A stretch of 64,000 bases of DNA, taken from contig CAMBMO010000009.1 in the NCBI GenBank assembly GCA_945868805.1, forward strand, positions 1-64,000, written 5' to 3'. Source of the stretch: Singulisphaera sp. GP187. GTDB taxonomy: Bacteria; Planctomycetota; Phycisphaerae; Phycisphaerales; SM1A02. Both the position numbers and the translations under genes were made by a program. A model generated the notes under the pieces. That model searched no databases, was not told the DNA's origin, and worked only from the letters and a program-made list of their open reading frames with translations. Positions 1 to 64,000 of this stretch are shown here, piece by piece; position 1 is the stretch's first letter, and every line of letters starts with the position of its first letter.

Positions 1-112
1 TCCGATCGCCGAACGGAAGGCGCTTGGGATCCTCGATTCGCTTGTACGACTTTCAATCGGAATCGAAAACCCGCAAGACCTGATCGCGGACTTGAAGCAA
101 GGTCTCGACTGA
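1..112 (+). CDS. C-terminal end of a Cys/Met-metabolism PLP-dependent enzyme (5' truncated by window)
   Basis: Frame 2 reads ...[33 protein letters not shown], matching the conserved C-terminus of cystathionine gamma-synthase/lyase family proteins. Confidence 0.75.
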
Positions 113-135
113 AGCACTGAAGCGAAGGAACGCGA

Positions 136-2748
136 TCACTTCGCGCCTGTTGCCGGGGAATCTCGATCGCGAATCGCCCAGCCGCTCGGCGTCCAACGAT
201 TGCGACTTGAATCCACCCCAAAGACTTCCTCCGCTGTTCCAAGTGGAGCGTCGTAGGTCGGACCTCCCCTTCCAATTGCGAGCGCGTCCGACCACCTGGT
301 GCTCTTGGGACTGAGGAGCGCGTGTTCTAATCTCAGGAGCGCCATCATCGTCTCGGGCGACAGTAGTGGTGGATCGCCACTGACATAAACCGCTGACAGA
401 CGATCGAATTCTTCGATGCCACCGGGGATCGACCTCATGATCGACTCGAAATACTCGCGCACTTGTGGCTTCTTGATTCGCTCGATCGCCCGCCTTCCGA
501 ACCCGCGGCGATACTGAACAAGCGCCTCGACAGCGCCGAGTCTCACTGCTGAACCGACCGAAACAACTCCTTCGTGGGTCTGCGATTCATCCGCGCGCGG
601 ACAATCGCTCCAGCGCTGTGAACTTGCCATCCAGCGAAGTGCGGCGACTCTTCCCTCTGGGGTTTGCTGGTCTTCGAGGGCTTTGATTCCGAGCGCGGCC
701 GACGCGCCAAGTCGATCGGGATCGAGTCCGCCGGCGAGCGCGAAGAGCTGCCTTGCGAGCATTCGAGATTGCGCATCTTGCGAAGAGTCCGCGACTTCTT
801 CCGCGAGTTCGAGATACCCGGCAGGTTGCGTCGGCGAAAGTGCCTCGAGTCTCGCACGCCATGGATCGGTCACTCGCGACTGCATCGGAGCATCCCACTC
901 CATGCCGCCTCCACCCATCGACTGATTCTCCGACTCAATATCTCCTGCCTCCTGCTGCAATCCTGAAACACCGAGCAAGATGGCGTCGAGTCCGAGCATC
1001 CCACGAGCGTTGACGATCGCCTGACCGAGTGCCGTCGAAGCATCAGCACGCTCCCTCGCGGCGACGCTCACGACTCGTTCGATGATCCGCTCATCGGGTG
1101 GACGACGAGCTCCGAGTACGGCAGCCTGGTCTCTCAGGAGAGCCGTACCGTTATGCACAAGAAGTTGGAGTACACCATCGTCGCTACCACCTAGGCCAAT
1201 CATCCGCTGCGTCGAATCTTTCGGATTGATCGATCGCAGCAACTCTGCGACTTCGTCCGGAGGCTTGCGAATCCGTAATTTCACAGCGATCTTGTGCAGA
1301 ATCGTCGCGATGTCCTTGGTCGCACTGTCGAGTTGGTCAACACGGGATTGGTGCGCAGCGATGATCCGTCTCAACATTGCCGCTCGCGAGGCTGACGGAC
1401 CCTCGATCGCATTTGGATCGACTCCGCTGAGCGCCCGAAGGAATCCCGCAAGCGCGGGGTCACCGGCCAATTCCGAGAAACGCTCCTCGACTGCTACGAG
1501 GACTTCGAGCGCGTCCACCCCGCGATCAATCAGAATCCCCTGTGCGATCGTTCGACTTCCTCGACTCGGCCCCTTCAACGCCTCTTGGATGAGCGTCTGT
1601 GCATCGAGCCTTCCGGGTGATGATGGTCGCGTTCGATAATTGCGGAGCAGTGCGATTCGACCCTGACTCGATCCTGGAAGACGTTGGAGCGCCTTGGCGA
1701 GCTCCCCGTCGAATTCCTGAGCGACTGCGCCTGCGATCGGCGGGAGCAAAGTGAGCCCGATTGACGAACTGTTCGAGATTGTCTCGAACAACAACGACGC
1801 GGATCGATCATTTCCCGATTCCAACTCGCGCGCGATGAGATCGAGCGCGACGAGCCGCTCCAGCAGAATGCACTGACGAAGGGATTCGTCGAGCGGATCG
1901 AATCGTCCCCAGACAACTGGTGGCACCTCGACGATCGGAATCTCCACCGTGGTTCGCGCGACCCTTTGCCAGCGATTGCGCAGGGCGCGAGCGGCAGCAC
2001 TCGAAGCGCTGACTTCGTGCGTGCCCGACATTGACTCGGGCGCGGGGTTCGCCAAGTCAGGTTGTTCGATCGCTCGCTCGCCGAGATCGACTCCCGCAGA
2101 AGATCGTGGCATTGGATTCGTAGCCTCGCCACCATCGGGGACCGATCGATCGACCGAATCAATTGTCCCTTCCCGCGAATCTGACTCTGCCTCGTCCGAC
2201 CTCATGCTCTCTTCGGACTCGACTTCCGCCTGCATCTGCGAACGCAAATAGAGAACTTCTGCGATCAACCCGGTCAGCGAGAGTGCCACAAAGACCGCCA
2301 AGAGCCACGGAACTTTCTTGGACTCGTCAGGTGCTACGACAATGGCGACTGCCACGGGGTTGCTTGCGGGCCGTCGGTCGTTCGTAACCCGTGGGCTCGA
2401 TCTCTCCGCATCGACTTTCATCCGCGCCAAATAGAGGTGGGCGAGTCTTGGATTGCGCCGCATCAGAACCGCCGCGGCGATCGACCCGAATTGCACTGGA
2501 GAAGCGTGCGAAGAGATCTTCTGCCCGATCTTGTCCGTAGCATTGACCAGTCTCTGTGACGCCTCTCGAATTTCTTGCTGCGCGAGCATCACTGCTCGAC
2601 TGCCGTATTGCGAGCATGTCGCGACCGCTTGGATCCGCGCTTGAGTCGCATCAACGATTTCTGTGCGTGTTGATCCTCGACCGACGCCGATCAACGCATA
2701 GTCGTCCGAATCCTGTGGAAGTTTCAATACGTCGCGAGCAACGCTCAC
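136..2748 (-). CDS. Large hypothetical membrane protein (single TM, long helical C-terminal part)
   Basis: 870 aa ORF; TM stretch VPWLLAVFVALSLTGLIAEVLYL; 4 bp overlap with upstream gene. Confidence 0.8.
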   Translation of the reverse strand: MSVARDVLKLPQDSDDYALIGVGRGSTRTEIVDATQARIQAVATCSQYGSRAVMLAQQEIREASQRLVNATDKIGQKISSHASPVQFGSIAAAVLMRRNPRLAHLYLARMKVDAERSSPRVTNDRRPASNPVAVAIVVAPDESKKVPWLLAVFVALSLTGLIAEVLYLRSQMQAEVESEESMRSDEAESDSREGTIDSVDRSVPDGGEATNPMPRSSAGVDLGERAIEQPDLANPAPESMSGTHEVSASSAAARALRNRWQRVARTTVEIPIVEVPPVVWGRFDPLDESLRQCILLERLVALDLIARELESGNDRSASLLFETISNSSSIGLTLLPPIAGAVAQEFDGELAKALQRLPGSSQGRIALLRNYRTRPSSPGRLDAQTLIQEALKGPSRGSRTIAQGILIDRGVDALEVLVAVEERFSELAGDPALAGFLRALSGVDPNAIEGPSASRAAMLRRIIAAHQSRVDQLDSATKDIATILHKIAVKLRIRKPPDEVAELLRSINPKDSTQRMIGLGGSDDGVLQLLVHNGTALLRDQAAVLGARRPPDERIIERVVSVAARERADASTALGQAIVNARGMLGLDAILLGVSGLQQEAGDIESENQSMGGGGMEWDAPMQSRVTDPWRARLEALSPTQPAGYLELAEEVADSSQDAQSRMLARQLFALAGGLDPDRLGASAALGIKALEDQQTPEGRVAALRWMASSQRWSDCPRADESQTHEGVVSVGSAVRLGAVEALVQYRRGFGRRAIERIKKPQVREYFESIMRSIPGGIEEFDRLSAVYVSGDPPLLSPETMMALLRLEHALLSPKSTRWSDALAIGRGGPTYDAPLGTAEEVFGVDSSRNRWTPSGWAIRDRDSPATGAK

Positions 2749-5492
2749 TTCGCACTCCCCTTTTCAGGAAGAGTCTGCGGCACTGCGACTCCGAGGCGGA
2801 TCGCAAGTGCCTTCAATCGCTCTCCCCCGGCGCCAGGACCCCAGTCTGGAATGAGCACCAGATGCTGTGCCAAGATCTTTCGGACCTCGTCCGGATTCGA
2901 CTTCACCATCAGTTCGCAGAGGTCTGCCTTTCGGCCGAACCACTCGTCCGAACGAACTGGCAGCGCGCCGACCAGACGTGAAAGTGCTTCGAATGCCGCA
3001 TCGAAATCACCCGATGCCATCGCGGCATCAGCCATGAGTGTGTATGCCTGCGCGTCATCTGGACGATTCGCCAACAGCTCGCGCGCGATCGTGAGTGCCT
3101 CCTTGGACATCAACTGAGCATCCGCGCCTCGCGGGGCACTCTCCCCAAGCGCATCGAGCGCGCGAATCGATCGCGCACTGCTGAGCAGCGCCAGTCCGAG
3201 CTGAATTTCGGCCGCGGCTGCTCTCTGGGTGTCGCCGGACTTCCGTGCGGCATCGCGGAGCGCACGGCGAGATCCAACGATTACCCATCGACCCGACGCC
3301 ACTTGCTGAGGGGTTAACTGACCACTCGCAATCATCGATTCCATTCCGCGCACGAAGAGCCCCTCCGCCACTGGCCTCCATTGCAAATCGGCGATCGCTC
3401 GGATGGTGCCAATCGCATCAATCCCTGCGACGAAATCGCGCCGTGCGAACGCGAGCGCCAGCCTGCGCACAGCGATTTCGGATCGAATCTCGATCGGCTC
3501 TTCGGCGATTCTGTACTTGGTCGCGACCAATTCGAGAAGTCGAATCGCATGATCAACACTATGGACAGCGGGATCCAACGATGCTTCCAGCTGTTGGCGC
3601 ACGACGATGTCCACCGACCCGGTCGGCCAGACCTGAATCGGCGCGGGAGGGATGCTCAGAAGTCGCATCGCTTCAACCCGTCGATCTTCCGCTTGAGCAG
3701 ATCTGAACCTCCGGTAGAGCAACGATCCCACGGTTTGACGGGTCGAACTCCGATCGCCCTCGCGCAGTGTGTCGCGCAGGAGACGGTCGACCAATCCAGA
3801 ATCGCGTTCCGCTCCTGGAGCTTCGCCGAGAATCGTCGCGGCGCTCGTCGCGTGACTCCCGGATTCGAAACGCAAGAGGTACTCCCGAGCCAAGTCAAAT
3901 TTTTGTGGCCGACCGTCGCCCTCAACGATGCATGTGCCCGCCGTTGCTGACTCGATGGCCATCCAGAGTGCTTCGTCCGCGCGATTGCCTGAGAGCTGAT
4001 TCGACGCCGCAACGAATGAAGCCGATGCTTCGCAGCGATGATCCGCCCCGAGCTGAGACCACGCCAGCAGTTCGAGGATCGATGCAGAAGTCTGATGGTC
4101 GGGTGGCGAGTTCTCGACGGCGAGCGCGAGTTCTCGCGAAGCAGTGTCGAGCGCGGAACGTCTGACGGTTGCGTCTGTTGCCGCCCGACCGCGGTCGTAC
4201 TCCTGGATCCCGCGCGCCAAACACGCGGAAAACTTCGAGCCGACCGTGAGGGCCGGCACCCTTTGCGCGATTCGGCGAACGGAACCAAAGTCGCCCTGGA
4301 GTGCCGCGATCAAGAGTGCGTCACGTGCGAATTCAATCGCCTCCGCACTCCCCGATGATTCTTCAACAGCCCGCACTGCGGCGCCAACGACGGCAGGACA
4401 ATTCAATCGATTTCCCATTTCTCTCAGAAACGCGGTCGCGCGCGAGTACGAACCCGTATCGACCAAGGCCTGCAAATACCAACTCGAGTAATCGGCGAGT
4501 CCCTCCCACACCCCGCGTTGTTTCAGCAGGTCAAACCAAACCTCGGCCACTTCGAAGTCGCTCTGAAGCGCCTTCGTCATCGCCATCCCAAGTATCGACT
4601 GTGCGTAGTACTCCTCACAGAGCAGGTCAATCGAGCAATCGACTGGTTCAGGAAGCGCCTTGCCCGTCTCCAGCAATTCGGACCAAGATGAAACGAGCGC
4701 CGTCGCCCTCTGCATCCATGGCGTTGACGGGTCGCGGATTGAATTCGCGATCGGCCGGTCGATCCACAACAACCAGTAGCGACAGAGCGCGCGAATGAAC
4801 TTGGTCGTCAGCAGGAGATCCGACGACTCGTCGACTTGAGCTCCCACGGAGATTCGCTGCTGTTCATCCGCTCCTGCGACAAGAAGCCTGCCCTTCTCAA
4901 TCGACTGCGCAAGTTCACCGGCAAGTTGATCGAGTGATTCCAGTGCGTGGAGGAGAGACGCCACGGTTCGCGCTCGGTCATCCTTGTCGACCTGACCCTG
5001 TCGCAGGCGCTCGATGCCTTTGAGCGACATGCGGTACTCCGCGCGACCAAGGGCAAGTCGCAACTTGGCTTGGTCAGGAACGCTTTCGCGCTTCAGTAGT
5101 TGCCCAATCCGTGCGCGCAAATCGGAAACCTTCTCTTCGTCAGTCGCTCGATCAACGAGGCGTATATACGCGTCGGACAATCTCGCGATCGCCGATGGAC
5201 TGGAGGCTGTCGACTTGCGGACCTGCTCGTCTAGCACGACCGCGAGAATCTCGTCGAGCCCCGCCTGCGAAAGCCACGCTGTCAGTGCCGAAGTCTCGTC
5301 AGCACGATCCGTGTCATCGGACAACGCCACCTCCGTCCCGGTCACATTCGCACTCGAAACCACCCCGCGGGCTGGCGCAGGGGTCCATCCCCAGCACAAA
5401 AAGAACGCGACCAACCAAAGGCCTCGCCGGACCATCATCCCTATGGTCACCATGATCCTGATGATCGATGGATCAATTGCTTGCGCTGACAT
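2745..5492 (-). CDS. Secreted/membrane TPR-like repeat protein
   Basis: Long ORF (track start 5552); likely start MSAQAIDPSI at 5492; hydrophobic signal near GLWLVAFFLCWGW; helical Ala/Arg/Leu repeats. Confidence 0.75.
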   Translation of the reverse strand: MSAQAIDPSIIRIMVTIGMMVRRGLWLVAFFLCWGWTPAPARGVVSSANVTGTEVALSDDTDRADETSALTAWLSQAGLDEILAVVLDEQVRKSTASSPSAIARLSDAYIRLVDRATDEEKVSDLRARIGQLLKRESVPDQAKLRLALGRAEYRMSLKGIERLRQGQVDKDDRARTVASLLHALESLDQLAGELAQSIEKGRLLVAGADEQQRISVGAQVDESSDLLLTTKFIRALCRYWLLWIDRPIANSIRDPSTPWMQRATALVSSWSELLETGKALPEPVDCSIDLLCEEYYAQSILGMAMTKALQSDFEVAEVWFDLLKQRGVWEGLADYSSWYLQALVDTGSYSRATAFLREMGNRLNCPAVVGAAVRAVEESSGSAEAIEFARDALLIAALQGDFGSVRRIAQRVPALTVGSKFSACLARGIQEYDRGRAATDATVRRSALDTASRELALAVENSPPDHQTSASILELLAWSQLGADHRCEASASFVAASNQLSGNRADEALWMAIESATAGTCIVEGDGRPQKFDLAREYLLRFESGSHATSAATILGEAPGAERDSGLVDRLLRDTLREGDRSSTRQTVGSLLYRRFRSAQAEDRRVEAMRLLSIPPAPIQVWPTGSVDIVVRQQLEASLDPAVHSVDHAIRLLELVATKYRIAEEPIEIRSEIAVRRLALAFARRDFVAGIDAIGTIRAIADLQWRPVAEGLFVRGMESMIASGQLTPQQVASGRWVIVGSRRALRDAARKSGDTQRAAAAEIQLGLALLSSARSIRALDALGESAPRGADAQLMSKEALTIARELLANRPDDAQAYTLMADAAMASGDFDAAFEALSRLVGALPVRSDEWFGRKADLCELMVKSNPDEVRKILAQHLVLIPDWGPGAGGERLKALAIRLGVAVPQTLPEKGSAK

Positions 5493-5892
5493 ACGAGACC
5501 TTTTCGAAGCCCGCATCCTTGGCCGCTTGCATCGCGGCCGCAACCGCCGCAACTTTCGGTCCCGGATGCACGCGAACCACGATGCCGAGATCGCGGGGTA
5601 ATTGTTTCAAGACCGAAGCGAGGGCATCACGACTGCGCGTCTCACGTGCGCCAATTCGAAACAGGTCGCCGCTCGCATCACTCTCGACATCGACAATCTG
5701 CGGGCTCAACGCCGATGCGCCAACACCGGAACGCGCGGCCGTGGGATCGGCGAGAAGTTGTGATTCATGCCCCCCTGCGGAAGTCGTAAAGATGAAGTAC
5801 GACAAAAGCAGAAAGGTCGCATCGATCATGCTCGTCATGCCGAGCGAAATCGGAGAACGCGAGTTTCTCCGTGCCCTCTCTCCGACTTTCAT
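5473..5892 (-). CDS. ExbD/TolR family biopolymer transport protein
   Basis: N-terminal TM helix with conserved Asp (GMTSMIDATFLLLSYFIF). Confidence 0.85.
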   Translation of the reverse strand: MKVGERARRNSRSPISLGMTSMIDATFLLLSYFIFTTSAGGHESQLLADPTAARSGVGASALSPQIVDVESDASGDLFRIGARETRSRDALASVLKQLPRDLGIVVRVHPGPKVAAVAAAMQAAKDAGFEKVSYVSASN

Positions 5893-6308
5893 TGGACTTC
5901 GCCCTTCGAACTCGTGGTCGCAACCCGGACCGATCGAAACCCTCCGCTCCGAAGTCCATCGACGACAAGATTCAATCTTGCGGCGTCGGCTCTGCGATCT
6001 GCGCGGATGATGGGAACAGCGACTGGATCCTGCGCTAGCACCTCTTTCGCTCGCAGAGCCAATTCGTTTGGTTCGACGACATCGTCGACGACGGTGATCA
6101 CTCCCGCCGCATCGACATTGACGACCATCCCGGCAGATCCGGTTGCCGCGTCTTCATTTCCCGCCTCTTCAGGCAGCTCGACCGGTGTCGATGCCATCTG
6201 CGCGAGTTGCGCAGTCGTCAGGAAGAAAATGAGGAGCAAGAACACGACATCGATCATCGGTGTCATGTCGAGAACGAAAACTCCATAGGGCCTTCGCTTA
6301 ATCCTCAT
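5889..6308 (-). CDS. ExbD/TolR family biopolymer transport protein
   Basis: LDMTPMIDVVFLLLIFFL motif, classic ExbD TM with Asp. Confidence 0.92.
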   Translation of the reverse strand: MRIKRRPYGVFVLDMTPMIDVVFLLLIFFLTTAQLAQMASTPVELPEEAGNEDAATGSAGMVVNVDAAGVITVVDDVVEPNELALRAKEVLAQDPVAVPIIRADRRADAARLNLVVDGLRSGGFRSVRVATTSSKGEVQ

Positions 6309-6985
6309 GTCGGCTTGTCTTCTTGGGAGACTGTTGGAAAACTTGGACCAATGCGTTCCAGAGAGAGTGCCAGGGGTTCGAGTGCCCGACTCGCGTCCGA
6401 TGCCGCGCGATCAATGCGGTTTCGCAACCACGAATGAATCATAACGGCGGGAATCGCAACAACGAGTCCTTGAAAAGTCGTAATCAAAGCGATGCTGATG
6501 TTGTACGCAAGCGTTTCGTAATAGGTACTGCTCTTCGTCGCAGCGCCGGCAACCGTCTCGAATGCCCCAATCATCCCTTGCACGGTTCCAAGCAATCCAA
6601 GCAATGGAGCGACGCTCGCGATCACTGCGATCGGATCGATGGCACGAAAGAGTCGCGCAGTCTCGTCTTCGCCAGCGTCTTCCATCGCCGACCGAGCTTC
6701 CAGCCCCCCAAGTGGAACGCGAAGCGATCGATCAATGCCAGCGGCTGCGATGCGCCCGAGGAAAGTGTCGCCCTCGGGAGTCTGACAATCCTCGAGTGCC
6801 TGCTGAAAGTCGCCTGCGTCAGCCTGCATGCGAAGTTCCTTCACCTGCTCCTCGGGGACAAGCTGAGCTCGACGAGTCCTCAACGCCGCGGAAATTGCGT
6901 AGGCCATTGCGATGATGCTCAAGCCCAAAATGATGTATCCAATGATGCCGCCGCCTTCGATGTACTTGAAGAAACTCACGCTCAA
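6305..6985 (-). CDS. ExbB/TolQ/MotA family proton channel protein
   Basis: VAPLLGLLGTVQGMIGAFETVA...YNISIALITTFQGLVVAIPAV, ExbB/TolQ signature. Confidence 0.93.
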   Translation of the reverse strand: MSVSFFKYIEGGGIIGYIILGLSIIAMAYAISAALRTRRAQLVPEEQVKELRMQADAGDFQQALEDCQTPEGDTFLGRIAAAGIDRSLRVPLGGLEARSAMEDAGEDETARLFRAIDPIAVIASVAPLLGLLGTVQGMIGAFETVAGAATKSSTYYETLAYNISIALITTFQGLVVAIPAVMIHSWLRNRIDRAASDASRALEPLALSLERIGPSFPTVSQEDKPT

Positions 6986-8313
6986 TCTCCTTTGGTGGGG
7001 TATATCGTCGGCGGATTGCCTGCCGGGGTTTCGACGACTGTCGTCTCGACCCTACTCCTAAACTGACTTTCGTATTCACTTCTAATTCGACGCAGGGTCG
7101 CCGCCGATTCGTCATCTTGAACTTGGGCGAGAGCAATCGCGGACTGTGCGAGCGCTGCATCCGCGAGTCGGGGCAGCTCTGCCCCATACGCCGCTGGCAC
7201 CATCAGCATCTTCCCGACCCCTCGTCGAATCTCCTCTGGATCGGATTCCATCGCAAGGCTCCGTCCTTCGGCGTAGATCGCCCATACTCGTGCCAATCCC
7301 TCTTCGTCTCGCACGATTTGCGCGAGCGATTGTCGACTCCGTTTGCGAACTGCCGAATCCGACGAAACGGAATCTGCCCAGAGTGCGATCAATTTCGCTC
7401 CCTTCTTCGCTGCGGTCCTTGCAGCGACGGACGAAGATCGCGTGCCTTCCGCCCCGACTGAATCCTTCGCATTCGTCGTTCCTTCTCGAACAGTCATCGC
7501 CGGGGGGCGTGGCAAACCCGCATCCGCACCTGCGATCCTCGCGACATCCGCGATCAACTGTGAAAGCCGGAGATCATTCTCGCGGCGCGCACGATCGGCC
7601 GCAGCATCGAAGAGGTCCTGCGCCCGCTTCGCAGATTCCCCATCCGTCCATGCGGGGGCGACGGACAAGAGGAGTCCATATTCACGATCGAATTGATCGA
7701 CGCTGCCCATCCACGGCTCTGGAATCGCGATGCGACCCCGAAGGGCGGAGACTGTCATGGCGGCCTCGATTGATTCCACCCAATCTGCATCCGAGCTCGC
7801 CGCCGTCGTCGCGATTCCTTCGGCAGCCATCATCCGCGAAAGTTCTGCGCCGGCTTCAATGCGATGAGCCGCCGCCGCGAAGCACTTCCGAGCACCAGTC
7901 GCATCTCCATGTGAGAGTCGAATCCTTCCGCGCCAAAGCAATTCGCCAAGCGCGACTCTCTGCATTCGGAGCGGAGACGATTCATCACCGGAAATGGTTC
8001 GGATCTGATCCCACCGCAGGAACTGCGAGAACGCGACCGCGCCATCATCCACGCTGATCTCTATCCCATCGGGCGACTCCATCACGATCTTCGCTTGTTT
8101 GGACCCCGCTCCACCGCGAAGTTCGATTGTCGCAAGCCCCTGCCCGTCCGCAAAGGCGAGAACAGCAAGTGCCCACGGCGCACAAATCGCGATCACGGTC
8201 AGTGCTGTCGTCACGGCGACGACCTCGATGCAGAGACGGAAAATGTTCCACCTGTTTCCGCGGCGATTCGTCGCAGTGGCGCTGTCGCAGCTGCTTGTCC
8301 GAACGCGATGCAA
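6982..8313 (-). CDS. Hypothetical membrane-anchored TPR-like protein
   Basis: 443 aa ORF with N-terminal TM; ATGA overlap with exbB; start uncertain because it overlaps the VWA gene by about 100 bp. Confidence 0.7.
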   Translation of the reverse strand: MHRVRTSSCDSATATNRRGNRWNIFRLCIEVVAVTTALTVIAICAPWALAVLAFADGQGLATIELRGGAGSKQAKIVMESPDGIEISVDDGAVAFSQFLRWDQIRTISGDESSPLRMQRVALGELLWRGRIRLSHGDATGARKCFAAAAHRIEAGAELSRMMAAEGIATTAASSDADWVESIEAAMTVSALRGRIAIPEPWMGSVDQFDREYGLLLSVAPAWTDGESAKRAQDLFDAAADRARRENDLRLSQLIADVARIAGADAGLPRPPAMTVREGTTNAKDSVGAEGTRSSSVAARTAAKKGAKLIALWADSVSSDSAVRKRSRQSLAQIVRDEEGLARVWAIYAEGRSLAMESDPEEIRRGVGKMLMVPAAYGAELPRLADAALAQSAIALAQVQDDESAATLRRIRSEYESQFRSRVETTVVETPAGNPPTIYPTKGD

Positions 8314-9170
8314 TGAATCACCGTGTTCGGACCGCGTCGATTCATTCGAAGAATCTCATCTGCGGCATCAGGGGGGATCTCGCCATCGCTCATGAAGAAG
8401 ACAACATCGGGGCGTTCGGGACGACTCAGGACGAATTGGAATGCAGAAACTGGATTCGTTCCACCACCCTGCCCTACATCCATGATCCAACCCTTCAATC
8501 TTCCAACCGACTCGTCCCGACACTTGATGAATCCGCCTTCCTTGTCAAGCGTGATGAAGTCATCATCGAAGAGCGCGACACAGACCGACGCGTAATCTGG
8601 AAGCGAGACGATGCTGCGAACCAGCTCGACTTTCGCTTGAAGCATGCGATCGTCAATCCCCATCGACCCGGACTTGTCGATGACATACCCAATTCGCCTC
8701 CCGCGTCCGCCGACTCCGAAAAAGGTCGTGCCACCACCCATGCCGTTGCCAATCCCGCCACTGCCCCCGCCGCCACCCGATGCGAAAAGCCCTTCGGCAC
8801 CCTCCGCCACCACTGCGGCGTCGCCTTGAGAATTCCCAGTCGGATCGGGCAGTCCTGCAATCATGAACTCTGCGCCACCAAAGTCTGTTTCGGCGGCACG
8901 AACCTCCGGAGTCGACTCACTTCCCGACGAGGTCGAACCCGTGGAAGGACTGAGGGGCTCTGCATCGACTAATGCAATCTCGATCGTTTGGATAGAAGTC
9001 CCGGTTGTTCCACCCACACCAACATGAATGCTCGACAAGACCGCCAACAAGATCCCGTGAAATGGCGCCGAGACTGCGAGCCCGATCCAGATCCATGCAA
9101 CGAATCGACCTCTCGGTTCGCTCGTCGACGAATGTTGACTTCCTTGCGTTGGATTGGCCACCGTCGTCAT
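8211..9170 (-). CDS. VWA-domain membrane protein
   Basis: TM near N-terminus, Gly-rich linker, MIDAS DKSGSM and MSDGE motif. Confidence 0.88.
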   Translation of the reverse strand: MTTVANPTQGSQHSSTSEPRGRFVAWIWIGLAVSAPFHGILLAVLSSIHVGVGGTTGTSIQTIEIALVDAEPLSPSTGSTSSGSESTPEVRAAETDFGGAEFMIAGLPDPTGNSQGDAAVVAEGAEGLFASGGGGGSGGIGNGMGGGTTFFGVGGRGRRIGYVIDKSGSMGIDDRMLQAKVELVRSIVSLPDYASVCVALFDDDFITLDKEGGFIKCRDESVGRLKGWIMDVGQGGGTNPVSAFQFVLSRPERPDVVFFMSDGEIPPDAADEILRMNRRGPNTVIHCIAFGQAAATAPLRRIAAETGGTFSVSASRSSP

Positions 9171-9197
9171 TCAGTGAAGATTGTAGTCTTGCGGTCA

Positions 9198-9935
9198 ATG
9201 CCCATGAGCCCGACAGACGCTCGCCCCCGATATAGCCGAGTCCTTCTCAAGCTCAGCGGAGAGAGCATGACTTCAGATGGATCGTTCGGGATCGATCCAG
9301 GCGAACTCACGAGCATCGCGACCGAGATCGCATCGGCAGTGCGCGATGGACTTCAGCTCGCGGTCGTGATCGGTGGCGGAAACATCATTCGTGGAGCAAA
9401 GCTCGCCGCGGTTGGGAAATTCGATCAATCCACCGCGGATTACATGGGAATGCTTGGAACGGTCATCAATGGCCTCGCGCTGAAAGAGGCGCTTAAGTCG
9501 GTTGGCATCGAGAGTCGAGTCATGAGCGCGATCCATGTTCCGAGCGTTGCCGAGTCCTTCATCCGAGCACGTGCACTCCGGCACTTTGAAAAAGGCCGAG
9601 TCATCATTCTCGTCGCGGGCACTGGGAATCCATTCTTCACTACTGACACGTGCGCGTCGTTGCGCGCGATTGAGCTTGGTGCTGAGGTTCTCCTCAAGGC
9701 GACAAAGGTGGATGGCATCTACTCGGCTGATCCTCGAAAAGATCCCAAAGCGACTCGATATGAAACCCTCAAGTTTGCGACCGCAATCGAACAGAAACTC
9801 GCAGTCATGGATCTCACGGCGATGACCATGTGCATGGAACACTCCCTGCCGATCGTCGTATTCGATTACAAAACGCACGGAAATATTCGTCGCGTCATCA
9901 GTGGCGAGCGAATCGGAACACTCGTGACCGCCTGA
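9198..9935 (+). CDS. pyrH: UMP kinase
   Basis: RVLLKLSGESM, VIGGGNIIRG, GTGNPFFTTDT, ATKVDGIY; start corrected from the ORF-track 8988 to ATG 9198. Confidence 0.97.
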   Translation: MPMSPTDARPRYSRVLLKLSGESMTSDGSFGIDPGELTSIATEIASAVRDGLQLAVVIGGGNIIRGAKLAAVGKFDQSTADYMGMLGTVINGLALKEALKSVGIESRVMSAIHVPSVAESFIRARALRHFEKGRVIILVAGTGNPFFTTDTCASLRAIELGAEVLLKATKVDGIYSADPRKDPKATRYETLKFATAIEQKLAVMDLTAMTMCMEHSLPIVVFDYKTHGNIRRVISGERIGTLVTA

Positions 9936-9965
9936 CTTGATCGTTGACCAGAAAGGGACCCCACC

Positions 9966-10532
9966 ATGGATATCGATACCGTCCTCCTCGAAACGCAAGA
10001 GAAGATGACCAAGAGCATCGAGTATCTGCAACGGGAGTACCGAGGGGTTCGCACGGGACGCGCCAATACCGCGCTCTTGGAGTATGTGAAGGTCGAGTAC
10101 TACGGGAGCTTTGTCGATCTTCGCGAAATCGCGGCGATCAGCGTCCCCGAACCGACACAGCTCCTCGTCAAGCCATTCGACCCTGGCGCAAAGGCCGAGA
10201 TCATTAAAGCGATCGAGAAGAGCGGCCTCGGACTCAATCCCCAATCGGAGGGAGCTCAGATTCGAATCATGTTGCCACCGCCGTCGTCGGAAAGACGAAA
10301 GCAACTCGCCACCCAAGTCAAAAAAATGGCGGAAGAGTGTCGCGTAACGATCCGCAATGAGCGTCGCGATGCCAATAAAGCCATTGAAGCGCTCGAGAAT
10401 GATTCGAAGTCGAAACTTTCCGAAGATCAAGTCGAAAGCGCCAAGGAGTACGTCGACGAGGTCACAAAGAAGACCACTGCGAGGATCGACGAATTGACGA
10501 ACAAGAAGGTTTCCGAGGTCGAAGAGATTTAG
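9966..10532 (+). CDS. frr: Ribosome recycling factor
   Basis: YRGVRTGRANTALLE, LPPPSSERRKQLATQVKKMAEECRV. Confidence 0.97.
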   Translation: MDIDTVLLETQEKMTKSIEYLQREYRGVRTGRANTALLEYVKVEYYGSFVDLREIAAISVPEPTQLLVKPFDPGAKAEIIKAIEKSGLGLNPQSEGAQIRIMLPPPSSERRKQLATQVKKMAEECRVTIRNERRDANKAIEALENDSKSKLSEDQVESAKEYVDEVTKKTTARIDELTNKKVSEVEEI

Positions 10533-10536
10533 TGCC

Positions 10537-12897
10537 ATGACACCACGCGATTCGATCGCAGCGATCGTCGTTCTGCTTTCCATCGCGACGGTCGCTCCCG
10601 GTCACCAGACTTCCCCGCCGACCATCCCAGTCGCAGTCGAACTTCCTCAGGACGTGGTGGCAGATGACAACACGCGCATCACCCGATCGTGTCGCCTCAT
10701 CCTTGCTCCCCGCCCCCTCGTCGACGCTGGGAACGATGGTGTCATTCAGATCGATGGCGACGACATCACGGTCGATCTTGGTGGACAGACGCTGATCGGA
10801 TCGGACCCGGGGACACCTCAGAATCAACTGCGTGGCATCGGCATCCGCGTGCGTGGAAAACGCGTCACGATTCGCAATGGCGTCGTGACTGGCTTCCGCG
10901 TGGGAATCTCGGGATCAGGATGCGATCACACGGTCATCGAGCGAATCGAATTCATCCGGAATTTTTCCCAGCGTCTCGGATCGACTCCTGAGCAAGAGGA
11001 TTCAAAGGACTGGTTGTGGCCGCACAAGAACGATGCGGATGAGTGGGCAACCGAGTACGGCGCCGCGATATCGATCCGCGATGCGCAAGGAGTCATCATC
11101 CGCGAGGTCGGAGTTCGGCAGTGTCAGAATGGCATCCTGCTCTCGCGCGTTTCGAATGCTCAGATCTATAACTGCGATGCCTCATTCCTCTCGGGATGGG
11201 GGATTGCGCTCTGGAGAAGCTGCGCCAACACGATCTGCAGAAACTCATTCGACTTCTGCGTTCGCGGGTACAGCCACGGCATTTACAACCGCGGACAGGA
11301 TTCGGCGGGGATTCTCTGCTTTGAACAGTCGAGCGACAACACGATTGCGCTGAACTCTGCGACCCACTGTGGCGATGGATTCTTCGGATTTGCAGGACGC
11401 GAGGCGCTGGGTGAATCGGAAGGTGAATCGGAACGCGAATCAAAACAGGTAACGCCAGATGCTTCTTCGGGCGATGCGAACTGGCATCTCGGCCGAGGCT
11501 GCAATCGCAATCTCGTCGCCTTGAACGACTTTTCCGACTCCGCCGCGCACGGCCTGGAGATGACATTCTCCTTCGACAATCGCATCCTTCGAAATCGATT
11601 TGATCGAAATGCGATCTGCGGAATCTGGGGCGGATACTCCCAGCGACTCGTCGTGCGCGGGAACCAGTTTCGCGCGAACGGCGACGTTGGGCGCGGTCTC
11701 GAAGGCGGCGGGATTAATGTCGAGCATGGGCGCGGGACGCTGATCGCCGACAACCAATTCTCAACCAATTCGGCGGGCGTTCGGCTCTGGTGGGATGAAG
11801 ATCAAAGCCTCGCTTCCACCCCTTGGGCGAAAGCGAACGGGACCGCGTCTACGGGAAACAGCATCATCCGCAACGCCTTCAACGCAGACACGATCGGAGT
11901 TTTTCTCCGCTCCTCTCCTGATGCAACGATTGCAGCCAACACGATGATCGATGTTCGCGAGGCGCTTGTCTGTGATGAATCAAGCGGGGCAAAATTGACC
12001 GACGAAACCACCCTTGCGCCGCCAGACTGGACGGAACTGGTTGCGCTCGAGAAATCGCTCCCGGGAGCCGGAAACGCCGTCGATCTTGTCGATGGATTCC
12101 CAATCTCTAAGCGAAATCCGCTCATTGGGCGCGCCGCGATCGTCATTGGCGAATTCGGACCATACGACTTCATCGCGCCGATGGCTGTGGCGGAACCCGG
12201 ACCGACGAATGTCCATCGCTGGAAGCTTCTCGGGTCGCGACCGATCCAGTTTCTCCAGGCGAGCAAGGGACAAGGCGACCTTCGAACAAACATTGATCCC
12301 CCGGTGAACACGGCCATCGTTGAGACTGAGACTCTCGGGCAACTCACGAATTACGAACTCGCGATTTTTTGGGGTCGCGCCGCGGACCAAGTCCAGCGTG
12401 TGCGCGGCACTCTCTTGAATACGAATTGGCGACTGGACATCTTTCCACTCTCGAAACCGGTCGTACCAGGAACCCCTCCAGATACCAAGACCTTCGACGA
12501 TGCGTCCAAGGGCGCCTACCGGGTTTATGTGGAGTCGCTCACGTTCCCCTTCGGAACCGGAGGACCAGACTCCGTAAAGCTCATGCCGACAGGACCGACC
12601 GTCCCGAAGGATCACTTCGGAATTCGCGCGACAACCACCTTCCTCGCAGCGTCTGGCGATTGGATCATCCGAACGCGCTCCGACGACGGCATTCGAGTCT
12701 GGATCGATGGCAAAATCGTTATCGAACGTTGGACGCACCATGGGACGATGACCGACGAAGGGCGATTCTCGATCCCAGAGCCAAGGGATGTGACGATGTC
12801 CGTTGACTATTTCGAGCTCGACGGGGACGCGATTCTCGACCTGCGCATCGTGCCGGATCCGGCATCCGTTGCTTCTCCCCAGAAGAGTGCGCCTTGA
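10537..12897 (+). CDS. Secreted right-handed beta-helix protein with C-terminal PA14-like domain
   Basis: Signal peptide, repeated N-x-I/L beta-helix rungs, C-terminal IRTRSDDGIRVWIDGKIVIERW PA14-like segment. Confidence 0.8.
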   Translation: MTPRDSIAAIVVLLSIATVAPGHQTSPPTIPVAVELPQDVVADDNTRITRSCRLILAPRPLVDAGNDGVIQIDGDDITVDLGGQTLIGSDPGTPQNQLRGIGIRVRGKRVTIRNGVVTGFRVGISGSGCDHTVIERIEFIRNFSQRLGSTPEQEDSKDWLWPHKNDADEWATEYGAAISIRDAQGVIIREVGVRQCQNGILLSRVSNAQIYNCDASFLSGWGIALWRSCANTICRNSFDFCVRGYSHGIYNRGQDSAGILCFEQSSDNTIALNSATHCGDGFFGFAGREALGESEGESERESKQVTPDASSGDANWHLGRGCNRNLVALNDFSDSAAHGLEMTFSFDNRILRNRFDRNAICGIWGGYSQRLVVRGNQFRANGDVGRGLEGGGINVEHGRGTLIADNQFSTNSAGVRLWWDEDQSLASTPWAKANGTASTGNSIIRNAFNADTIGVFLRSSPDATIAANTMIDVREALVCDESSGAKLTDETTLAPPDWTELVALEKSLPGAGNAVDLVDGFPISKRNPLIGRAAIVIGEFGPYDFIAPMAVAEPGPTNVHRWKLLGSRPIQFLQASKGQGDLRTNIDPPVNTAIVETETLGQLTNYELAIFWGRAADQVQRVRGTLLNTNWRLDIFPLSKPVVPGTPPDTKTFDDASKGAYRVYVESLTFPFGTGGPDSVKLMPTGPTVPKDHFGIRATTTFLAASGDWIIRTRSDDGIRVWIDGKIVIERWTHHGTMTDEGRFSIPEPRDVTMSVDYFELDGDAILDLRIVPDPASVASPQKSAP

Positions 12898-12952
12898 CGG
12901 TCTCCCCCCCTGCATGGAAGATGCACGCACGGCGAATCCCGCCCAAACATTC

Positions 12953-13450
12953 GTGAACTGCCCATACTGCAATAGTTCGGACGCTCGAGTCATTGACAGT
13001 CGCCCTATCGAGAGCGGCCATGGCATCCGACGCAGGCGGGAGTGCCTGATCTGCAAGAAGCGCTTCACCAGTTACGAACGAGCGGAGCGCTTGACTCGGA
13101 TCAAGGTCATCAAAAAAGATGGTTCGCGAGTTCCGTTTGATGTTGCCAATATCCTCCGTGGCATCCAGGCTGCATGTGGCAAACGTCCCGTGCCAGAAGC
13201 GGTCAAGCAACGCATCGCCGACGAGATCGACGAAGGCATCCACAGAGATTTCGAACACGAGGTCCAAAGCGTCGAGGTCGGACGGCGCGTCGCGATCGCG
13301 CTTCGCAATGTTGATCAGGTTGCGTATGTTCGATTCGCTAGCGTCTATCACGATTTTCAGAGCGTGACCGAGTTTCAAGCTGAGATCGTCGGCCTGACCG
13401 AGAAACCACCGACGCCTTCCAATCATCCATCGCTCTTCGACCACCAGTAA
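12953..13450 (+). CDS. nrdR: Transcriptional repressor NrdR
   Basis: CPYCNSSDARVIDSRPIESGHGIRRRRECLICKKRFTSYER zinc ribbon plus ATP cone; likely GTG start at 12953 (in frame with ORF-track start 12803). Confidence 0.93.
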   Translation: MNCPYCNSSDARVIDSRPIESGHGIRRRRECLICKKRFTSYERAERLTRIKVIKKDGSRVPFDVANILRGIQAACGKRPVPEAVKQRIADEIDEGIHRDFEHEVQSVEVGRRVAIALRNVDQVAYVRFASVYHDFQSVTEFQAEIVGLTEKPPTPSNHPSLFDHQ

Positions 13451-13489
13451 GCCGGCGCTCAGTACTCTTGCGCCCCCGAGTTCAAACCA

Positions 13490-15559
13490 ATGCCAAAGAT
13501 CACGTTGCCTGACGGCAGCATTCGACAATACGACGCTCCAACTACTGCCGGACAGATCGCTGCTGACATTGGTCCAGGGCTTGCCAAGGCTGCGCTCGGT
13601 GCGAAGATCGACGGCACGCTCTGCGATTTGTCGACGCGAATCGAAAGTGATTGCACGTTGGCGCTTGTCACGCCAAAGTCTCGCGATGGGCAGGTCGATC
13701 CAGATGGACTCTTCTTGTTGAGACATTCATGTGCACATGTCATGGCGGAGGCGATCCAACGCCTTTTCCCGGGAACGATGCTTGTGTATGGCCCACCGCT
13801 CGACACTGGGTTCTACTACGACATGGCTTTCCCGGATGGTCGTGCCCCGAGCACTGATGATTTCATTGCTATTGAGGCAGAGATGGCAAAGATCATCGGC
13901 GAGAATCTCCCCTTCACTCGACGCGACCTCTCGATCGCCGAGGGGATGGACAAACTCGCGGGTGAAGGGAGCAAGTTCAAACTCGACAACGCTCAGCGCG
14001 CGAAGGACGGCGGATCTGCGACGCTTTCGTGGTACACGACTGGATTGCCCGGGACGAATTGGGAAGACCTCTGCCGTGGTCCCCACGCCCCATCGACTGG
14101 ACGAATCGGCGCATTCAAAGTGATGAGCCTCGCGTCGAGTTACTGGAAAGGTGACGAGTCGCTTGATCGACTCACGCGTGTCTACGGAACCGCATTCGCA
14201 ACGAAACCAGAACTGGAGGCGCACCTCAAGCAACTCGACGAGGCGAAGAAGCGTGATCACCGGATGCTGGGAAAGCAACTGCGACTCTTCCATATTGACG
14301 AAATGGTCGGCCAAGGACTCGTGCTCTGGACTCCCCGAGGTGCCGCGATTCGGCAAGAGCTCCAGACATTTATCAGCGAAGCCTTGCGCGATCAGGGGTA
14401 CCAGCAAGTTTTCACACCCCACATCGGCAAGCTCGAGCTTTATCGAACGAGTGGTCACTTCCCCTACTACCGCGAGAGCCAGTATCCACCCATCGTCGAT
14501 CACGATCAGATGACCAAGCTCGCGGCGGAGGGTTGCTCGTGTGGCGACCTCGCGAATCGACTCGCCAGTGGCGAAGTCGAGGGCTATCTGCTCAAACCGA
14601 TGAACTGCCCGCACCATATTCGAATCTTCGCGAGCGAACCGCATTCCTACCGAGACCTTCCCGTACGACTCGCGGAATTCGGCACGGTCTATCGATGGGA
14701 ACAGTCGGGCGAAATCGGCGGATTGACTCGCGTTCGCGGATTCACCCAAGACGACGCGCATCTCTTCGTCCGAGAAGATCAGGTCGCAAACGAATTGCTC
14801 GGGTGCCTCTCGTTGGTGAAGCTGATCTTTGGAACGCTTGGAATGAACGATTACCGAGTACGAGTCGGACTTCGCGATCCCAAGAGCGACAAGTATGTCG
14901 GCGAGCCATCCAACTGGGACAAGGCGGAGGAGGCGTGCAGAAATGCAGCTCGATCTCTCTCGGTCCCCTTTACCGAAGAGGCGGGCGAGGCTGCCTTCTA
15001 TGGGCCAAAGATCGACTTCATCGTGCGCGACGTGATCGGGCGGTCGTGGCAATTGGGAACTGTGCAGGTGGATTACAACTTGCCAGTCCGGTTCGATCTT
15101 TCGTACATCGGCGCGGACAACGAAAAGCACCGTCCAGTGATGATCCATCGAGCGCCATTCGGTTCGATGGAGCGATTCGTCGGGGTACTCATCGAACACT
15201 TCGCCGGCGCATTCCCGCTCTGGCTCGCTCCGGAACAAGTTCGAGTCCTGCCGATCAGCGAAAAGAGCGAGGAATACGCACAAGAAGTTCTCACGGCAAT
15301 CCGCAAGATCGGCTTGCGCGCGACGATCGACTCGGGGAATGAACGCGTCCAAGCGAGGATCCGCGACGCGAGCGAGGCAAAGATCCCATACCTCGCGGTC
15401 GTTGGCCCTCGGGACGCCCAGCAGCGCGTTGTCAGTCTCCGTGCCTTCGGAACTGAGGCGAATCTGGGCGAATTGCCCCTTGAACGCTTCATTTCAGGTT
15501 TGAAGTCCGAGTACAAGACGCGAGGCGCAGAGTCACTCAAGAGTTCCTTTCCCGCCTGA
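13490..15559 (+). CDS. thrS: Threonyl-tRNA synthetase
   Basis: TGS domain, HSCAHVMAEAIQRLFPG, MNCPHHIRIF, RGFTQDDAHLF, HRAPFGSMERF. Confidence 0.97.
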   Translation: MPKITLPDGSIRQYDAPTTAGQIAADIGPGLAKAALGAKIDGTLCDLSTRIESDCTLALVTPKSRDGQVDPDGLFLLRHSCAHVMAEAIQRLFPGTMLVYGPPLDTGFYYDMAFPDGRAPSTDDFIAIEAEMAKIIGENLPFTRRDLSIAEGMDKLAGEGSKFKLDNAQRAKDGGSATLSWYTTGLPGTNWEDLCRGPHAPSTGRIGAFKVMSLASSYWKGDESLDRLTRVYGTAFATKPELEAHLKQLDEAKKRDHRMLGKQLRLFHIDEMVGQGLVLWTPRGAAIRQELQTFISEALRDQGYQQVFTPHIGKLELYRTSGHFPYYRESQYPPIVDHDQMTKLAAEGCSCGDLANRLASGEVEGYLLKPMNCPHHIRIFASEPHSYRDLPVRLAEFGTVYRWEQSGEIGGLTRVRGFTQDDAHLFVREDQVANELLGCLSLVKLIFGTLGMNDYRVRVGLRDPKSDKYVGEPSNWDKAEEACRNAARSLSVPFTEEAGEAAFYGPKIDFIVRDVIGRSWQLGTVQVDYNLPVRFDLSYIGADNEKHRPVMIHRAPFGSMERFVGVLIEHFAGAFPLWLAPEQVRVLPISEKSEEYAQEVLTAIRKIGLRATIDSGNERVQARIRDASEAKIPYLAVVGPRDAQQRVVSLRAFGTEANLGELPLERFISGLKSEYKTRGAESLKSSFPA

Positions 15560-15884
15560 AACTAGTTATTTTCTTGAAGTCCATTGGGCAAAGACCTGTT
15601 TGCGTGGTAGTTTTCCACCAACTCGAAATCCTTCGAGTTTGAACTGCGCACCCGAGAGAACTTCCAGACTCATGAGACTCTTGATTTCTTCCCCACTCCC
15701 CTCCGCATGACGGCGGGTTCTCACAATCATCACACCGGAAAGCGTCACCCCGGGGCTTGCGTAGCACACCGTAGTCAGACTCAATGCAAGATCGTTGCTC
15801 TGTGCTCTTATGGCTTCCAAGTCATCGGATCACCGATTGCCCGTCCATCGCGCTCATATTCATCCGCCCACTGAGGAATTCACA

Positions 15885-16601
15885 ATCAGCCAATTCAACC
15901 GTCGACCTCCATTCCGCGATTCTCGAGACTCTGGTCCTCGTATCAATGATCGCATTCGTGTCACTCCGATTCGTCTGATTGATCAAGACGGGCAAATGGT
16001 TGGTGTTGTGGAGCTTGAAGAAGCGAAACGCCTCGCATCTTTGGCGGGACTCGATCTCGTCGAGATCGCTGCTGATTCCCGGCCTCCAGTTGTGCGCATT
16101 ATGGATTTCGGCAAGTTCAAGTACGAACAAGCGAAGAAGGAAAAGCAGGGCAAGACAAAGTCGAAGGCGGGCGAGATGAAGGAAGTCCGCCTCGGTCGTT
16201 CGATGAAAATCGACCCACATGATGTCGCCATTCGCGTCGCACAAGCCCGGGGGTTCTTGATGGAGGGATACCGTGTCGTTTTCGTCCAGAATTTCAGAGG
16301 GCGCGAGCTGGCCTATCGAAACAAGGGCGATCAGCGCATGGAAGAAATCGCTCAAACACTCGCCGATATTGGGCGAGTGGAGATGACCCCCCGTCTCAAT
16401 GGCAAGCGGATGTCGATGATCATGGTTCCGGATCGATCCAAGATCGATTCCGCGAAGAAGAAAACGGGAGGGGCCGCGAAGCCACCGAAAACGGCGCCAA
16501 CGAAAAAGATAACACCATCGGATGCTGTCGTACCTATCGCGAACCCGGTCGATCCGTCGACCGAACCGACGACAACAATTATCGCTGCTCAGCTCGCCTA
16601 A
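15885..16601 (+). CDS. infC: Translation initiation factor IF-3, probable AUC start
   Basis: PRINDRIRVTPIRLIDQDGQMVGVV, MDFGKFKYEQAKKEKQ, VRVAQARGFL; ATC at 15885 preceded by GAGGA with 7 nt spacing; ORF track begins at 15795. Confidence 0.93.
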   Translation: MSQFNRRPPFRDSRDSGPRINDRIRVTPIRLIDQDGQMVGVVELEEAKRLASLAGLDLVEIAADSRPPVVRIMDFGKFKYEQAKKEKQGKTKSKAGEMKEVRLGRSMKIDPHDVAIRVAQARGFLMEGYRVVFVQNFRGRELAYRNKGDQRMEEIAQTLADIGRVEMTPRLNGKRMSMIMVPDRSKIDSAKKKTGGAAKPPKTAPTKKITPSDAVVPIANPVDPSTEPTTTIIAAQLA

Positions 16602-16692
16602 CAGCCTGCGCATCTTCCAACCTTCGGCCGGCCATTCTCAGTCGCGTGCGAGTGACGGCTGTCCCGACGTCGCAAAAAATGTTCGACACCCC

Positions 16693-16727
16693 TTGACATT
16701 TTATTCGTTCCACTGCATAATCATGCA
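16693..16727 (+). promoter_or_regulatory. argR promoter TTGACA-N17-CATAAT with overlapping ARG-box palindrome TGCAT-AATC-ATGCA
   Basis: -35 at 16693-16698, -10 at 16716-16721, palindrome at 16714-16727. Confidence 0.75.
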
Positions 16728-16729
16728 TC

Positions 16730-17236
16730 ATGATCGCCAAAGTTCGACGCCACCGCCAGATCGTCAAGTTGATCGAGTCGGGGCGCATCTCAAGTCAATT
16801 CGATCTCGCCGCACAGCTCGCGCGCGTTGGCATCGTCACGACCCAAACGACCCTTTCACGCGATCTCACCGAACTGGGGGTCATGAAGTCCGCGTCCGGC
16901 TATCGAATGCCCTCAGCTAGCGACGATGCGCCTCCTGTCGACCGCATCGCGCTCTTTTCCACAACGGTTCGGAGACTCCTCGTCGAAGTCTCGGTGGGCG
17001 GAACGATCACGATCGTGCACACGCCTCCCGGGCAGGCGAGCGCGCTCGCGGTTGAAATCGACCGCTCCAACATGCAGGGCGTCTTAGGAACGATTGCCGG
17101 CGACGACTGCATCTTTATCGCATGTACGACTCCTGGAACTGCCCGTGGCGTCGCGCGTCATCTGCAGGCGATCTCGCAAGGCACACCCGTCGACGAGCGA
17201 CCACGCGCCCGTCATCGGTTGTCCGCTCACTCTTGA
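16730..17236 (+). CDS. argR: Arginine repressor ArgR
   Basis: N-terminal wHTH (QFDLAAQLARVGIVTTQTTLSRDLTELGVMK) and C-terminal GTIAGDDCIFIACTT. Confidence 0.95.
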   Translation: MIAKVRRHRQIVKLIESGRISSQFDLAAQLARVGIVTTQTTLSRDLTELGVMKSASGYRMPSASDDAPPVDRIALFSTTVRRLLVEVSVGGTITIVHTPPGQASALAVEIDRSNMQGVLGTIAGDDCIFIACTTPGTARGVARHLQAISQGTPVDERPRARHRLSAHS

Positions 17237-17244
17237 AACGATCC

Positions 17245-18336
17245 ATGAACAACGATTCACTTCCTGCGCTGTTGGCATCTCGTCGTTGCCGTGCCGTCGT
17301 CGTCGGTGCCGGTGGCTATTCCGGATCCGAACTGGTCGGCATACTCCTGCGCCATAACTACGTTGAGGTCGTCGGACTCTTTGGATCCGCCTCCCGCGTC
17401 GACAACGTCGTGCGATTCGACAAGCTCTTTCCTCGCTATCGGGGATGGACGGACCTGGAAGTTCGAGCGTCAAATGGCGCAGAAATACTTGCGCTCGAAC
17501 CTGATCTCGTCTTTCTCGCGACCCCCCATGAGGCAAGCCATGAGTTGGCTCCGTTGCTCTGCGATCGAGGGGTCACGGTCTTCGATCTCTCGGCAGCATT
17601 TCGACTTCGAGACTTGAATTCCTATCCGAAGCACTATGGATTCTCCCACGAACACGCGCGCTGGCTCGATCGAGCGGTCTACGGAATCGCAGAGCTCAAC
17701 CGAACCGCGATCGCTCAGGCGTCACTGATCGCGGTTCCTGGGTGCTATCCGACGAGCGTGATCTTGCCGATGCGGCCAATCGTCGAAGCGGGAGTTCTCT
17801 GCGATGAATCGATCGTCGTCGATAGCACGAGCGGAGTGAGCGGTGCCGGCCGTTCCCCGACGCTCAAGAGTCTCTTCTGCGAAGTCAGCATGCAGGCCTA
17901 CGGCGTCCTCAAGCACCGCCACGAGCCCGAGATGATCCAAGAGACTGGCGTCGACGTGATCTTCACTCCACACCTCGGTCCGTTCGATCGCGGAATTCTC
18001 ACGACGATTCACGCGACAATTCGTGCAGGTTCGAGCGAGGCGGACATTCGTCAGATCCTCTCAGATCGGTACACACGTGAACCATTCGTCTCCATCCTCC
18101 CCGCTGGAGAGTGGCCGTCCATCGCATCGGTCGAGGGTTGCAATCGCTGCGACATCGGACTTGCAGTCGATTCGAAGCGAAACCACTTGATCGTCTGCTC
18201 CGCCCTCGACAATCTGATCAAAGGCGCCGCCGGGCAGGCAGTCCAATGCATGAATATCCGCTACGGTTTCCCAGAAACAGCTGGCTTTTCGACTCCGTTC
18301 GCCGCGTCGGAAATTCCAGCGCAGGTGTGCTCATGA
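17245..18336 (+). CDS. argC: N-acetyl-gamma-glutamyl-phosphate reductase
   Basis: VVGAGGYSGSELVGILLRH, VPGCYPTSVILP, HRHEPEM; start corrected to 17245. Confidence 0.96.
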   Translation: MNNDSLPALLASRRCRAVVVGAGGYSGSELVGILLRHNYVEVVGLFGSASRVDNVVRFDKLFPRYRGWTDLEVRASNGAEILALEPDLVFLATPHEASHELAPLLCDRGVTVFDLSAAFRLRDLNSYPKHYGFSHEHARWLDRAVYGIAELNRTAIAQASLIAVPGCYPTSVILPMRPIVEAGVLCDESIVVDSTSGVSGAGRSPTLKSLFCEVSMQAYGVLKHRHEPEMIQETGVDVIFTPHLGPFDRGILTTIHATIRAGSSEADIRQILSDRYTREPFVSILPAGEWPSIASVEGCNRCDIGLAVDSKRNHLIVCSALDNLIKGAAGQAVQCMNIRYGFPETAGFSTPFAASEIPAQVCS

Positions 18337-19217
18337 CTCAACGAACTCTTTTCGTCGTCAAGCTCGGCGGTGCCCTGCTCGATGACGCCAGCGCACTTGC
18401 AGCGACCATCAAATCTGTGTGTGACCTGCACATAACTCACCCAGGATCGGTTGTCGTAGTCCATGGCGGCGCAAGCGCGGTCGACCGACACCTCGCTCGG
18501 CTCAACATGCCGACCCAGAAGCGAGAAGGCATCCGCCTGACACCATCAGATCAGATGATCGAAATCTCCGCCGTTCTGAATGGTCGCGTCAATTGCACGA
18601 TTGTCGCGGGTCTGATTGCGCGAGGTTCGAGGGCGGTCGGACTCTCGCTCGCAGATGGGTTCACGGCATCCGCCGAGAAAACAACGCGCTATTCATTCGA
18701 CCCCGGGTGCGTTGGAGAAATCGTCGGTGGCGACCCCAAACTCCTGCACATGCTTCTCGAGAATGGATTCCTACCCGTCATCTCGAGCGTCGCGGTCGAT
18801 TGCGATGGGGAGCTCCTCAATGTCAACGCCGATGATGCGGCTTCGGCAGTCGCACGCATCGTGGGAGCGACCCGGCTCGTCTTTCTTACGGATGTCCCAG
18901 GGGTCCTTGACGGTTCGGGACAACTCGTCCCAAATCTCACGATAAGTCTTGCATCGAAGTTGATCGACGACGGAGTCATTCATGGCGGAATGATTCCAAA
19001 GGTCCGAAGTGCGATCGATTCGGCCGATGCCATTGGCATTCCCGTCGTCATCGCGGGGTGGGCCGAGCCTGACATTCTGACGCGCATCGCAGACGGCGAG
19101 CCTATCGGTAGTACTCTCTCTCCTCCGATAAAACCGAGCTTCCCTGCTCTTCACGCTCGCACGGCCACAAGATCGGCGGAGGAGTTCGCCCAAGCATCCG
19201 AGGATCGAATCCGATGA
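18333..19217 (+). CDS. argB: Acetylglutamate kinase
   Basis: VVKLGGALLDD, VVVHGGASAVDRHL, NVNADDAASAVA, LTDVPGVLD, GGMIPKV; ATGA overlap with argC. Confidence 0.95.
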   Translation: MTQRTLFVVKLGGALLDDASALAATIKSVCDLHITHPGSVVVVHGGASAVDRHLARLNMPTQKREGIRLTPSDQMIEISAVLNGRVNCTIVAGLIARGSRAVGLSLADGFTASAEKTTRYSFDPGCVGEIVGGDPKLLHMLLENGFLPVISSVAVDCDGELLNVNADDAASAVARIVGATRLVFLTDVPGVLDGSGQLVPNLTISLASKLIDDGVIHGGMIPKVRSAIDSADAIGIPVVIAGWAEPDILTRIADGEPIGSTLSPPIKPSFPALHARTATRSAEEFAQASEDRIR

Positions 19218-20185
19218 CTCTCGCTGCCCCCATACTTGCGACGCGCAATCTGCTTCAGGTGGTAGACCTTTCAGCGACCGAAATCACACAACTCTTTTCG
19301 CTTGCGAGTCGACTGAAGGCGGACTACTCGCTGTTTGCCGGCAGTCTTTCGCAGAGATCGCTCGTGATGCTCTTCGAAAAGCCCTCGCTGCGAACGCGAG
19401 TCTCATTCGAATTGGGATTCCAAAAGCTCGGTGGCGGTGTCTCGTTTCTCGACCATCAATCGTCACCCATCGGCGCGCGCGAACCAGTCGAGGACTACGC
19501 GCAGAACCTTTCGAGATGGGCCGATGTCGTTGCGATCCGATGCCGTTCGCACGAACTCCTCTCGCAATTCGTCGCCGCAAGTTCCATTCCCGTCATAAAC
19601 GCACTCAGCGACCTGCATCACCCCTGTCAAGCACTTGTTGACATCTTCACACTTGTCGAGTGTGGGATTCCCGTCGATCAACTCCACCTCGCATGGGTGG
19701 GCGACGGAAACAATGTCTGCAACTCCCTAATCGAGGCCGTCGCAACACTGGGAGGACGAATGACCGTGATCACTCCCCCTTCGTGTCGCCCGCACGCCGA
19801 TGTCGTCCGCCTCGCGGATGCTCGTGCGTTCCGGAGCGGCGCTCGAATCGTCTTTACAGACGATCTCACGGCGGTCGAAGGTGTTGACGCGATCTACACC
19901 GACGTTTGGATTTCGATGGGAGACGAGAGTCGCGGGGTGGAAAAAACGGCGCTTCTTCAGCCCTACCAAGTCAATTCTTCGTTGATGCGACGCGCCGGAT
20001 CGAAGACTCGGTTCATGCACTGCCTTCCAGCCAAACGAGGAGAGGAAGTGACCGCAGAAGTCATCGATTCACCTGCATCGATCGTTTTCGATCAAGCGGA
20101 AAACCGCATGCATGTCCAAAACGCGCTCATGCTCGCATTGCTCCGCCCCGATCTCGCCTTGCGTTGTTCGTCATTCACCGTTTGA
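19214..20185 (+). CDS. argF: Ornithine carbamoyltransferase
   Basis: FEKPSLRTRVSFELGFQKLGG, HPCQALVD, WVGDGNNVCNS, HCLPAKRGEEV. Confidence 0.95.
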   Translation: MTLAAPILATRNLLQVVDLSATEITQLFSLASRLKADYSLFAGSLSQRSLVMLFEKPSLRTRVSFELGFQKLGGGVSFLDHQSSPIGAREPVEDYAQNLSRWADVVAIRCRSHELLSQFVAASSIPVINALSDLHHPCQALVDIFTLVECGIPVDQLHLAWVGDGNNVCNSLIEAVATLGGRMTVITPPSCRPHADVVRLADARAFRSGARIVFTDDLTAVEGVDAIYTDVWISMGDESRGVEKTALLQPYQVNSSLMRRAGSKTRFMHCLPAKRGEEVTAEVIDSPASIVFDQAENRMHVQNALMLALLRPDLALRCSSFTV

Positions 20186-20247
20186 TTTCGTTCCTTTGAT
20201 TTTGTTCACAGTCCGCCCACAACACACCGCTTCAGAAGGAGTCACCA

Positions 20248-21534
20248 ATGAGTCAATCATTCAAACCACGCCGTGTATCACTCGCCTACTCCGGAGGCCT
20301 CGACACATCCTGCATCATTCCGTGGCTTGTTGAAACCTATGGTTGCGAAGTCGTCGCAGTTGTGGCGGATGTCGGCCAGGGCGCACGCGAGCTCGAAGGA
20401 ATTGAAGAGAAGGCAATTCGCTCCGGCGCGACGAAGTGTGTCATCAAGGATCTCCGCAAGGCATTCCTAGAGGAATTCGCATATCCGATGGCGATCACTG
20501 GATCTGTCTACGAAGGGAGATACCTGCTCGGAACATCAATCGCACGACCGATCATCGCTCGTGCACAGGTCGAAGTCGCACTCGCCGAAAACTGCGATGC
20601 GCTCAGCCACGGATGCACCGGCAAGGGAAACGACCAAGTCCGCTTCGAGTGCGCATTCGCTGCGCTTGCACCGCACCTTCCAGTCATCGCACCCTGGCGC
20701 CTGTGGGACCTGAAGAGTCGCGAACAGATGCTTGACTATCTGAAAGTGCGCTCGATTCCATGCGCTGCGAGCGCCGAGAAGATCTACTCCCGCGACGCGA
20801 ATATTTGGCACATCTCGCATGAAGGTGGCGAACTGGAAGATCCATGGAAGGCGCCGCCGGAAGATGTTTGGATGCTGACTAGCGATCCCACGCGCGCACC
20901 CGAAGCTGGCGCCGAGGTGACTGTTTCTTTCAAAGCAGGATTCCCCGTCGCGCTCGATGGTGTCCCAATGGACTCTGTCACGATCTTGGAAAACCTCAAC
21001 CGTATCGGCGGTGCCCATGGAGTTGGTCGAATCGATCTCGTCGAGAACAGACTCGTCGGGATGAAGAGCCGTGGCGCGTACGAGACACCAGGCGGAACAA
21101 TCTTGATGGAGGCACTCCGAGGGCTCGAGCAGCTTTGCTACGACCGCGAGACTCTCCACTGGCGTCAGAAACTCGCACTCGACTTCGCTCGAATCGTCTA
21201 CGAAGGCACATGGTTCACTCCAGTGCGCGAAGTGCTCTGGGCGAGCGCCGAGAGCGCGGCGAGGGTGCTCGATGGCGATGTGCGTGTTCGCCTCTATAAG
21301 GGAACTGCAACGATCAGTGGCCGCCGGAGCCCGCATTCGCTCTACAGCCAAGACTTCGCAACCTTCGGCGAGGACGAGGTATACGACCAGACTCACGCTG
21401 AGGGATTCATCAGACTCTTCTCACTTCCCTCGCGAATTCGCGCTCTCCGTGATGCAGCAACTCCGGCGCAAAAATCTCAAGCGAAGCCGAGTGGCGGTGG
21501 TGCTCGCCCAACAGCGGCGCAGGTCACTCGATGA
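20248..21534 (+). CDS. argG: Argininosuccinate synthase
   Basis: [32 protein letters not shown]. Confidence 0.98.
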
Positions 21535-23423
21535 GCGTGACCTGGTCCGGTCGATTCACGAAAGAGGCAGACCCACTCTTTCGAGAATTCAACGACTCGC
21601 TCTCGTTCGATCGAACTTTGCTTCGAGAAGACATCGAAGGAAGCGTGGGCTGGGCGCGTGCGCTCGAACGTGCAAAGGTGATTTCGACTGCCGAAGCTGA
21701 ATCGCTCGTCGCGACTCTCGGCGAAGTCCTTCGCCATGGGATCGATCACCCAGAGTCTCTGGATCAAGCCGGAGACGAGGACATCCACTCGTGGGTCGAG
21801 CGAGAACTCGTCGCACGCGTCGGATCACTGGGCAAGAAACTGCATACCGGTCGCAGTCGAAACGACCAGGTCGCGACGGACCTTCGCCTCTGGACGATGA
21901 AGCAGGTCGCGCAACGCCAGGAGGAGATTGAGTGCTGCGTTCGATCGCTTCTCGGGTTGGCTGATCGCGAGCGCGAGACGCTCTTCCCCGGTTACACCCA
22001 TCTGCAGCGAGCACAACCCATCCTCTTTGGACACTGGTGCATGGCCTATGTCGAGATGCTCCTACGCGACCGAGAACGCTTTCACGACGCCGCGATTCGG
22101 ATGGCACTCTGCCCACTCGGTTCAGGCGCCCTGGCTGGGACGGCCTATCCGATCGACCGCAACCGATTGGCGCGCGATCTTGGATTCTCCGCGCCGACAG
22201 CGAACTCGCTGGACGCAGTGAGCGACCGAGACTTCGTCGTCGAGACACTCGCGACAACCGCGCTCGCGGCGGTCCATCTTTCGCGACTCGCTGAGGACCT
22301 TATTTTCTACAGCACCGGCGAAGCAGGACTCGTCGAACTTTCAGATTCGGTCACCAGCGGATCGAGCTTGATGCCACAGAAAAAGAATCCTGACGCGCTT
22401 GAACTGATCCGCGGAAAGACGGGTCGCCAGATAGCCAATCTCGTCAACATCCTGACAACCTTGAAAGGACTTCCACTCGCATACAACAAAGATCTCCAAG
22501 AAGACAAGGAGCCACTCTTCGATGCGATGGAGCACCTCTCGCTCAGTCTGCGCATGATTCCACCGGTTCTCGACGGGCTGACAGTGAACCGCGATCGTGC
22601 TCGACTCGCCGCGAGTGGTGGGTACTCGAATGCGACCGAGCTCGCTGACTATCTCGTCGATCAAGGAATTCCATTTCGCGATGCGCATCACTCCGTGGGT
22701 CGCCTCGTGCGAGCTGCAATCAAAGAGTCCAAGCCACTCGAAGGACTTTCGGTCGAGGAAATGCAAGCAGTCGAGCCACGCATTGGAAGTGATGTCTATG
22801 TTGCGTTGACGGTCGATCGTGCCGTCGCCAAGCGCGATGTCCGAGGCGGAACTTCCCCCCTGCAGGTTGCAGATTCAGTCGAAGCGGCTCGCCGCCATCT
22901 CGATGGTTCCATATTGGAAGCGCGTGTCGAACGCCGTGAGTGCGAAGCGACGATCCGAGAGGCTCACATCGAAGACCTCGACGCGATCTGCGCGATCATC
23001 GAACACTGGGCGCGCGCGGGCGAGCATCTTCCCAGGTCTCGTGATGAAATCCTGGAGTCGCTCTCGGAGTTCGCCGTCGCAGTGGAGGATGGAACTGTTG
23101 TCGGATGCGGATCACTCTGGATCTATACACCCCAACTGGCGGAGATCCGATCACTTGGCGTGGTGCCTGGACGCAAGGGTGGCGGATTGGGGTCGGCACT
23201 CACCCGCTACTTCGTCGATTGGGCCGCAGATCTGGGAATTCCAAAGGTCTTCGTCCTGACCCGGGCACCGGAATTCTTCACGCGCTGTGGATTTAAGACC
23301 GTCAGTGTCAGCGTCTTGCCAGAAAAGATCCTCAAGGACTGCGCAACATGCCCGCGCAATGATGCGTGTGACGAAGTGGCGATGACTCTCGAAACCGGCG
23401 CGGCGACAAAGGGATCGACCTGA
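21531..23423 (+). CDS. argH: Argininosuccinate lyase fused to C-terminal ArgA-like GNAT N-acetyltransferase
   Basis: ArgH motifs ([39 protein letters not shown]) followed by a ~150 aa GNAT domain ([24 protein letters not shown] ... [22 protein letters not shown]). Confidence 0.95.
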
Positions 23424-23426
23424 CCC

Positions 23427-24650
23427 ATGTCGACGGCAACCCCGAGCGCATCTCCCACGGTCACCAAGACGCCATGTTGGCCACTCGGGTTCTCGTCTGC
23501 GGGTATCGGCGCAGGAATCAAGAAGCTTGGTGTGAACGATCTTGCCTTGCTCGTGGGCGACAGCGAGCTCTCCGCAGCGGCTGTCTTTACACGCAACTTG
23601 ATCGTCGCAGCACCGATTCAGGTCTCGAAAGAAAACCTCGCGAATTCCGCCGGCCGAATTCGCGCGCTCCTCATCAACTCGGGTTGCGCAAACGCCGCGA
23701 CCGGATCTGACGGGCTCGTCCGCGCTCGCAGTTCGATCGACTCGCTCGCGGCAACTCTTGGAGTCACTCCTCGATCAATCCTCGTCAATTCGACCGGTGT
23801 CATCGGCGTGCAACTTCCAATCGATCGGATTGAGCATGCGCTCCCTGCTCTCACCGCCGCGCTCAAACCAGGTTCTTGTGAGACATTCGCGCGGGCGATC
23901 ATGACGACCGACACGCGACCAAAGTGGTCGAGTCGCGTTGTTCACTGGACAGACGGCACGAAGGAATGTGAGTGCACCGTCACCGGCGTGGCGAAGGGGG
24001 CTGGCATGATCCACCCGAACATGGCGACGATGATCGCTGTTCTCGCCACCGATGCCGCTTTGACTCCAGTCGAGCTCGATGGACACTTGCGTGCGGCCGT
24101 CGAGACCAGTTTTCATCGCATCTCCGTTGATGGCGACACGAGTACCAACGACAGTGTTTTCGCCCTCGCGTCCCATGTCGCGGGAAAGGCGCCGCCTCAT
24201 CTGCTCGCGGAGGCGTTCAAACAAGTTTCACAAGAGCTCGCGCTCATGATCGTCAGAGACGGCGAGGGTTTCGAACGCGGAATCGAAGTGCGCGTGCGCG
24301 GAGCCCTCACTGACACGGACGCCCTTCAGGTCGCACGCACGGTCGCAACGAGCCTTCTCGTTCGAACCGCCGTCACTGGGGGAGATCCAAATTGGGGGAG
24401 AATTCTGGCGGCCGCGGGTCGGGCAGGAGTGCCATTCGATCCATCAGCACTTCGAGTGAGCGCGGGAGGGATCCTGCTCTTCGAGCGCGGTGCTCCCGCG
24501 AGTGTGGACTTGGTCAAGGTCCGAAACGCATTCACGGCCGACACGGTCCGAATCGAACTCGATCTCGCCATGGGATCTGCATCCGATGTCTTCTGGTCGT
24601 GCGGGCTCACCAAGCGATACGTCGAGATTAACGCCGACTACACCAGCTGA
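23427..24650 (+). CDS. argJ: Glutamate N-acetyltransferase / amino-acid acetyltransferase
   Basis: NSGCANAATGSDG, STGVIGVQLP, GVAKGAGMIHPNMATMIAVLATDA. Confidence 0.96.
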   Translation: MSTATPSASPTVTKTPCWPLGFSSAGIGAGIKKLGVNDLALLVGDSELSAAAVFTRNLIVAAPIQVSKENLANSAGRIRALLINSGCANAATGSDGLVRARSSIDSLAATLGVTPRSILVNSTGVIGVQLPIDRIEHALPALTAALKPGSCETFARAIMTTDTRPKWSSRVVHWTDGTKECECTVTGVAKGAGMIHPNMATMIAVLATDAALTPVELDGHLRAAVETSFHRISVDGDTSTNDSVFALASHVAGKAPPHLLAEAFKQVSQELALMIVRDGEGFERGIEVRVRGALTDTDALQVARTVATSLLVRTAVTGGDPNWGRILAAAGRAGVPFDPSALRVSAGGILLFERGAPASVDLVKVRNAFTADTVRIELDLAMGSASDVFWSCGLTKRYVEINADYTS

Positions 24651-24670
24651 CTTCGGAAGTCCGATCTCAA

Positions 24671-25141
24671 TCAGGGTTGCTCACTCGATGCCCCCATCGC
24701 ATCGAGTCTTTTTCGAGCGACCTCGAACAATTCGCGCCAAGTTGGGTCGAGCGTTCCGCCGACGGTGATCAATCCGCGCCGGATTTCCAATCGTGAGATT
24801 CTGGTGATCAGCGTGCCGTCGAGCGCGAGAGCCCCTGCGATGGCAACGAGATAGCAGAGAAATGATCCAAGCGCTTCCTGTTCACCCGCATGCAGCTCGC
24901 CCTCGTGAATACTGCTTTTCGCAAGGCTCTTCCATGCCATCCACCCCTCGATCGTCCTCGGGCGAGGACCGCGGGTCGCCAAGAGTGCGGTACTCCAGGC
25001 GAGACCGTCTATCGCTACGCATCGAGCGACTAAGCGGTCAATCGGTTGGGCATTCGGTCCAAGCATCGCCGAAAAGAGCCGAACTGCGACACTCGGCGTG
25101 ATCTCCGAAGCCCCATCGAACGAATCATGGTCGAGATTCAT
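24671..25141 (-). CDS. Hypothetical protein overlapping the sigma-factor gene
   Basis: 156 aa ORF, overlaps 3' end of 25125-25838. Confidence 0.65.
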   Translation of the reverse strand: MNLDHDSFDGASEITPSVAVRLFSAMLGPNAQPIDRLVARCVAIDGLAWSTALLATRGPRPRTIEGWMAWKSLAKSSIHEGELHAGEQEALGSFLCYLVAIAGALALDGTLITRISRLEIRRGLITVGGTLDPTWRELFEVARKRLDAMGASSEQP

Positions 25142-25838
25142 GCATCGCCTCCATCATCGTTCGCAATTCGAAATCAACTTCGCTCACAAGCACTCCATCT
25201 CTTCGAAGGATTCCAGCGAGGATACTTCGTAACTGCTCGGCAACCGCGAAGACTCGTTGTGCAACTTGAGCAGGCGACAACTTGTGCATTTCGCCGAGCT
25301 TTGCGTGAGGCAATCCCTGAATGTGATGGAGCCAAAAAATATCCCATTCGCTTCTTCTACCCTTCGCCTCAAGTCGACGGATCGCCTCCTTGATCGCCAG
25401 ATCCAGAGCCGACTTTGCCCACGCACGTTCAAACACCTGGTCTTGATCCGAAATGTCAGCAGCAAGCTCATCATGACTTACGAGTTCTCCGGCATGTGCG
25501 CGTTCAGCTCGTCGCAGTTCGTGAACATAGAGATGAAGCCCGTTGCGGAGCCAGTTGCGCAATCGCAATTTGCTCGCAAGCCAAGATTTCAAATACTCGG
25601 GATCCCCGAGACGATCGGCGAAGAACTCGTGCACCAGCTCATCGCACTCGCGACGCACTGACTTCCCAAGGTCGATCGCCCTGCAATAGGTCGTCAACGG
25701 TCGAAGATAGTTTTCCATCAGATAGACGTTGGCAACGGACATCCCTCCGTCGCCATCTGATAGGCATTCGGCGATCCACTGGCTCCGGGTCTCTGGAAAT
25801 GCCTGAACGGGAGTTGGGGGATCTGCGGCAGTACTCAT
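25125..25838 (-). CDS. ECF-like RNA polymerase sigma factor
   Basis: Region-2-like ELVHEFFADRL...LKSWLASKLRLRNWLRNGLHLYVHELRRAERA; region-4-like WLHHIQGLPHAKLGEMHKLSPAQVAQRVFAVAEQLRSIL. Confidence 0.7.
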   Translation of the reverse strand: MSTAADPPTPVQAFPETRSQWIAECLSDGDGGMSVANVYLMENYLRPLTTYCRAIDLGKSVRRECDELVHEFFADRLGDPEYLKSWLASKLRLRNWLRNGLHLYVHELRRAERAHAGELVSHDELAADISDQDQVFERAWAKSALDLAIKEAIRRLEAKGRRSEWDIFWLHHIQGLPHAKLGEMHKLSPAQVAQRVFAVAEQLRSILAGILRRDGVLVSEVDFELRTMMEAMHESRP

Positions 25839-25973
25839 TTTTTGCCAGAAAAGTACGTTTCGCTCTCGCTGAAGAATAATCTACAAGTTTTTCTCAATAC
25901 CCACCCCAAAAAAATCTATCTCCTTTAGTTGAGCCCTTCCAGGGTTTCTCTTGTTGGAAAGAAATTCCATGTC

Positions 25974-26006
25974 ATCGATCCAAGATCGATTCAAGATCGA
26001 TCTGAG
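25974..26006. repeat. Three tandem 11-bp iteron-like repeats ATCGATYCAAG
   Basis: atcgatccaag / atcgattcaag / atcgatctgag. Confidence 0.75.
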
Positions 26007-26128
26007 GTTGGTGACGTGTCGGGATTTGCGAGAGCATTCTGGGGCGCTTTTCGGGGGTGTTTTGAATTCTGGGGAGAATCCCTTCGGCTGTCGGGGCAGC
26101 TTGATGGCGGGATCGCCGACGGGTGTCG

Positions 26129-26168
26129 GGATCGCAGCCTCGGTCGAACACCCCCGAGACTGCGATCC
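26129..26168 (+). promoter_or_regulatory. Strong hairpin in the pheS 5' region
   Basis: GGATCGCAG-c-CTCGG tcgaacaccc CCGAG-a-CTGCGATCC: 9+5 bp stem with one 1x1 mismatch. Confidence 0.6.
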
Positions 26169-26259
26169 GACCCTGACGGAGTAACTGACCGCGTGAGCGT
26201 CGGCCGTCGCGTGGTCGGCGCCTCTTCAACCCACTTCATACACTCCCCCGCTTCGAGGC

Positions 26260-27336
26260 ATGCCCTCGGGTGTCATCCTCTGGCAGCCGTTCTCTCGCTC
26301 GCTCAACCTCATTACTGGATCCCACCCATTGACTGAAGGAATCGATGAACTTGGACGCAGCGCAGAGAGTGAACTTGCGACAGCAACCTCGGTCGCTGAA
26401 ATTGAAAAGTGGCGGACGCAGTACCTCGGTGCCAACGGGAAACTGAAGGCATTCATGCTTCGACTCAAAGATGCGCCGGGAGACGAAAAGCCCATGCTCG
26501 GGCGTCGCCTCAACGAGCTGAAGTCGCAACTTGAGATCTCGCTGGAAGCACGAAAGAGCACCCTCGCACAAGCTCGAAGCAGCCAGGGTCCGAGCGGTCC
26601 TTCGATCGATGTCACCGAGCCTGGCACAATGTTGGGGAAAGGTCGACGTCACATCCTCTCCCGCACAATCGACGAGATCATTGATGTTTTCGGACAGATG
26701 GGTTTCGCAGTCGCTGATGGTCCCGAGGTCGAGGACGAATGGCACAACTTCACGGCGCTCAATATTCCCGAAGGTCACCCTGCGCGCGACGCGACCGACA
26801 ACTTCTACATGGGCGAGCAGTCAGGGGTGAAGCGACTTCTTCGCACCCAAACTTCGACCGTTCAGATTCGAGCGATGGAAACGCAGTCGCTCCCCTTGAA
26901 GGTCGTTGCAGTCGGTCGCGTCTATCGACCAGACACGCATGATGCGACACACTTTTCGATGTTTCATCAGATCGAGGGACTCTGCGTCGAACGAGATCTC
27001 TCCCTCGTCGACTTAAAAACCGCACTGCTTCAGTTCGCACATGCGTACTTCGGGAAAGATGCCGAAGTCCGAATGCGGCCGAGTTTCTTCCCCTTCACCG
27101 AACCATCGGCTGAAGTCGATATGAAAATGTGTATCCGAGGTCAGTGGCAGTGGGTCGAAATCGGCGGATGCGGGATGGTCGATCCGAATGTTTTTACGGC
27201 TCTCGGCATCGATCCAGAAGTGTGGCGGGGCTACGCCTTCGGATTGGGGATTGAACGAATCGCGATGCGACGCTACGGGATTAGCGATATCCGATGGCTC
27301 TTCGAAAACGACGTGCGATTCCTGCGCCAGTTCTAG
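26260..27336 (+). CDS. pheS: Phenylalanyl-tRNA synthetase alpha subunit
   Basis: GFAVADGPEVEDEWHNFTALNIPEGHPARD, MRPSFFPFTEPSAEVDM, GLGIERIAMRRYGI; start uncertain (in-frame TTG at about 26333 is an alternative). Confidence 0.96.
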   Translation: MPSGVILWQPFSRSLNLITGSHPLTEGIDELGRSAESELATATSVAEIEKWRTQYLGANGKLKAFMLRLKDAPGDEKPMLGRRLNELKSQLEISLEARKSTLAQARSSQGPSGPSIDVTEPGTMLGKGRRHILSRTIDEIIDVFGQMGFAVADGPEVEDEWHNFTALNIPEGHPARDATDNFYMGEQSGVKRLLRTQTSTVQIRAMETQSLPLKVVAVGRVYRPDTHDATHFSMFHQIEGLCVERDLSLVDLKTALLQFAHAYFGKDAEVRMRPSFFPFTEPSAEVDMKMCIRGQWQWVEIGGCGMVDPNVFTALGIDPEVWRGYAFGLGIERIAMRRYGISDIRWLFENDVRFLRQF

Positions 27337-27384
27337 AAGCGTCTTCCCGACACCTTGGCAGTCAATTCGACGCGTCTTCGAATC

Positions 27385-27996
27385 TCAACTCGTCGCGGAT
27401 TCGCTCGCAGGAGCTGGCTTGGTCGTTTCCTTGCGAATCTTGGCCGCGAACGATGTACGCCTATCGGCGGTTGTTCGACGACCTGATGATCCGCCGGAGA
27501 CTTGCGACCCACTTTCTCGACCAACGAGTTGAAGAACGACCAGATTGGTCGCATCGCCGATTCGTCGTCGATCCAATTTCACAATCCGGGTGTAACCACC
27601 AGGCCGATCGGTAAAGAGTGGCGCAACTCGGGTCATCAAGTGATGAACCAGTCGCGGTGACTTGCGCAGTTCGCCGAATCGGTTGAACTCGATTTCGCTT
27701 GCCGCAGGAAGCGTCCAGTATGCGCTGGTCTTCCGCTCCTCCTTGACATTGGGATCAGCAACCCACGCAAAGACAGCTCGGTCCGTCAGTCGACTGTGGA
27801 GCAGTCGGCGGGCGGCGAGTGACTTGTGGCGCGCAATCGTAATCAAGCGTTCGACATACGGCTTCACGGCCTTGGCTTTCGTCAAGGTCGTGACGATCTG
27901 ACCATGTTCGAAAAGTCCAGCGGCAAGATTTCGCAGCATGGCACGACGATGATCGCTTTCAAGGCAGAGTTGTTTTCCAGCTACACGATGTCTCAT
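27385..27996 (-). CDS. rplQ: Ribosomal protein L17
   Basis: MRHRVAGKQLCLESDHRRAMLRNLAAGLFEHGQIVTTLTKAK; ATG 27996 preceded by GGAG; ORF-track start 28071 is an overextension. Confidence 0.95.
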   Translation of the reverse strand: MRHRVAGKQLCLESDHRRAMLRNLAAGLFEHGQIVTTLTKAKAVKPYVERLITIARHKSLAARRLLHSRLTDRAVFAWVADPNVKEERKTSAYWTLPAASEIEFNRFGELRKSPRLVHHLMTRVAPLFTDRPGGYTRIVKLDRRRIGDATNLVVLQLVGRESGSQVSGGSSGRRTTADRRTSFAAKIRKETTKPAPASESATS

Positions 27997-28013
27997 AATT
28001 CGATACTCCTGGT

Positions 28014-28065
28014 GTAATTCAAAGAAGCGTAATTCAAAGAAGCGTAATTCAAAGAAGCGTAATTC
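28014..28065. repeat. 15-bp tandem repeat x3.5 (gtaattcaaagaagc) in rpoA-rplQ spacer
   Basis: Copies at 28014, 28029, 28044 and partial at 28059. Confidence 0.95.
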
Positions 28066-28111
28066 GACCAACGATTCAAACTTCTGATCCGCGCCTTTCT
28101 GGCGGGATGAC

Positions 28112-29113
28112 TCATCCTCTTGAAGCGGCTCCGTCTGTCACTTGCATTCCGAGCGACAATCCGATCTCTTGCAACCGCCCCTCGATCTCATGGAGCGATG
28201 TCTTGCCGAAAGCACGAAGTTCCATCAATTCGGACTCCGTCTTCTGGATCAGCTGACCTACTGTCGTGATTCCAGCCGTTTGAAGACAATTCGTGGCCCG
28301 AACCCCAAGATTGAGATCGACCAAAGACATTCCAAACTTTCGATCGAGATCGGCGTTTGCCTCTTGATCGCAAGCGAGTCCCTGCTCGACCATCTCGTCG
28401 CCTGCGGAGTCGAATTGCACGAATGGATTGACATGCTTGCGAAGGATTTTTCCAGCTTCAACAAGTGCCATCTCGGGCGTCACGGTTCCGTTTGTCCAAA
28501 CATCGAGCACGAGTCGCTCATAGTTCATCCGCTGGCCGACTCGGGTGTCTTCGACGCGATATCGAACGCGCTGAACAGGAGTGAAGATCGCATCGAGCGG
28601 GATTTCTCCGATCACTTGATCCTCTTCGGTGTTGTATTGCTCGCTGGCGGGTTGGTATCCACGTCCACGGTTGACCGTGAGATCGACATCGAATCGAACC
28701 TTGTCGTTCAGACGACAGATCACATGATCTGGATTGAGGATCCGAACCGAAGCGTCGGACTCAATTGATGCGCCCGTCACATCGCAAGGACCTTCGACTC
28801 GAATGCGCACGGTCTTCGTTTCGTCGCCATCCATCTCAACGATCAAACCCTTGATGTTCAGCAGGATGTCCGAGACATCTTGCACGATGCCCGGGATCGA
28901 TGAAAACTCGTGGGTAATGCCCGCGATCTGCAACTTAGTGATCGCCGCGCCTTCAATGCTCGAAAGCAGAATGCGACGAAGGCTGTTGCCGATGGTGGTG
29001 CCGAAACCGCGTTCAAACGGTTCCGCAGAAAAACGGCCAAATGTCGATGTCAGGCTGCTCTTGTCAACCGTCACTCGACCCGGTAGTTCGAGACCTCTCC
29101 AGCGAATATGCAT
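28112..29113 (-). CDS. rpoA: DNA-directed RNA polymerase subunit alpha
   Basis: FERGFGTTIGNSLRRILLSSIEGAAIT, C-terminal LNLGVRATNCLQTAGITTVGQLIQKTESELMELRAFGKTSLHEI. Confidence 0.98.
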   Translation of the reverse strand: MHIRWRGLELPGRVTVDKSSLTSTFGRFSAEPFERGFGTTIGNSLRRILLSSIEGAAITKLQIAGITHEFSSIPGIVQDVSDILLNIKGLIVEMDGDETKTVRIRVEGPCDVTGASIESDASVRILNPDHVICRLNDKVRFDVDLTVNRGRGYQPASEQYNTEEDQVIGEIPLDAIFTPVQRVRYRVEDTRVGQRMNYERLVLDVWTNGTVTPEMALVEAGKILRKHVNPFVQFDSAGDEMVEQGLACDQEANADLDRKFGMSLVDLNLGVRATNCLQTAGITTVGQLIQKTESELMELRAFGKTSLHEIEGRLQEIGLSLGMQVTDGAASRG

Positions 29114-29122
29114 GATTCAAAT

Positions 29123-29220
29123 CTCCTGTGGCGGTATCCAGACCATACTGAACAGGCTCTGCCTCAATCGGAAACGCGGTACCCCGCCACAAGGTCCGCG
29201 CCCCTGCTATGGGGCAGAGC
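29123..29220 (-). promoter_or_regulatory. Potential H-type pseudoknot/bistable RNA in the rpsK-rpoA spacer abutting the rpoA SD
   Basis: Interleaved 8-bp complementarities: GCTCTGCC (29220-29213) with GGCAGAGC (29163-29156); TGTGGCGG (29191-29184) with CCGCCACA (29134-29127), adjacent to GGAG. Confidence 0.55.
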
Positions 29221-29231
29221 AATAGATGATG

Positions 29232-29606
29232 TTAGACGCGTCGCTTCTTTGGCGAACGACATCCGTTAAACGGTAATGGCGTCTGATCCTCGATGGTGAG
29301 GACCTTCAGCCCATTTGCCTGCAGGGCTGTCACGGCCGATTCTCGGCCAGGACCCGCGCCACGGACACGAACTTCGACCTCGCGCATGCCGACACGCCGA
29401 GCCTTCCCAGCTGCGCGCTCGCTCGCACGACTCGCGGCGAATGGGGTGCTCTTTCTCGCGCCCTTGAATCCCACGGTGCCTGCGGAGTCCCAGCAAATCG
29501 TCTCGCCGTTGGTATCGGTGATCGTGACGATCGTGTTGTTGAACGTCGCATTGACGTGCACGATTCCTTTGATGACATTTCTTCGAATCTTTGGTTTTTT
29601 CGACAT
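29232..29606 (-). CDS. rpsK: Ribosomal protein S11
   Basis: [42 protein letters not shown]; start corrected to 29606. Confidence 0.97.
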
Positions 29607-29647
29607 GGTGTTTTTTCCTAAATGGTCAAGGGAGCGAGTCCGATGAA

Positions 29648-30025
29648 TTAACCGTTCACGCCCTTCTTGCCTGCAACGGTCTTCTTTCGACCCTTGCGAG
29701 TTCGAGCATTCGTACGAGTGCGCTGACCACGACATGGAAGCGAACGACGATGTCTCTCGCCACGGTACGCATGGATGTCCTTGAGTCGTTGAATATCTTG
29801 AGCAACCTGCCTGCGCAATGCTCCTTCGACGATGTAACTATCGTCGATCTCTTTGGAGATGGCGGCAAGCTCCTGATCGCCGAGTGTGTGCGTCCGACGA
29901 TTCGGGTCAATACCCGTCTTCTCGAGAATCGTGGCGGCGCCCTTCGGACCGACGCCATGGATGTACTGGAGCGAAAAGAGGATTTTCTTCTTGTCTGGGA
30001 TGTCGATTCCGGCGATACGTGGCAT
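29648..30025 (-). CDS. rpsM: Ribosomal protein S13
   Basis: [54 protein letters not shown]. Confidence 0.97.
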
Positions 30026-30066
30026 GGTGTGTGTTCTCCGATGTTTCTGGTGAGGCCTGGCTGAGG

Positions 30067-30183
30067 TCAGCCCTGCCGTTGCTTCAGGCGTGGGTTCTTC
30101 TTATTGATGACAAAGCGCTTGCCCTTTCGGACGACGATCTGGCAGTCGAGTGTGCGGCGCTTAATACTGCTTCTGACTTTCAT
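30067..30183 (-). CDS. rpmJ: Ribosomal protein L36, Cys-poor type (not in ORF track)
   Basis: Manual translation [38 protein letters not shown]; between infA and rpsM as in alpha operons. Confidence 0.95.
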
Positions 30184-30261
30184 GTGTGACTCCGTGATTC
30201 CTATTGCTTGAGTGGTGGACGAATTTATGTGATTGCGTGTGCGCTTCGAGTGTCTTCCGAA

Positions 30262-30477
30262 CTACTGTCGGAAAGTGATTCTGCCCTTGGTCATGTCGTA
30301 TGGACTCATTTCGATTGTGACTCGGTCGCCTGGAAGAATTCTGATGAAAAACTTCCTCATTTTGCCACTGACATAGGCCAGGATTTCGTGGCCATTCTGA
30401 AGCTTCACGCGAAACATCGCGTCGGGAAGTGCCTCAGTGACTTCGGCTTCGAGGGTGATTTTCTCTTCTTTCGCCAT
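30262..30477 (-). CDS. infA: Translation initiation factor IF-1
   Basis: [61 protein letters not shown]. Confidence 0.97.
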
Positions 30478-30480
30478 ATT

Positions 30481-31530
30481 TTATCCTGCTCGATCTCTCT
30501 GTGAATTCGTTCGGGCAGGTGAATTCGTTCGGGCAGGCGATTTCATGAGCGTCGGACGTTCCACATCAAGCATCTCGCATCCCGACCTCGTGATCACCAC
30601 GGTCCGCTCCACCGCGCAACCATGAGCACCGCTTTCGGTTCGCATCGTCCATCCATCCGGACAGACGACGAGGCGACAACCGATCGCATATCCATCCGCA
30701 TCGATCGAGCGAATTCCATCGGGCCGACTCACCACGGTTGGCTCCACGGAAAGAACCATATCGGGAAGGAGCGTAAAATCGCCGCGCTCCACGAATCCTC
30801 TTTCGATCCCACATGGCGCGATCGGCGCCTCATGCATTGCGCGTCCGATGCCGTGCCCAGAGTAACTCGTGACGATGCCCAAGCTTCTCGCTTGAGCGAC
30901 TTCCTGCATCCGCTGCGCAACTTGCGACCAACGCACTCCAGGTGCCATCGTCGCAAGCGCTACGTCGAGCATTTCATTGCAGCCAGCGAGCGTCGCATGC
31001 GATCGTGCCTCACCGCGTCCTACGACGACGCAGTCCGCGATATCGGCGCACCAGCCACCGAGCCGAACGGCCACATCGACAGTCACAAGATCGCCGTCGC
31101 ACAATGGTTCGTCGGTCGGAACGGCGTGGACCAATCGATCATTCACACCGATGCAACACGCAGCAGGAAATGGAAGTTGACCGCCATTTTCAGATTCCAT
31201 CGATACGCATTGGACGAGACTTTCCGCTCGTGCCGCAGCGATAATCCCAGAAGCGATGGACGCCAGCGATGAGGGCGTCGCTGCGACGACTGCGAGACGA
31301 AGCGCGGCATCGACGGCCGCGCGTGCCACGAGTGCGGCAGAACGAATTGCTTCGATCTCATCGGGCATTCTTAGTTCAACTTGTCGACCGCCACCAACCC
31401 GCGGCCCAGATCTTTCGAATCCGCGGCGCAGAGATGGCGCGTCACCCAATCGAACGGTCGCGACGATCCCGCCCCGCCTTGCATCGGCGGCGGTGAGAAG
31501 TTCATCGGTCGTTGTTCGGATGGTCACCAT
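30481..31530 (-). CDS. map: Methionine aminopeptidase
   Basis: VHAVPTDEPLCDGDLVTVDVAV, SYSGHGIGRAMHEAP, LSVEPTV; start corrected to 31530; follows secY. Confidence 0.93.
   Translation of the reverse strand: MVTIRTTTDELLTAADARRGGIVATVRLGDAPSLRRGFERSGPRVGGGRQVELRMPDEIEAIRSAALVARAAVDAALRLAVVAATPSSLASIASGIIAAARAESLVQCVSMESENGGQLPFPAACCIGVNDRLVHAVPTDEPLCDGDLVTVDVAVRLGGWCADIADCVVVGRGEARSHATLAGCNEMLDVALATMAPGVRWSQVAQRMQEVAQARSLGIVTSYSGHGIGRAMHEAPIAPCGIERGFVERGDFTLLPDMVLSVEPTVVSRPDGIRSIDADGYAIGCRLVVCPDGWTMRTESGAHGCAVERTVVITRSGCEMLDVERPTLMKSPARTNSPARTNSQRDRAG
30501..30536. repeat. 18-bp perfect tandem duplication (gtgaattcgttcgggcag) in the 3' end of map
   Basis: Two identical copies; encodes SPARTNSPARTN near the Map C-terminus. 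Confidence 0.95.
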
Positions 31531-31534
31531 TTTC

Positions 31535-32947
31535 TCAACCTCTTGCCGATCGGATGCGTGGTCCGGACTCGCTCGTTCCGGCGGAAAGGAACCCAGAGTA
31601 ATTACGCATGAGTAGATTCGCCTCGATGCGTTGCACGAGATCCAATGCCACACTGACCACGATCAGGAGTCCAGTTCCACCCAGGAACTGCGCCACGAAG
31701 AACGGAATTCCCAGTTGTTCGCTGACGATCGTCGGGATGATCGCGATGAGAGCAAGCGCACCGGCACCGACATAGGTGATCCGCGAAATCACCGTTTCCA
31801 AGTACTCGGCTGTACGAGGACCGGGGCGAAGTCCAGGAATGAACGACCCATGCTCCCTCAATTGCTTCGACATGTCCGAGGGCGACAATTGCACCGTCGT
31901 CCAAAAGTACGAGAAGAAATAGATCAAGACAATTTCAATCAGCACATACGGGTAGGACCCGATCTGCAAGTTTTGCGCGATAAAATTTGTGATCGACGAC
32001 CATGTCGATGATGCATCGACAGATGCGGCGCGCGACGCCAGCCAGGCACAACCAGATGCCGGGAACATCATGAGCGTGCTTGAGAAAATGATCGGCATCA
32101 CACCGGCGTGATTGATTCGCAGGGGGAGATAGTGGCGTTGGCCACCGAAGACCTTGCGACCTCGTGTGTGCTTCGCCTGCTGAATAGGGATTCGTCTCTG
32201 TGCCACCGTAATGATGATCGCGCCAGCGACCACGAAGAGGAATCCGGCGACGAGCACGATGAGCCCAATCAGTCCGATCTTTGATTCGCCACCCTGGAGG
32301 CTGGCATCAAAGTTCTTGACCAACCATGTTGCTGCGCTTGGCATGCGCGACAGAATCCCCGCGGTGAGGATGATCGAAACACCGTTGCCGATTCCATACT
32401 TGTCGACTTGCTCTCCCAACCACATCAAGAACAGACTTCCAGCGGTCAACGCCGCAATGCCGGATATGTAGAAGATCACCAGTCCGCCGCCGATTTGGAA
32501 TTGCGGCTGAACGAGGTTCTGAGAACGAAGGAATCCAAGCCACATCAAGCCTTGCAGGAGGCAGAGCCCGACCGTCGCGTAGCGCGTCCATTCCATGATC
32601 TTCTGCTGACCCGACATCCCTTCCTTCTTCAACTCCTGAAGTGAAGGAACGACCGCCTGCAACAACTGGAAGATGATGCTCGCCGTGATGTACGGCATGA
32701 TTCCGAGACCGAAGATCGTCGACTGCTGCAACGATCCTCCCGAGAAAATCGACGCGTACTCCAAAAGCCGACCGAATCCACTCTGATCGACTGAGGCACG
32801 TTCAGCTGCTTTCGCGAGCTCGGACTGATCCACGCCAAGGAGAGGAATCCAGAATCCAATTCGGTAGATGACCAACACCCCCAACGTGAAAAACACCTTG
32901 TTTCGGAGGTCACGGATTCGGAAGATGTTTGCGAATGCTTGCAGCAT
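31535..32947 (-). CDS. secY: Preprotein translocase subunit SecY
   Basis: Multi-TM, LGIMPYITASIIFQLLQAVVPSL, GVMPIIFSSTLMMFP, GLRPGPRTAEYLE. Confidence 0.97.
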   Translation of the reverse strand: MLQAFANIFRIRDLRNKVFFTLGVLVIYRIGFWIPLLGVDQSELAKAAERASVDQSGFGRLLEYASIFSGGSLQQSTIFGLGIMPYITASIIFQLLQAVVPSLQELKKEGMSGQQKIMEWTRYATVGLCLLQGLMWLGFLRSQNLVQPQFQIGGGLVIFYISGIAALTAGSLFLMWLGEQVDKYGIGNGVSIILTAGILSRMPSAATWLVKNFDASLQGGESKIGLIGLIVLVAGFLFVVAGAIIITVAQRRIPIQQAKHTRGRKVFGGQRHYLPLRINHAGVMPIIFSSTLMMFPASGCAWLASRAASVDASSTWSSITNFIAQNLQIGSYPYVLIEIVLIYFFSYFWTTVQLSPSDMSKQLREHGSFIPGLRPGPRTAEYLETVISRITYVGAGALALIAIIPTIVSEQLGIPFFVAQFLGGTGLLIVVSVALDLVQRIEANLLMRNYSGFLSAGTSESGPRIRSARG

Positions 32948-32979
32948 GTGTGTAGTTGGTGTGGGTCTCTTGACTACTT

Positions 32980-33678
32980 TTACTCTTGGTCTTTACCTTG
33001 GTCTTTACCTTGGTCTTTGTCTTTGTCTTGCTCGTTCTCTAGTTTCTGCTCTGACTTCTTTTCTGACTTCTTATCTGACTTCTTATCTGACTTCTTATCT
33101 TCGCCCTTCTTTCCTTCCACTACAGGCTCGGCGCTCGCCTTGACCTTCGACGCGTACTTCGCAGCGTTTGCCTTCTTGAGTGCATCGGCCTCCGCTTCGG
33201 TCTGCGCCGTGGCCGCAGCCCTTGCCGCTTTCGGAGTCAGAATCACCGTTCCACCTGCGGCTTCGATCTTGGTCTTCGCCTGTCCGGAGAACCGGTCCGC
33301 GGTCACAGTCAACTTGACCGCGATATCGCCGTTGCCGAGGACCTTCAACGGAAGCTTTCCATCGCGCACAAGACCGACACGAACGAGTCCATCGACATCA
33401 ACCTGCGCGCCTGTGGCGAAATGCTTGGCGAGTTCCGCGACATTGACGACGTGGTAGTCGACTCGAAAGTCCGCATTCGAAAATCCGCGCTTCGGAAACC
33501 GTCGGAGCAGAGGCGTCGATCCGCCCTGATATCCGGGACGGCTCGTCCAACCCGCGCGACTCTTGGCGCCGTTGTGACCGCGACCGCTGGTTCCCCCCTT
33601 GCCACTTCCCTCGCCGCGACCGACGCGCATGCGAAGCTTGTGCTTTCCAACTCGACTTGTGACATCATGAATCATCAT
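32980..33678 (-). CDS. rplO: Ribosomal protein L15 with charged repetitive C-terminal tail
   Basis: RVGRGEGSGKGGTSGRGHNGAKSRAGW, GGSTPLLRRFPKRGFSN; tail KKSDKKSDKKSEKKSEQ...KDQGKDQGKDQE. Confidence 0.95.
   Translation of the reverse strand: MMIHDVTSRVGKHKLRMRVGRGEGSGKGGTSGRGHNGAKSRAGWTSRPGYQGGSTPLLRRFPKRGFSNADFRVDYHVVNVAELAKHFATGAQVDVDGLVRVGLVRDGKLPLKVLGNGDIAVKLTVTADRFSGQAKTKIEAAGGTVILTPKAARAAATAQTEAEADALKKANAAKYASKVKASAEPVVEGKKGEDKKSDKKSDKKSEKKSEQKLENEQDKDKDQGKDQGKDQE
32985..33020. repeat. 12-bp tandem repeat x3 (cttggtctttac) in 3' end of rplO
   Basis: Two identical copies plus cttggtctttgt; encodes KDQG repeats. Confidence 0.92.
33050..33097. repeat. 12-bp tandem repeat x4 (tctgacttctta) in rplO
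   Basis: Four contiguous copies, three identical; encodes KKSD/KKSE repeats. Confidence 0.95.
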
Positions 33679-33722
33679 TGTTCGATACTCCTATCTAGAA
33701 AACTGAAAAGTAACGCTACGTA

Positions 33723-34550
33723 TCAAGCCTGAACTGATGCGGATGAATCTCCAGACCCTGCATCCGACGCCGGTGCCGGTGCCGGGGCTGGTGCCGGGGC
33801 TGGTGCCGGTGCTGGTGCTGCCGCCACCACTGGAGCATCGGCGATCGCTGACGGCGCGTGAGCATGCGGAGCACCTCGATCGCCACCATCACTGCGCGGG
33901 CGCCCGCCGCCTGATCGACCGCCACCACCGAAGCCACGTCCGCCGCCACCGCCTCCACGTCGACGTTCATCGCCAACGGTGTTGACTGGAGCTGCGGCGC
34001 GCTCGCCGGATCGCTGTGAAGGCATCGCTGCGACTCCGCGAGCGATCGCGTCTTCGACAGTCGTTGTTCCGAGTGTGACACCGCGGAGTTGTTCGATACG
34101 TTCACGGGTTCGAAGCGAGTCGAGCGCGACAAAAGTTGCCTTCACCAAGTTCTTGGCGTTCGTCGATCCGTACGCCTTCGTCAAGCAATCCTGCACACCA
34201 AGCATGTCAAGCACGGCGCGAACGGATGCTCCCGCAATAACGCCCGTTCCGGGGCTCGCGGGCACCAATCGCACCGTCGAGGCACCGAAGCGACCCTCGA
34301 CCGAATGCGGCAAGGTTCGACCCTGCAATGGATAGGCACGCAGTTTGCGACGACCTTCCCGCGTGGCCTTCTCAACGCTTGTGGGAACCTGGTTGCTCTT
34401 GGCGTAACCAACGGCGACCTTTCCGTGTCGATCGCCGACGACGACGAGCGCTCCGAAACTGAAGCGCCGCCCGCCTGCGACAGTTGACGAGGTCCGGAAG
34501 ACCTTTACTGTCGTTGCATCAATGCCACTGTCATCAAAGTTGTCGTTCAT
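33723..34550 (-). CDS. rpsE: Ribosomal protein S5 with long RGG-like and Ala-Pro C-terminal extension
   Basis: GGRRFSFGALVVVGDRHGKVAVGYAKSNQVPTSVEKA; tail RRRGGGGGGRGFGGGGRSGGGRPRSDGG...APAPAPAPAPAPAPAPA. Confidence 0.95.
   Translation of the reverse strand: MNDNFDDSGIDATTVKVFRTSSTVAGGRRFSFGALVVVGDRHGKVAVGYAKSNQVPTSVEKATREGRRKLRAYPLQGRTLPHSVEGRFGASTVRLVPASPGTGVIAGASVRAVLDMLGVQDCLTKAYGSTNAKNLVKATFVALDSLRTRERIEQLRGVTLGTTTVEDAIARGVAAMPSQRSGERAAAPVNTVGDERRRGGGGGGRGFGGGGRSGGGRPRSDGGDRGAPHAHAPSAIADAPVVAAAPAPAPAPAPAPAPAPASDAGSGDSSASVQA
33769..33820. repeat. 6/12-bp tandem repeat encoding (AP)n in rpsE 3' end
   Basis: gccggtgccggtgccggggctggtgccggggctggtgccggtgctggtgctg. Confidence 0.9.
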
Positions 34551-34599
34551 AGTTGTTCTCTGAAGCTTTCACTCGATCGAATCGATTGATTTCCGTTCG

Positions 34600-34974
34600 T
34601 CAAAACTTGAGACCTCCCGCTCGTGCGGCTTCGGCTAGTGCCTTGACCCGACCGTGATAGAGATAGCCACCTCGATCGAAGACGATTTGACTGATTCCCG
34701 CCTTGATCGCGCGTTGCGCCACAGCCTTTCCGACGGCGATTGCGGCATCTGAATTGCCGCCACTCTTGCCAGCACTACCGTCGGTCAGTTCGACATCCAA
34801 CGAGGAAGCCGCGCAGAGCGTCTTTCCTGCGAGATCATCGATGATCTGAACATAGATGTGCCTCGGCGAACGAAAGACTGCAAGGCGAGGTCGCATGGGA
34901 GTCCCGCGAATTGTCTTGCGAAGTCCCTTGCGTCGGCGACTGCGACGCGATCTTTTTTGTGTGCAAATGTCCAT
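34600..34974 (-). CDS. rplR: Ribosomal protein L18
   Basis: [55 protein letters not shown]. Confidence 0.97.
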
Positions 34975-35012
34975 GGTAATTCCTGTGGCTTTCTGTAAGT
35001 TTCACTCGCGCC

Positions 35013-35576
35013 TTAGGCGCCGAATGCCTTGCCCTTCTTCCGCTGAATCACTTCAGTGGAGTATTTGATGCCTTTTCCGTTGTATGGCTCTGGCTTGCGC
35101 TGACTTCGAATCAAGCTCGCGAAGGCACCGACTTGCTGGGCGTCGACGCCTGAAATCGTGATGATCGTGTTGTTCTCGATCACGCAGGTCACGCCCTCTG
35201 GAACCATCAACTCGATTGGATTGCAGAACCCGATCGAGAGGGTCAACTTCTTGCCCTGGAGCTTCGATGTCCATCCCACACCGATGACCTCGAGCTTCAG
35301 GGAGTAACCCTCCGCGACGCCCTTGACCATCTTGTTCAGGACGGCTCGCGTCGTACCCCAGTACGCCCGCCGATTCCCCTCGTCGATGCGACCCATATCG
35401 TCGAGCGTGCAGGTGATGGACTTGCTCTTGTCGTCGTACACAACGATCACTTCGGAGCGATAGACGAACGAGTTCTTGCCCTTTGGACCTTGAAAATCCA
35501 CTGTCCGGGTCGCCGCGTTGACCGAGACTTTGACTGCGGCTGGGACGGCAATGAGTTGTTTTCCGATGCGGCTCAT
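35013..35576 (-). CDS. rplF: Ribosomal protein L6
   Basis: MSRIGKQLIAVPAAVKV, RKPEPYNGKGIKY. Confidence 0.97.
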   Translation of the reverse strand: MSRIGKQLIAVPAAVKVSVNAATRTVDFQGPKGKNSFVYRSEVIVVYDDKSKSITCTLDDMGRIDEGNRRAYWGTTRAVLNKMVKGVAEGYSLKLEVIGVGWTSKLQGKKLTLSIGFCNPIELMVPEGVTCVIENNTIITISGVDAQQVGAFASLIRSQRKPEPYNGKGIKYSTEVIQRKKGKAFGA

Positions 35577-35610
35577 GGTGTTTCTTTCTGGGGTATTGAT
35601 TCGAGTCTTC

Positions 35611-35662
35611 TTCTTGTAGCTAGTTCTTGTATCTAGTTCTTGTATCTAGTGCTTGTATTTAG
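35611..35662. repeat. 13-bp tandem repeat x4 (ttcttgtatctag) in rpsH-rplF spacer
   Basis: Copies at 35611, 35624, 35637, 35650 with few substitutions. Confidence 0.95.
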
Positions 35663-35703
35663 CTTCGTTGTCTTTGCGTAAAGATCGTTGGGGCCTTGCT
35701 CGA

Positions 35704-36102
35704 TCACGAGACGGCGCAGACAACCTCTCCGCCAACGCGCATTTCGCGTGCTCTGCGATCGCTCATGACTCCGTGACTGGTCGAGACCACCGTGATCCCG
35801 AGGCCTTCGAGCAACCGAGGCATCGCCTCCGCACCGCAATAGACGCGACAGCCCGAATGTGAAACCCGATCAATGCGATTGATGAGCGTCTCTCCGCGCG
35901 GTCCATATTTCAATTGGACGCGCAGGAGTCCCTGCCGACCATCTGGAATGACCTCGAATCCTGTGATGTAACCCTCGTCGCGCAATACCTCTAACACACC
36001 GCGGTTTAGGCGGTTATTGAGGCAGTTCACGCTCTTGCGGCGGATCGACACCGCATTACGGATGCGGGTCAACATATCGGCTGTGAGATCTTGAAGTGAC
36101 AT
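35704..36102 (-). CDS. rpsH: Ribosomal protein S8
   Basis: DLTADMLTRIRNAVSIRR, STSHGVMSDRRARE. Confidence 0.97.
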   Translation of the reverse strand: MSLQDLTADMLTRIRNAVSIRRKSVNCLNNRLNRGVLEVLRDEGYITGFEVIPDGRQGLLRVQLKYGPRGETLINRIDRVSHSGCRVYCGAEAMPRLLEGLGITVVSTSHGVMSDRRAREMRVGGEVVCAVS

Positions 36103-36150
36103 GGATGGATCCTTGAAAATGATTGACTGACACGGACTGAGCCTAAAAAA

Positions 36151-36183
36151 CTCACTAACACCTCACCAACACTTCACCACGAT
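36151..36183. repeat. 11-bp imperfect tandem repeat x3 spanning the rpsN stop codon
   Basis: ctcactaacac / ctcaccaacac / ttcaccacgat. Confidence 0.7.
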
Positions 36184-36359
36184 GCCTTGCGCATCCCTGG
36201 GATCATTCCCAGGAGCGCCAATTCGCGCAGCATGTGACGACTGATTCTGAACTTTCGGTAATACGAACGAGGATGGCCAGTGATCTCGCAGCGATTTCGC
36301 TTGCGAGTCGAGAACTTCGGCGTGGCCTTCATCTTTGCGAATACTCGTTTGCTTGCCAT
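36174..36359 (-). CDS. rpsN: Ribosomal protein S14, short form lacking most zinc Cys
   Basis: [61 protein letters not shown]. Confidence 0.96.
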
Positions 36360-36368
36360 GGGGCTCCT

Positions 36369-37037
36369 TTAGACAGCGGGCGACGACGGGGGCGACAACG
36401 GGGGTGATGACGGGGGTGACAACTTCGGTGACGACACTTCTGGTTTCACGAATGGCATCCCAAGCTCGGCCAGGACAAGCCGGCTCTTCTTTGGGTCGCT
36501 CCGCGAAAAAACAATGTTGATGTTCATACCGTGCGTGTGATTGACGGCTGCCATATTGATTTCCGGCCAAACCGCCTGTTCAGTCAATCCCATGCCGAAG
36601 TTTCCTTGGCGATCGAAGGTCTTGTCCGAAACTCCGCGGAAGTCCTTGATACGAGGCATCGCGAGATTGATCAGACGATCGAGAAAGTTCCACATCCGCT
36701 CGCGCCTGAGTGTCACCATGAATGCACTCGGCGCGCCCTCTCGAACCTTGAAGTTCGAGACAGCTTTCTTCGCGATCAACATGATTGGCTTCTGACCAGA
36801 AATCGTCGAAAGGGTGCTGACCACGGCATCGCGATACTCAGGCTTGAGCTTCTGATTCTCAAGGTGTCGACCGACTCCAACATTGATTATGACCTTCTGA
36901 ATGCGTGGCAATTGATGGGCATTCTTCATGCCGAATTCCGTCAGCACGCGTGGCGAGACTTCATCGCGATAAACCCGACGGAGTCGCGGCTCTGGAAGCG
37001 ACGCAGGAACTTCTTTTTTCTTGTTTGTCGTTGTCAT
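36369..37037 (-). CDS. rplE: Ribosomal protein L5 with Ser/Pro repeat tail
   Basis: PRIQKVIINVGVGRHLENQ, KKAVSNFKVREG; start corrected to 37037 (SD GGAG). Confidence 0.96.
   Translation of the reverse strand: MTTTNKKKEVPASLPEPRLRRVYRDEVSPRVLTEFGMKNAHQLPRIQKVIINVGVGRHLENQKLKPEYRDAVVSTLSTISGQKPIMLIAKKAVSNFKVREGAPSAFMVTLRRERMWNFLDRLINLAMPRIKDFRGVSDKTFDRQGNFGMGLTEQAVWPEINMAAVNHTHGMNINIVFSRSDPKKSRLVLAELGMPFVKPEVSSPKLSPPSSPPLSPPSSPAV
36385..36423. repeat. 24-bp tandem repeat x1.6 at the rplE 3' end
   Basis: gacgggggcgacaacgggggtgat then gacgggggtgacaac; encodes LSPPSSPPLSPPSSP. Confidence 0.85.
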
Positions 37038-37048
37038 AAATTGCTCCT

Positions 37049-37390
37049 TCAACCCTTCCGCTTCGTGGCGCCACGCAACACATGCAGTTCACTGCCATTG
37101 CGCGTGGCAATCCGTACTTTCGAACCATCGGCCTTTGTGACGAATCGAACCCGTGATGGCTTTCCATCGACCACCGGGCTGACATTCGAAATGTGAATCG
37201 AAAGTTCCTTCTCGATCACTGATCCCTTCGGTTGCTGCTGGGTTGCCTTCATGTTGCGTCTCCGCACATTGACACCCTTGACAATCACGCGCATCGACTT
37301 GAGATTGACTGTGAGGATCTCGCCAGATTCACCGCGGTGATTACCCGATGTGACCAGCACGACATCGCCTTTTTTTACATGGAGTGGCAT
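37049..37390 (-). CDS. rplX: Ribosomal protein L24
   Basis: HVKKGDVVLVTSGNHRGESGEILTVN, GVNVRRRNMKATQQQPKG; start corrected to 37390. Confidence 0.96.
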   Translation of the reverse strand: MPLHVKKGDVVLVTSGNHRGESGEILTVNLKSMRVIVKGVNVRRRNMKATQQQPKGSVIEKELSIHISNVSPVVDGKPSRVRFVTKADGSKVRIATRNGSELHVLRGATKRKG

Positions 37391-37394
37391 GGGA

Positions 37395-37781
37395 TTAGAC
37401 AACCTCTGGCGCAAGGGAAACAATTTTCATGTAGTTCTTTTCCCGAAGTTCACGTGCGACTGCGCCGAAGATACGCGTGCCCTTGGGATTACCATCGTCA
37501 TCGATTAGAACGCATGCGTTCGAATCAAATCGGACATACGACCCGTCGTTTCGACGCACGGGATACTTGACGCGGACGATGACAGCCAGAGCCTTATCGC
37601 CCGACTTGACATCTCCGTTGGCGATCGCAGCTTTGATCGCGACCCGAACTCTGTCGCCTACCGACATCGACAGGCGTGTGAATCGACCACGAGCGGTGCT
37701 CGCACCGAGCACGCCGATCACCATGGCCTCGCGTGCGCCGCTATTGTCGGCGACTTCAAGTCTGCTTTCTTTTTGAATCAT
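37395..37781 (-). CDS. rplN: Ribosomal protein L14
   Basis: [54 protein letters not shown]. Confidence 0.98.
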
Positions 37782-37823
37782 CTGAGTGTTCTCCGTTAAC
37801 CTTCTAAAACTTGTTTCACAAAC

Positions 37824-38171
37824 TTACTTCTTGTCTGGTCGCTCGCTAACGCTCGTCGCCACGGGAACCGCCTCGCCGTAGACAACTTCTGTCTTGAGTG
37901 GCGCGTGTTCCACGATTCGAACGAGCGCCCATCGCTTGGTTCGAGAGACTGGTCTGCACTCGGCGATCTCGACACGATCGCCCATATGCGACTCGTTCGA
38001 TTCGTCGTGAACATGGAGCACGGTGCGCTGACGAACATACTTGCCATATCGCGGGTGACGAGCAGAGTAGGAAATCACGACGCGACGGGTTCGATCCTGA
38101 CCATCTCGGTCGACCATGCCGACGAGACGAGGACTCGTGGGGGGAATCACCACTGGGGACTTGCGACTCAA
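37824..38171 (-). CDS. rpsQ: Ribosomal protein S17
   Basis: HPRYGKYVRQRTVLHVHDESNESHMGDRVEIAECRPVSRTKRWALVRIVE. Confidence 0.96.
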   Translation of the reverse strand: MSRKSPVVIPPTSPRLVGMVDRDGQDRTRRVVISYSARHPRYGKYVRQRTVLHVHDESNESHMGDRVEIAECRPVSRTKRWALVRIVEHAPLKTEVVYGEAVPVATSVSERPDKK

Positions 38172-38452
38172 GACTTCACCTGCTTTCGTGCGACTGGTTT
38201 ACGGGCGACTGGTTTACGAAGGGCTGGGGACTTGGCAACAGTTGTCGCGGGTGAACGACTACCCACGACTCGACGGGTCGACACTTCTGTCAAAAGCCGA
38301 GCGAGATCGCCACGTAGCTTTCCGAACTGCGAAGAGTCCTTCACTTTTTCTGTGACGACTTGGGAACGCAGGTGGAAGATCGCGCGACGAACTCGGGTGC
38401 TTTCAACCCCGAGTTCTTCGTCGTTCAATTTCCTGATTTCATTCATATCCAT
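38168..38452 (-). CDS. rpmC: Ribosomal protein L29 with basic C-terminal tail
   Basis: MDMNEIRKLNDEELGVESTRVRRAIFHLRSQ; tail KPVARKPVARKQVKS; start corrected to 38452. Confidence 0.93.
   Translation of the reverse strand: MDMNEIRKLNDEELGVESTRVRRAIFHLRSQVVTEKVKDSSQFGKLRGDLARLLTEVSTRRVVGSRSPATTVAKSPALRKPVARKPVARKQVKS
38190..38219. repeat. 15-bp tandem duplication in rpmC 3' end
   Basis: gcgactggtttacgg / gcgactggtttacga; encodes RKPVARKPVA. Confidence 0.92.
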
Positions 38453-38501
38453 GATTCGGTTCCTTACTGGTGAATGCTTGCTAATTGACCGTGACTTCGA
38501 A

Positions 38502-38921
38502 TTACACCGCGAGACGCCGCGAGACCATCCTGCATCGAACCGGCATCTTGTGCGCCACGCGCGCAAGCGCCTGCTTCGCGAGATCTTCCGGGACTCCTTC
38601 GACTTCGAAGAGAATCGTTCCGGGCTTCACGCGCGCTGCCCAATACTCCACTTCCGCCTTTCCAGTACCCATTCGAGTTTCCAATGGCTTCTTCGAAATC
38701 GGCTTTTCAGGGAAGACTCGGATGTAGAGCTTTCCTTGACGACGAAGGAAGTGCTGCGCCGCGATACGACCCGCGTCGATCTGGCGACCGCTCAGCCACA
38801 CCGTCCCCAACGACTGCAAGCCGTAATCTCCGAACGCGACATAATTGCCGCGCGTCGCACAGCCCTTCATCTTGCCGCGCTGTTGCTTGCGGTACTTGAC
38901 TCGTGATGGAAGTAGTTTCAT
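38502..38921 (-). CDS. rplP: Ribosomal protein L16
   Basis: MKLLPSRVKYRKQQRGKMKG, GRIAAQHFLRRQGKLYIRVFPEKPISKKPLETRMGTGKAEVEYW. Confidence 0.98.
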   Translation of the reverse strand: MKLLPSRVKYRKQQRGKMKGCATRGNYVAFGDYGLQSLGTVWLSGRQIDAGRIAAQHFLRRQGKLYIRVFPEKPISKKPLETRMGTGKAEVEYWAARVKPGTILFEVEGVPEDLAKQALARVAHKMPVRCRMVSRRLAV

Positions 38922-38983
38922 TGCTTATCTCTCAAGGAAGTAAAGAGCGTGAGTGAAGGTCATTGGGTTCGATACGAAGCGAA

Positions 38984-39691
38984 TCAGCGACGTCCTCGTG
39001 CACGAGCCTTGCCGCCCGCTGCGGTGGACTGGTACTCGGGCTGGGTTTCCTGCGCTGAATACATCCCGCGGTAGACCCAGACCTTTACTCCGAGCGCTCC
39101 GTAGGTTGTGAATGAATGGGCGAGTGCGTAGTCGACATGGGCCTGAAGAGTCGACCGAGGAATCGATCCAAGTCTCATGTCCAGCGTTCGACTCATTTCT
39201 GCGCCACCCAAACGACCCGCCAGGAGAATGCGAATGCCCTTCGCGCCGTTCTGCATCGCACTTTCGCAACGTTGCTTGATCAAGCGACGGAAGTTTGCGC
39301 GCTTCTTAAGTTGTTCGCCCATCGTCTCGGCGATCAGGCGTGCGTCAATTTCTGGATTGCGGACTTCAACCACGCTGACGGCGACCTTGCGACTCGTGAG
39401 CGCTTGCAATTCGTTGATCAGTTGCTCTTTGCCCGAACCCTTGAGTCCGAGCACTTGGCCTGGCCGCGCAGTCTTGATCACGACAGTCAGCTCTTCGCGA
39501 GTTCGCTCGATCAGAATGTCACTGACAGCGGCAAACGGAGGAGTTCGGTTCAACCGCTTGTCGATGAACTTGTGGATCTTGTAATCCTCGACGAGCAACT
39601 CACCGAAGAGCGCCTTGGGGGCGAACCATCGGCTCTTGTGCGCCTCGGTGATTCCGACTCGAAAACCAAATGGATGTGTTTTTTGACCCAT
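38984..39691 (-). CDS. rpsC: Ribosomal protein S3
   Basis: MGQKTHPFGFRVGITEAHKSRWFAPK, GAKGIRILLAGRLGGAEMSR. Confidence 0.97.
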   Translation of the reverse strand: MGQKTHPFGFRVGITEAHKSRWFAPKALFGELLVEDYKIHKFIDKRLNRTPPFAAVSDILIERTREELTVVIKTARPGQVLGLKGSGKEQLINELQALTSRKVAVSVVEVRNPEIDARLIAETMGEQLKKRANFRRLIKQRCESAMQNGAKGIRILLAGRLGGAEMSRTLDMRLGSIPRSTLQAHVDYALAHSFTTYGALGVKVWVYRGMYSAQETQPEYQSTAAGGKARARGRR

Positions 39692-39702
39692 AATTTACGA
39701 CC

Positions 39703-40074
39703 TCAGGATTTGCGCTCGGCGACGGTCACATAGATGTGGCATGTTCGCTTCTTGATTGCGTGAGAGCGCCCACGGTCTTTCGGCTGAAAGCGCTTGATGA
39801 TTGGACCTTCGTCCACTTTGGTTTCCTTGATGAAGAGAGAACCGACATCGGCCGACCCTTCCTCTGCATTGGCAATGGCGCTCTTGAGAACGACCTTCAC
39901 GAACACGGCGCCTCGGCGGGGACTGAAGTCGAGCGTCGACATCGCACTGGCGACATCGAGACCACGAATCATGTCAATGACAAGGCGGACTTTTCTCGGC
40001 GCGATTCGACAGTGACGATGGGTCGCTGTGAACGCGTCTGGCGCTGCTTTGGTCTTTGTTTCGGTCTTTGCCAT
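39703..40074 (-). CDS. rplV: Ribosomal protein L22
   Basis: HRHCRIAPRKVRLVIDMIRGLDVASA, KRFQPKDRGRSHAIKKRTCHIYVTV. Confidence 0.97.
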   Translation of the reverse strand: MAKTETKTKAAPDAFTATHRHCRIAPRKVRLVIDMIRGLDVASAMSTLDFSPRRGAVFVKVVLKSAIANAEEGSADVGSLFIKETKVDEGPIIKRFQPKDRGRSHAIKKRTCHIYVTVAERKS

Positions 40075-40115
40075 GATTTCCTTCGGTGAATTCCAGTTCG
40101 TTCAGAGATTCAAGA

Positions 40116-40412
40116 TCAGCTCGAGGACTTCTCGCCGCCGGCGATGCCTTCCTTCTTATTGGTGTGACCGCGAAACGTTCGCGTCATCGAAAACTCGCCA
40201 AGCTTGTGTCCAACCATGTCTTCGGTGACGAAGACATCGATGAAAGCGCGACCATTGTGGACCGCGAAAGTCGTGCCGACAAATTCCGGCACAATCGTGC
40301 ATGCTCGGCGCCATGTCTTAATGGGTTGCCGACGGCTACCAGGTTGAACTGCTTCGACCTTACGGAAGAGCTTCTCGTCGACTGCTGGACCTTTTTTCGA
40401 TGATCGAGACAT
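40116..40412 (-). CDS. rpsS: Ribosomal protein S19
   Basis: [63 protein letters not shown]. Confidence 0.97.
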
Positions 40413-40478
40413 GTTCGTGATCTCCTGAGTGCTGAAACTGATTCGACGCTTTGTTGATCCTGTGGATGAATCTTTGAA

Positions 40479-41333
40479 TTACACCTTCAATTGCCCGTAA
40501 CGACGACTGAATCGCCGACGGAGAATTCGCTCGTCACTCGCCTTGCCACGAAGTCGCGTGCGACCGCCCTTGGAGGGAGTGTTGCTTGCATTGGATGGAA
40601 TCTGACCGCCCTTCGAGCGACCTTCACCACCTCCGTGCGGATGCTGATGATGGCTCATCGCCATTCCTCTGGTGCGCGGTCGTCGACCGAGCCATCGAGC
40701 GCGACCAGCCTTGCCCAACTTGACGAGTGCGTGATCCGCGTTGCCAACTGGGCCAATCGTTGCTCGGCAGTCGAGCGATACCTGGCGAATTTCACCAGAT
40801 GGCATAACGAGCGTCGCGAATCGGCCTTCCTTGTTTGTCAGTCGAGCTGACATTCCCGCCGATCGAACCATCTGAGCACCGCGTCCCGGCGCCATCTCGA
40901 TCGCGTGGAGTTCGAGTCCTGTTGGGATGTGACGAAGCGGCATGCAATTGCCGACATCTGGATCGATCTGCTTCGCGGAACTGAGAACCTTCGACCCAGC
41001 GCGAATCGCCTTTGGTGCAAGGATGTAACGAACCGTTCCGTCTTCGTACTTGAGCAGTGCCAAGTGGCATGTGCGATTTGGGTCGTATTCGATTCCAACC
41101 ACCAACGCGGGCTCGTCGTCCTTCTGTCGGCGCCAGTCGATCATTCGATAGCGTCGCTTATGTCCGCCACCCTGTTGAATGACCGTCAATTTCCCTTGGC
41201 AGTTTCGACCACCCGTCTTGTGCAACGGGCGAAGCAGACTCTTCTCGGGCTTGGTCTTCGTGACTTCGGCGTGGAGATTGACCGACGCATTGCGGCGGCT
41301 GTTCGTGATTGGTTTGTAAACGCGAATCGGCAT
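40479..41333 (-). CDS. rplB: Ribosomal protein L2
   Basis: MPIRVYKPITNSRRNASV, KTGGRNCQGKLTVIQQGGGHKRRYRMIDWRR, RGMAMSHHQHPHGGGEGRSKGG. Confidence 0.98.
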   Translation of the reverse strand: MPIRVYKPITNSRRNASVNLHAEVTKTKPEKSLLRPLHKTGGRNCQGKLTVIQQGGGHKRRYRMIDWRRQKDDEPALVVGIEYDPNRTCHLALLKYEDGTVRYILAPKAIRAGSKVLSSAKQIDPDVGNCMPLRHIPTGLELHAIEMAPGRGAQMVRSAGMSARLTNKEGRFATLVMPSGEIRQVSLDCRATIGPVGNADHALVKLGKAGRARWLGRRPRTRGMAMSHHQHPHGGGEGRSKGGQIPSNASNTPSKGGRTRLRGKASDERILRRRFSRRYGQLKV

Positions 41334-41353
41334 TGTTGAGTTCTCCAGTTCGA

Positions 41354-41632
41354 TCAGAAGAGTTCGATTCGGTCCTCAGGATGCACGCGAACGACCGCAT
41401 GCTTGACCCACTTGCCTGGAATCAGTCCAAATTTCGCACGGCGATCCTCGCCCTTGCGATTCATGACGCTGACTCCGAGGACACGCACCTTGTAGAGCGT
41501 CACGATGGCGGACTTCACATCTGTCTTGTTGGCGCGCTTGTCGATCTCAAAGGTGTAGCGATTGACATCACTCGCGGCTCCGTTCGCCTTCTCGGTAATC
41601 AGTGGACGACGAATGACTTCAGTCGGATTCAT
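41354..41632 (-). CDS. rplW: Ribosomal protein L23
   Basis: VIRRPLITEKANGAASDVNRYTFEIDKRANKTDVKSAIVTLYKVRVLGVSVMN; start corrected to 41632. Confidence 0.96.
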   Translation of the reverse strand: MNPTEVIRRPLITEKANGAASDVNRYTFEIDKRANKTDVKSAIVTLYKVRVLGVSVMNRKGEDRRAKFGLIPGKWVKHAVVRVHPEDRIELF

Positions 41633-42285
41633 GACTTGACCTCGGCGGTTTGTGCGAAGCATGACTCATCAAGAAACGCGTTCAATGTCGCCCGATCAAT
41701 CACGAGGAACCGGTGATTGAGCAACTCGAACACATTCAGCTGATCGATTCGAATGGTCGAGGAATAGGGCAGATTGCTTGCACTCTGTCGTGCGACCTCG
41801 TTCTTGGGATCGAGCGCAATGAGACAGGTCCGGTCGATGCCGACTGCGCGAAGCAATTCTGCGAAGACCGTCGTCTTTCCCGAAGCGAGATTGAGGTTTT
41901 CGAAGCACTTCACTTCGCCGTCGACAAGCTTCGCGAGCAACGCGTTCCGATTGGCGAGGCGACGCATTTTCTTTGGAAGCGACGAACGAAGATCCTCGCG
42001 CGTTCGGGTCTTCGCGAAGCAAACGCCTCCACCCTTTCGAATCGGTGTGCGAGCTGCGCCTGCGCGCGCTCCTCCCGTTCCCTTTTGCTTGTAAATCTTT
42101 CGGGTCGAACCGTGGACGCTTCCGCGACTCTTCGTTCGAGCTGACCCCTGTCGTTGGTTCAAGTGAACCGCAACATAGGCCTGCTTCAGCAGTGCGAAGC
42201 GAACTTCGCCGCCGAGAGTGATCGGGTCGATCTGGAGGGAGTCGACCTTCTTACCGTCATGAGAATAGATTGGTAAATCAATCAT
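41629..42285 (-). CDS. rplD: Ribosomal protein L4
   Basis: NQRQGSARTKSRGSVHGSTRKIYKQKGTGGARAGAARTPIRKGGGVCFA. Confidence 0.97.
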   Translation of the reverse strand: MIDLPIYSHDGKKVDSLQIDPITLGGEVRFALLKQAYVAVHLNQRQGSARTKSRGSVHGSTRKIYKQKGTGGARAGAARTPIRKGGGVCFAKTRTREDLRSSLPKKMRRLANRNALLAKLVDGEVKCFENLNLASGKTTVFAELLRAVGIDRTCLIALDPKNEVARQSASNLPYSSTIRIDQLNVFELLNHRFLVIDRATLNAFLDESCFAQTAEVKS

Positions 42286-42293
42286 TTCATTGT

Positions 42294-42314
42294 TCCTTCG
42301 GCGGGATTCCGCCG
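42294..42314 (-). promoter_or_regulatory. 6-bp perfect hairpin CGGCGG-AATC-CCGCCG abutting the rplD SD
   Basis: Stem 42299-42304/42309-42314 directly upstream (RNA sense) of AAGGA 42298-42294. Confidence 0.5.
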
Positions 42315-42483
42315 TTTTCGCCTTGCTCTCCCGGCGCCAATCACAACAGGCGGCGGGAAGAGTTCGACTTGGATTTCGTTCGAGTTGTCCTTGTCGCGCG
42401 GTTCCTTCAAGTCTTCACCCTCGGGATAAACCCTTCGGGATCGACCTTCCGGCCTTCGCGACAAAGCACGACGTACAGGACGT

Positions 42484-43197
42484 CTATGCCTTGGCCTGGA
42501 GCCTTGCCTTCGGTTTGTAGAGCCGGATCGCGGCTCGAACAGTGAGGTAACCAGAATTCGCGCCGGGGACCGCCCCCTTCACGATGAGTAAATTCTTTTC
42601 TGCGTCGATACTGACGACGTCGAGACTTCGGACGGTCACGCGCTCGTTGCCGAGTCGACCAGGCATCTTCTTGCCCTTCTTGATCTTGGCACCGTGTCCG
42701 CGGTCCGTTCCGTGGCTTCCGATCGATCCTGGGGATCGATGCTTGCGCTCGGTACCGTGCGATGCGCAGAGTCCCTTAAATCGATAGGCCTTCATCACAC
42801 CGGCAAATCCCTTGCCTTTGCTTGTTCCGATGACATCCACGAACTTCACGCTCTCGAATGCGCCTGCGTCGATGACCTGTCCAAGAGTAAATGCGCTGGC
42901 TTGTTCGTCTGATTCAAGACGGATCTCGCTGTGTACACGCTTCGGCGTGACCCCCGCCTTTGCGTCGTGACCAATGACTGGCATCGAACTACGACGAGGC
43001 TTCACATCCTCGTATGCGAGTTGCACGGCGCTGTATCCGTCCTTCTCGACTGTCTTCACTTGCGTGACGAAGCAGGGTCCAGCAGAAATGACGGTCACTG
43101 GAATATTGCGACCATCATCGAGAAACCAACGAGTCATGCCGACCTTGCGACCGAGTATGGCTGTGTGGATGACCTTCGATGTGTTCTTCTGGGACAT
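42484..43197 (-). CDS. rplC: Ribosomal protein L3
   Basis: ILGRKVGMTRWFLDDGRNIPVTVISAGPCFVTQVKT, GSIGSHGTDRGHGAKIKKGKKMPGRLG. Confidence 0.97.
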   Translation of the reverse strand: MSQKNTSKVIHTAILGRKVGMTRWFLDDGRNIPVTVISAGPCFVTQVKTVEKDGYSAVQLAYEDVKPRRSSMPVIGHDAKAGVTPKRVHSEIRLESDEQASAFTLGQVIDAGAFESVKFVDVIGTSKGKGFAGVMKAYRFKGLCASHGTERKHRSPGSIGSHGTDRGHGAKIKKGKKMPGRLGNERVTVRSLDVVSIDAEKNLLIVKGAVPGANSGYLTVRAAIRLYKPKARLQAKA

Positions 43198-43217
43198 TTC
43201 GTGCGACTTCCTGGGGA

Positions 43218-43523
43218 TTAGGCCTTGATTTTCACGAACACGCCTGCGGGAACCACCAAGCGGTTCAGTGCATCAACGGTCTTCGTGTTCGGATCGGTAA
43301 TGTCGATGATCCGCTTGTGCGTACGGATTTCAAACTGCTCGCGACTCTTCTTGTCGATGAATGGCGAACGGTTGACGGTGTAGATTTCCCGACGAGTTGG
43401 CAACGGAACGGGTCCCGCCACACGCGCGCCGCTAATCTTGGTTTGCTCCACGATTTCTCTGGCGCTCGCATCGAGCACCTGATGGTCGTACGCTTCGAGT
43501 CTTATGCGAATAGTTCCGTTCAT
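43218..43523 (-). CDS. rpsJ: Ribosomal protein S10
   Basis: [39 protein letters not shown]; start corrected to 43523. Confidence 0.97.
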
Positions 43524-43534
43524 AGTGATTCCCC

Positions 43535-43583
43535 TTGACAAGGGGCGAATCGGCGATATTAGCGTCTCGCCGAAAACTGTCAA
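43535..43583. promoter_or_regulatory. Two antiparallel sigma70-like promoters sharing one -10 region
   Basis: Plus: TTGACA 43535-43540, N16, TATTAG 43557-43562. Minus: TTGACA 43583-43578, N16, TAATAT 43561-43556. Confidence 0.5.
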
Positions 43584-43641
43584 CTTGGGGCGATACATTG
43601 TGAATTGTCGAATCGGTGGAGCGCTGATAGTCGCGATCGGC

Positions 43642-45183
43642 ATGTTTTGTATTGCGGTTCCAGCCGCTACCTTGACCGAGTCCCGGGAGACCGAATCCCA
43701 GACTCAAGGCACTAAGTCCGATAATAGCACGCCTGCAAAGAAAATAACGCCGCCAACAAGAAAGTCGGTATCAACAACCACGCCATCTGCGATTCCACAG
43801 AAACCAGTACCACCCCCTCCCGTAAAACCGCCACCGCCAATTGTGGTTACTGACCCAACCAAGACGAGTGCAACGGAAGATCTCGAGCAAGAACCCGTCA
43901 CTCTCGAATCGCTGGGAGTCCGGTTTCGCCCCCCCGCCGGCGCCATCGTCACCAAGCCTGTCACTGGCGCGATGCCGATCTATACGGTCGACGATTCGCA
44001 GGATCCGAGTCGTTACCACATGCAAGTCCAAACTCTTGTCTCTGGGTTAGCCGAACCAACTCCACAGGCTCAGGTGAACGAGTATCTCGAGTCCATTAAG
44101 AAACACAATCAAAAATTCACAGTCGTTGTGAATGAGCCGTGGCTTCATCCGAAGGTGGACGGCCACATCTTTTTCACTCGCACCGACTTAGGTGAAGGAG
44201 TCGTCGCGATCCAAGGATGGCTCATTCTGCAGACTGGTCCGTTCGATTTCCTCGTCTTCAATACCCTCAGTTCTGACGACGATTTCCTCGCGATTCGTTC
44301 ACTTCTCGAGCGGAGTTTTTCGACGATTCAACTCGATGACCTTGAAGCGATGGCCGCGAATCGCGTCGCGCGACTTCGTCGTGGCAACGAGTTACTGCGA
44401 GCGATGACGCCCGAAAAACTCAAATCACTCAGCGGTGGCGAACCCCGCCTCTTCAGAGTCTGGCAGACGGATGAGCGCGGAAACGAGAAGGAGATCGGCT
44501 ACTACCGAGTCACCGTTCGCTCCGGTGACATGAGCGATGCGAGCGGCGAAAAAGAGCCGAAAACGACGGAGAATCCGACAGGTTTGCTCGTACTCGTCCA
44601 GGGACGAACGATTGTCGATTCGGAGAGCGCGAGATTTGCGGACATGGATGCGCGCTTCTGGTCGGCCTGGGATCGTGGCAGCGAGGCGTGGACGAGCAGA
44701 GTGACGGAGCGTGGCGGACCGATTCCAGAGCGGTCCATCGCTCAAACGGGACTTCGATCTGCCCGAGGAGTTGGCAATCCACGACAGACCCTGACCGTCA
44801 TCACTGGCAATGCACAGGCTCGTACTCGCGAAGAACAGGAGTGGACGGTGCCTTCGGGAATCTATTTGTCGCAGGCAGAGTCGCTCCTCCTTGGCGAACT
44901 CTTGCCACGCGACGCGGAGCAAAACGCACTCAATTTTGCGTACTACGCATTCGACCCGCGTTCGATGCGGATGCCTCAGCGCGTCGATACGTGGATGCGT
45001 GGCGCCAACGAACAGTGGATGCTCGTCACCCAACCAGGTCTCGACGAGACCCCAGAGATCACCTGGCACGATGCGAAGGGTCGGAGAATCCGGCGTTCAG
45101 AACCTGGTGGCATCGCGACCGAACTCTGCCTCCCACGACAACTTCAGCAGGTTTGGTCGGAAAAAGGGCTCCCAACGCGATGA
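43642..45183 (+). CDS. Secreted hypothetical protein
   Basis: Likely start [11 protein letters not shown] with Thr/Pro-rich linker; ORF-track start 43504 overlaps the rpsJ 5' end. Confidence 0.75.
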
Positions 45184-45944
45184 TGCGGGCGCGACTGAAG
45201 ATCAGTATTTTCATCGCGCTCACAATGCAAATTTCCTGCGCGACTTCCATCGGTATTCATGACTCTCTTCCGCAAATCTTCGTTGTGCTTGGCACGAATC
45301 GATGCAACACAGCTCTTCGTGCAACCGACCTCTTTGCGACCCCTGGCAGCGATTGTTCATGGCAGATGATCGACGCGACCGGACGCGCGATCGACGCGCC
45401 AATCATTCGATTGAATTCGATTCAGAGCAGTTTGTATGGAGCAAATTTGGCGATTCCAATGGTCAGTGGTGAGATCGAATTTCTCGCGACGGGTCCATCA
45501 GGCGAATTCTCGCTCGTGGCGGTCGAGGCTCCAAATGATCAGGCAACGAGCGTCTTCGACCCGCCACTCGCGATCGCGCCTGTCCAGATTTCCCCGGATC
45601 AGAGTTTCGATTCATCGACATTGATGCGGGTTGATTGGATGGACGGGAGGGGCGAACGCGATCGCGGCGTGGGAACTAGGACGATGCGGATCGTCGGTAC
45701 TGAGCAAGTTCGGACTCCGCTGGGGGAGTTCGAAACGATCCGCCTCGAAACGAAATTCGACGCCGTGCTCCGCTTCGCGAAGGCCAACCGGACGACGACG
45801 CTGTGGGTTGCGCCAGGCATCGGACCAGTCGCAGAAGAGTGGCACGAAAGAATCACCGTCTTCGGAGTGCCAATTTCAACTGAGTCTGGAATCGCACTTC
45901 GAATTTTGCCAATTCCATCCACGAAAAGCTCTCTCGTCCCATAG
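45180..45944 (+). CDS. Hypothetical lipoprotein/secreted protein
   Basis: [23 protein letters not shown], lipobox-like; ATGA overlap with previous gene. Confidence 0.7.
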   Translation: MMRARLKISIFIALTMQISCATSIGIHDSLPQIFVVLGTNRCNTALRATDLFATPGSDCSWQMIDATGRAIDAPIIRLNSIQSSLYGANLAIPMVSGEIEFLATGPSGEFSLVAVEAPNDQATSVFDPPLAIAPVQISPDQSFDSSTLMRVDWMDGRGERDRGVGTRTMRIVGTEQVRTPLGEFETIRLETKFDAVLRFAKANRTTTLWVAPGIGPVAEEWHERITVFGVPISTESGIALRILPIPSTKSSLVP

Positions 45945-45960
45945 AGTTCATCCACGCCCC

Positions 45961-46722
45961 ATGAACACCGAACCTTCCGTCCTGATCGCGATCCCCGCTC
46001 ATAACGAAGAGCGCTACATCGATCGCGTGCTGCCGCGCGTGCTCGAGTACGGACTACCCGTGCTCGTCATCGACGATGGATCGACCGATTGCACCGCGGC
46101 CCGCGTGGCAAAATGGCCCGTTGAGCTCGTCCGAAATCCCGTCAACGCGGGATATGGTCGAGTCATGCGAGACATCCTTGCTTGGTCGAGCATGCGCGAG
46201 TTTGACTGGGTCATCACAATGGACTGCGATGACCAACACGAGCCCGCCTTCATTGCCCTATTTCTCGAGCACATTCGGCGCAACGATGTCGACATTGTCT
46301 CGGGGAGCCGATACCTGAAGTCTCTCGCTGGCGACACAGTGGCGCCAGCGGACCGAAGCGAAATCAATCGCACATTGACGATTGAAATCAATCACGAGCT
46401 CAAGGGAGCATTCGATGGCGGGATCACAGACGCATTCTGTGGATTCAAGGCGTACCGCGCGGTGGCGTGTAGCGCACTCCCTCTCGACGCGGATAGATAC
46501 GACTTTCCCATGCAGTTTTGGGTCCAAGCAGCCGCAAATCGACTGCGCGTCCGAGAAATCGCAGTTCCTCGAATCTATATGGACTCGACTCGCACATTCG
46601 GCAATGGACTCGACGACCCCATTCAGCGCCTTCTCGTTTATCGAGCGACCTTCCGCCGCGAGCTTGAACGATGCAAGGGGCGATTGTCGCATCTTCGCAG
46701 ACCGCCATGCGTCCGAAGCTGA
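45961..46722 (+). CDS. Family 2 glycosyltransferase
   Basis: VLIAIPAHNEERYIDRVLPRVL, VIDDGSTD, TMDCDDQHEP, SGSRYL. Confidence 0.92.
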   Translation: MNTEPSVLIAIPAHNEERYIDRVLPRVLEYGLPVLVIDDGSTDCTAARVAKWPVELVRNPVNAGYGRVMRDILAWSSMREFDWVITMDCDDQHEPAFIALFLEHIRRNDVDIVSGSRYLKSLAGDTVAPADRSEINRTLTIEINHELKGAFDGGITDAFCGFKAYRAVACSALPLDADRYDFPMQFWVQAAANRLRVREIAVPRIYMDSTRTFGNGLDDPIQRLLVYRATFRRELERCKGRLSHLRRPPCVRS

Positions 46723-48158
46723 TGGGGATGGCTGAAAACAACCTCGTTTGCGATCGCGCTGTCGGATTGGTCAGCGTTGAAATCCAACTGCCTGCCATCG
46801 ATCTGGGCGAGTCGGCGGTTTCGCCATCGACATCGACAATTCGACGGAGACTTCGCAATTCGCTCGGCCTCACCCACGGATTTCTCTGCGGCACTGGGCA
46901 CCAACCGGTCTTCTGGCACTCTGGAATTCTCGCGAAGTTCATCGTGGCATCGACCGTTGCCAGCGCGGGCACTCCTGGCGGACGCTGGGTGCACTTTCTG
47001 AGCGACCAAGACGATGTTGATCCCTTTCGCATCGACCTTCCTGTGCGCGATCGCGCTGGTTCGGTGCGACGATCATCGATTCGAATCGCGGCTGCTCAGC
47101 CTCGATTCGCTCGTGATGCCCTTCCCTGCTCTCGAACGGCGATGCACCTGCGTCGCCCGGAAGGCGTGACGATTGCGTCACCAACTGCGTCATCCGCGCT
47201 TGACCGAGTCATCGCTGCCGCGTCGACCTCAACTTCGCAGACGAGCGCAGCACTCCAAATTGCCCACACGAATCAAACCTGCGCAACCCGGTGGGTTGAT
47301 GCACCGTGCGCCATCATCGAGAGTGGATCGTTGCTCAAGTCAGATGCCGGAGGCGAGATCTTGGAACGCATTTTCACAAACCCGCAGGAGTGCGCCATTG
47401 CCTTCAACGCGACTCTGCGAGTCGACCCGCATGCCGCTCGCCCACTACGGGAAAATGGGGATCGGAGCGAAGTCCCGCTCTGGGGGATTCGCGACGATGG
47501 GAGTCGCGAGCGACTCAATGCGGTCGAAGCTTCCAGGCGATGGAAAGAGGGACGACCACTACTTCCCCGTGCTTTTCTCGCATCCGGCTTGATGCGATTG
47601 ATCTGCGACACCTTTGTTCACGGCGTCGGTGGAGTTCGGTACGAGCGCGTCGGTCAGCGGTGGTGGAGCGACTTCCTCAAAATCGAACTTCCTCCATTCG
47701 CATTGGCGACGGCGACGGTGCTCCCTGATCCGCATGATCTCGGGCTTGATTTCGACGCACGATCGCTTCCGGAAATTTCCTGGCGCGAGGCGTGGTGGGA
47801 TCCGACCCGCCTCGATTCGCGCGAACGCCCTCCTTCGCAGATCGAACCCCGTCGGGCAGCACTCCTCCAGCGAATTGCGGACGCGCCGCGCAAGTCATCC
47901 GACCGCCGCAGTGCATACCGCGACCTCTGTGGTCACATTGAATCGCTCCGCGATTCGCACCGTGCAGAATTGTCCTCGCTCGAATCCGTCGAGGCGCAAG
48001 TCCGATCGATTCGCGCCCAGATCGATTTGGCAGAAGATCGAACTTGGCCATTCGTCTTGATGCGAACGGAAGCGATCGACGCCCTGGCACGTACGATTCG
48101 CGACCGGATCAAGATCGAGATGGCTGGTGGCACGAAACCGGGCAACAAGTCCAGTTGA
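46671..48158 (+). CDS. Hypothetical protein, weak resemblance to BshC-type cysteine ligases
   Basis: CGTGHQPVFWHSGILAKFIVAS...WVHFLSDQDDVDP resembles BshC TGQQ...GPL..K...D.D arrangement; low-confidence analogy. Confidence 0.55.
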   Translation: MQGAIVASSQTAMRPKLMGMAENNLVCDRAVGLVSVEIQLPAIDLGESAVSPSTSTIRRRLRNSLGLTHGFLCGTGHQPVFWHSGILAKFIVASTVASAGTPGGRWVHFLSDQDDVDPFRIDLPVRDRAGSVRRSSIRIAAAQPRFARDALPCSRTAMHLRRPEGVTIASPTASSALDRVIAAASTSTSQTSAALQIAHTNQTCATRWVDAPCAIIESGSLLKSDAGGEILERIFTNPQECAIAFNATLRVDPHAARPLRENGDRSEVPLWGIRDDGSRERLNAVEASRRWKEGRPLLPRAFLASGLMRLICDTFVHGVGGVRYERVGQRWWSDFLKIELPPFALATATVLPDPHDLGLDFDARSLPEISWREAWWDPTRLDSRERPPSQIEPRRAALLQRIADAPRKSSDRRSAYRDLCGHIESLRDSHRAELSSLESVEAQVRSIRAQIDLAEDRTWPFVLMRTEAIDALARTIRDRIKIEMAGGTKPGNKSS

Positions 48159-48353
48159 CCTCCTTGACATTCCTGCTTGTAGAAACGTGGAGACTGCTCG
48201 CCACGCAACGACACGCGGCACGGCAGTGATCATCTTCGCACGCTGACCGTGTGAGACGTTGAAAAGTCCCTCTCGTTTGATCGCTCATACGACGAAACTT
48301 GTGCGCTGAACGAGCGTTCCTTCAGCGTCTGGCCAGGGCACTTCCGCGATCTA

Positions 48354-49361
48354 TCAAGGCGACGCAGGCTCGCGGGGAATCAGCGGATCGGGCCGATACA
48401 TCCGCGTATCGAGACTCCAGACTCGCTCCGTAAAGTCCGCATTCCCAGCGTGCAACCGTTCGCGTGCGACGGCGCGGATCGCAACGGTCGTCTTTGCTTC
48501 GAGATTGTCGAGCATCGCGACGAAAACGGCCTCTGGAGTCGAAGGGAGCTTTGCAGCTCCGTGCTCAAGGAGTCCATGATGGGAAATGACGATGTGCTGG
48601 AGAACGGTGATCGCCTCCGACGGCAACCGAATCCCACTCGTCCGCGCTGCCATCGCCGCCTTGAGTTGCAACCAAATCGCGCCACGAACGAGATGGCCGA
48701 CAAGTTGACCGTCCATCGTGTAGTTGAACCCCTTCTCCCATTCCAACTCGACCGTCTTGCCGAGGTCGTGTAGGAAGAGTCCCAGGAGGACGATGTCTCG
48801 GTTGAGTTGCGGATAGAGCGGCAACATTCGATCCGCGAGGTTGATGAGCTGATTCGTGTGCTCGAGCAATCCGCCGATCCACGCGTGATGCACATTCGTC
48901 GCCGCTGGCGCATGCCGAAAGGCTGCCATCATCGCTTCATCGTTCAGGTATGCATCCGCCAGTGCCCGCATTCCGGGGTTGGTCATCGAATGAAGCGCCG
49001 CGCTGACCTCGCGAAACATCGCGTCAATATCCTTGTGTGTGGTAGGCAGAAGCGAAGCGAGGTCGCTCGCATTGACTTGAACCCCCTCGATTTGATCAAG
49101 CACGATCTGATTCTGACCGTTGTAGAGCTCGACTCGTCCTGACACCTTGGCGTAACCGGTCGCACCGACCTCGGAGAGCGCGGATTCGTCGAATGTCCAC
49201 TTTCGCGCAGCCACTTCGCCCGTCGCATCCCGAAGCAACGACTTGAAATAGCACTTTCCGCCCCGTGTCACGGCAGTCTGCGGATTTACGAGGCTGTAGA
49301 CGCCATCGACAAATCCACCAACTTTGAGATCACGAATGTTGACATGCGATATGGGGTTCAT
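48354..49361 (-). CDS. OB-fold plus HD-domain protein, YhaM-like 3'-5' exoribonuclease
   Basis: GRVELYNGQNQIVLDQI (OB fold), HHAWIGGLLEHTNQLI, LFLHDLGKTVEL (HD). Confidence 0.85.
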   Translation of the reverse strand: MNPISHVNIRDLKVGGFVDGVYSLVNPQTAVTRGGKCYFKSLLRDATGEVAARKWTFDESALSEVGATGYAKVSGRVELYNGQNQIVLDQIEGVQVNASDLASLLPTTHKDIDAMFREVSAALHSMTNPGMRALADAYLNDEAMMAAFRHAPAATNVHHAWIGGLLEHTNQLINLADRMLPLYPQLNRDIVLLGLFLHDLGKTVELEWEKGFNYTMDGQLVGHLVRGAIWLQLKAAMAARTSGIRLPSEAITVLQHIVISHHGLLEHGAAKLPSTPEAVFVAMLDNLEAKTTVAIRAVARERLHAGNADFTERVWSLDTRMYRPDPLIPREPASP

Positions 49362-49416
49362 TTCGAAGACCTTATCAAGCTCACCGTTCCTATCGAAGCG
49401 AGTCTAGCGGAGTCTC

Positions 49417-50388
49417 CTAGGTCGGTTCATCCCGCATTTCGGGGGCACGGCGCAGTCCCGCGAGCACCTCTGGAATCGCATCGCAAAGTTCCCCTGCAAG
49501 CAGTCCAGCTTCCCCAAACCGATCACTCCAACCCTGCGCGACGAGTCCATGAATGGCGACTCCAAGCCTCCCGCAGTCGAACAGGCTCATCCGATGCGGG
49601 GGGCGCGCGAACTGCGCGACGAGTGAACCGATGACGCCCGCAAGTGCGTCGCCACTACCGGCTGTTGCAAGCGCAGCGTTCCCTGCGCGTGCTGACCAAC
49701 TACGCACACCATCGCTCACGACGGTACGCGCCCCCTTCAGAACGACGATGCATCCGACACGACGAGCGAGCGCGTCAGCCGCATCACCCCGACGCGATTC
49801 GTCAGTCGCGGCTGTCGGATCAAGTTCGAGTGCGACGGCAAGTCGCTGATACTCCCCTGGATGAGGAGTCACAATGACAGATGCATCGCGCATGTCCCTC
49901 GGAAAGTCCACCAGACGCGCGAGCGCATTCAGACCATCGGCATCGATCACCAGTGGACTGCGGACATGGGAGAGGAGTCGCACGACGACTTGTTCCACTT
50001 CGAATCCTTCGCCGAGCGCGGGTCCCAATACGACCGCCTGAGCACGAGCGACGAGTGGATCGAGCAATTCCGCGCACTCGGACGGAAGCAAACTCCCACT
50101 TTCGTCGACGGGAAGTGCGTGTGCCGTCGCGGACTCGAGCGCCACAAGGGCCGATGGTGCGAGAGGGCGAGGAACTGCAAGTTCGACCAATCCGCAACCT
50201 GTTCGAAGCGCGGCACGCGCGGCAATGACCGGACCGCCAAGCATCACCCTCGGCAATTTCGCGCACCCACCAATGACGAGCACCGTCCCAAATGTCCCCT
50301 TGTGGCCGAGTGGATCCCGAATCGGCAGGGTCGGACATGGCATCGTGTCATGTCCGCATCGTCCGTCGACACGATCATCGATCGACAT
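49417..50388 (-). CDS. nnrD: ADP/ATP-dependent NAD(P)H-hydrate dehydratase
   Basis: GHKGTFGTVLVIGG, VIDADGLNALA, VTPHPGEYQRL, VLKGARTVVSDG, ATAGSGDALAGVIGSL. Confidence 0.93.
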   Translation of the reverse strand: MSIDDRVDGRCGHDTMPCPTLPIRDPLGHKGTFGTVLVIGGCAKLPRVMLGGPVIAARAALRTGCGLVELAVPRPLAPSALVALESATAHALPVDESGSLLPSECAELLDPLVARAQAVVLGPALGEGFEVEQVVVRLLSHVRSPLVIDADGLNALARLVDFPRDMRDASVIVTPHPGEYQRLAVALELDPTAATDESRRGDAADALARRVGCIVVLKGARTVVSDGVRSWSARAGNAALATAGSGDALAGVIGSLVAQFARPPHRMSLFDCGRLGVAIHGLVAQGWSDRFGEAGLLAGELCDAIPEVLAGLRRAPEMRDEPT

Positions 50389-51856
50389 CGACGACCTCAA
50401 TCGAGATGTTTCCGATCGTTCCAAGCAAGGCGGAAAAGTCCGAGTCGAGTTGCGCATCATCCTGCGCGCTTGTCGCGATCAGCAAGTGACCAGGGTGGAA
50501 CAAACTCGACGCAAGTGTCGCGTCGAGGTCGACCCAAGCACCTTCAATTTGAGCTTGCGTCCACATATGCCACGCGAAGACATTGCGCCGCCCTCCAAAC
50601 TCCTCGGCGTACACGAGCCCACTTGCGACTCGAGCGGGAATGTGCTGCGCTCTCAAGAGTCCGGCAAGCAAGATCGCATGCTCGGAGCAATCCCCCGCCT
50701 TCGACTTAGCGACGGCACTTGCGCCGGCGAATGCCGTGGCGAGGTCCTTATGCACGATGTATCGCATCACGAATGCACGGAGTGCTTCGGCGCGCTCGTT
50801 GGTGGCGGACGATTCGACGAGCCCGGCGGACTTCAACGCGCGCGTCGCGAGCGACTTCACGGCAGGGTCGTCCGCATCGATCAAGATTGTCGATGCGAGA
50901 TAGCGGGAATCCGCAAGATCCTCCGGTGTTGCGGGTGAAGATCGACCTGACTCGATGTCGGCGAAGAGCCCTCCCGCCGGATTCGTAGTGATGCGTTGCG
51001 CGCCTGCATCTGGGAGCGAAAGTGCGCCAGCATCCGACGATCGCACTGCCAGACGAGCATGCTTGGCCAAGAGCAATTCGGGGACTGGTTTCGTGAGCGA
51101 AACCATACTGCGGTCAATGAGGTCGATCGTCCCTCCAACGCCAGCCTTCTTTGCACGACTTTCCGTCGCGATCCTTGCCACCATGTCTCCAAGAGCGATT
51201 TTCGTCCGCGAGATGACGATGCGTCCGGTCGCGTCGACATCCTCCTCCGTCAAGAGCGCAACTGCGCTATTGGCGGTTCGCCACCGAGTCGTCTGACCTT
51301 CTCCTTCTCCGATTCGAGTCGAGGTCATCTCGACGACGCTCATTCCACTGGAGGGGTCAACCGTTGTATATCGGATCTCGGTCGCGCCTTCCTTTCGTTT
51401 CGCGTTCACGTGGCGTTCGACTTGTCCAGGGGTCAACCACTTTCCAGTTGGTGACTCCATCACGCGACTCTTCGTTCTCCCTCCTGCGGATTCCTCAACG
51501 ACAACTTCGCTCGGCGAAAATCGGTATTTCGCTCGCGACTTCTCGGCACCAGAATCCTGTTCGACGATGCACTCCACCGGTGTTCCATCGCCAGCTTCGA
51601 CGAATCGCCACATCGCCTGCACAGTCGATGTCGCTCCAGCGCGCCCAATGGTCATGCGCATTTCGTTGAATGTCTGCACGCGATCGCCGGAAACTTCGAC
51701 GCGTTCGTGCAACCAACCGCACTCCGTTCCCCCGATTGAAATAATGAACCAAGAATCCCGAGGCAGAAGTGTCTCGTCAACGGCGTGCGCGGAAGACGGA
51801 GCGAGCATCGCCCCAAGCGCGATGACCACCCACCACAATCGGTTATGTCGAGACAT
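50375..51856 (-). CDS. Secreted transglutaminase-like protein
   Basis: Signal peptide; KAGDCSEHAILLAGLLRAQHIPARVASGLVY...FAWHMWTQAQIEGAWVDLDAT (Cys-His-Asp triad). Confidence 0.9.
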   Translation of the reverse strand: MSRHNRLWWVVIALGAMLAPSSAHAVDETLLPRDSWFIISIGGTECGWLHERVEVSGDRVQTFNEMRMTIGRAGATSTVQAMWRFVEAGDGTPVECIVEQDSGAEKSRAKYRFSPSEVVVEESAGGRTKSRVMESPTGKWLTPGQVERHVNAKRKEGATEIRYTTVDPSSGMSVVEMTSTRIGEGEGQTTRWRTANSAVALLTEEDVDATGRIVISRTKIALGDMVARIATESRAKKAGVGGTIDLIDRSMVSLTKPVPELLLAKHARLAVRSSDAGALSLPDAGAQRITTNPAGGLFADIESGRSSPATPEDLADSRYLASTILIDADDPAVKSLATRALKSAGLVESSATNERAEALRAFVMRYIVHKDLATAFAGASAVAKSKAGDCSEHAILLAGLLRAQHIPARVASGLVYAEEFGGRRNVFAWHMWTQAQIEGAWVDLDATLASSLFHPGHLLIATSAQDDAQLDSDFSALLGTIGNISIEVVDVDR

Positions 51857-53468
51857 CGGGCGAACCTTCAGAGCGCATCAATGGAAAGAGAATCACATCC
51901 CGAATGGACGGACTATCCGTCAGAAGCATGACCAGTCGATCGATTCCCAGTCCAACACCACCCGCTGGCGGCATGCCAGTGCGGAGCGCGGTGATGAAAT
52001 CGTCGTCGAGCGAACGAAAGACACTTTCCTCTTCATCGCCACCCTGCAATTGTTGGTTGAACTTCGCAAGTTGAATGTCGGGGTCATTGAGTTCTGTGTA
52101 CGCGGGACCGAGCTCCATTCCCCCCACGAAGAAATCCCACCTTTCGGCGACGTCCGGCATCGACCTGCTCGGTCTGGTGAGCGGACTGACCGCGCTTGGA
52201 TAGTCGAGCACGAATGTCGGGCGACATGGATCGATCAGAGACTCGGCTTTGCGTTCAAAGAGTTCGTTCACCAGCAGCCAGTGATCGCGGGTCGTCGCCT
52301 CTACCAATCGATTCGCAACTGCTGCCGCTCGTACCCGAGCTTGGTCAAACATCGGACACCCAACTCCGTGTTCGAAGAGATCCGAGAAGCGAACCTGCAC
52401 GAAGGGCTTGCGGTAATCGATTCGCATCTCGCCCCAAGGAAGAATCGGACCCTCTTCCGCTCTCGGGTTCCATCCGCGCGCGTGCGCCTCGGTTGCGCAG
52501 TGGTGGACCAGCGACTCGATTAACTCGAGCATCGTGCCATAGTCCCCGAACGCTTCGTATGCCTCCAGAGCCGTGAATTCGGGATTGTGACTTCGATCGA
52601 CACCCTCATTGCGAAAATTCCGGTTGATCTCGAAGACTTTCGGAAGCCCGCCGACGAGCAGACGCTTCAGATAGAGCTCCGGTGCGACACGCATGAACAG
52701 TGGCATACCCAAGGCATTGTGTGTCGTGATGAACGGCCTCGCCGCGGCGCCACCGGCGACTGGATGCATCATCGGGGTCTCGACTTCGAGATATCCGCGA
52801 ACTTCCATGAATCGCCTGATCGTGCTGACGATATGAGAGCGCGCTTGAAAAGTCTTGATCGTCTGCGGATTCGCGAACATATCGACGTAACGCCTCCGGT
52901 ACCTGAGCTCCGCATCTTCCAATCCATGCCATTTCGATGGCGGTGGTTCGAGATTTTTCGATTGGATCGAGATCCCGCTTGCCCAAACGCAGACCTCGCC
53001 CTTCTTCGTTCGGCCGATTCTTCCCTGCACAGAGATGATGTCACCGTAATCGATCCCCTTCGCGACTTCGAAATCCTTCGCCGGAACCGCCGATTTCGAG
53101 ATACTTGCCTGGAGATCTCCCGAAGCGTCACGGAGCCCTACAAAAATAATCTTCCCCATGTCGCGGTGCTGCATGACTCTGCCTGCAACGATGGCCTCGG
53201 CCCTCGTATCGACCACGACTGCCTGTGGGTTTTCCTTAGACGCCGCCACAGATTCGTCGTGGGCGGTGTGTGCCACGAGATCGAAGAGATTGCGCGCCAC
53301 AGCAAGCGATAGGAGTCCGTCTATGCGCTGCCCGAACGGTTCGATTCCGAGCTCATCGCGCAAGTGCGCCAACTTGACCCGACGGGCAGCGATCAGTTCC
53401 GACGCGGATGGATGCGCACCCGCATTGGAAGGCTGCGACCCAGATGGTGAAGGCTCTTCGCTCTGCAT
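51843..53468 (-). CDS. lysS: Lysyl-tRNA synthetase, class II
   Basis: FMEVRGYLEVETPMMHPVAGGAAARPFITTHNALGMPLFMRVAPELYLKRLLVGGLPKVFEINRNFRNEG, GLGIDRLVMLLT. Confidence 0.98.
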   Translation of the reverse strand: MQSEEPSPSGSQPSNAGAHPSASELIAARRVKLAHLRDELGIEPFGQRIDGLLSLAVARNLFDLVAHTAHDESVAASKENPQAVVVDTRAEAIVAGRVMQHRDMGKIIFVGLRDASGDLQASISKSAVPAKDFEVAKGIDYGDIISVQGRIGRTKKGEVCVWASGISIQSKNLEPPPSKWHGLEDAELRYRRRYVDMFANPQTIKTFQARSHIVSTIRRFMEVRGYLEVETPMMHPVAGGAAARPFITTHNALGMPLFMRVAPELYLKRLLVGGLPKVFEINRNFRNEGVDRSHNPEFTALEAYEAFGDYGTMLELIESLVHHCATEAHARGWNPRAEEGPILPWGEMRIDYRKPFVQVRFSDLFEHGVGCPMFDQARVRAAAVANRLVEATTRDHWLLVNELFERKAESLIDPCRPTFVLDYPSAVSPLTRPSRSMPDVAERWDFFVGGMELGPAYTELNDPDIQLAKFNQQLQGGDEEESVFRSLDDDFITALRTGMPPAGGVGLGIDRLVMLLTDSPSIRDVILFPLMRSEGSPDVST

Positions 53469-53522
53469 CGATTGATCATAATCGACTCAACGCACAGCGA
53501 TCGGACGATGTACAGTCTCGCC

Positions 53523-54645
53523 ATGCATTTCGAAACGCATCAGCCGGTCCTCGACGAACTTCAGGCGCGGATTTCAGCCATCCGCGACTCTCTTTAACTA
53601 CCCTGACAAGGTTTCACAACGATCTCGTCTTGAGGCACTCATGGGAGAGGGCGATTTCTGGAACGATCAGAAGCGCGCCCAGAAATCGATCTCGGATCTC
53701 AAAATCGTTCGTGCATTGATCGATCCGCTCGAGGATCTGATCCGTGGTCACGGGGATGCGTCGGTTGGACTCGAACTCTCACGCGAATCGAACGACAAGG
53801 AACTTCTCACCGAGGTCGACGAGAATCTGCATGCGCTTCTCGAAAAGATGAAACGCGTGGAGTTGCAAAGCCTCCTCTCCGAACGGCACGATCACAGGCA
53901 CTGCTTCTTCTCGATCCAAGCGGGCGTTGGAGGCACCGAGGCAAACGATTGGGCTCAGATGCTCGAACGCATGTACTTGTACTACTGGGCTTCGATGGAC
54001 TTCAAAATCGAGGAGATGAGTCGGACTTTCGGAACCGAGACTGGCATCGCAGAAGTTTCCTACGCAGTTCGAGGTCCGTTCGCGTATGGCTATTCCTCCT
54101 GCGAAGCTGGATCGCACCGACTTGCACGTGTCTCGCCATTCAACGCTGAGGGCAAACGCCAGACTTCTTTCGCGACTGTTGATGTCACGCCCGAATTCGA
54201 GGAGTCCGACATCGAGATCCCCGACCGCGATGTCGAAATCATCGCATTCGTGCGCGCGAGTGGTCCAGGAGGTCAGAATGTCAACAAGGTTGCCTCCGCA
54301 ATCCGCGTGACGCATCATCCGACCGGTATTCAGGTTGTCGCGAATACTTTTCGGGATCAATCGCAGAATCGAAAGCAGGCGCTCTCTGTGCTGATGTCGA
54401 AACTCGAACAGATCGCGCAGGAAAAACGCGATGCGGAGATCTCAGAAGCCAAGGGTGGCAAGGTCGAACGCGGATGGGGAACGCAGATACGGTCATATGT
54501 TTTCTATGACAATCGAGTCAAGGACCATCGAACCAACTACGAGGAGCCCAATCCGCAGCATGTACTTGAAGGGAACATCGGCGCTTTCGTCGATGCCGAA
54601 TTGAACCGACGCCGACGCGATCGCGAAGGCGTCCAAACCGGATAG
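53523..54645 (+). CDS. prfB: Peptide chain release factor 2, requires +1 frameshift: join(53523..53594,53596..54645)
   Basis: 0-frame MHFETHQPVLDELQARISAIRDSL then UAA at 53595; +1 frame NYPDKVSQRSRLEALMGEGDFWND...RVSPFN...GPGGQNVNKV. Confidence 0.93.
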
Positions 54646-54652
54646 GAAACGC

Positions 54653-56737
54653 ATGAGCGCATCCGACGACACCAAGACTCATCGGGCAAAGATTCGGTTC
54701 GTCGATTTTGGTCGGGTCGTCTGCAACACGGACGAGGCCTTTCGGCGTGAATGGCTCGTTACAAATGGACTCGGTGGATACTCGTCGGGAACGATTGGTG
54801 GCGTGCGTACGAGGCGCTACCACGGGATGCTTGTCGCCGCGACAGTCCCGCCTGCGGTCCGAACAATGTTGCTCGGCGAGACTTTCCCAACAGCGATCTA
54901 TCGTGGCACTCGCTATCCGCTTTCCTCGAACCAGTGGAGGGATGAATCCATTTCGCCAAAGGGACACCTGTGGCTTCAGCGCTTTCATCTCGATCGGCAA
55001 ATTCCAGTTTGGCGATGGTCGTTCTCCGACGCCCTGCTCGAGCGACGAATCTTCATGATTCACGGCGAGAACACTCTCTGCCAGCACTGGACCCTCGTTC
55101 AAGGGTCGAGTCCAATCCAACTCCAGATCGAAACGCTTGTAGACAATCGAAGTCACCACGACATCGGTCGACTCGACGCACAGACGCCGACCCTTGAGCG
55201 AGCGCCGCGCGGCATACGACTCGTATGGACCAACAAACTCCCGGGGTGTGGCTCGGAACTCTTCGTCCAGTGCGATAAGTCGGTGCCGACTCCAACTGGA
55301 AAGTGGTGGAAGGACTACCTGCTGACCGAGGAACGGGCGCGCGGATACGACTCGATCGACTGCCTCTGGCATGCTGCCACATTCGAGGTCGTACTTCCTC
55401 CAGGAGACTCGACGCTCTTCACAGCTTCGACGACTTCACAGCCATCATCGCCTCCAAACCGACTCCTCGACGCAGAGCTTGATCGATTGGACGCACTGCT
55501 CGCGTTGTCGGCCATCCCCGATACATATCCCGTGATTCGGCAACTCGTCCTCGCGGCAGATCAATTTGTCGTTCGACGCAATCGAAAGGGATCGCCAGAG
55601 GCCAATGGAATATCGATCATTGCTGGGTATCCGTGGTTCGCGGACTGGAGTCGCGACGCGATGATTTCTGTTTCGGGACTTCTTCTCGCAACCAATCGTG
55701 TCGCGGATGCGCAAACCCTGCTCTCGACCTATGTGGACTACATCGATGAGGGCATGCTCCCGAATCGATTCCCAGACAGGGGCACTGGCGCGATCGAATA
55801 CAACAGCGTCGATGCACCACTCCTGATGATCATCGCGGCGGAGAAGACCTTTTCCACGGGGATGGACGCCAAGTGGCTCGCCGAGATTTGGCCAGCTCTC
55901 CATTCGATCGTTGTGGCTTTCACCAAAGGCACGAGACACGGAATTCGCGTCGACCCAGCGGACGGACTCCTGTGCGCAGGCGAAAGAGGACTGCAACTGA
56001 CCTGGATGGATGCGAAGGTCGGCGACCGAGTCATTACTCCGCGGCAAGGCAAGCCCGTCGAAATCAATGCGTTTTGGTTTCAGGCGTTGGTGGCGATGGA
56101 AAAGCTCGCCAAGGCAATGGGCGTTCCTTTCAGTCAGTACGCGGACGCAGCAACCAAAGTCCGGGGGTCATTCAGCAAGTTTTGGAATCACGCATCCTCA
56201 TGCTGTCTCGATGTCATTGACGGACCCAACGGTTCGGACGGATCAGTGAGGCCAAATCAACTGTTCGCGTCGGCGATTGGAGACCCACTTCTCCCGCAAG
56301 GTCAGCGCAAGGCGATCATCGACCTGTGCATGGCTCGACTCTGGACACCGCAGGGCTTGCGCACAATCGATCCGAGGGATCCCGCCTACTGCGGGAACTA
56401 TGGTGGAGACCCAGCCACCCGCGACGGCGCATACCACCAGGGCACCGCCTGGCCGTGGCTCTTCATGCCACTCGTCCAATCACATGTCGGCGTCCACAAC
56501 GACCGCAAGGCGATCGATGATTTTCTCTTTCCATTCGCCAACCATCTGCGCGAAGCGGGACTTGGATCGGTGAGTGAGATCTTCAGCGGAGATCCACCTC
56601 ATCAATCCCAAGGATGCATCGCCCAAGCATGGAGCGTTGCCACACTTCTCGAGTTGCTTCGTTGGATTCACACCATCCCACCCTCGCCGTCATCGACACC
56701 ATCACAACAAGTTCCCGAGGCGGTCCGAATTCCATGA
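54653..56737 (+). CDS. Glycogen debranching enzyme (amylo-alpha-1,6-glucosidase family)
   Basis: EWLVTNGLGGYSSGTIGGVRTRRYHGMLVA, GYPWFADWSRDAMISVSGLLL, DPAYCGNYGGDPATRDGAYHQGTAWPWL. Confidence 0.95.
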   Translation: MSASDDTKTHRAKIRFVDFGRVVCNTDEAFRREWLVTNGLGGYSSGTIGGVRTRRYHGMLVAATVPPAVRTMLLGETFPTAIYRGTRYPLSSNQWRDESISPKGHLWLQRFHLDRQIPVWRWSFSDALLERRIFMIHGENTLCQHWTLVQGSSPIQLQIETLVDNRSHHDIGRLDAQTPTLERAPRGIRLVWTNKLPGCGSELFVQCDKSVPTPTGKWWKDYLLTEERARGYDSIDCLWHAATFEVVLPPGDSTLFTASTTSQPSSPPNRLLDAELDRLDALLALSAIPDTYPVIRQLVLAADQFVVRRNRKGSPEANGISIIAGYPWFADWSRDAMISVSGLLLATNRVADAQTLLSTYVDYIDEGMLPNRFPDRGTGAIEYNSVDAPLLMIIAAEKTFSTGMDAKWLAEIWPALHSIVVAFTKGTRHGIRVDPADGLLCAGERGLQLTWMDAKVGDRVITPRQGKPVEINAFWFQALVAMEKLAKAMGVPFSQYADAATKVRGSFSKFWNHASSCCLDVIDGPNGSDGSVRPNQLFASAIGDPLLPQGQRKAIIDLCMARLWTPQGLRTIDPRDPAYCGNYGGDPATRDGAYHQGTAWPWLFMPLVQSHVGVHNDRKAIDDFLFPFANHLREAGLGSVSEIFSGDPPHQSQGCIAQAWSVATLLELLRWIHTIPPSPSSTPSQQVPEAVRIP

Positions 56738-59400
56738 GCAAAATCTCAGCGTCAGTCATCACCGCGGAGCAACAGCGACTCGACGATAAACATGCCGGTC
56801 GTGTCGCTTGGCGTAGCTTCGGCCCCTTTCTCTCTGATCGTCAATGGGGGACCGTGCGCGAGGACTATTCCCACGATGGGTCAGCTTGGGACTACTTCAC
56901 GCACGACGAAGCGCGGAGTCGGGCGTATCGGTGGGGAGAAGACGGCATCGCTGGGTTTTGCGACCAGGAGCAATTGATCTGCATGTCGCTCGCACTTTGG
57001 AACGGGCAGGATCCGATTCTCAAGGAGAGGCACTTCGGACTGACCAACACTCAAGGCAACCACGGCGAGGATGTCAAGGAACTTTACTGGTTTCTTGATG
57101 CGCTTCCAAGCGGGGCGTGGCAGCGGATGCTCTACAAGTATCCGCATCGACCATTCCCCTACGAAGAACTCGTGCGGGTCAATGCGTCGCGAAGCAAGCT
57201 TGAGCGTGAGTTTGAACTTCTCGACACGGGCGTATTCGACGACGACCGATACTTCGATGTCTTCGTCGATTATGCGAAGGAGGGAGTTTCGGATGTCCTC
57301 ATGCGAATCGAAGTTTTCAATCGGGGTCCTGAAGCCGCGACGATCCATATCTTGCCGACGACGCTCTTTCGCAATACGTGGACCTGGACGAATGCTCCCG
57401 ATCGCCCTTCGATGATCGCGACCAAACAAGGTGTGGAAGTTAAACACCCGAAGTTTGCGCCGATGCAGTTGCAGTTCGATGGGAATCCCGAGCTTCTCTT
57501 CTGTGAGAATGAGACGAATATCACCCGAATCGACGGACTACCGCGCAATGGTCGATTCTTCAAGGATGGCATCAACGATTTCGTCGTGAATCACTCGAAG
57601 GACTCCGTCAATCCTGCGAAGACTGGCACCAAGGTGTCAGCGCACTTCGCAGTCGATATTCCGGCGGGCAAGTCGCACATCGTTCGCGTTCGTTTGAGTC
57701 CCGCGGGAACGCGAGGAGGATTTGCCGACTTCGATGCGATCATGACAAAGCGCAAGGCCGAGGCTGACGAGTTCTATGCGCAGAAACAGGCCCGCATTGA
57801 CGATCCCGAACTGCGCGACATCCAGCGGCAGGCGTGGGCTGGACTGCTGTGGAATCAGCAGACTTATGTGTACGAAGTTCGAACATGGCTCGAAGGTGAC
57901 TCCGCGATGGATCCCCCTCCGGAATCCAGAAAAACCGGGCGCAATTCAGAATGGCAGCACCTGAACAACCACTTCGTGTTCTGCATGCCCGACTCCTGGG
58001 AATATCCGTGGTACGCATCCTGGGATCTCGCGTTCCACTGCGTCGCACTTGCAGAGATCGACGCAGAAGAAGCGAAGGTGCAACTCTCGCACCTGATGAT
58101 CGATCGTTCCATGCACCCGAGCGGGCAGATCCCCGCGTACGAGTGGGCGTTCGGCGATGTCAATCCTCCAGTACACGCATGGGCTGCGCTTCGCATCCAC
58201 GAAATCGATTGCGAACGAACAGGGCAGTCGGACGACGTGTTTCTGCGCAAGATCTTCCATCGACTGCTATTGAATTTCACATGGTGGGTCAATCGCAAAG
58301 ATGCGGACGGTCGGAATCTCTTCGCTGGAGGATTTCTAGGACTGGACAACGTGGGTGTTTTTGATCGAAGCGCGGACCTGCCATCAGGTGCAGTGCTTCA
58401 GCAGGCCGATGGAACTGCGTGGATGGGGATGTTCGCACTCAACATGATGCGAATCGCGGTGGAACTGTCGCTCCGCGACGGCGTCTATCAAGACATGGCC
58501 ATGAAGTTCTTCGAACACTTTTTGGGGATCGCATCCGCAATGGCAGATTTCGCGGGAACGGGCGAAGGGCTCTGGGACGACGCGGACAAGTTCTATTACG
58601 ACCGCCTTCGATTTCCTTCCGGGGAAACGATTCCGATGCGAGTTCAATCAATCGTTGGACTCCTGCCGCTTACCGCCGTTCAAGTCATGAAGCCTGAAGG
58701 ACTGGACAAGCTCCCGCTCTTCAAAGCGCGAATCGAATGGGTTTTCCAGTCTCGACCGGACTTGGCAAATCTTGTCTCCCACTGGAATCAGGGTGGAAGT
58801 GGCGATCAACGACTCTTCTCGTTGCTCAGAGGGCACAGAATGAAGTGCCTTCTTCGCAGAATGCTCGATGAGAGCCAGTTCCTTTCCGAGTATGGAATTC
58901 GTTCGATGTCCCGCGCACTGGAAAACGACCCGTATGTCTTCTGGCACAATGGCCAGAGTCTTTCTGTGCGATACACCCCGGCCGAGGGTGCGAGTGGAGC
59001 GTTCGGTGGCAACAGCAACTGGCGTGGACCGATCTGGTTCCCGGTGAATTTCTTGCTCGTCGAAAGTCTTCTGCGATTTCACGACTACTACGGAGACGAC
59101 TTCAAGATCGAGTGCCCTGCGGGCTCGAAGAATCTCGTCACCCTTTCCGAAGCTGCGAAGGTGGTTGCAGAACGACTCATCAAACTCTTCCGCAAGAACG
59201 CGCAGGGAATTCGTCCCTGCCTCGGTGACCATCCGAAAATGCAGTCAGATCCGAATTTCAATCGTTACCACCTCTTTCATGAGTACTTCGACGGCAACAA
59301 CGGTCGCGGTTGCGGTGCATCCCATCAGACCGGCTGGACCGCGATGGTCGCGCATCTCATTTCGCAGTTCGCGTCGACCACAACGGGCGCCAACAAGTAA
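56734..59400 (+). CDS. GH63/MGH1-like glucosidase
   Basis: REDYSHDGSAWDYFTHDEARSRAYRWGEDG, NSNWRGPIWFPVNFLLVESL; ATGA overlap with upstream gene. Confidence 0.88.
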   Translation: MSKISASVITAEQQRLDDKHAGRVAWRSFGPFLSDRQWGTVREDYSHDGSAWDYFTHDEARSRAYRWGEDGIAGFCDQEQLICMSLALWNGQDPILKERHFGLTNTQGNHGEDVKELYWFLDALPSGAWQRMLYKYPHRPFPYEELVRVNASRSKLEREFELLDTGVFDDDRYFDVFVDYAKEGVSDVLMRIEVFNRGPEAATIHILPTTLFRNTWTWTNAPDRPSMIATKQGVEVKHPKFAPMQLQFDGNPELLFCENETNITRIDGLPRNGRFFKDGINDFVVNHSKDSVNPAKTGTKVSAHFAVDIPAGKSHIVRVRLSPAGTRGGFADFDAIMTKRKAEADEFYAQKQARIDDPELRDIQRQAWAGLLWNQQTYVYEVRTWLEGDSAMDPPPESRKTGRNSEWQHLNNHFVFCMPDSWEYPWYASWDLAFHCVALAEIDAEEAKVQLSHLMIDRSMHPSGQIPAYEWAFGDVNPPVHAWAALRIHEIDCERTGQSDDVFLRKIFHRLLLNFTWWVNRKDADGRNLFAGGFLGLDNVGVFDRSADLPSGAVLQQADGTAWMGMFALNMMRIAVELSLRDGVYQDMAMKFFEHFLGIASAMADFAGTGEGLWDDADKFYYDRLRFPSGETIPMRVQSIVGLLPLTAVQVMKPEGLDKLPLFKARIEWVFQSRPDLANLVSHWNQGGSGDQRLFSLLRGHRMKCLLRRMLDESQFLSEYGIRSMSRALENDPYVFWHNGQSLSVRYTPAEGASGAFGGNSNWRGPIWFPVNFLLVESLLRFHDYYGDDFKIECPAGSKNLVTLSEAAKVVAERLIKLFRKNAQGIRPCLGDHPKMQSDPNFNRYHLFHEYFDGNNGRGCGASHQTGWTAMVAHLISQFASTTTGANK

Positions 59401-62339
59401 TGTCTCCCGCACGAACCCTCTCGTTCTTGTCTGCCGGAGGAGCGTTGGTCGCTGGCCTCGCGTTCCTCGCTTCGATCGTGACCAATGGCGCGCACGGCGG
59501 AATCGAGTCGCCGTCGATCCGAGCACTCACGGCGATCTTGCTGATGGCGAGCGCACTCATCGTGGGTCTTCCACCATGGAGGTGGTGGGTGCTCACCGCC
59601 CAAGTGCTCTCGGTCGGACTCTTGATCACCGCATGCGCGGGGCTCGCCATGCCAAACGGTACGGAGAGCACTGGATTGATGGCGGGATTGACATTGCTCG
59701 CTCTCTCATGTGTTTCAACCACGCTTTCAGCGACATCCGGTCGCTGGCCCGCCGCGCTCTCGTCGAGTGCGGTGCTGGGATTGACGCTCTATGCGACACT
59801 CGCGCCCGACGCTCCTGTCTTCAACATCCAAACAGCCGACCGGTTCGCGGCGATTGATCGAATTCCCGCTATCGCTCTCGCGGCGGCTGCGTTGGCACTG
59901 CTCTCGCGCGCATGGTTTGATGCTCCCGCTCGAAGCCTGCGATTGCCACGTTGGATTGGACTTGCGATCACCGTGATTTTTCTCTCGCTCTCCTTGACCG
60001 CGTGGCATCAGCTGACCCATGCGGAACGGATGAGCACGATGCGCCAGTCACAAGCCGGCGAAGATGCAATCGGGTTCATCTTTCAAGGCGGGTTGGATCG
60101 GATCATCCAAAATTTTCAAAGACTCGATCATTCGTTTAGTTTGCCATCCACGACGACCAATGGCGCGCTGACCGACCAAGCGAACACAATTATCTCGACG
60201 AATCCGGGATTGATCGCCATCGAGTGGGTCGATGCGAATGGTCGCATCGGGTGGGCTGCGACGATGGCGGGCCTTCTTCATCCGGGCGAAGCTGGACTTG
60301 CGCCACTTGCACTCCGGACCGATGTCATCGCTGAAGCGCGCGAAAGGCGTGGCATCGCGATCGCGGGTCCGATCGATATTGGCGGGAGACGGGCGACGAT
60401 TCTCGTCTCGGTCCCTCCTGATGACGATGGTGCATTCATCGCGCTTGTGAATATTGACCGCACGATGAATTCACTGGCCCCGAGTTTCAAGAATGCTTTC
60501 GAGGCGGAGGTCTTCTTCAAGGAGAAACTCCTCTACGAACTCGGCGGAGCCGTAGGACCGAGCATCCTCGGCGCGGGGCAGTCGATCCACGTTGCTGGCG
60601 AAGAATTCTCGCTGAAGGTTCGGCCGATCCTGGCCGCAGACGGCGCGCTGTTCGTGCAACTCCCGCTCCTCCTTCTCGCTGCGATGCTCGCCGTGTCCAT
60701 TTTACTCGGGATGACACTCTTCTTCGCTCAATCATCTGCCCACCGTGCCAATCTCTCGTCCCGGGCCCACAGTCAGATGGAACAACTGATCGAAGGAGCG
60801 CGCCAAGTCGCCGTCATTGCGACCGACCGAACAGGGCTCGTCACGATTTTCAATCACGGCGCGGAACGGCTGACGGGTTTCCGCTCCATCGACATCCTGC
60901 GACGCAAGGAGGCCACTTGCCTATTCGATCCAGACGAGCTGAACGCAATTGCGCCGACGGCCCCAGCGCCGGCATCGTTCGCATCGCTCGCATTGCTCGC
61001 GGACGAACAACGAGCCCACGAGCGCGACTGGACATGGAAGCGACCCGATGGCGGCCAGCGTCGCGTCAATCTCGCCGCGAATCCCTGGAGGGATGCGACG
61101 GGTGAGTTGGTGGGCTACTTGTTCATCGCGGTCGATGTCACGGAGCGCGCGGCGGCGATGCGAGCGCTCGATCATGCGAGGAAGATCGCCGACCGCGCGA
61201 GCAACATGAAAAGTTCGTTCCTCGCCAATGTCAGTCATGAGATTCGCACTCCAATGACGGCCATCCTGGGCTGCGCGGACCTTTTGCTCGACCACGAAAC
61301 CACCGAAGCCGAGCGCACCGAGTTCGCTCAGACCGTTCGCAGGAATGGGGAGCACCTGCTCGGGGTTCTCGACGACATCTTGGACATCTCCAAGATCGAG
61401 GCTGGACGACTTCGGATCGAGATGATCGAGGTGCGCCTGACCGAAATCGTCGATGAGGTCATTCAGCTCATGAGAGTCCGCGCACACAAACGCGCGATCG
61501 AATTGAAAGTCGTTCGGGAGGGCACCGAGACCGATCGGCTCGTGCGGACGGATCCGCTTCGGGTACGACAGATCCTGGTCAATCTCATCGGGAACGCGAT
61601 CAAGTTCACTGAACGTGGTGGAGTGACGGTTCTAATCCGCACCCAAGTCGACGGAGACGCCCTCAATGCAGAAATCGAAGTTCGCGATACAGGCATTGGC
61701 ATCTCCGCAGAACAAATCAAAGTGCTCTTTCAGAATTTTGAACAGGGCGACTCCAGCACGGCAAGGAGATTTGGCGGAACCGGGCTGGGACTTGCGATCT
61801 CACAGCGACTTGCGAGAATGCTTGACGGATTGATTGGAGTCCGATCAACAGTTGGGGAAGGAAGTTCATTCACTTTCTCCTTCCGGGCACCGCTCGCCTC
61901 GGACTATGTCGAGCCGGCAAGCACGTCGGAGGGAGCGAGTCCAATCGTGATCCGACTCGACGGTCGGCGCGTGCTACTCGTCGACGACAGTCTCGACAAT
62001 CAGCGTCTGGTTTCAACGATTCTGCGAAGAGCAGGTGCGGAAGTAGAGGTCGCCGATCATGGTCGCCACGCTCTTGAGGCCGTCGCGCTCGGGCGATCGC
62101 GTCGCGAGTTTGATGTGATCATGCTCGACATGCAAATGCCCGAATTGGACGGGTATTCGACCGCGCGCGAGCTACGTGCGAGTGGCTATAAGGGCCGGAT
62201 CGTCGCGCTGACCGGAAATGCCGGCGAGGACGATCGTGGGCGGTGTCTCGACGCAGGATGTGACGACTACGCGACGAAACCGATCGAACGACTCAAGCTT
62301 TTGTCGCTCTGTGCCCAACCCCCGCTCGACACCGAGTGA
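59400..62339 (+). CDS. Hybrid sensor histidine kinase with multi-TM sensor, PAS, HisKA, HATPase and REC domains
   Basis: ANVSHEIRTPMTAILGCADLLL, NLIGNAIKFTERG, GTGLGLAISQRLARML, REC VLLVDDSLDNQRLV...MLDMQMPELDG; start at TAATG overlap. Confidence 0.93.
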   Translation: MSPARTLSFLSAGGALVAGLAFLASIVTNGAHGGIESPSIRALTAILLMASALIVGLPPWRWWVLTAQVLSVGLLITACAGLAMPNGTESTGLMAGLTLLALSCVSTTLSATSGRWPAALSSSAVLGLTLYATLAPDAPVFNIQTADRFAAIDRIPAIALAAAALALLSRAWFDAPARSLRLPRWIGLAITVIFLSLSLTAWHQLTHAERMSTMRQSQAGEDAIGFIFQGGLDRIIQNFQRLDHSFSLPSTTTNGALTDQANTIISTNPGLIAIEWVDANGRIGWAATMAGLLHPGEAGLAPLALRTDVIAEARERRGIAIAGPIDIGGRRATILVSVPPDDDGAFIALVNIDRTMNSLAPSFKNAFEAEVFFKEKLLYELGGAVGPSILGAGQSIHVAGEEFSLKVRPILAADGALFVQLPLLLLAAMLAVSILLGMTLFFAQSSAHRANLSSRAHSQMEQLIEGARQVAVIATDRTGLVTIFNHGAERLTGFRSIDILRRKEATCLFDPDELNAIAPTAPAPASFASLALLADEQRAHERDWTWKRPDGGQRRVNLAANPWRDATGELVGYLFIAVDVTERAAAMRALDHARKIADRASNMKSSFLANVSHEIRTPMTAILGCADLLLDHETTEAERTEFAQTVRRNGEHLLGVLDDILDISKIEAGRLRIEMIEVRLTEIVDEVIQLMRVRAHKRAIELKVVREGTETDRLVRTDPLRVRQILVNLIGNAIKFTERGGVTVLIRTQVDGDALNAEIEVRDTGIGISAEQIKVLFQNFEQGDSSTARRFGGTGLGLAISQRLARMLDGLIGVRSTVGEGSSFTFSFRAPLASDYVEPASTSEGASPIVIRLDGRRVLLVDDSLDNQRLVSTILRRAGAEVEVADHGRHALEAVALGRSRREFDVIMLDMQMPELDGYSTARELRASGYKGRIVALTGNAGEDDRGRCLDAGCDDYATKPIERLKLLSLCAQPPLDTE

Positions 62340-62363
62340 ATTCGCTACGATTCGATTCCCCTT

Positions 62364-62451
62364 GGTGGGGTGGCAGAGTGGTCGAACGCGCCTGACTTGA
62401 AATCCGGTATGCCCTCAAAGGCATCGTGGGTTCGAATCCCACCCCCACCGT
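62364..62451 (+). tRNA. tRNA-Ser (anticodon UGA), CCA not encoded
   Basis: Acceptor GGTGGGG/CCCCACC, loop CTTGAAA, long variable arm TATGCC/GGCATC, T-arm GTGGG-TTCGAAT-CCCAC, discriminator G. Confidence 0.93.
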
Positions 62452-62541
62452 TCTCGGTTGCTTGGTTTTTTGTTTCATGGTTTTGTCCAGCATCACCCGT
62501 TTCTCTGGATCAACAGCATCAATCCCTCTTTAGGTTCTCCC

Positions 62542-64000
62542 ATGCTCCAATCAATCTCGATCATTCTCGCCACCCTCTTTACGGTCGCATCCTCCGCACA
62601 AGATGTTCCGCCAAACGCGACGATGCTGCGCTATCCCGACATCAGTCAAAATCGAATCGTCTTCTCGTATGCGAATGGACTGTGGAGCGTGGACAAGAAC
62701 GGTGGAGTCGCCCAACCCGTCGCGGATCCGCCAGGCGCCGAGACTTTTGCGCGATTTTCGCCGGATGGAAAGTCGATCGCATTCATCGGCAACTATGAAG
62801 GCAATAAAGACATCTATGTGACGCCAATCGGCGGTGGAATCCCAACGCGTGTGACCTATCACCCGTCATCCGAAACTCCCGCCGACTGGCTGAGTGATGG
62901 GCGCATCCTCTTCAGTTCACAGGGGATGGGGACCTATCCAAGGGCGCCGCAAATATTCGCCGTCAGCGCTGAGGGCGGACTGCCAATGGAGTTCCCAACC
63001 CCCTATGGCGCGAACCCGACAGTCAGCGCAAACGGAAAGTTACTCGCGTACACCCCTCACTCGACCGATACTCGAACTTGGAAGCGATACCGCGGCGGAA
63101 TGGCGACTGATATCTGGGTCTACGACCTCGACGCAAATACGGCAAAGCGCATCACGCAGTGGGAAGGAACCGACACGATTCCAATGTGGCATGGCGACAC
63201 GCTTTACTACCTCAGCGACGCTGGACCTGAACACAGACTCAACATCTGGTCGTGCGAGGCGCAAGGAGGGAATCGACGTCAGATCACTCGATTCGCAGAG
63301 TTCGATGTGAAATGGCCGTCGATGGGTCCAGATGATGGATCAGCCGGCGAAATTGTTTTTCAGAACGGAGCACAACTCATGGTGCTCGATCTCGGCACCC
63401 GCGAGTCACGCTCGGTCGAGGTCAAGATCCCCGGAGCGCGCTCAAAGTTGCGACCTCAGACGATCGACGCAAGCGGATTCATCGATGGGTGGGATATTTC
63501 GCCTTCTGGGAAACGCGCAATCGTTTCAGCGCGAGGCGATGTCTGGACTCTGCCAGCTGAGAATGGGATTCCGCGCAACCTGACACAAAGCGACGATTCG
63601 GCCGAGCGCGAACCAACATGGAGTCCCGACGGAAAGTGGATTGCGTGGTTCGACGATTCCTCCCACGAAGGCTATGAAATCTACATTTCTTCCGCAGATG
63701 GAACGGGGTCGAAGCGAAAGCTGACGACGACCGATGGGTCGTACAAATCGGACATCAACTGGAGCCCAGATTCAAAATGGATCGCCTTTGCCGGCAAGGC
63801 GAATTCGATGTTTCTCGTCGACGCGACGACGGGCGATACAAAACTCGTCGACCGTGAAGAATTCGACGATCGCGCGCCACATCCAAAGTGGAGCCATGAT
63901 TCGTCTTGGATTACATATCGCAAGTCCGATTCGACTGGAAGGTCCGCGCAAGTCCTCGTCTACGACGTTGAATCTGGCGAAGTGCATGCGGTCACTTCGC
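62542..64000 (+). CDS. Tricorn protease-like / WD40-like beta-propeller protein (3' truncated by window)
   Basis: MLQSISIILATLFTVASSAQDVPPNATMLRYPDISQNRIVFSYANGLWSV..., repeated FSPDGKSIAFIG / WSPDGKWIAWF blades; absent from ORF track as it has no stop in the window. Confidence 0.88.
   Translation, partial: MLQSISIILATLFTVASSAQDVPPNATMLRYPDISQNRIVFSYANGLWSVDKNGGVAQPVADPPGAETFARFSPDGKSIAFIGNYEGNKDIYVTPIGGGIPTRVTYHPSSETPADWLSDGRILFSSQGMGTYPRAPQIFAVSAEGGLPMEFPTPYGANPTVSANGKLLAYTPHSTDTRTWKRYRGGMATDIWVYDLDANTAKRITQWEGTDTIPMWHGDTLYYLSDAGPEHRLNIWSCEAQGGNRRQITRFAEFDVKWPSMGPDDGSAGEIVFQNGAQLMVLDLGTRESRSVEVKIPGARSKLRPQTIDASGFIDGWDISPSGKRAIVSARGDVWTLPAENGIPRNLTQSDDSAEREPTWSPDGKWIAWFDDSSHEGYEIYISSADGTGSKRKLTTTDGSYKSDINWSPDSKWIAFAGKANSMFLVDATTGDTKLVDREEFDDRAPHPKWSHDSSWITYRKSDSTGRSAQVLVYDVESGEVHAVTS

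Follow-up and report, generated by a model that had tools for sequence, protein, structure and literature searches.

A covarying pseudoknot between rpsK and rpoA as a candidate translational control element in an order of planctomycetes

Introduction

How is an alpha operon controlled when rpsD, the gene for S4, is not part of it? In Escherichia coli, S4 acts on a pseudoknot of the alpha operon and represses the operon by entrapping the 30S subunit; for Bacilli, the control of alpha operons without rpsD has been stated to be unknown (PMC10931766). No planctomycete is named in a published survey of 20 ribosomal leaders, and in the open papers that we searched we found no description of an rpoA leader or of a planctomycete leader. 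Here we analyze a 64,000-nucleotide stretch of planctomycete DNA (the window), whose alpha operon lacks rpsD and carries a structured RNA element between rpsK and rpoA. We ask whether this element is conserved, where it occurs and which protein, if any, may bind to it.

Results

The window genome is a 2.5 Mb planctomycete genome, and most of its relatives carry titles naming Phycisphaerales/Phycisphaerae or Planctomycetota. Its alpha operon is read from the minus strand in the order secY, map, infA, rpsM, rpsK, element, rpoA and rplQ, preceded by further genes. The rpsK open reading frame (S11, 29232–29735), whose true start is probably internal at MSKKPKIRR, lies immediately upstream of the element. 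The first gene downstream is rpoA (RNA polymerase alpha, 28112–29113 with a PF01000 match), which begins with an ATG at 29113 after a GGAG Shine-Dalgarno sequence (29126–29123, minus strand); these GGAG columns are conserved among relatives. The gene rplQ (L17, 27385–27996, with its start taken at MRHRVAGK within the open reading frame 27385–28071) is the only ribosomal-protein gene downstream of the element. Just 5′ of the rplQ start in the window species, at about 28010–28071 on the minus strand, a 15-nt unit is repeated in tandem in near-perfect copies (TTGAATTACGCTTCT-like, read MVELRFFELRFFELRFFEL). The sole tRNA within the window is a tRNA-Ser (UGA) on the plus strand (62363–62451). The genes rpsK and rpoA appear to be co-transcribed. 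No site around the element resembles a promoter or a terminator, and translational control is therefore its simplest reading.

The absence of rpsD from its slot, first remarked on in a preliminary description of this locus, is a feature of the order: rpsD is not at the alpha locus in any of the 44 order loci checked, and the order S13-S11-element-rpoA-L17 is kept in all 44 loci with flanks. Because rplQ follows rpoA in 44 of 44, the element is upstream of and co-directional with a ribosomal-protein gene, but rpoA comes first. In the window genome, rpsD is found on a different contig (G000:C8) beside an apparent purF. Its leader there (L032) is very short, with TTGACA-like and TTCAAT-like hexamers directly before the rpsD start and no structured leader seen. 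Separately, the window genome and most genomes of the order encode, at other places, a further protein in which two stretches resembling the alpha CTD (approximately residues 240–330 of alpha) stand in tandem.

We now turn to the fold of the element, which covers 29115–29221 on the minus strand and is recognized by two covariance models (R1, 46.1 bits, E = 6e-7; R2, 42.6 bits). All of the segments that the preliminary description had named are present at their places, and they form two perfect 8-bp stems in pseudoknot order (minus strand, 29220–29127). The outer stem, P1, joins GCTCTGCC / GCUCUGCC (29213–29220) to GGCAGAGC (29163–29156). It encloses an asymmetric internal loop, with AUAGCAGG on the 5′ side (29203–29210) and CCGA on the 3′ side (29168–29171), and a second hairpin, P2, whose 5′ strand CGCGGACC (29193–29200) pairs with GGUACCGCG (29175–29183) with A29180 bulged. 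The apical loop of P2, UUGUGGCGG (29184–29192), is the 5′ strand of the pseudoknot; within it, TGTGGCGG (29191–29184) makes the second 8-bp stem with CCGCCACA (29134–29127). Between P1 and the pseudoknot's 3′ strand there is a third predicted hairpin, P3 (UGUUCAG-UAUGGU-CUGGAUA, 29135–29154), and hairpins similarly predicted in relatives are variable in sequence and size. The pseudoknot proposed for this RNA is real, and it departs from a bare H-type in one respect: inside P1 sits the hairpin P2, whose loop makes the second stem.

Two further features proposed for this fold are present in the window species and are not general. At its longest, the pseudoknot extends over 29193–29184 and 29134–29125, where its 3′ strand is CCGCCACA plus a GG shared with the Shine-Dalgarno sequence; the pairs U29192-G29126 and C29193-G29125 hold two Shine-Dalgarno guanines at the cost of one P2 pair. 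Elsewhere the pseudoknot strand usually ends 3–7 nt upstream, and direct pairing to the Shine-Dalgarno sequence is essentially confined to the window species. We initially counted 17 apparent overlaps; 16 of these were mis-called GGAG/GGAA-like words located 17–20 nt before the start, leaving the window species. Likewise, the two competing hairpins from which a bistable switch had been suggested (29215–29200 and 29187–29176) are both present here, but a conserved switch is not indicated: just 28 of 94 relatives have the 29215–29200 hairpin, most of them from the window genus and a few others.

Among 3000 dinucleotide shuffles of the 115-nt region, none contained a pair of Watson-Crick stems, each 8 bp or longer, arranged as a pseudoknot, and 12 contained such a pair when the minimum was 7 bp. 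Without the pseudoknot, the minimum free energy of the nested fold is modestly below that of shuffles (z = −1.9); the case is therefore carried by the pseudoknot and by comparative evidence. For the latter, we collected rpsK-rpoA spacers from 18 congeners and about 40 further genera. Several near-identical hairpins (GATGCGACGAAGTACTCGTCGCATCC) lie 5′ of the leader in two spacers of one genus, g28 (L031 and L028, 300–356 nt), and a further sequence (L057) has a similar cluster with GCGACG repeats.

One architecture fits 94 of the family's 100 distinct rpoA upstream sequences when each is folded singly on anchors. Among the six that do not fit, the covariance model recovers L014, L118 and L119, and L144 and L164 show the element by eye or by energy. 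Energy-based and anchor-based predictions agree on P1, an asymmetric internal loop with the consensus ANAGMAGG on its 5′ side and CCGA on its 3′ side, P2, a pseudoknot from the P2 loop and, often, P3. Across the family, the P2 apical loop pairs with the strand just 5′ of the rpoA Shine-Dalgarno sequence. In an alignment-free comparison, the longest complement between loop and tail was 6 bp or longer for the own pairs of 93 of 94 sequences, compared to 34% of pairs swapped with a different type and 14% of shuffled tails.

The covariation that the preliminary description had called for among homologous spacers is strong. On an unsupervised MAFFT alignment (A1), RNAalifold picks the pseudoknot stem, with 6 of 7 pairs compensatory. 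We then used R1, built from P1 and P2 only, to align 95 sequences, in which the paired cells amount to 77.8% (57.6% when shuffled) and the covariation score to 0.506 (0.195 when shuffled, 0.099–0.173 when slid). None of 500 shuffles reached any of five covariation measures. Two-sided compensatory changes occur in 24 of 25 base pairs, including every pair of P1, though the P1 and P2 counts come from an alignment fitted to those stems and lean toward the model. The count for the pseudoknot helix, which is outside the R1 structure, is free of this bias: 89.9% of its cells are paired, and compensatory changes occur in 7 of its 8 pairs.

Unpaired positions of the internal loop are among the most conserved of all. 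The first G of the 5′ motif and the G of CCGA are invariant (95 of 95), columns 15 and 62 of alignment A2 being G in every sequence. Because the most conserved unpaired bases lie here, we read the internal loop (ANAGMAGG / CCGA) as a putative recognition site. A k-turn reading was considered and is not claimed, as there are extra bases on the 3′ side.

Next, we determined the element's distribution. Among 322 genomes of the order, R1 matched 109 and R2 matched 137, spread over six families and 71 of 146 genera with one match per genome; both counts are lower bounds, since the model misses carriers whose pseudoknot sequence is unrelated. In the window genome, the next-best match has an E-value of only 4.7. 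All 30 fetched matches lie directly behind the rpsK stop; in 24 of them rpoA begins immediately after the element, and in the other six no start was recognized. Of 23 genomes without a model match and with a readable rpoA start, 14 can pair loop and tail over 7 bp or more, compared to 8.7% of swapped pairs; the strands are unrelated in sequence, as in UUGCCAACAA/UUGUUGGCAA (G220) and UGCUGGCGGC/GCCGCCAGCA (G285). The element appears to be missing from a few genomes of the order (G210 and G213). In a class-wide sample every match belongs to the order, and other planctomycete lineages gave no significant match, whether rpsD occupies the slot or not. No copy of the element was found upstream of the relocated rpsD in 21 genomes.

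An Rfam search, at the gathering threshold and at E-values up to 10, returned no relevant match and no Alpha_RBS (RF00140), the S4-binding leader of the E. coli alpha operon. With a strongly covarying pseudoknot and no Rfam match, the earlier proposal of a new leader candidate before rpoA is borne out.

Discussion

On these results, the element is very likely a previously undescribed regulatory RNA, akin to ribosomal leaders, that controls the translation of rpoA-rplQ. More specifically, it is probably a leader that lies within the alpha operon, acts in cis and responds to a protein, setting translation initiation of rpoA and thereby the translation of rplQ, a confidence that covers the leader role and not the identity of its ligand. 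By the proposed mechanism, a protein would read the internal loop and stabilize the folded form, and the pseudoknot stem, closing beside the Shine-Dalgarno sequence, would hinder or trap the 30S subunit. Excess protein would then lead to a drop in rpoA-rplQ translation. Since most relatives leave the Shine-Dalgarno sequence without direct pairing, we infer the blocking step. Stabilized pseudoknots that occlude or entrap the 30S subunit are known for S4 and S15 leaders (PMC10931766).

Our first guess for the ligand is L17. By the convention used for leader candidates, the ligand is sought in the downstream ribosomal-protein gene (PMC7247131), and rplQ is the only one. The guess is tentative, though we rank it ahead of S4 acting in trans, of S11 or S13, and of alpha or RNA polymerase. 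Some other protein would be about as likely as S4, S11 or S13 somewhat less so, and alpha or RNA polymerase least of all. A covariance-model search for likeness to rRNA gave a best E-value of 0.28 on the wrong strand, and so returned no sign of the rRNA mimicry that would support a ribosomal-protein ligand. Among ribosomal-protein leaders such imitation of the ligand's rRNA site is frequent but not obligatory. The search used E. coli 16S and 23S rRNA and one relative's 16S rRNA, because the window genome has no recognizable 16S or 23S; its assembly is 95.8% complete without an rRNA match, and missing rRNA is common in metagenome-assembled genomes.

S4 itself, encoded elsewhere, could bind the pseudoknot in trans and repress rpoA-rplQ, if rpsD moved out of the operon and the operator was retained. 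The E. coli precedent of repression through a pseudoknot (PMC10931766) speaks for such an arrangement, as do the S4 leader candidates that precede rpsD-rpoA-rplQ in Bacteroidia and Flavobacteria (PMC7247131), where rpsD occupies exactly the slot from which it is missing here. By eye, moreover, the P2 arm AGAAGG...CAGCAG resembles helix 18 of 16S rRNA; the covariance model picks neither h18 nor any S4 site, and we dropped this likeness as evidence. The element is single-copy at rpoA, with no counterpart at rpsD in 21 genomes, so S4 would not control its own gene through it and there would be no autogenous loop. In planctomycetes with rpsD still in its slot, no significant match to the element was obtained. 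We regard S4 as an unlikely ligand.

The conserved structure might also act without any protein ligand, as an RNA processing or stability element, as an aid to ribosome loading, or as an insulator between the translation of rpsK and that of rpoA. Its position between two apparently co-transcribed genes is compatible with each of these roles, and any ligand is itself putative. However, the conserved unpaired bases of the internal loop and the element's fixed position relative to the Shine-Dalgarno sequence suggest recognition and control of initiation, and we consider a ligand-free role rather improbable.

RNA polymerase alpha, or RNA polymerase as a whole, could sense its own level by binding the leader and tune rpoA-rplQ translation through the pseudoknot across the order. 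In every match whose start could be read, rpoA is the first gene downstream. Against this, rplQ is equally linked to the element, and we know of no case in which alpha acts as a site-specific RNA-binding repressor. Regulation of the E. coli alpha cistron has been stated not to depend on S4 (PMC10931766), which would favor control by alpha; we nevertheless hold it to be quite unlikely. Finally, chance complementarity within a GC-rich spacer, where 6-bp matches are indeed frequent (the 34% of swapped pairs), is so improbable as to be negligible, having been refuted by compensatory changes in 24 of 25 pairs, by 0 of 3000 sequence shuffles and by 0 of 500 alignment shuffles on any of five measures.

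The element is thus a control candidate that occurs across the order in one copy per genome, immediately ahead of the polymerase alpha gene, and that has precise stems and a putative recognition loop. It could couple the supply of ribosomal proteins to the supply of RNA polymerase.

Comparison with known systems

The E. coli alpha operon leader is alike in placing a pseudoknot beside a ribosome binding site in the same operon and in translational control, as proposed here. It differs in position and setting: the E. coli leader lies before rpsM, binds S4 and belongs to an operon with rpsD, whereas the present element lies between rpsK and rpoA with rpsD elsewhere. The fold is also different, as the loop of an enclosed hairpin here pairs downstream, and Alpha_RBS does not match it. 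The S4 leader candidates of Bacteroidia and Flavobacteria share a location internal to the alpha operon and would control rpoA and rplQ among other genes, but those candidates precede rpsD and are hairpins by description (PMC7247131), in contrast to a pseudoknot with rpsD absent. The S15 (rpsO) leaders of E. coli and mycobacteria also place a pseudoknot at or just 5′ of the start site, which in their case is protein-stabilized; the mycobacterial ones lie upstream of the initiation site, as here (PMC10931766). They control another gene, and shared sequence is not established. If the L17 guess is right, the element would have its ligand in common with the L17 leader candidate of Actinobacteria and Proteobacteria and with the L17 downstream element (PMC7247131; PMC2864571). 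Those are tied to rplQ, before or after it, whereas here rpoA intervenes and Rfam has no match.
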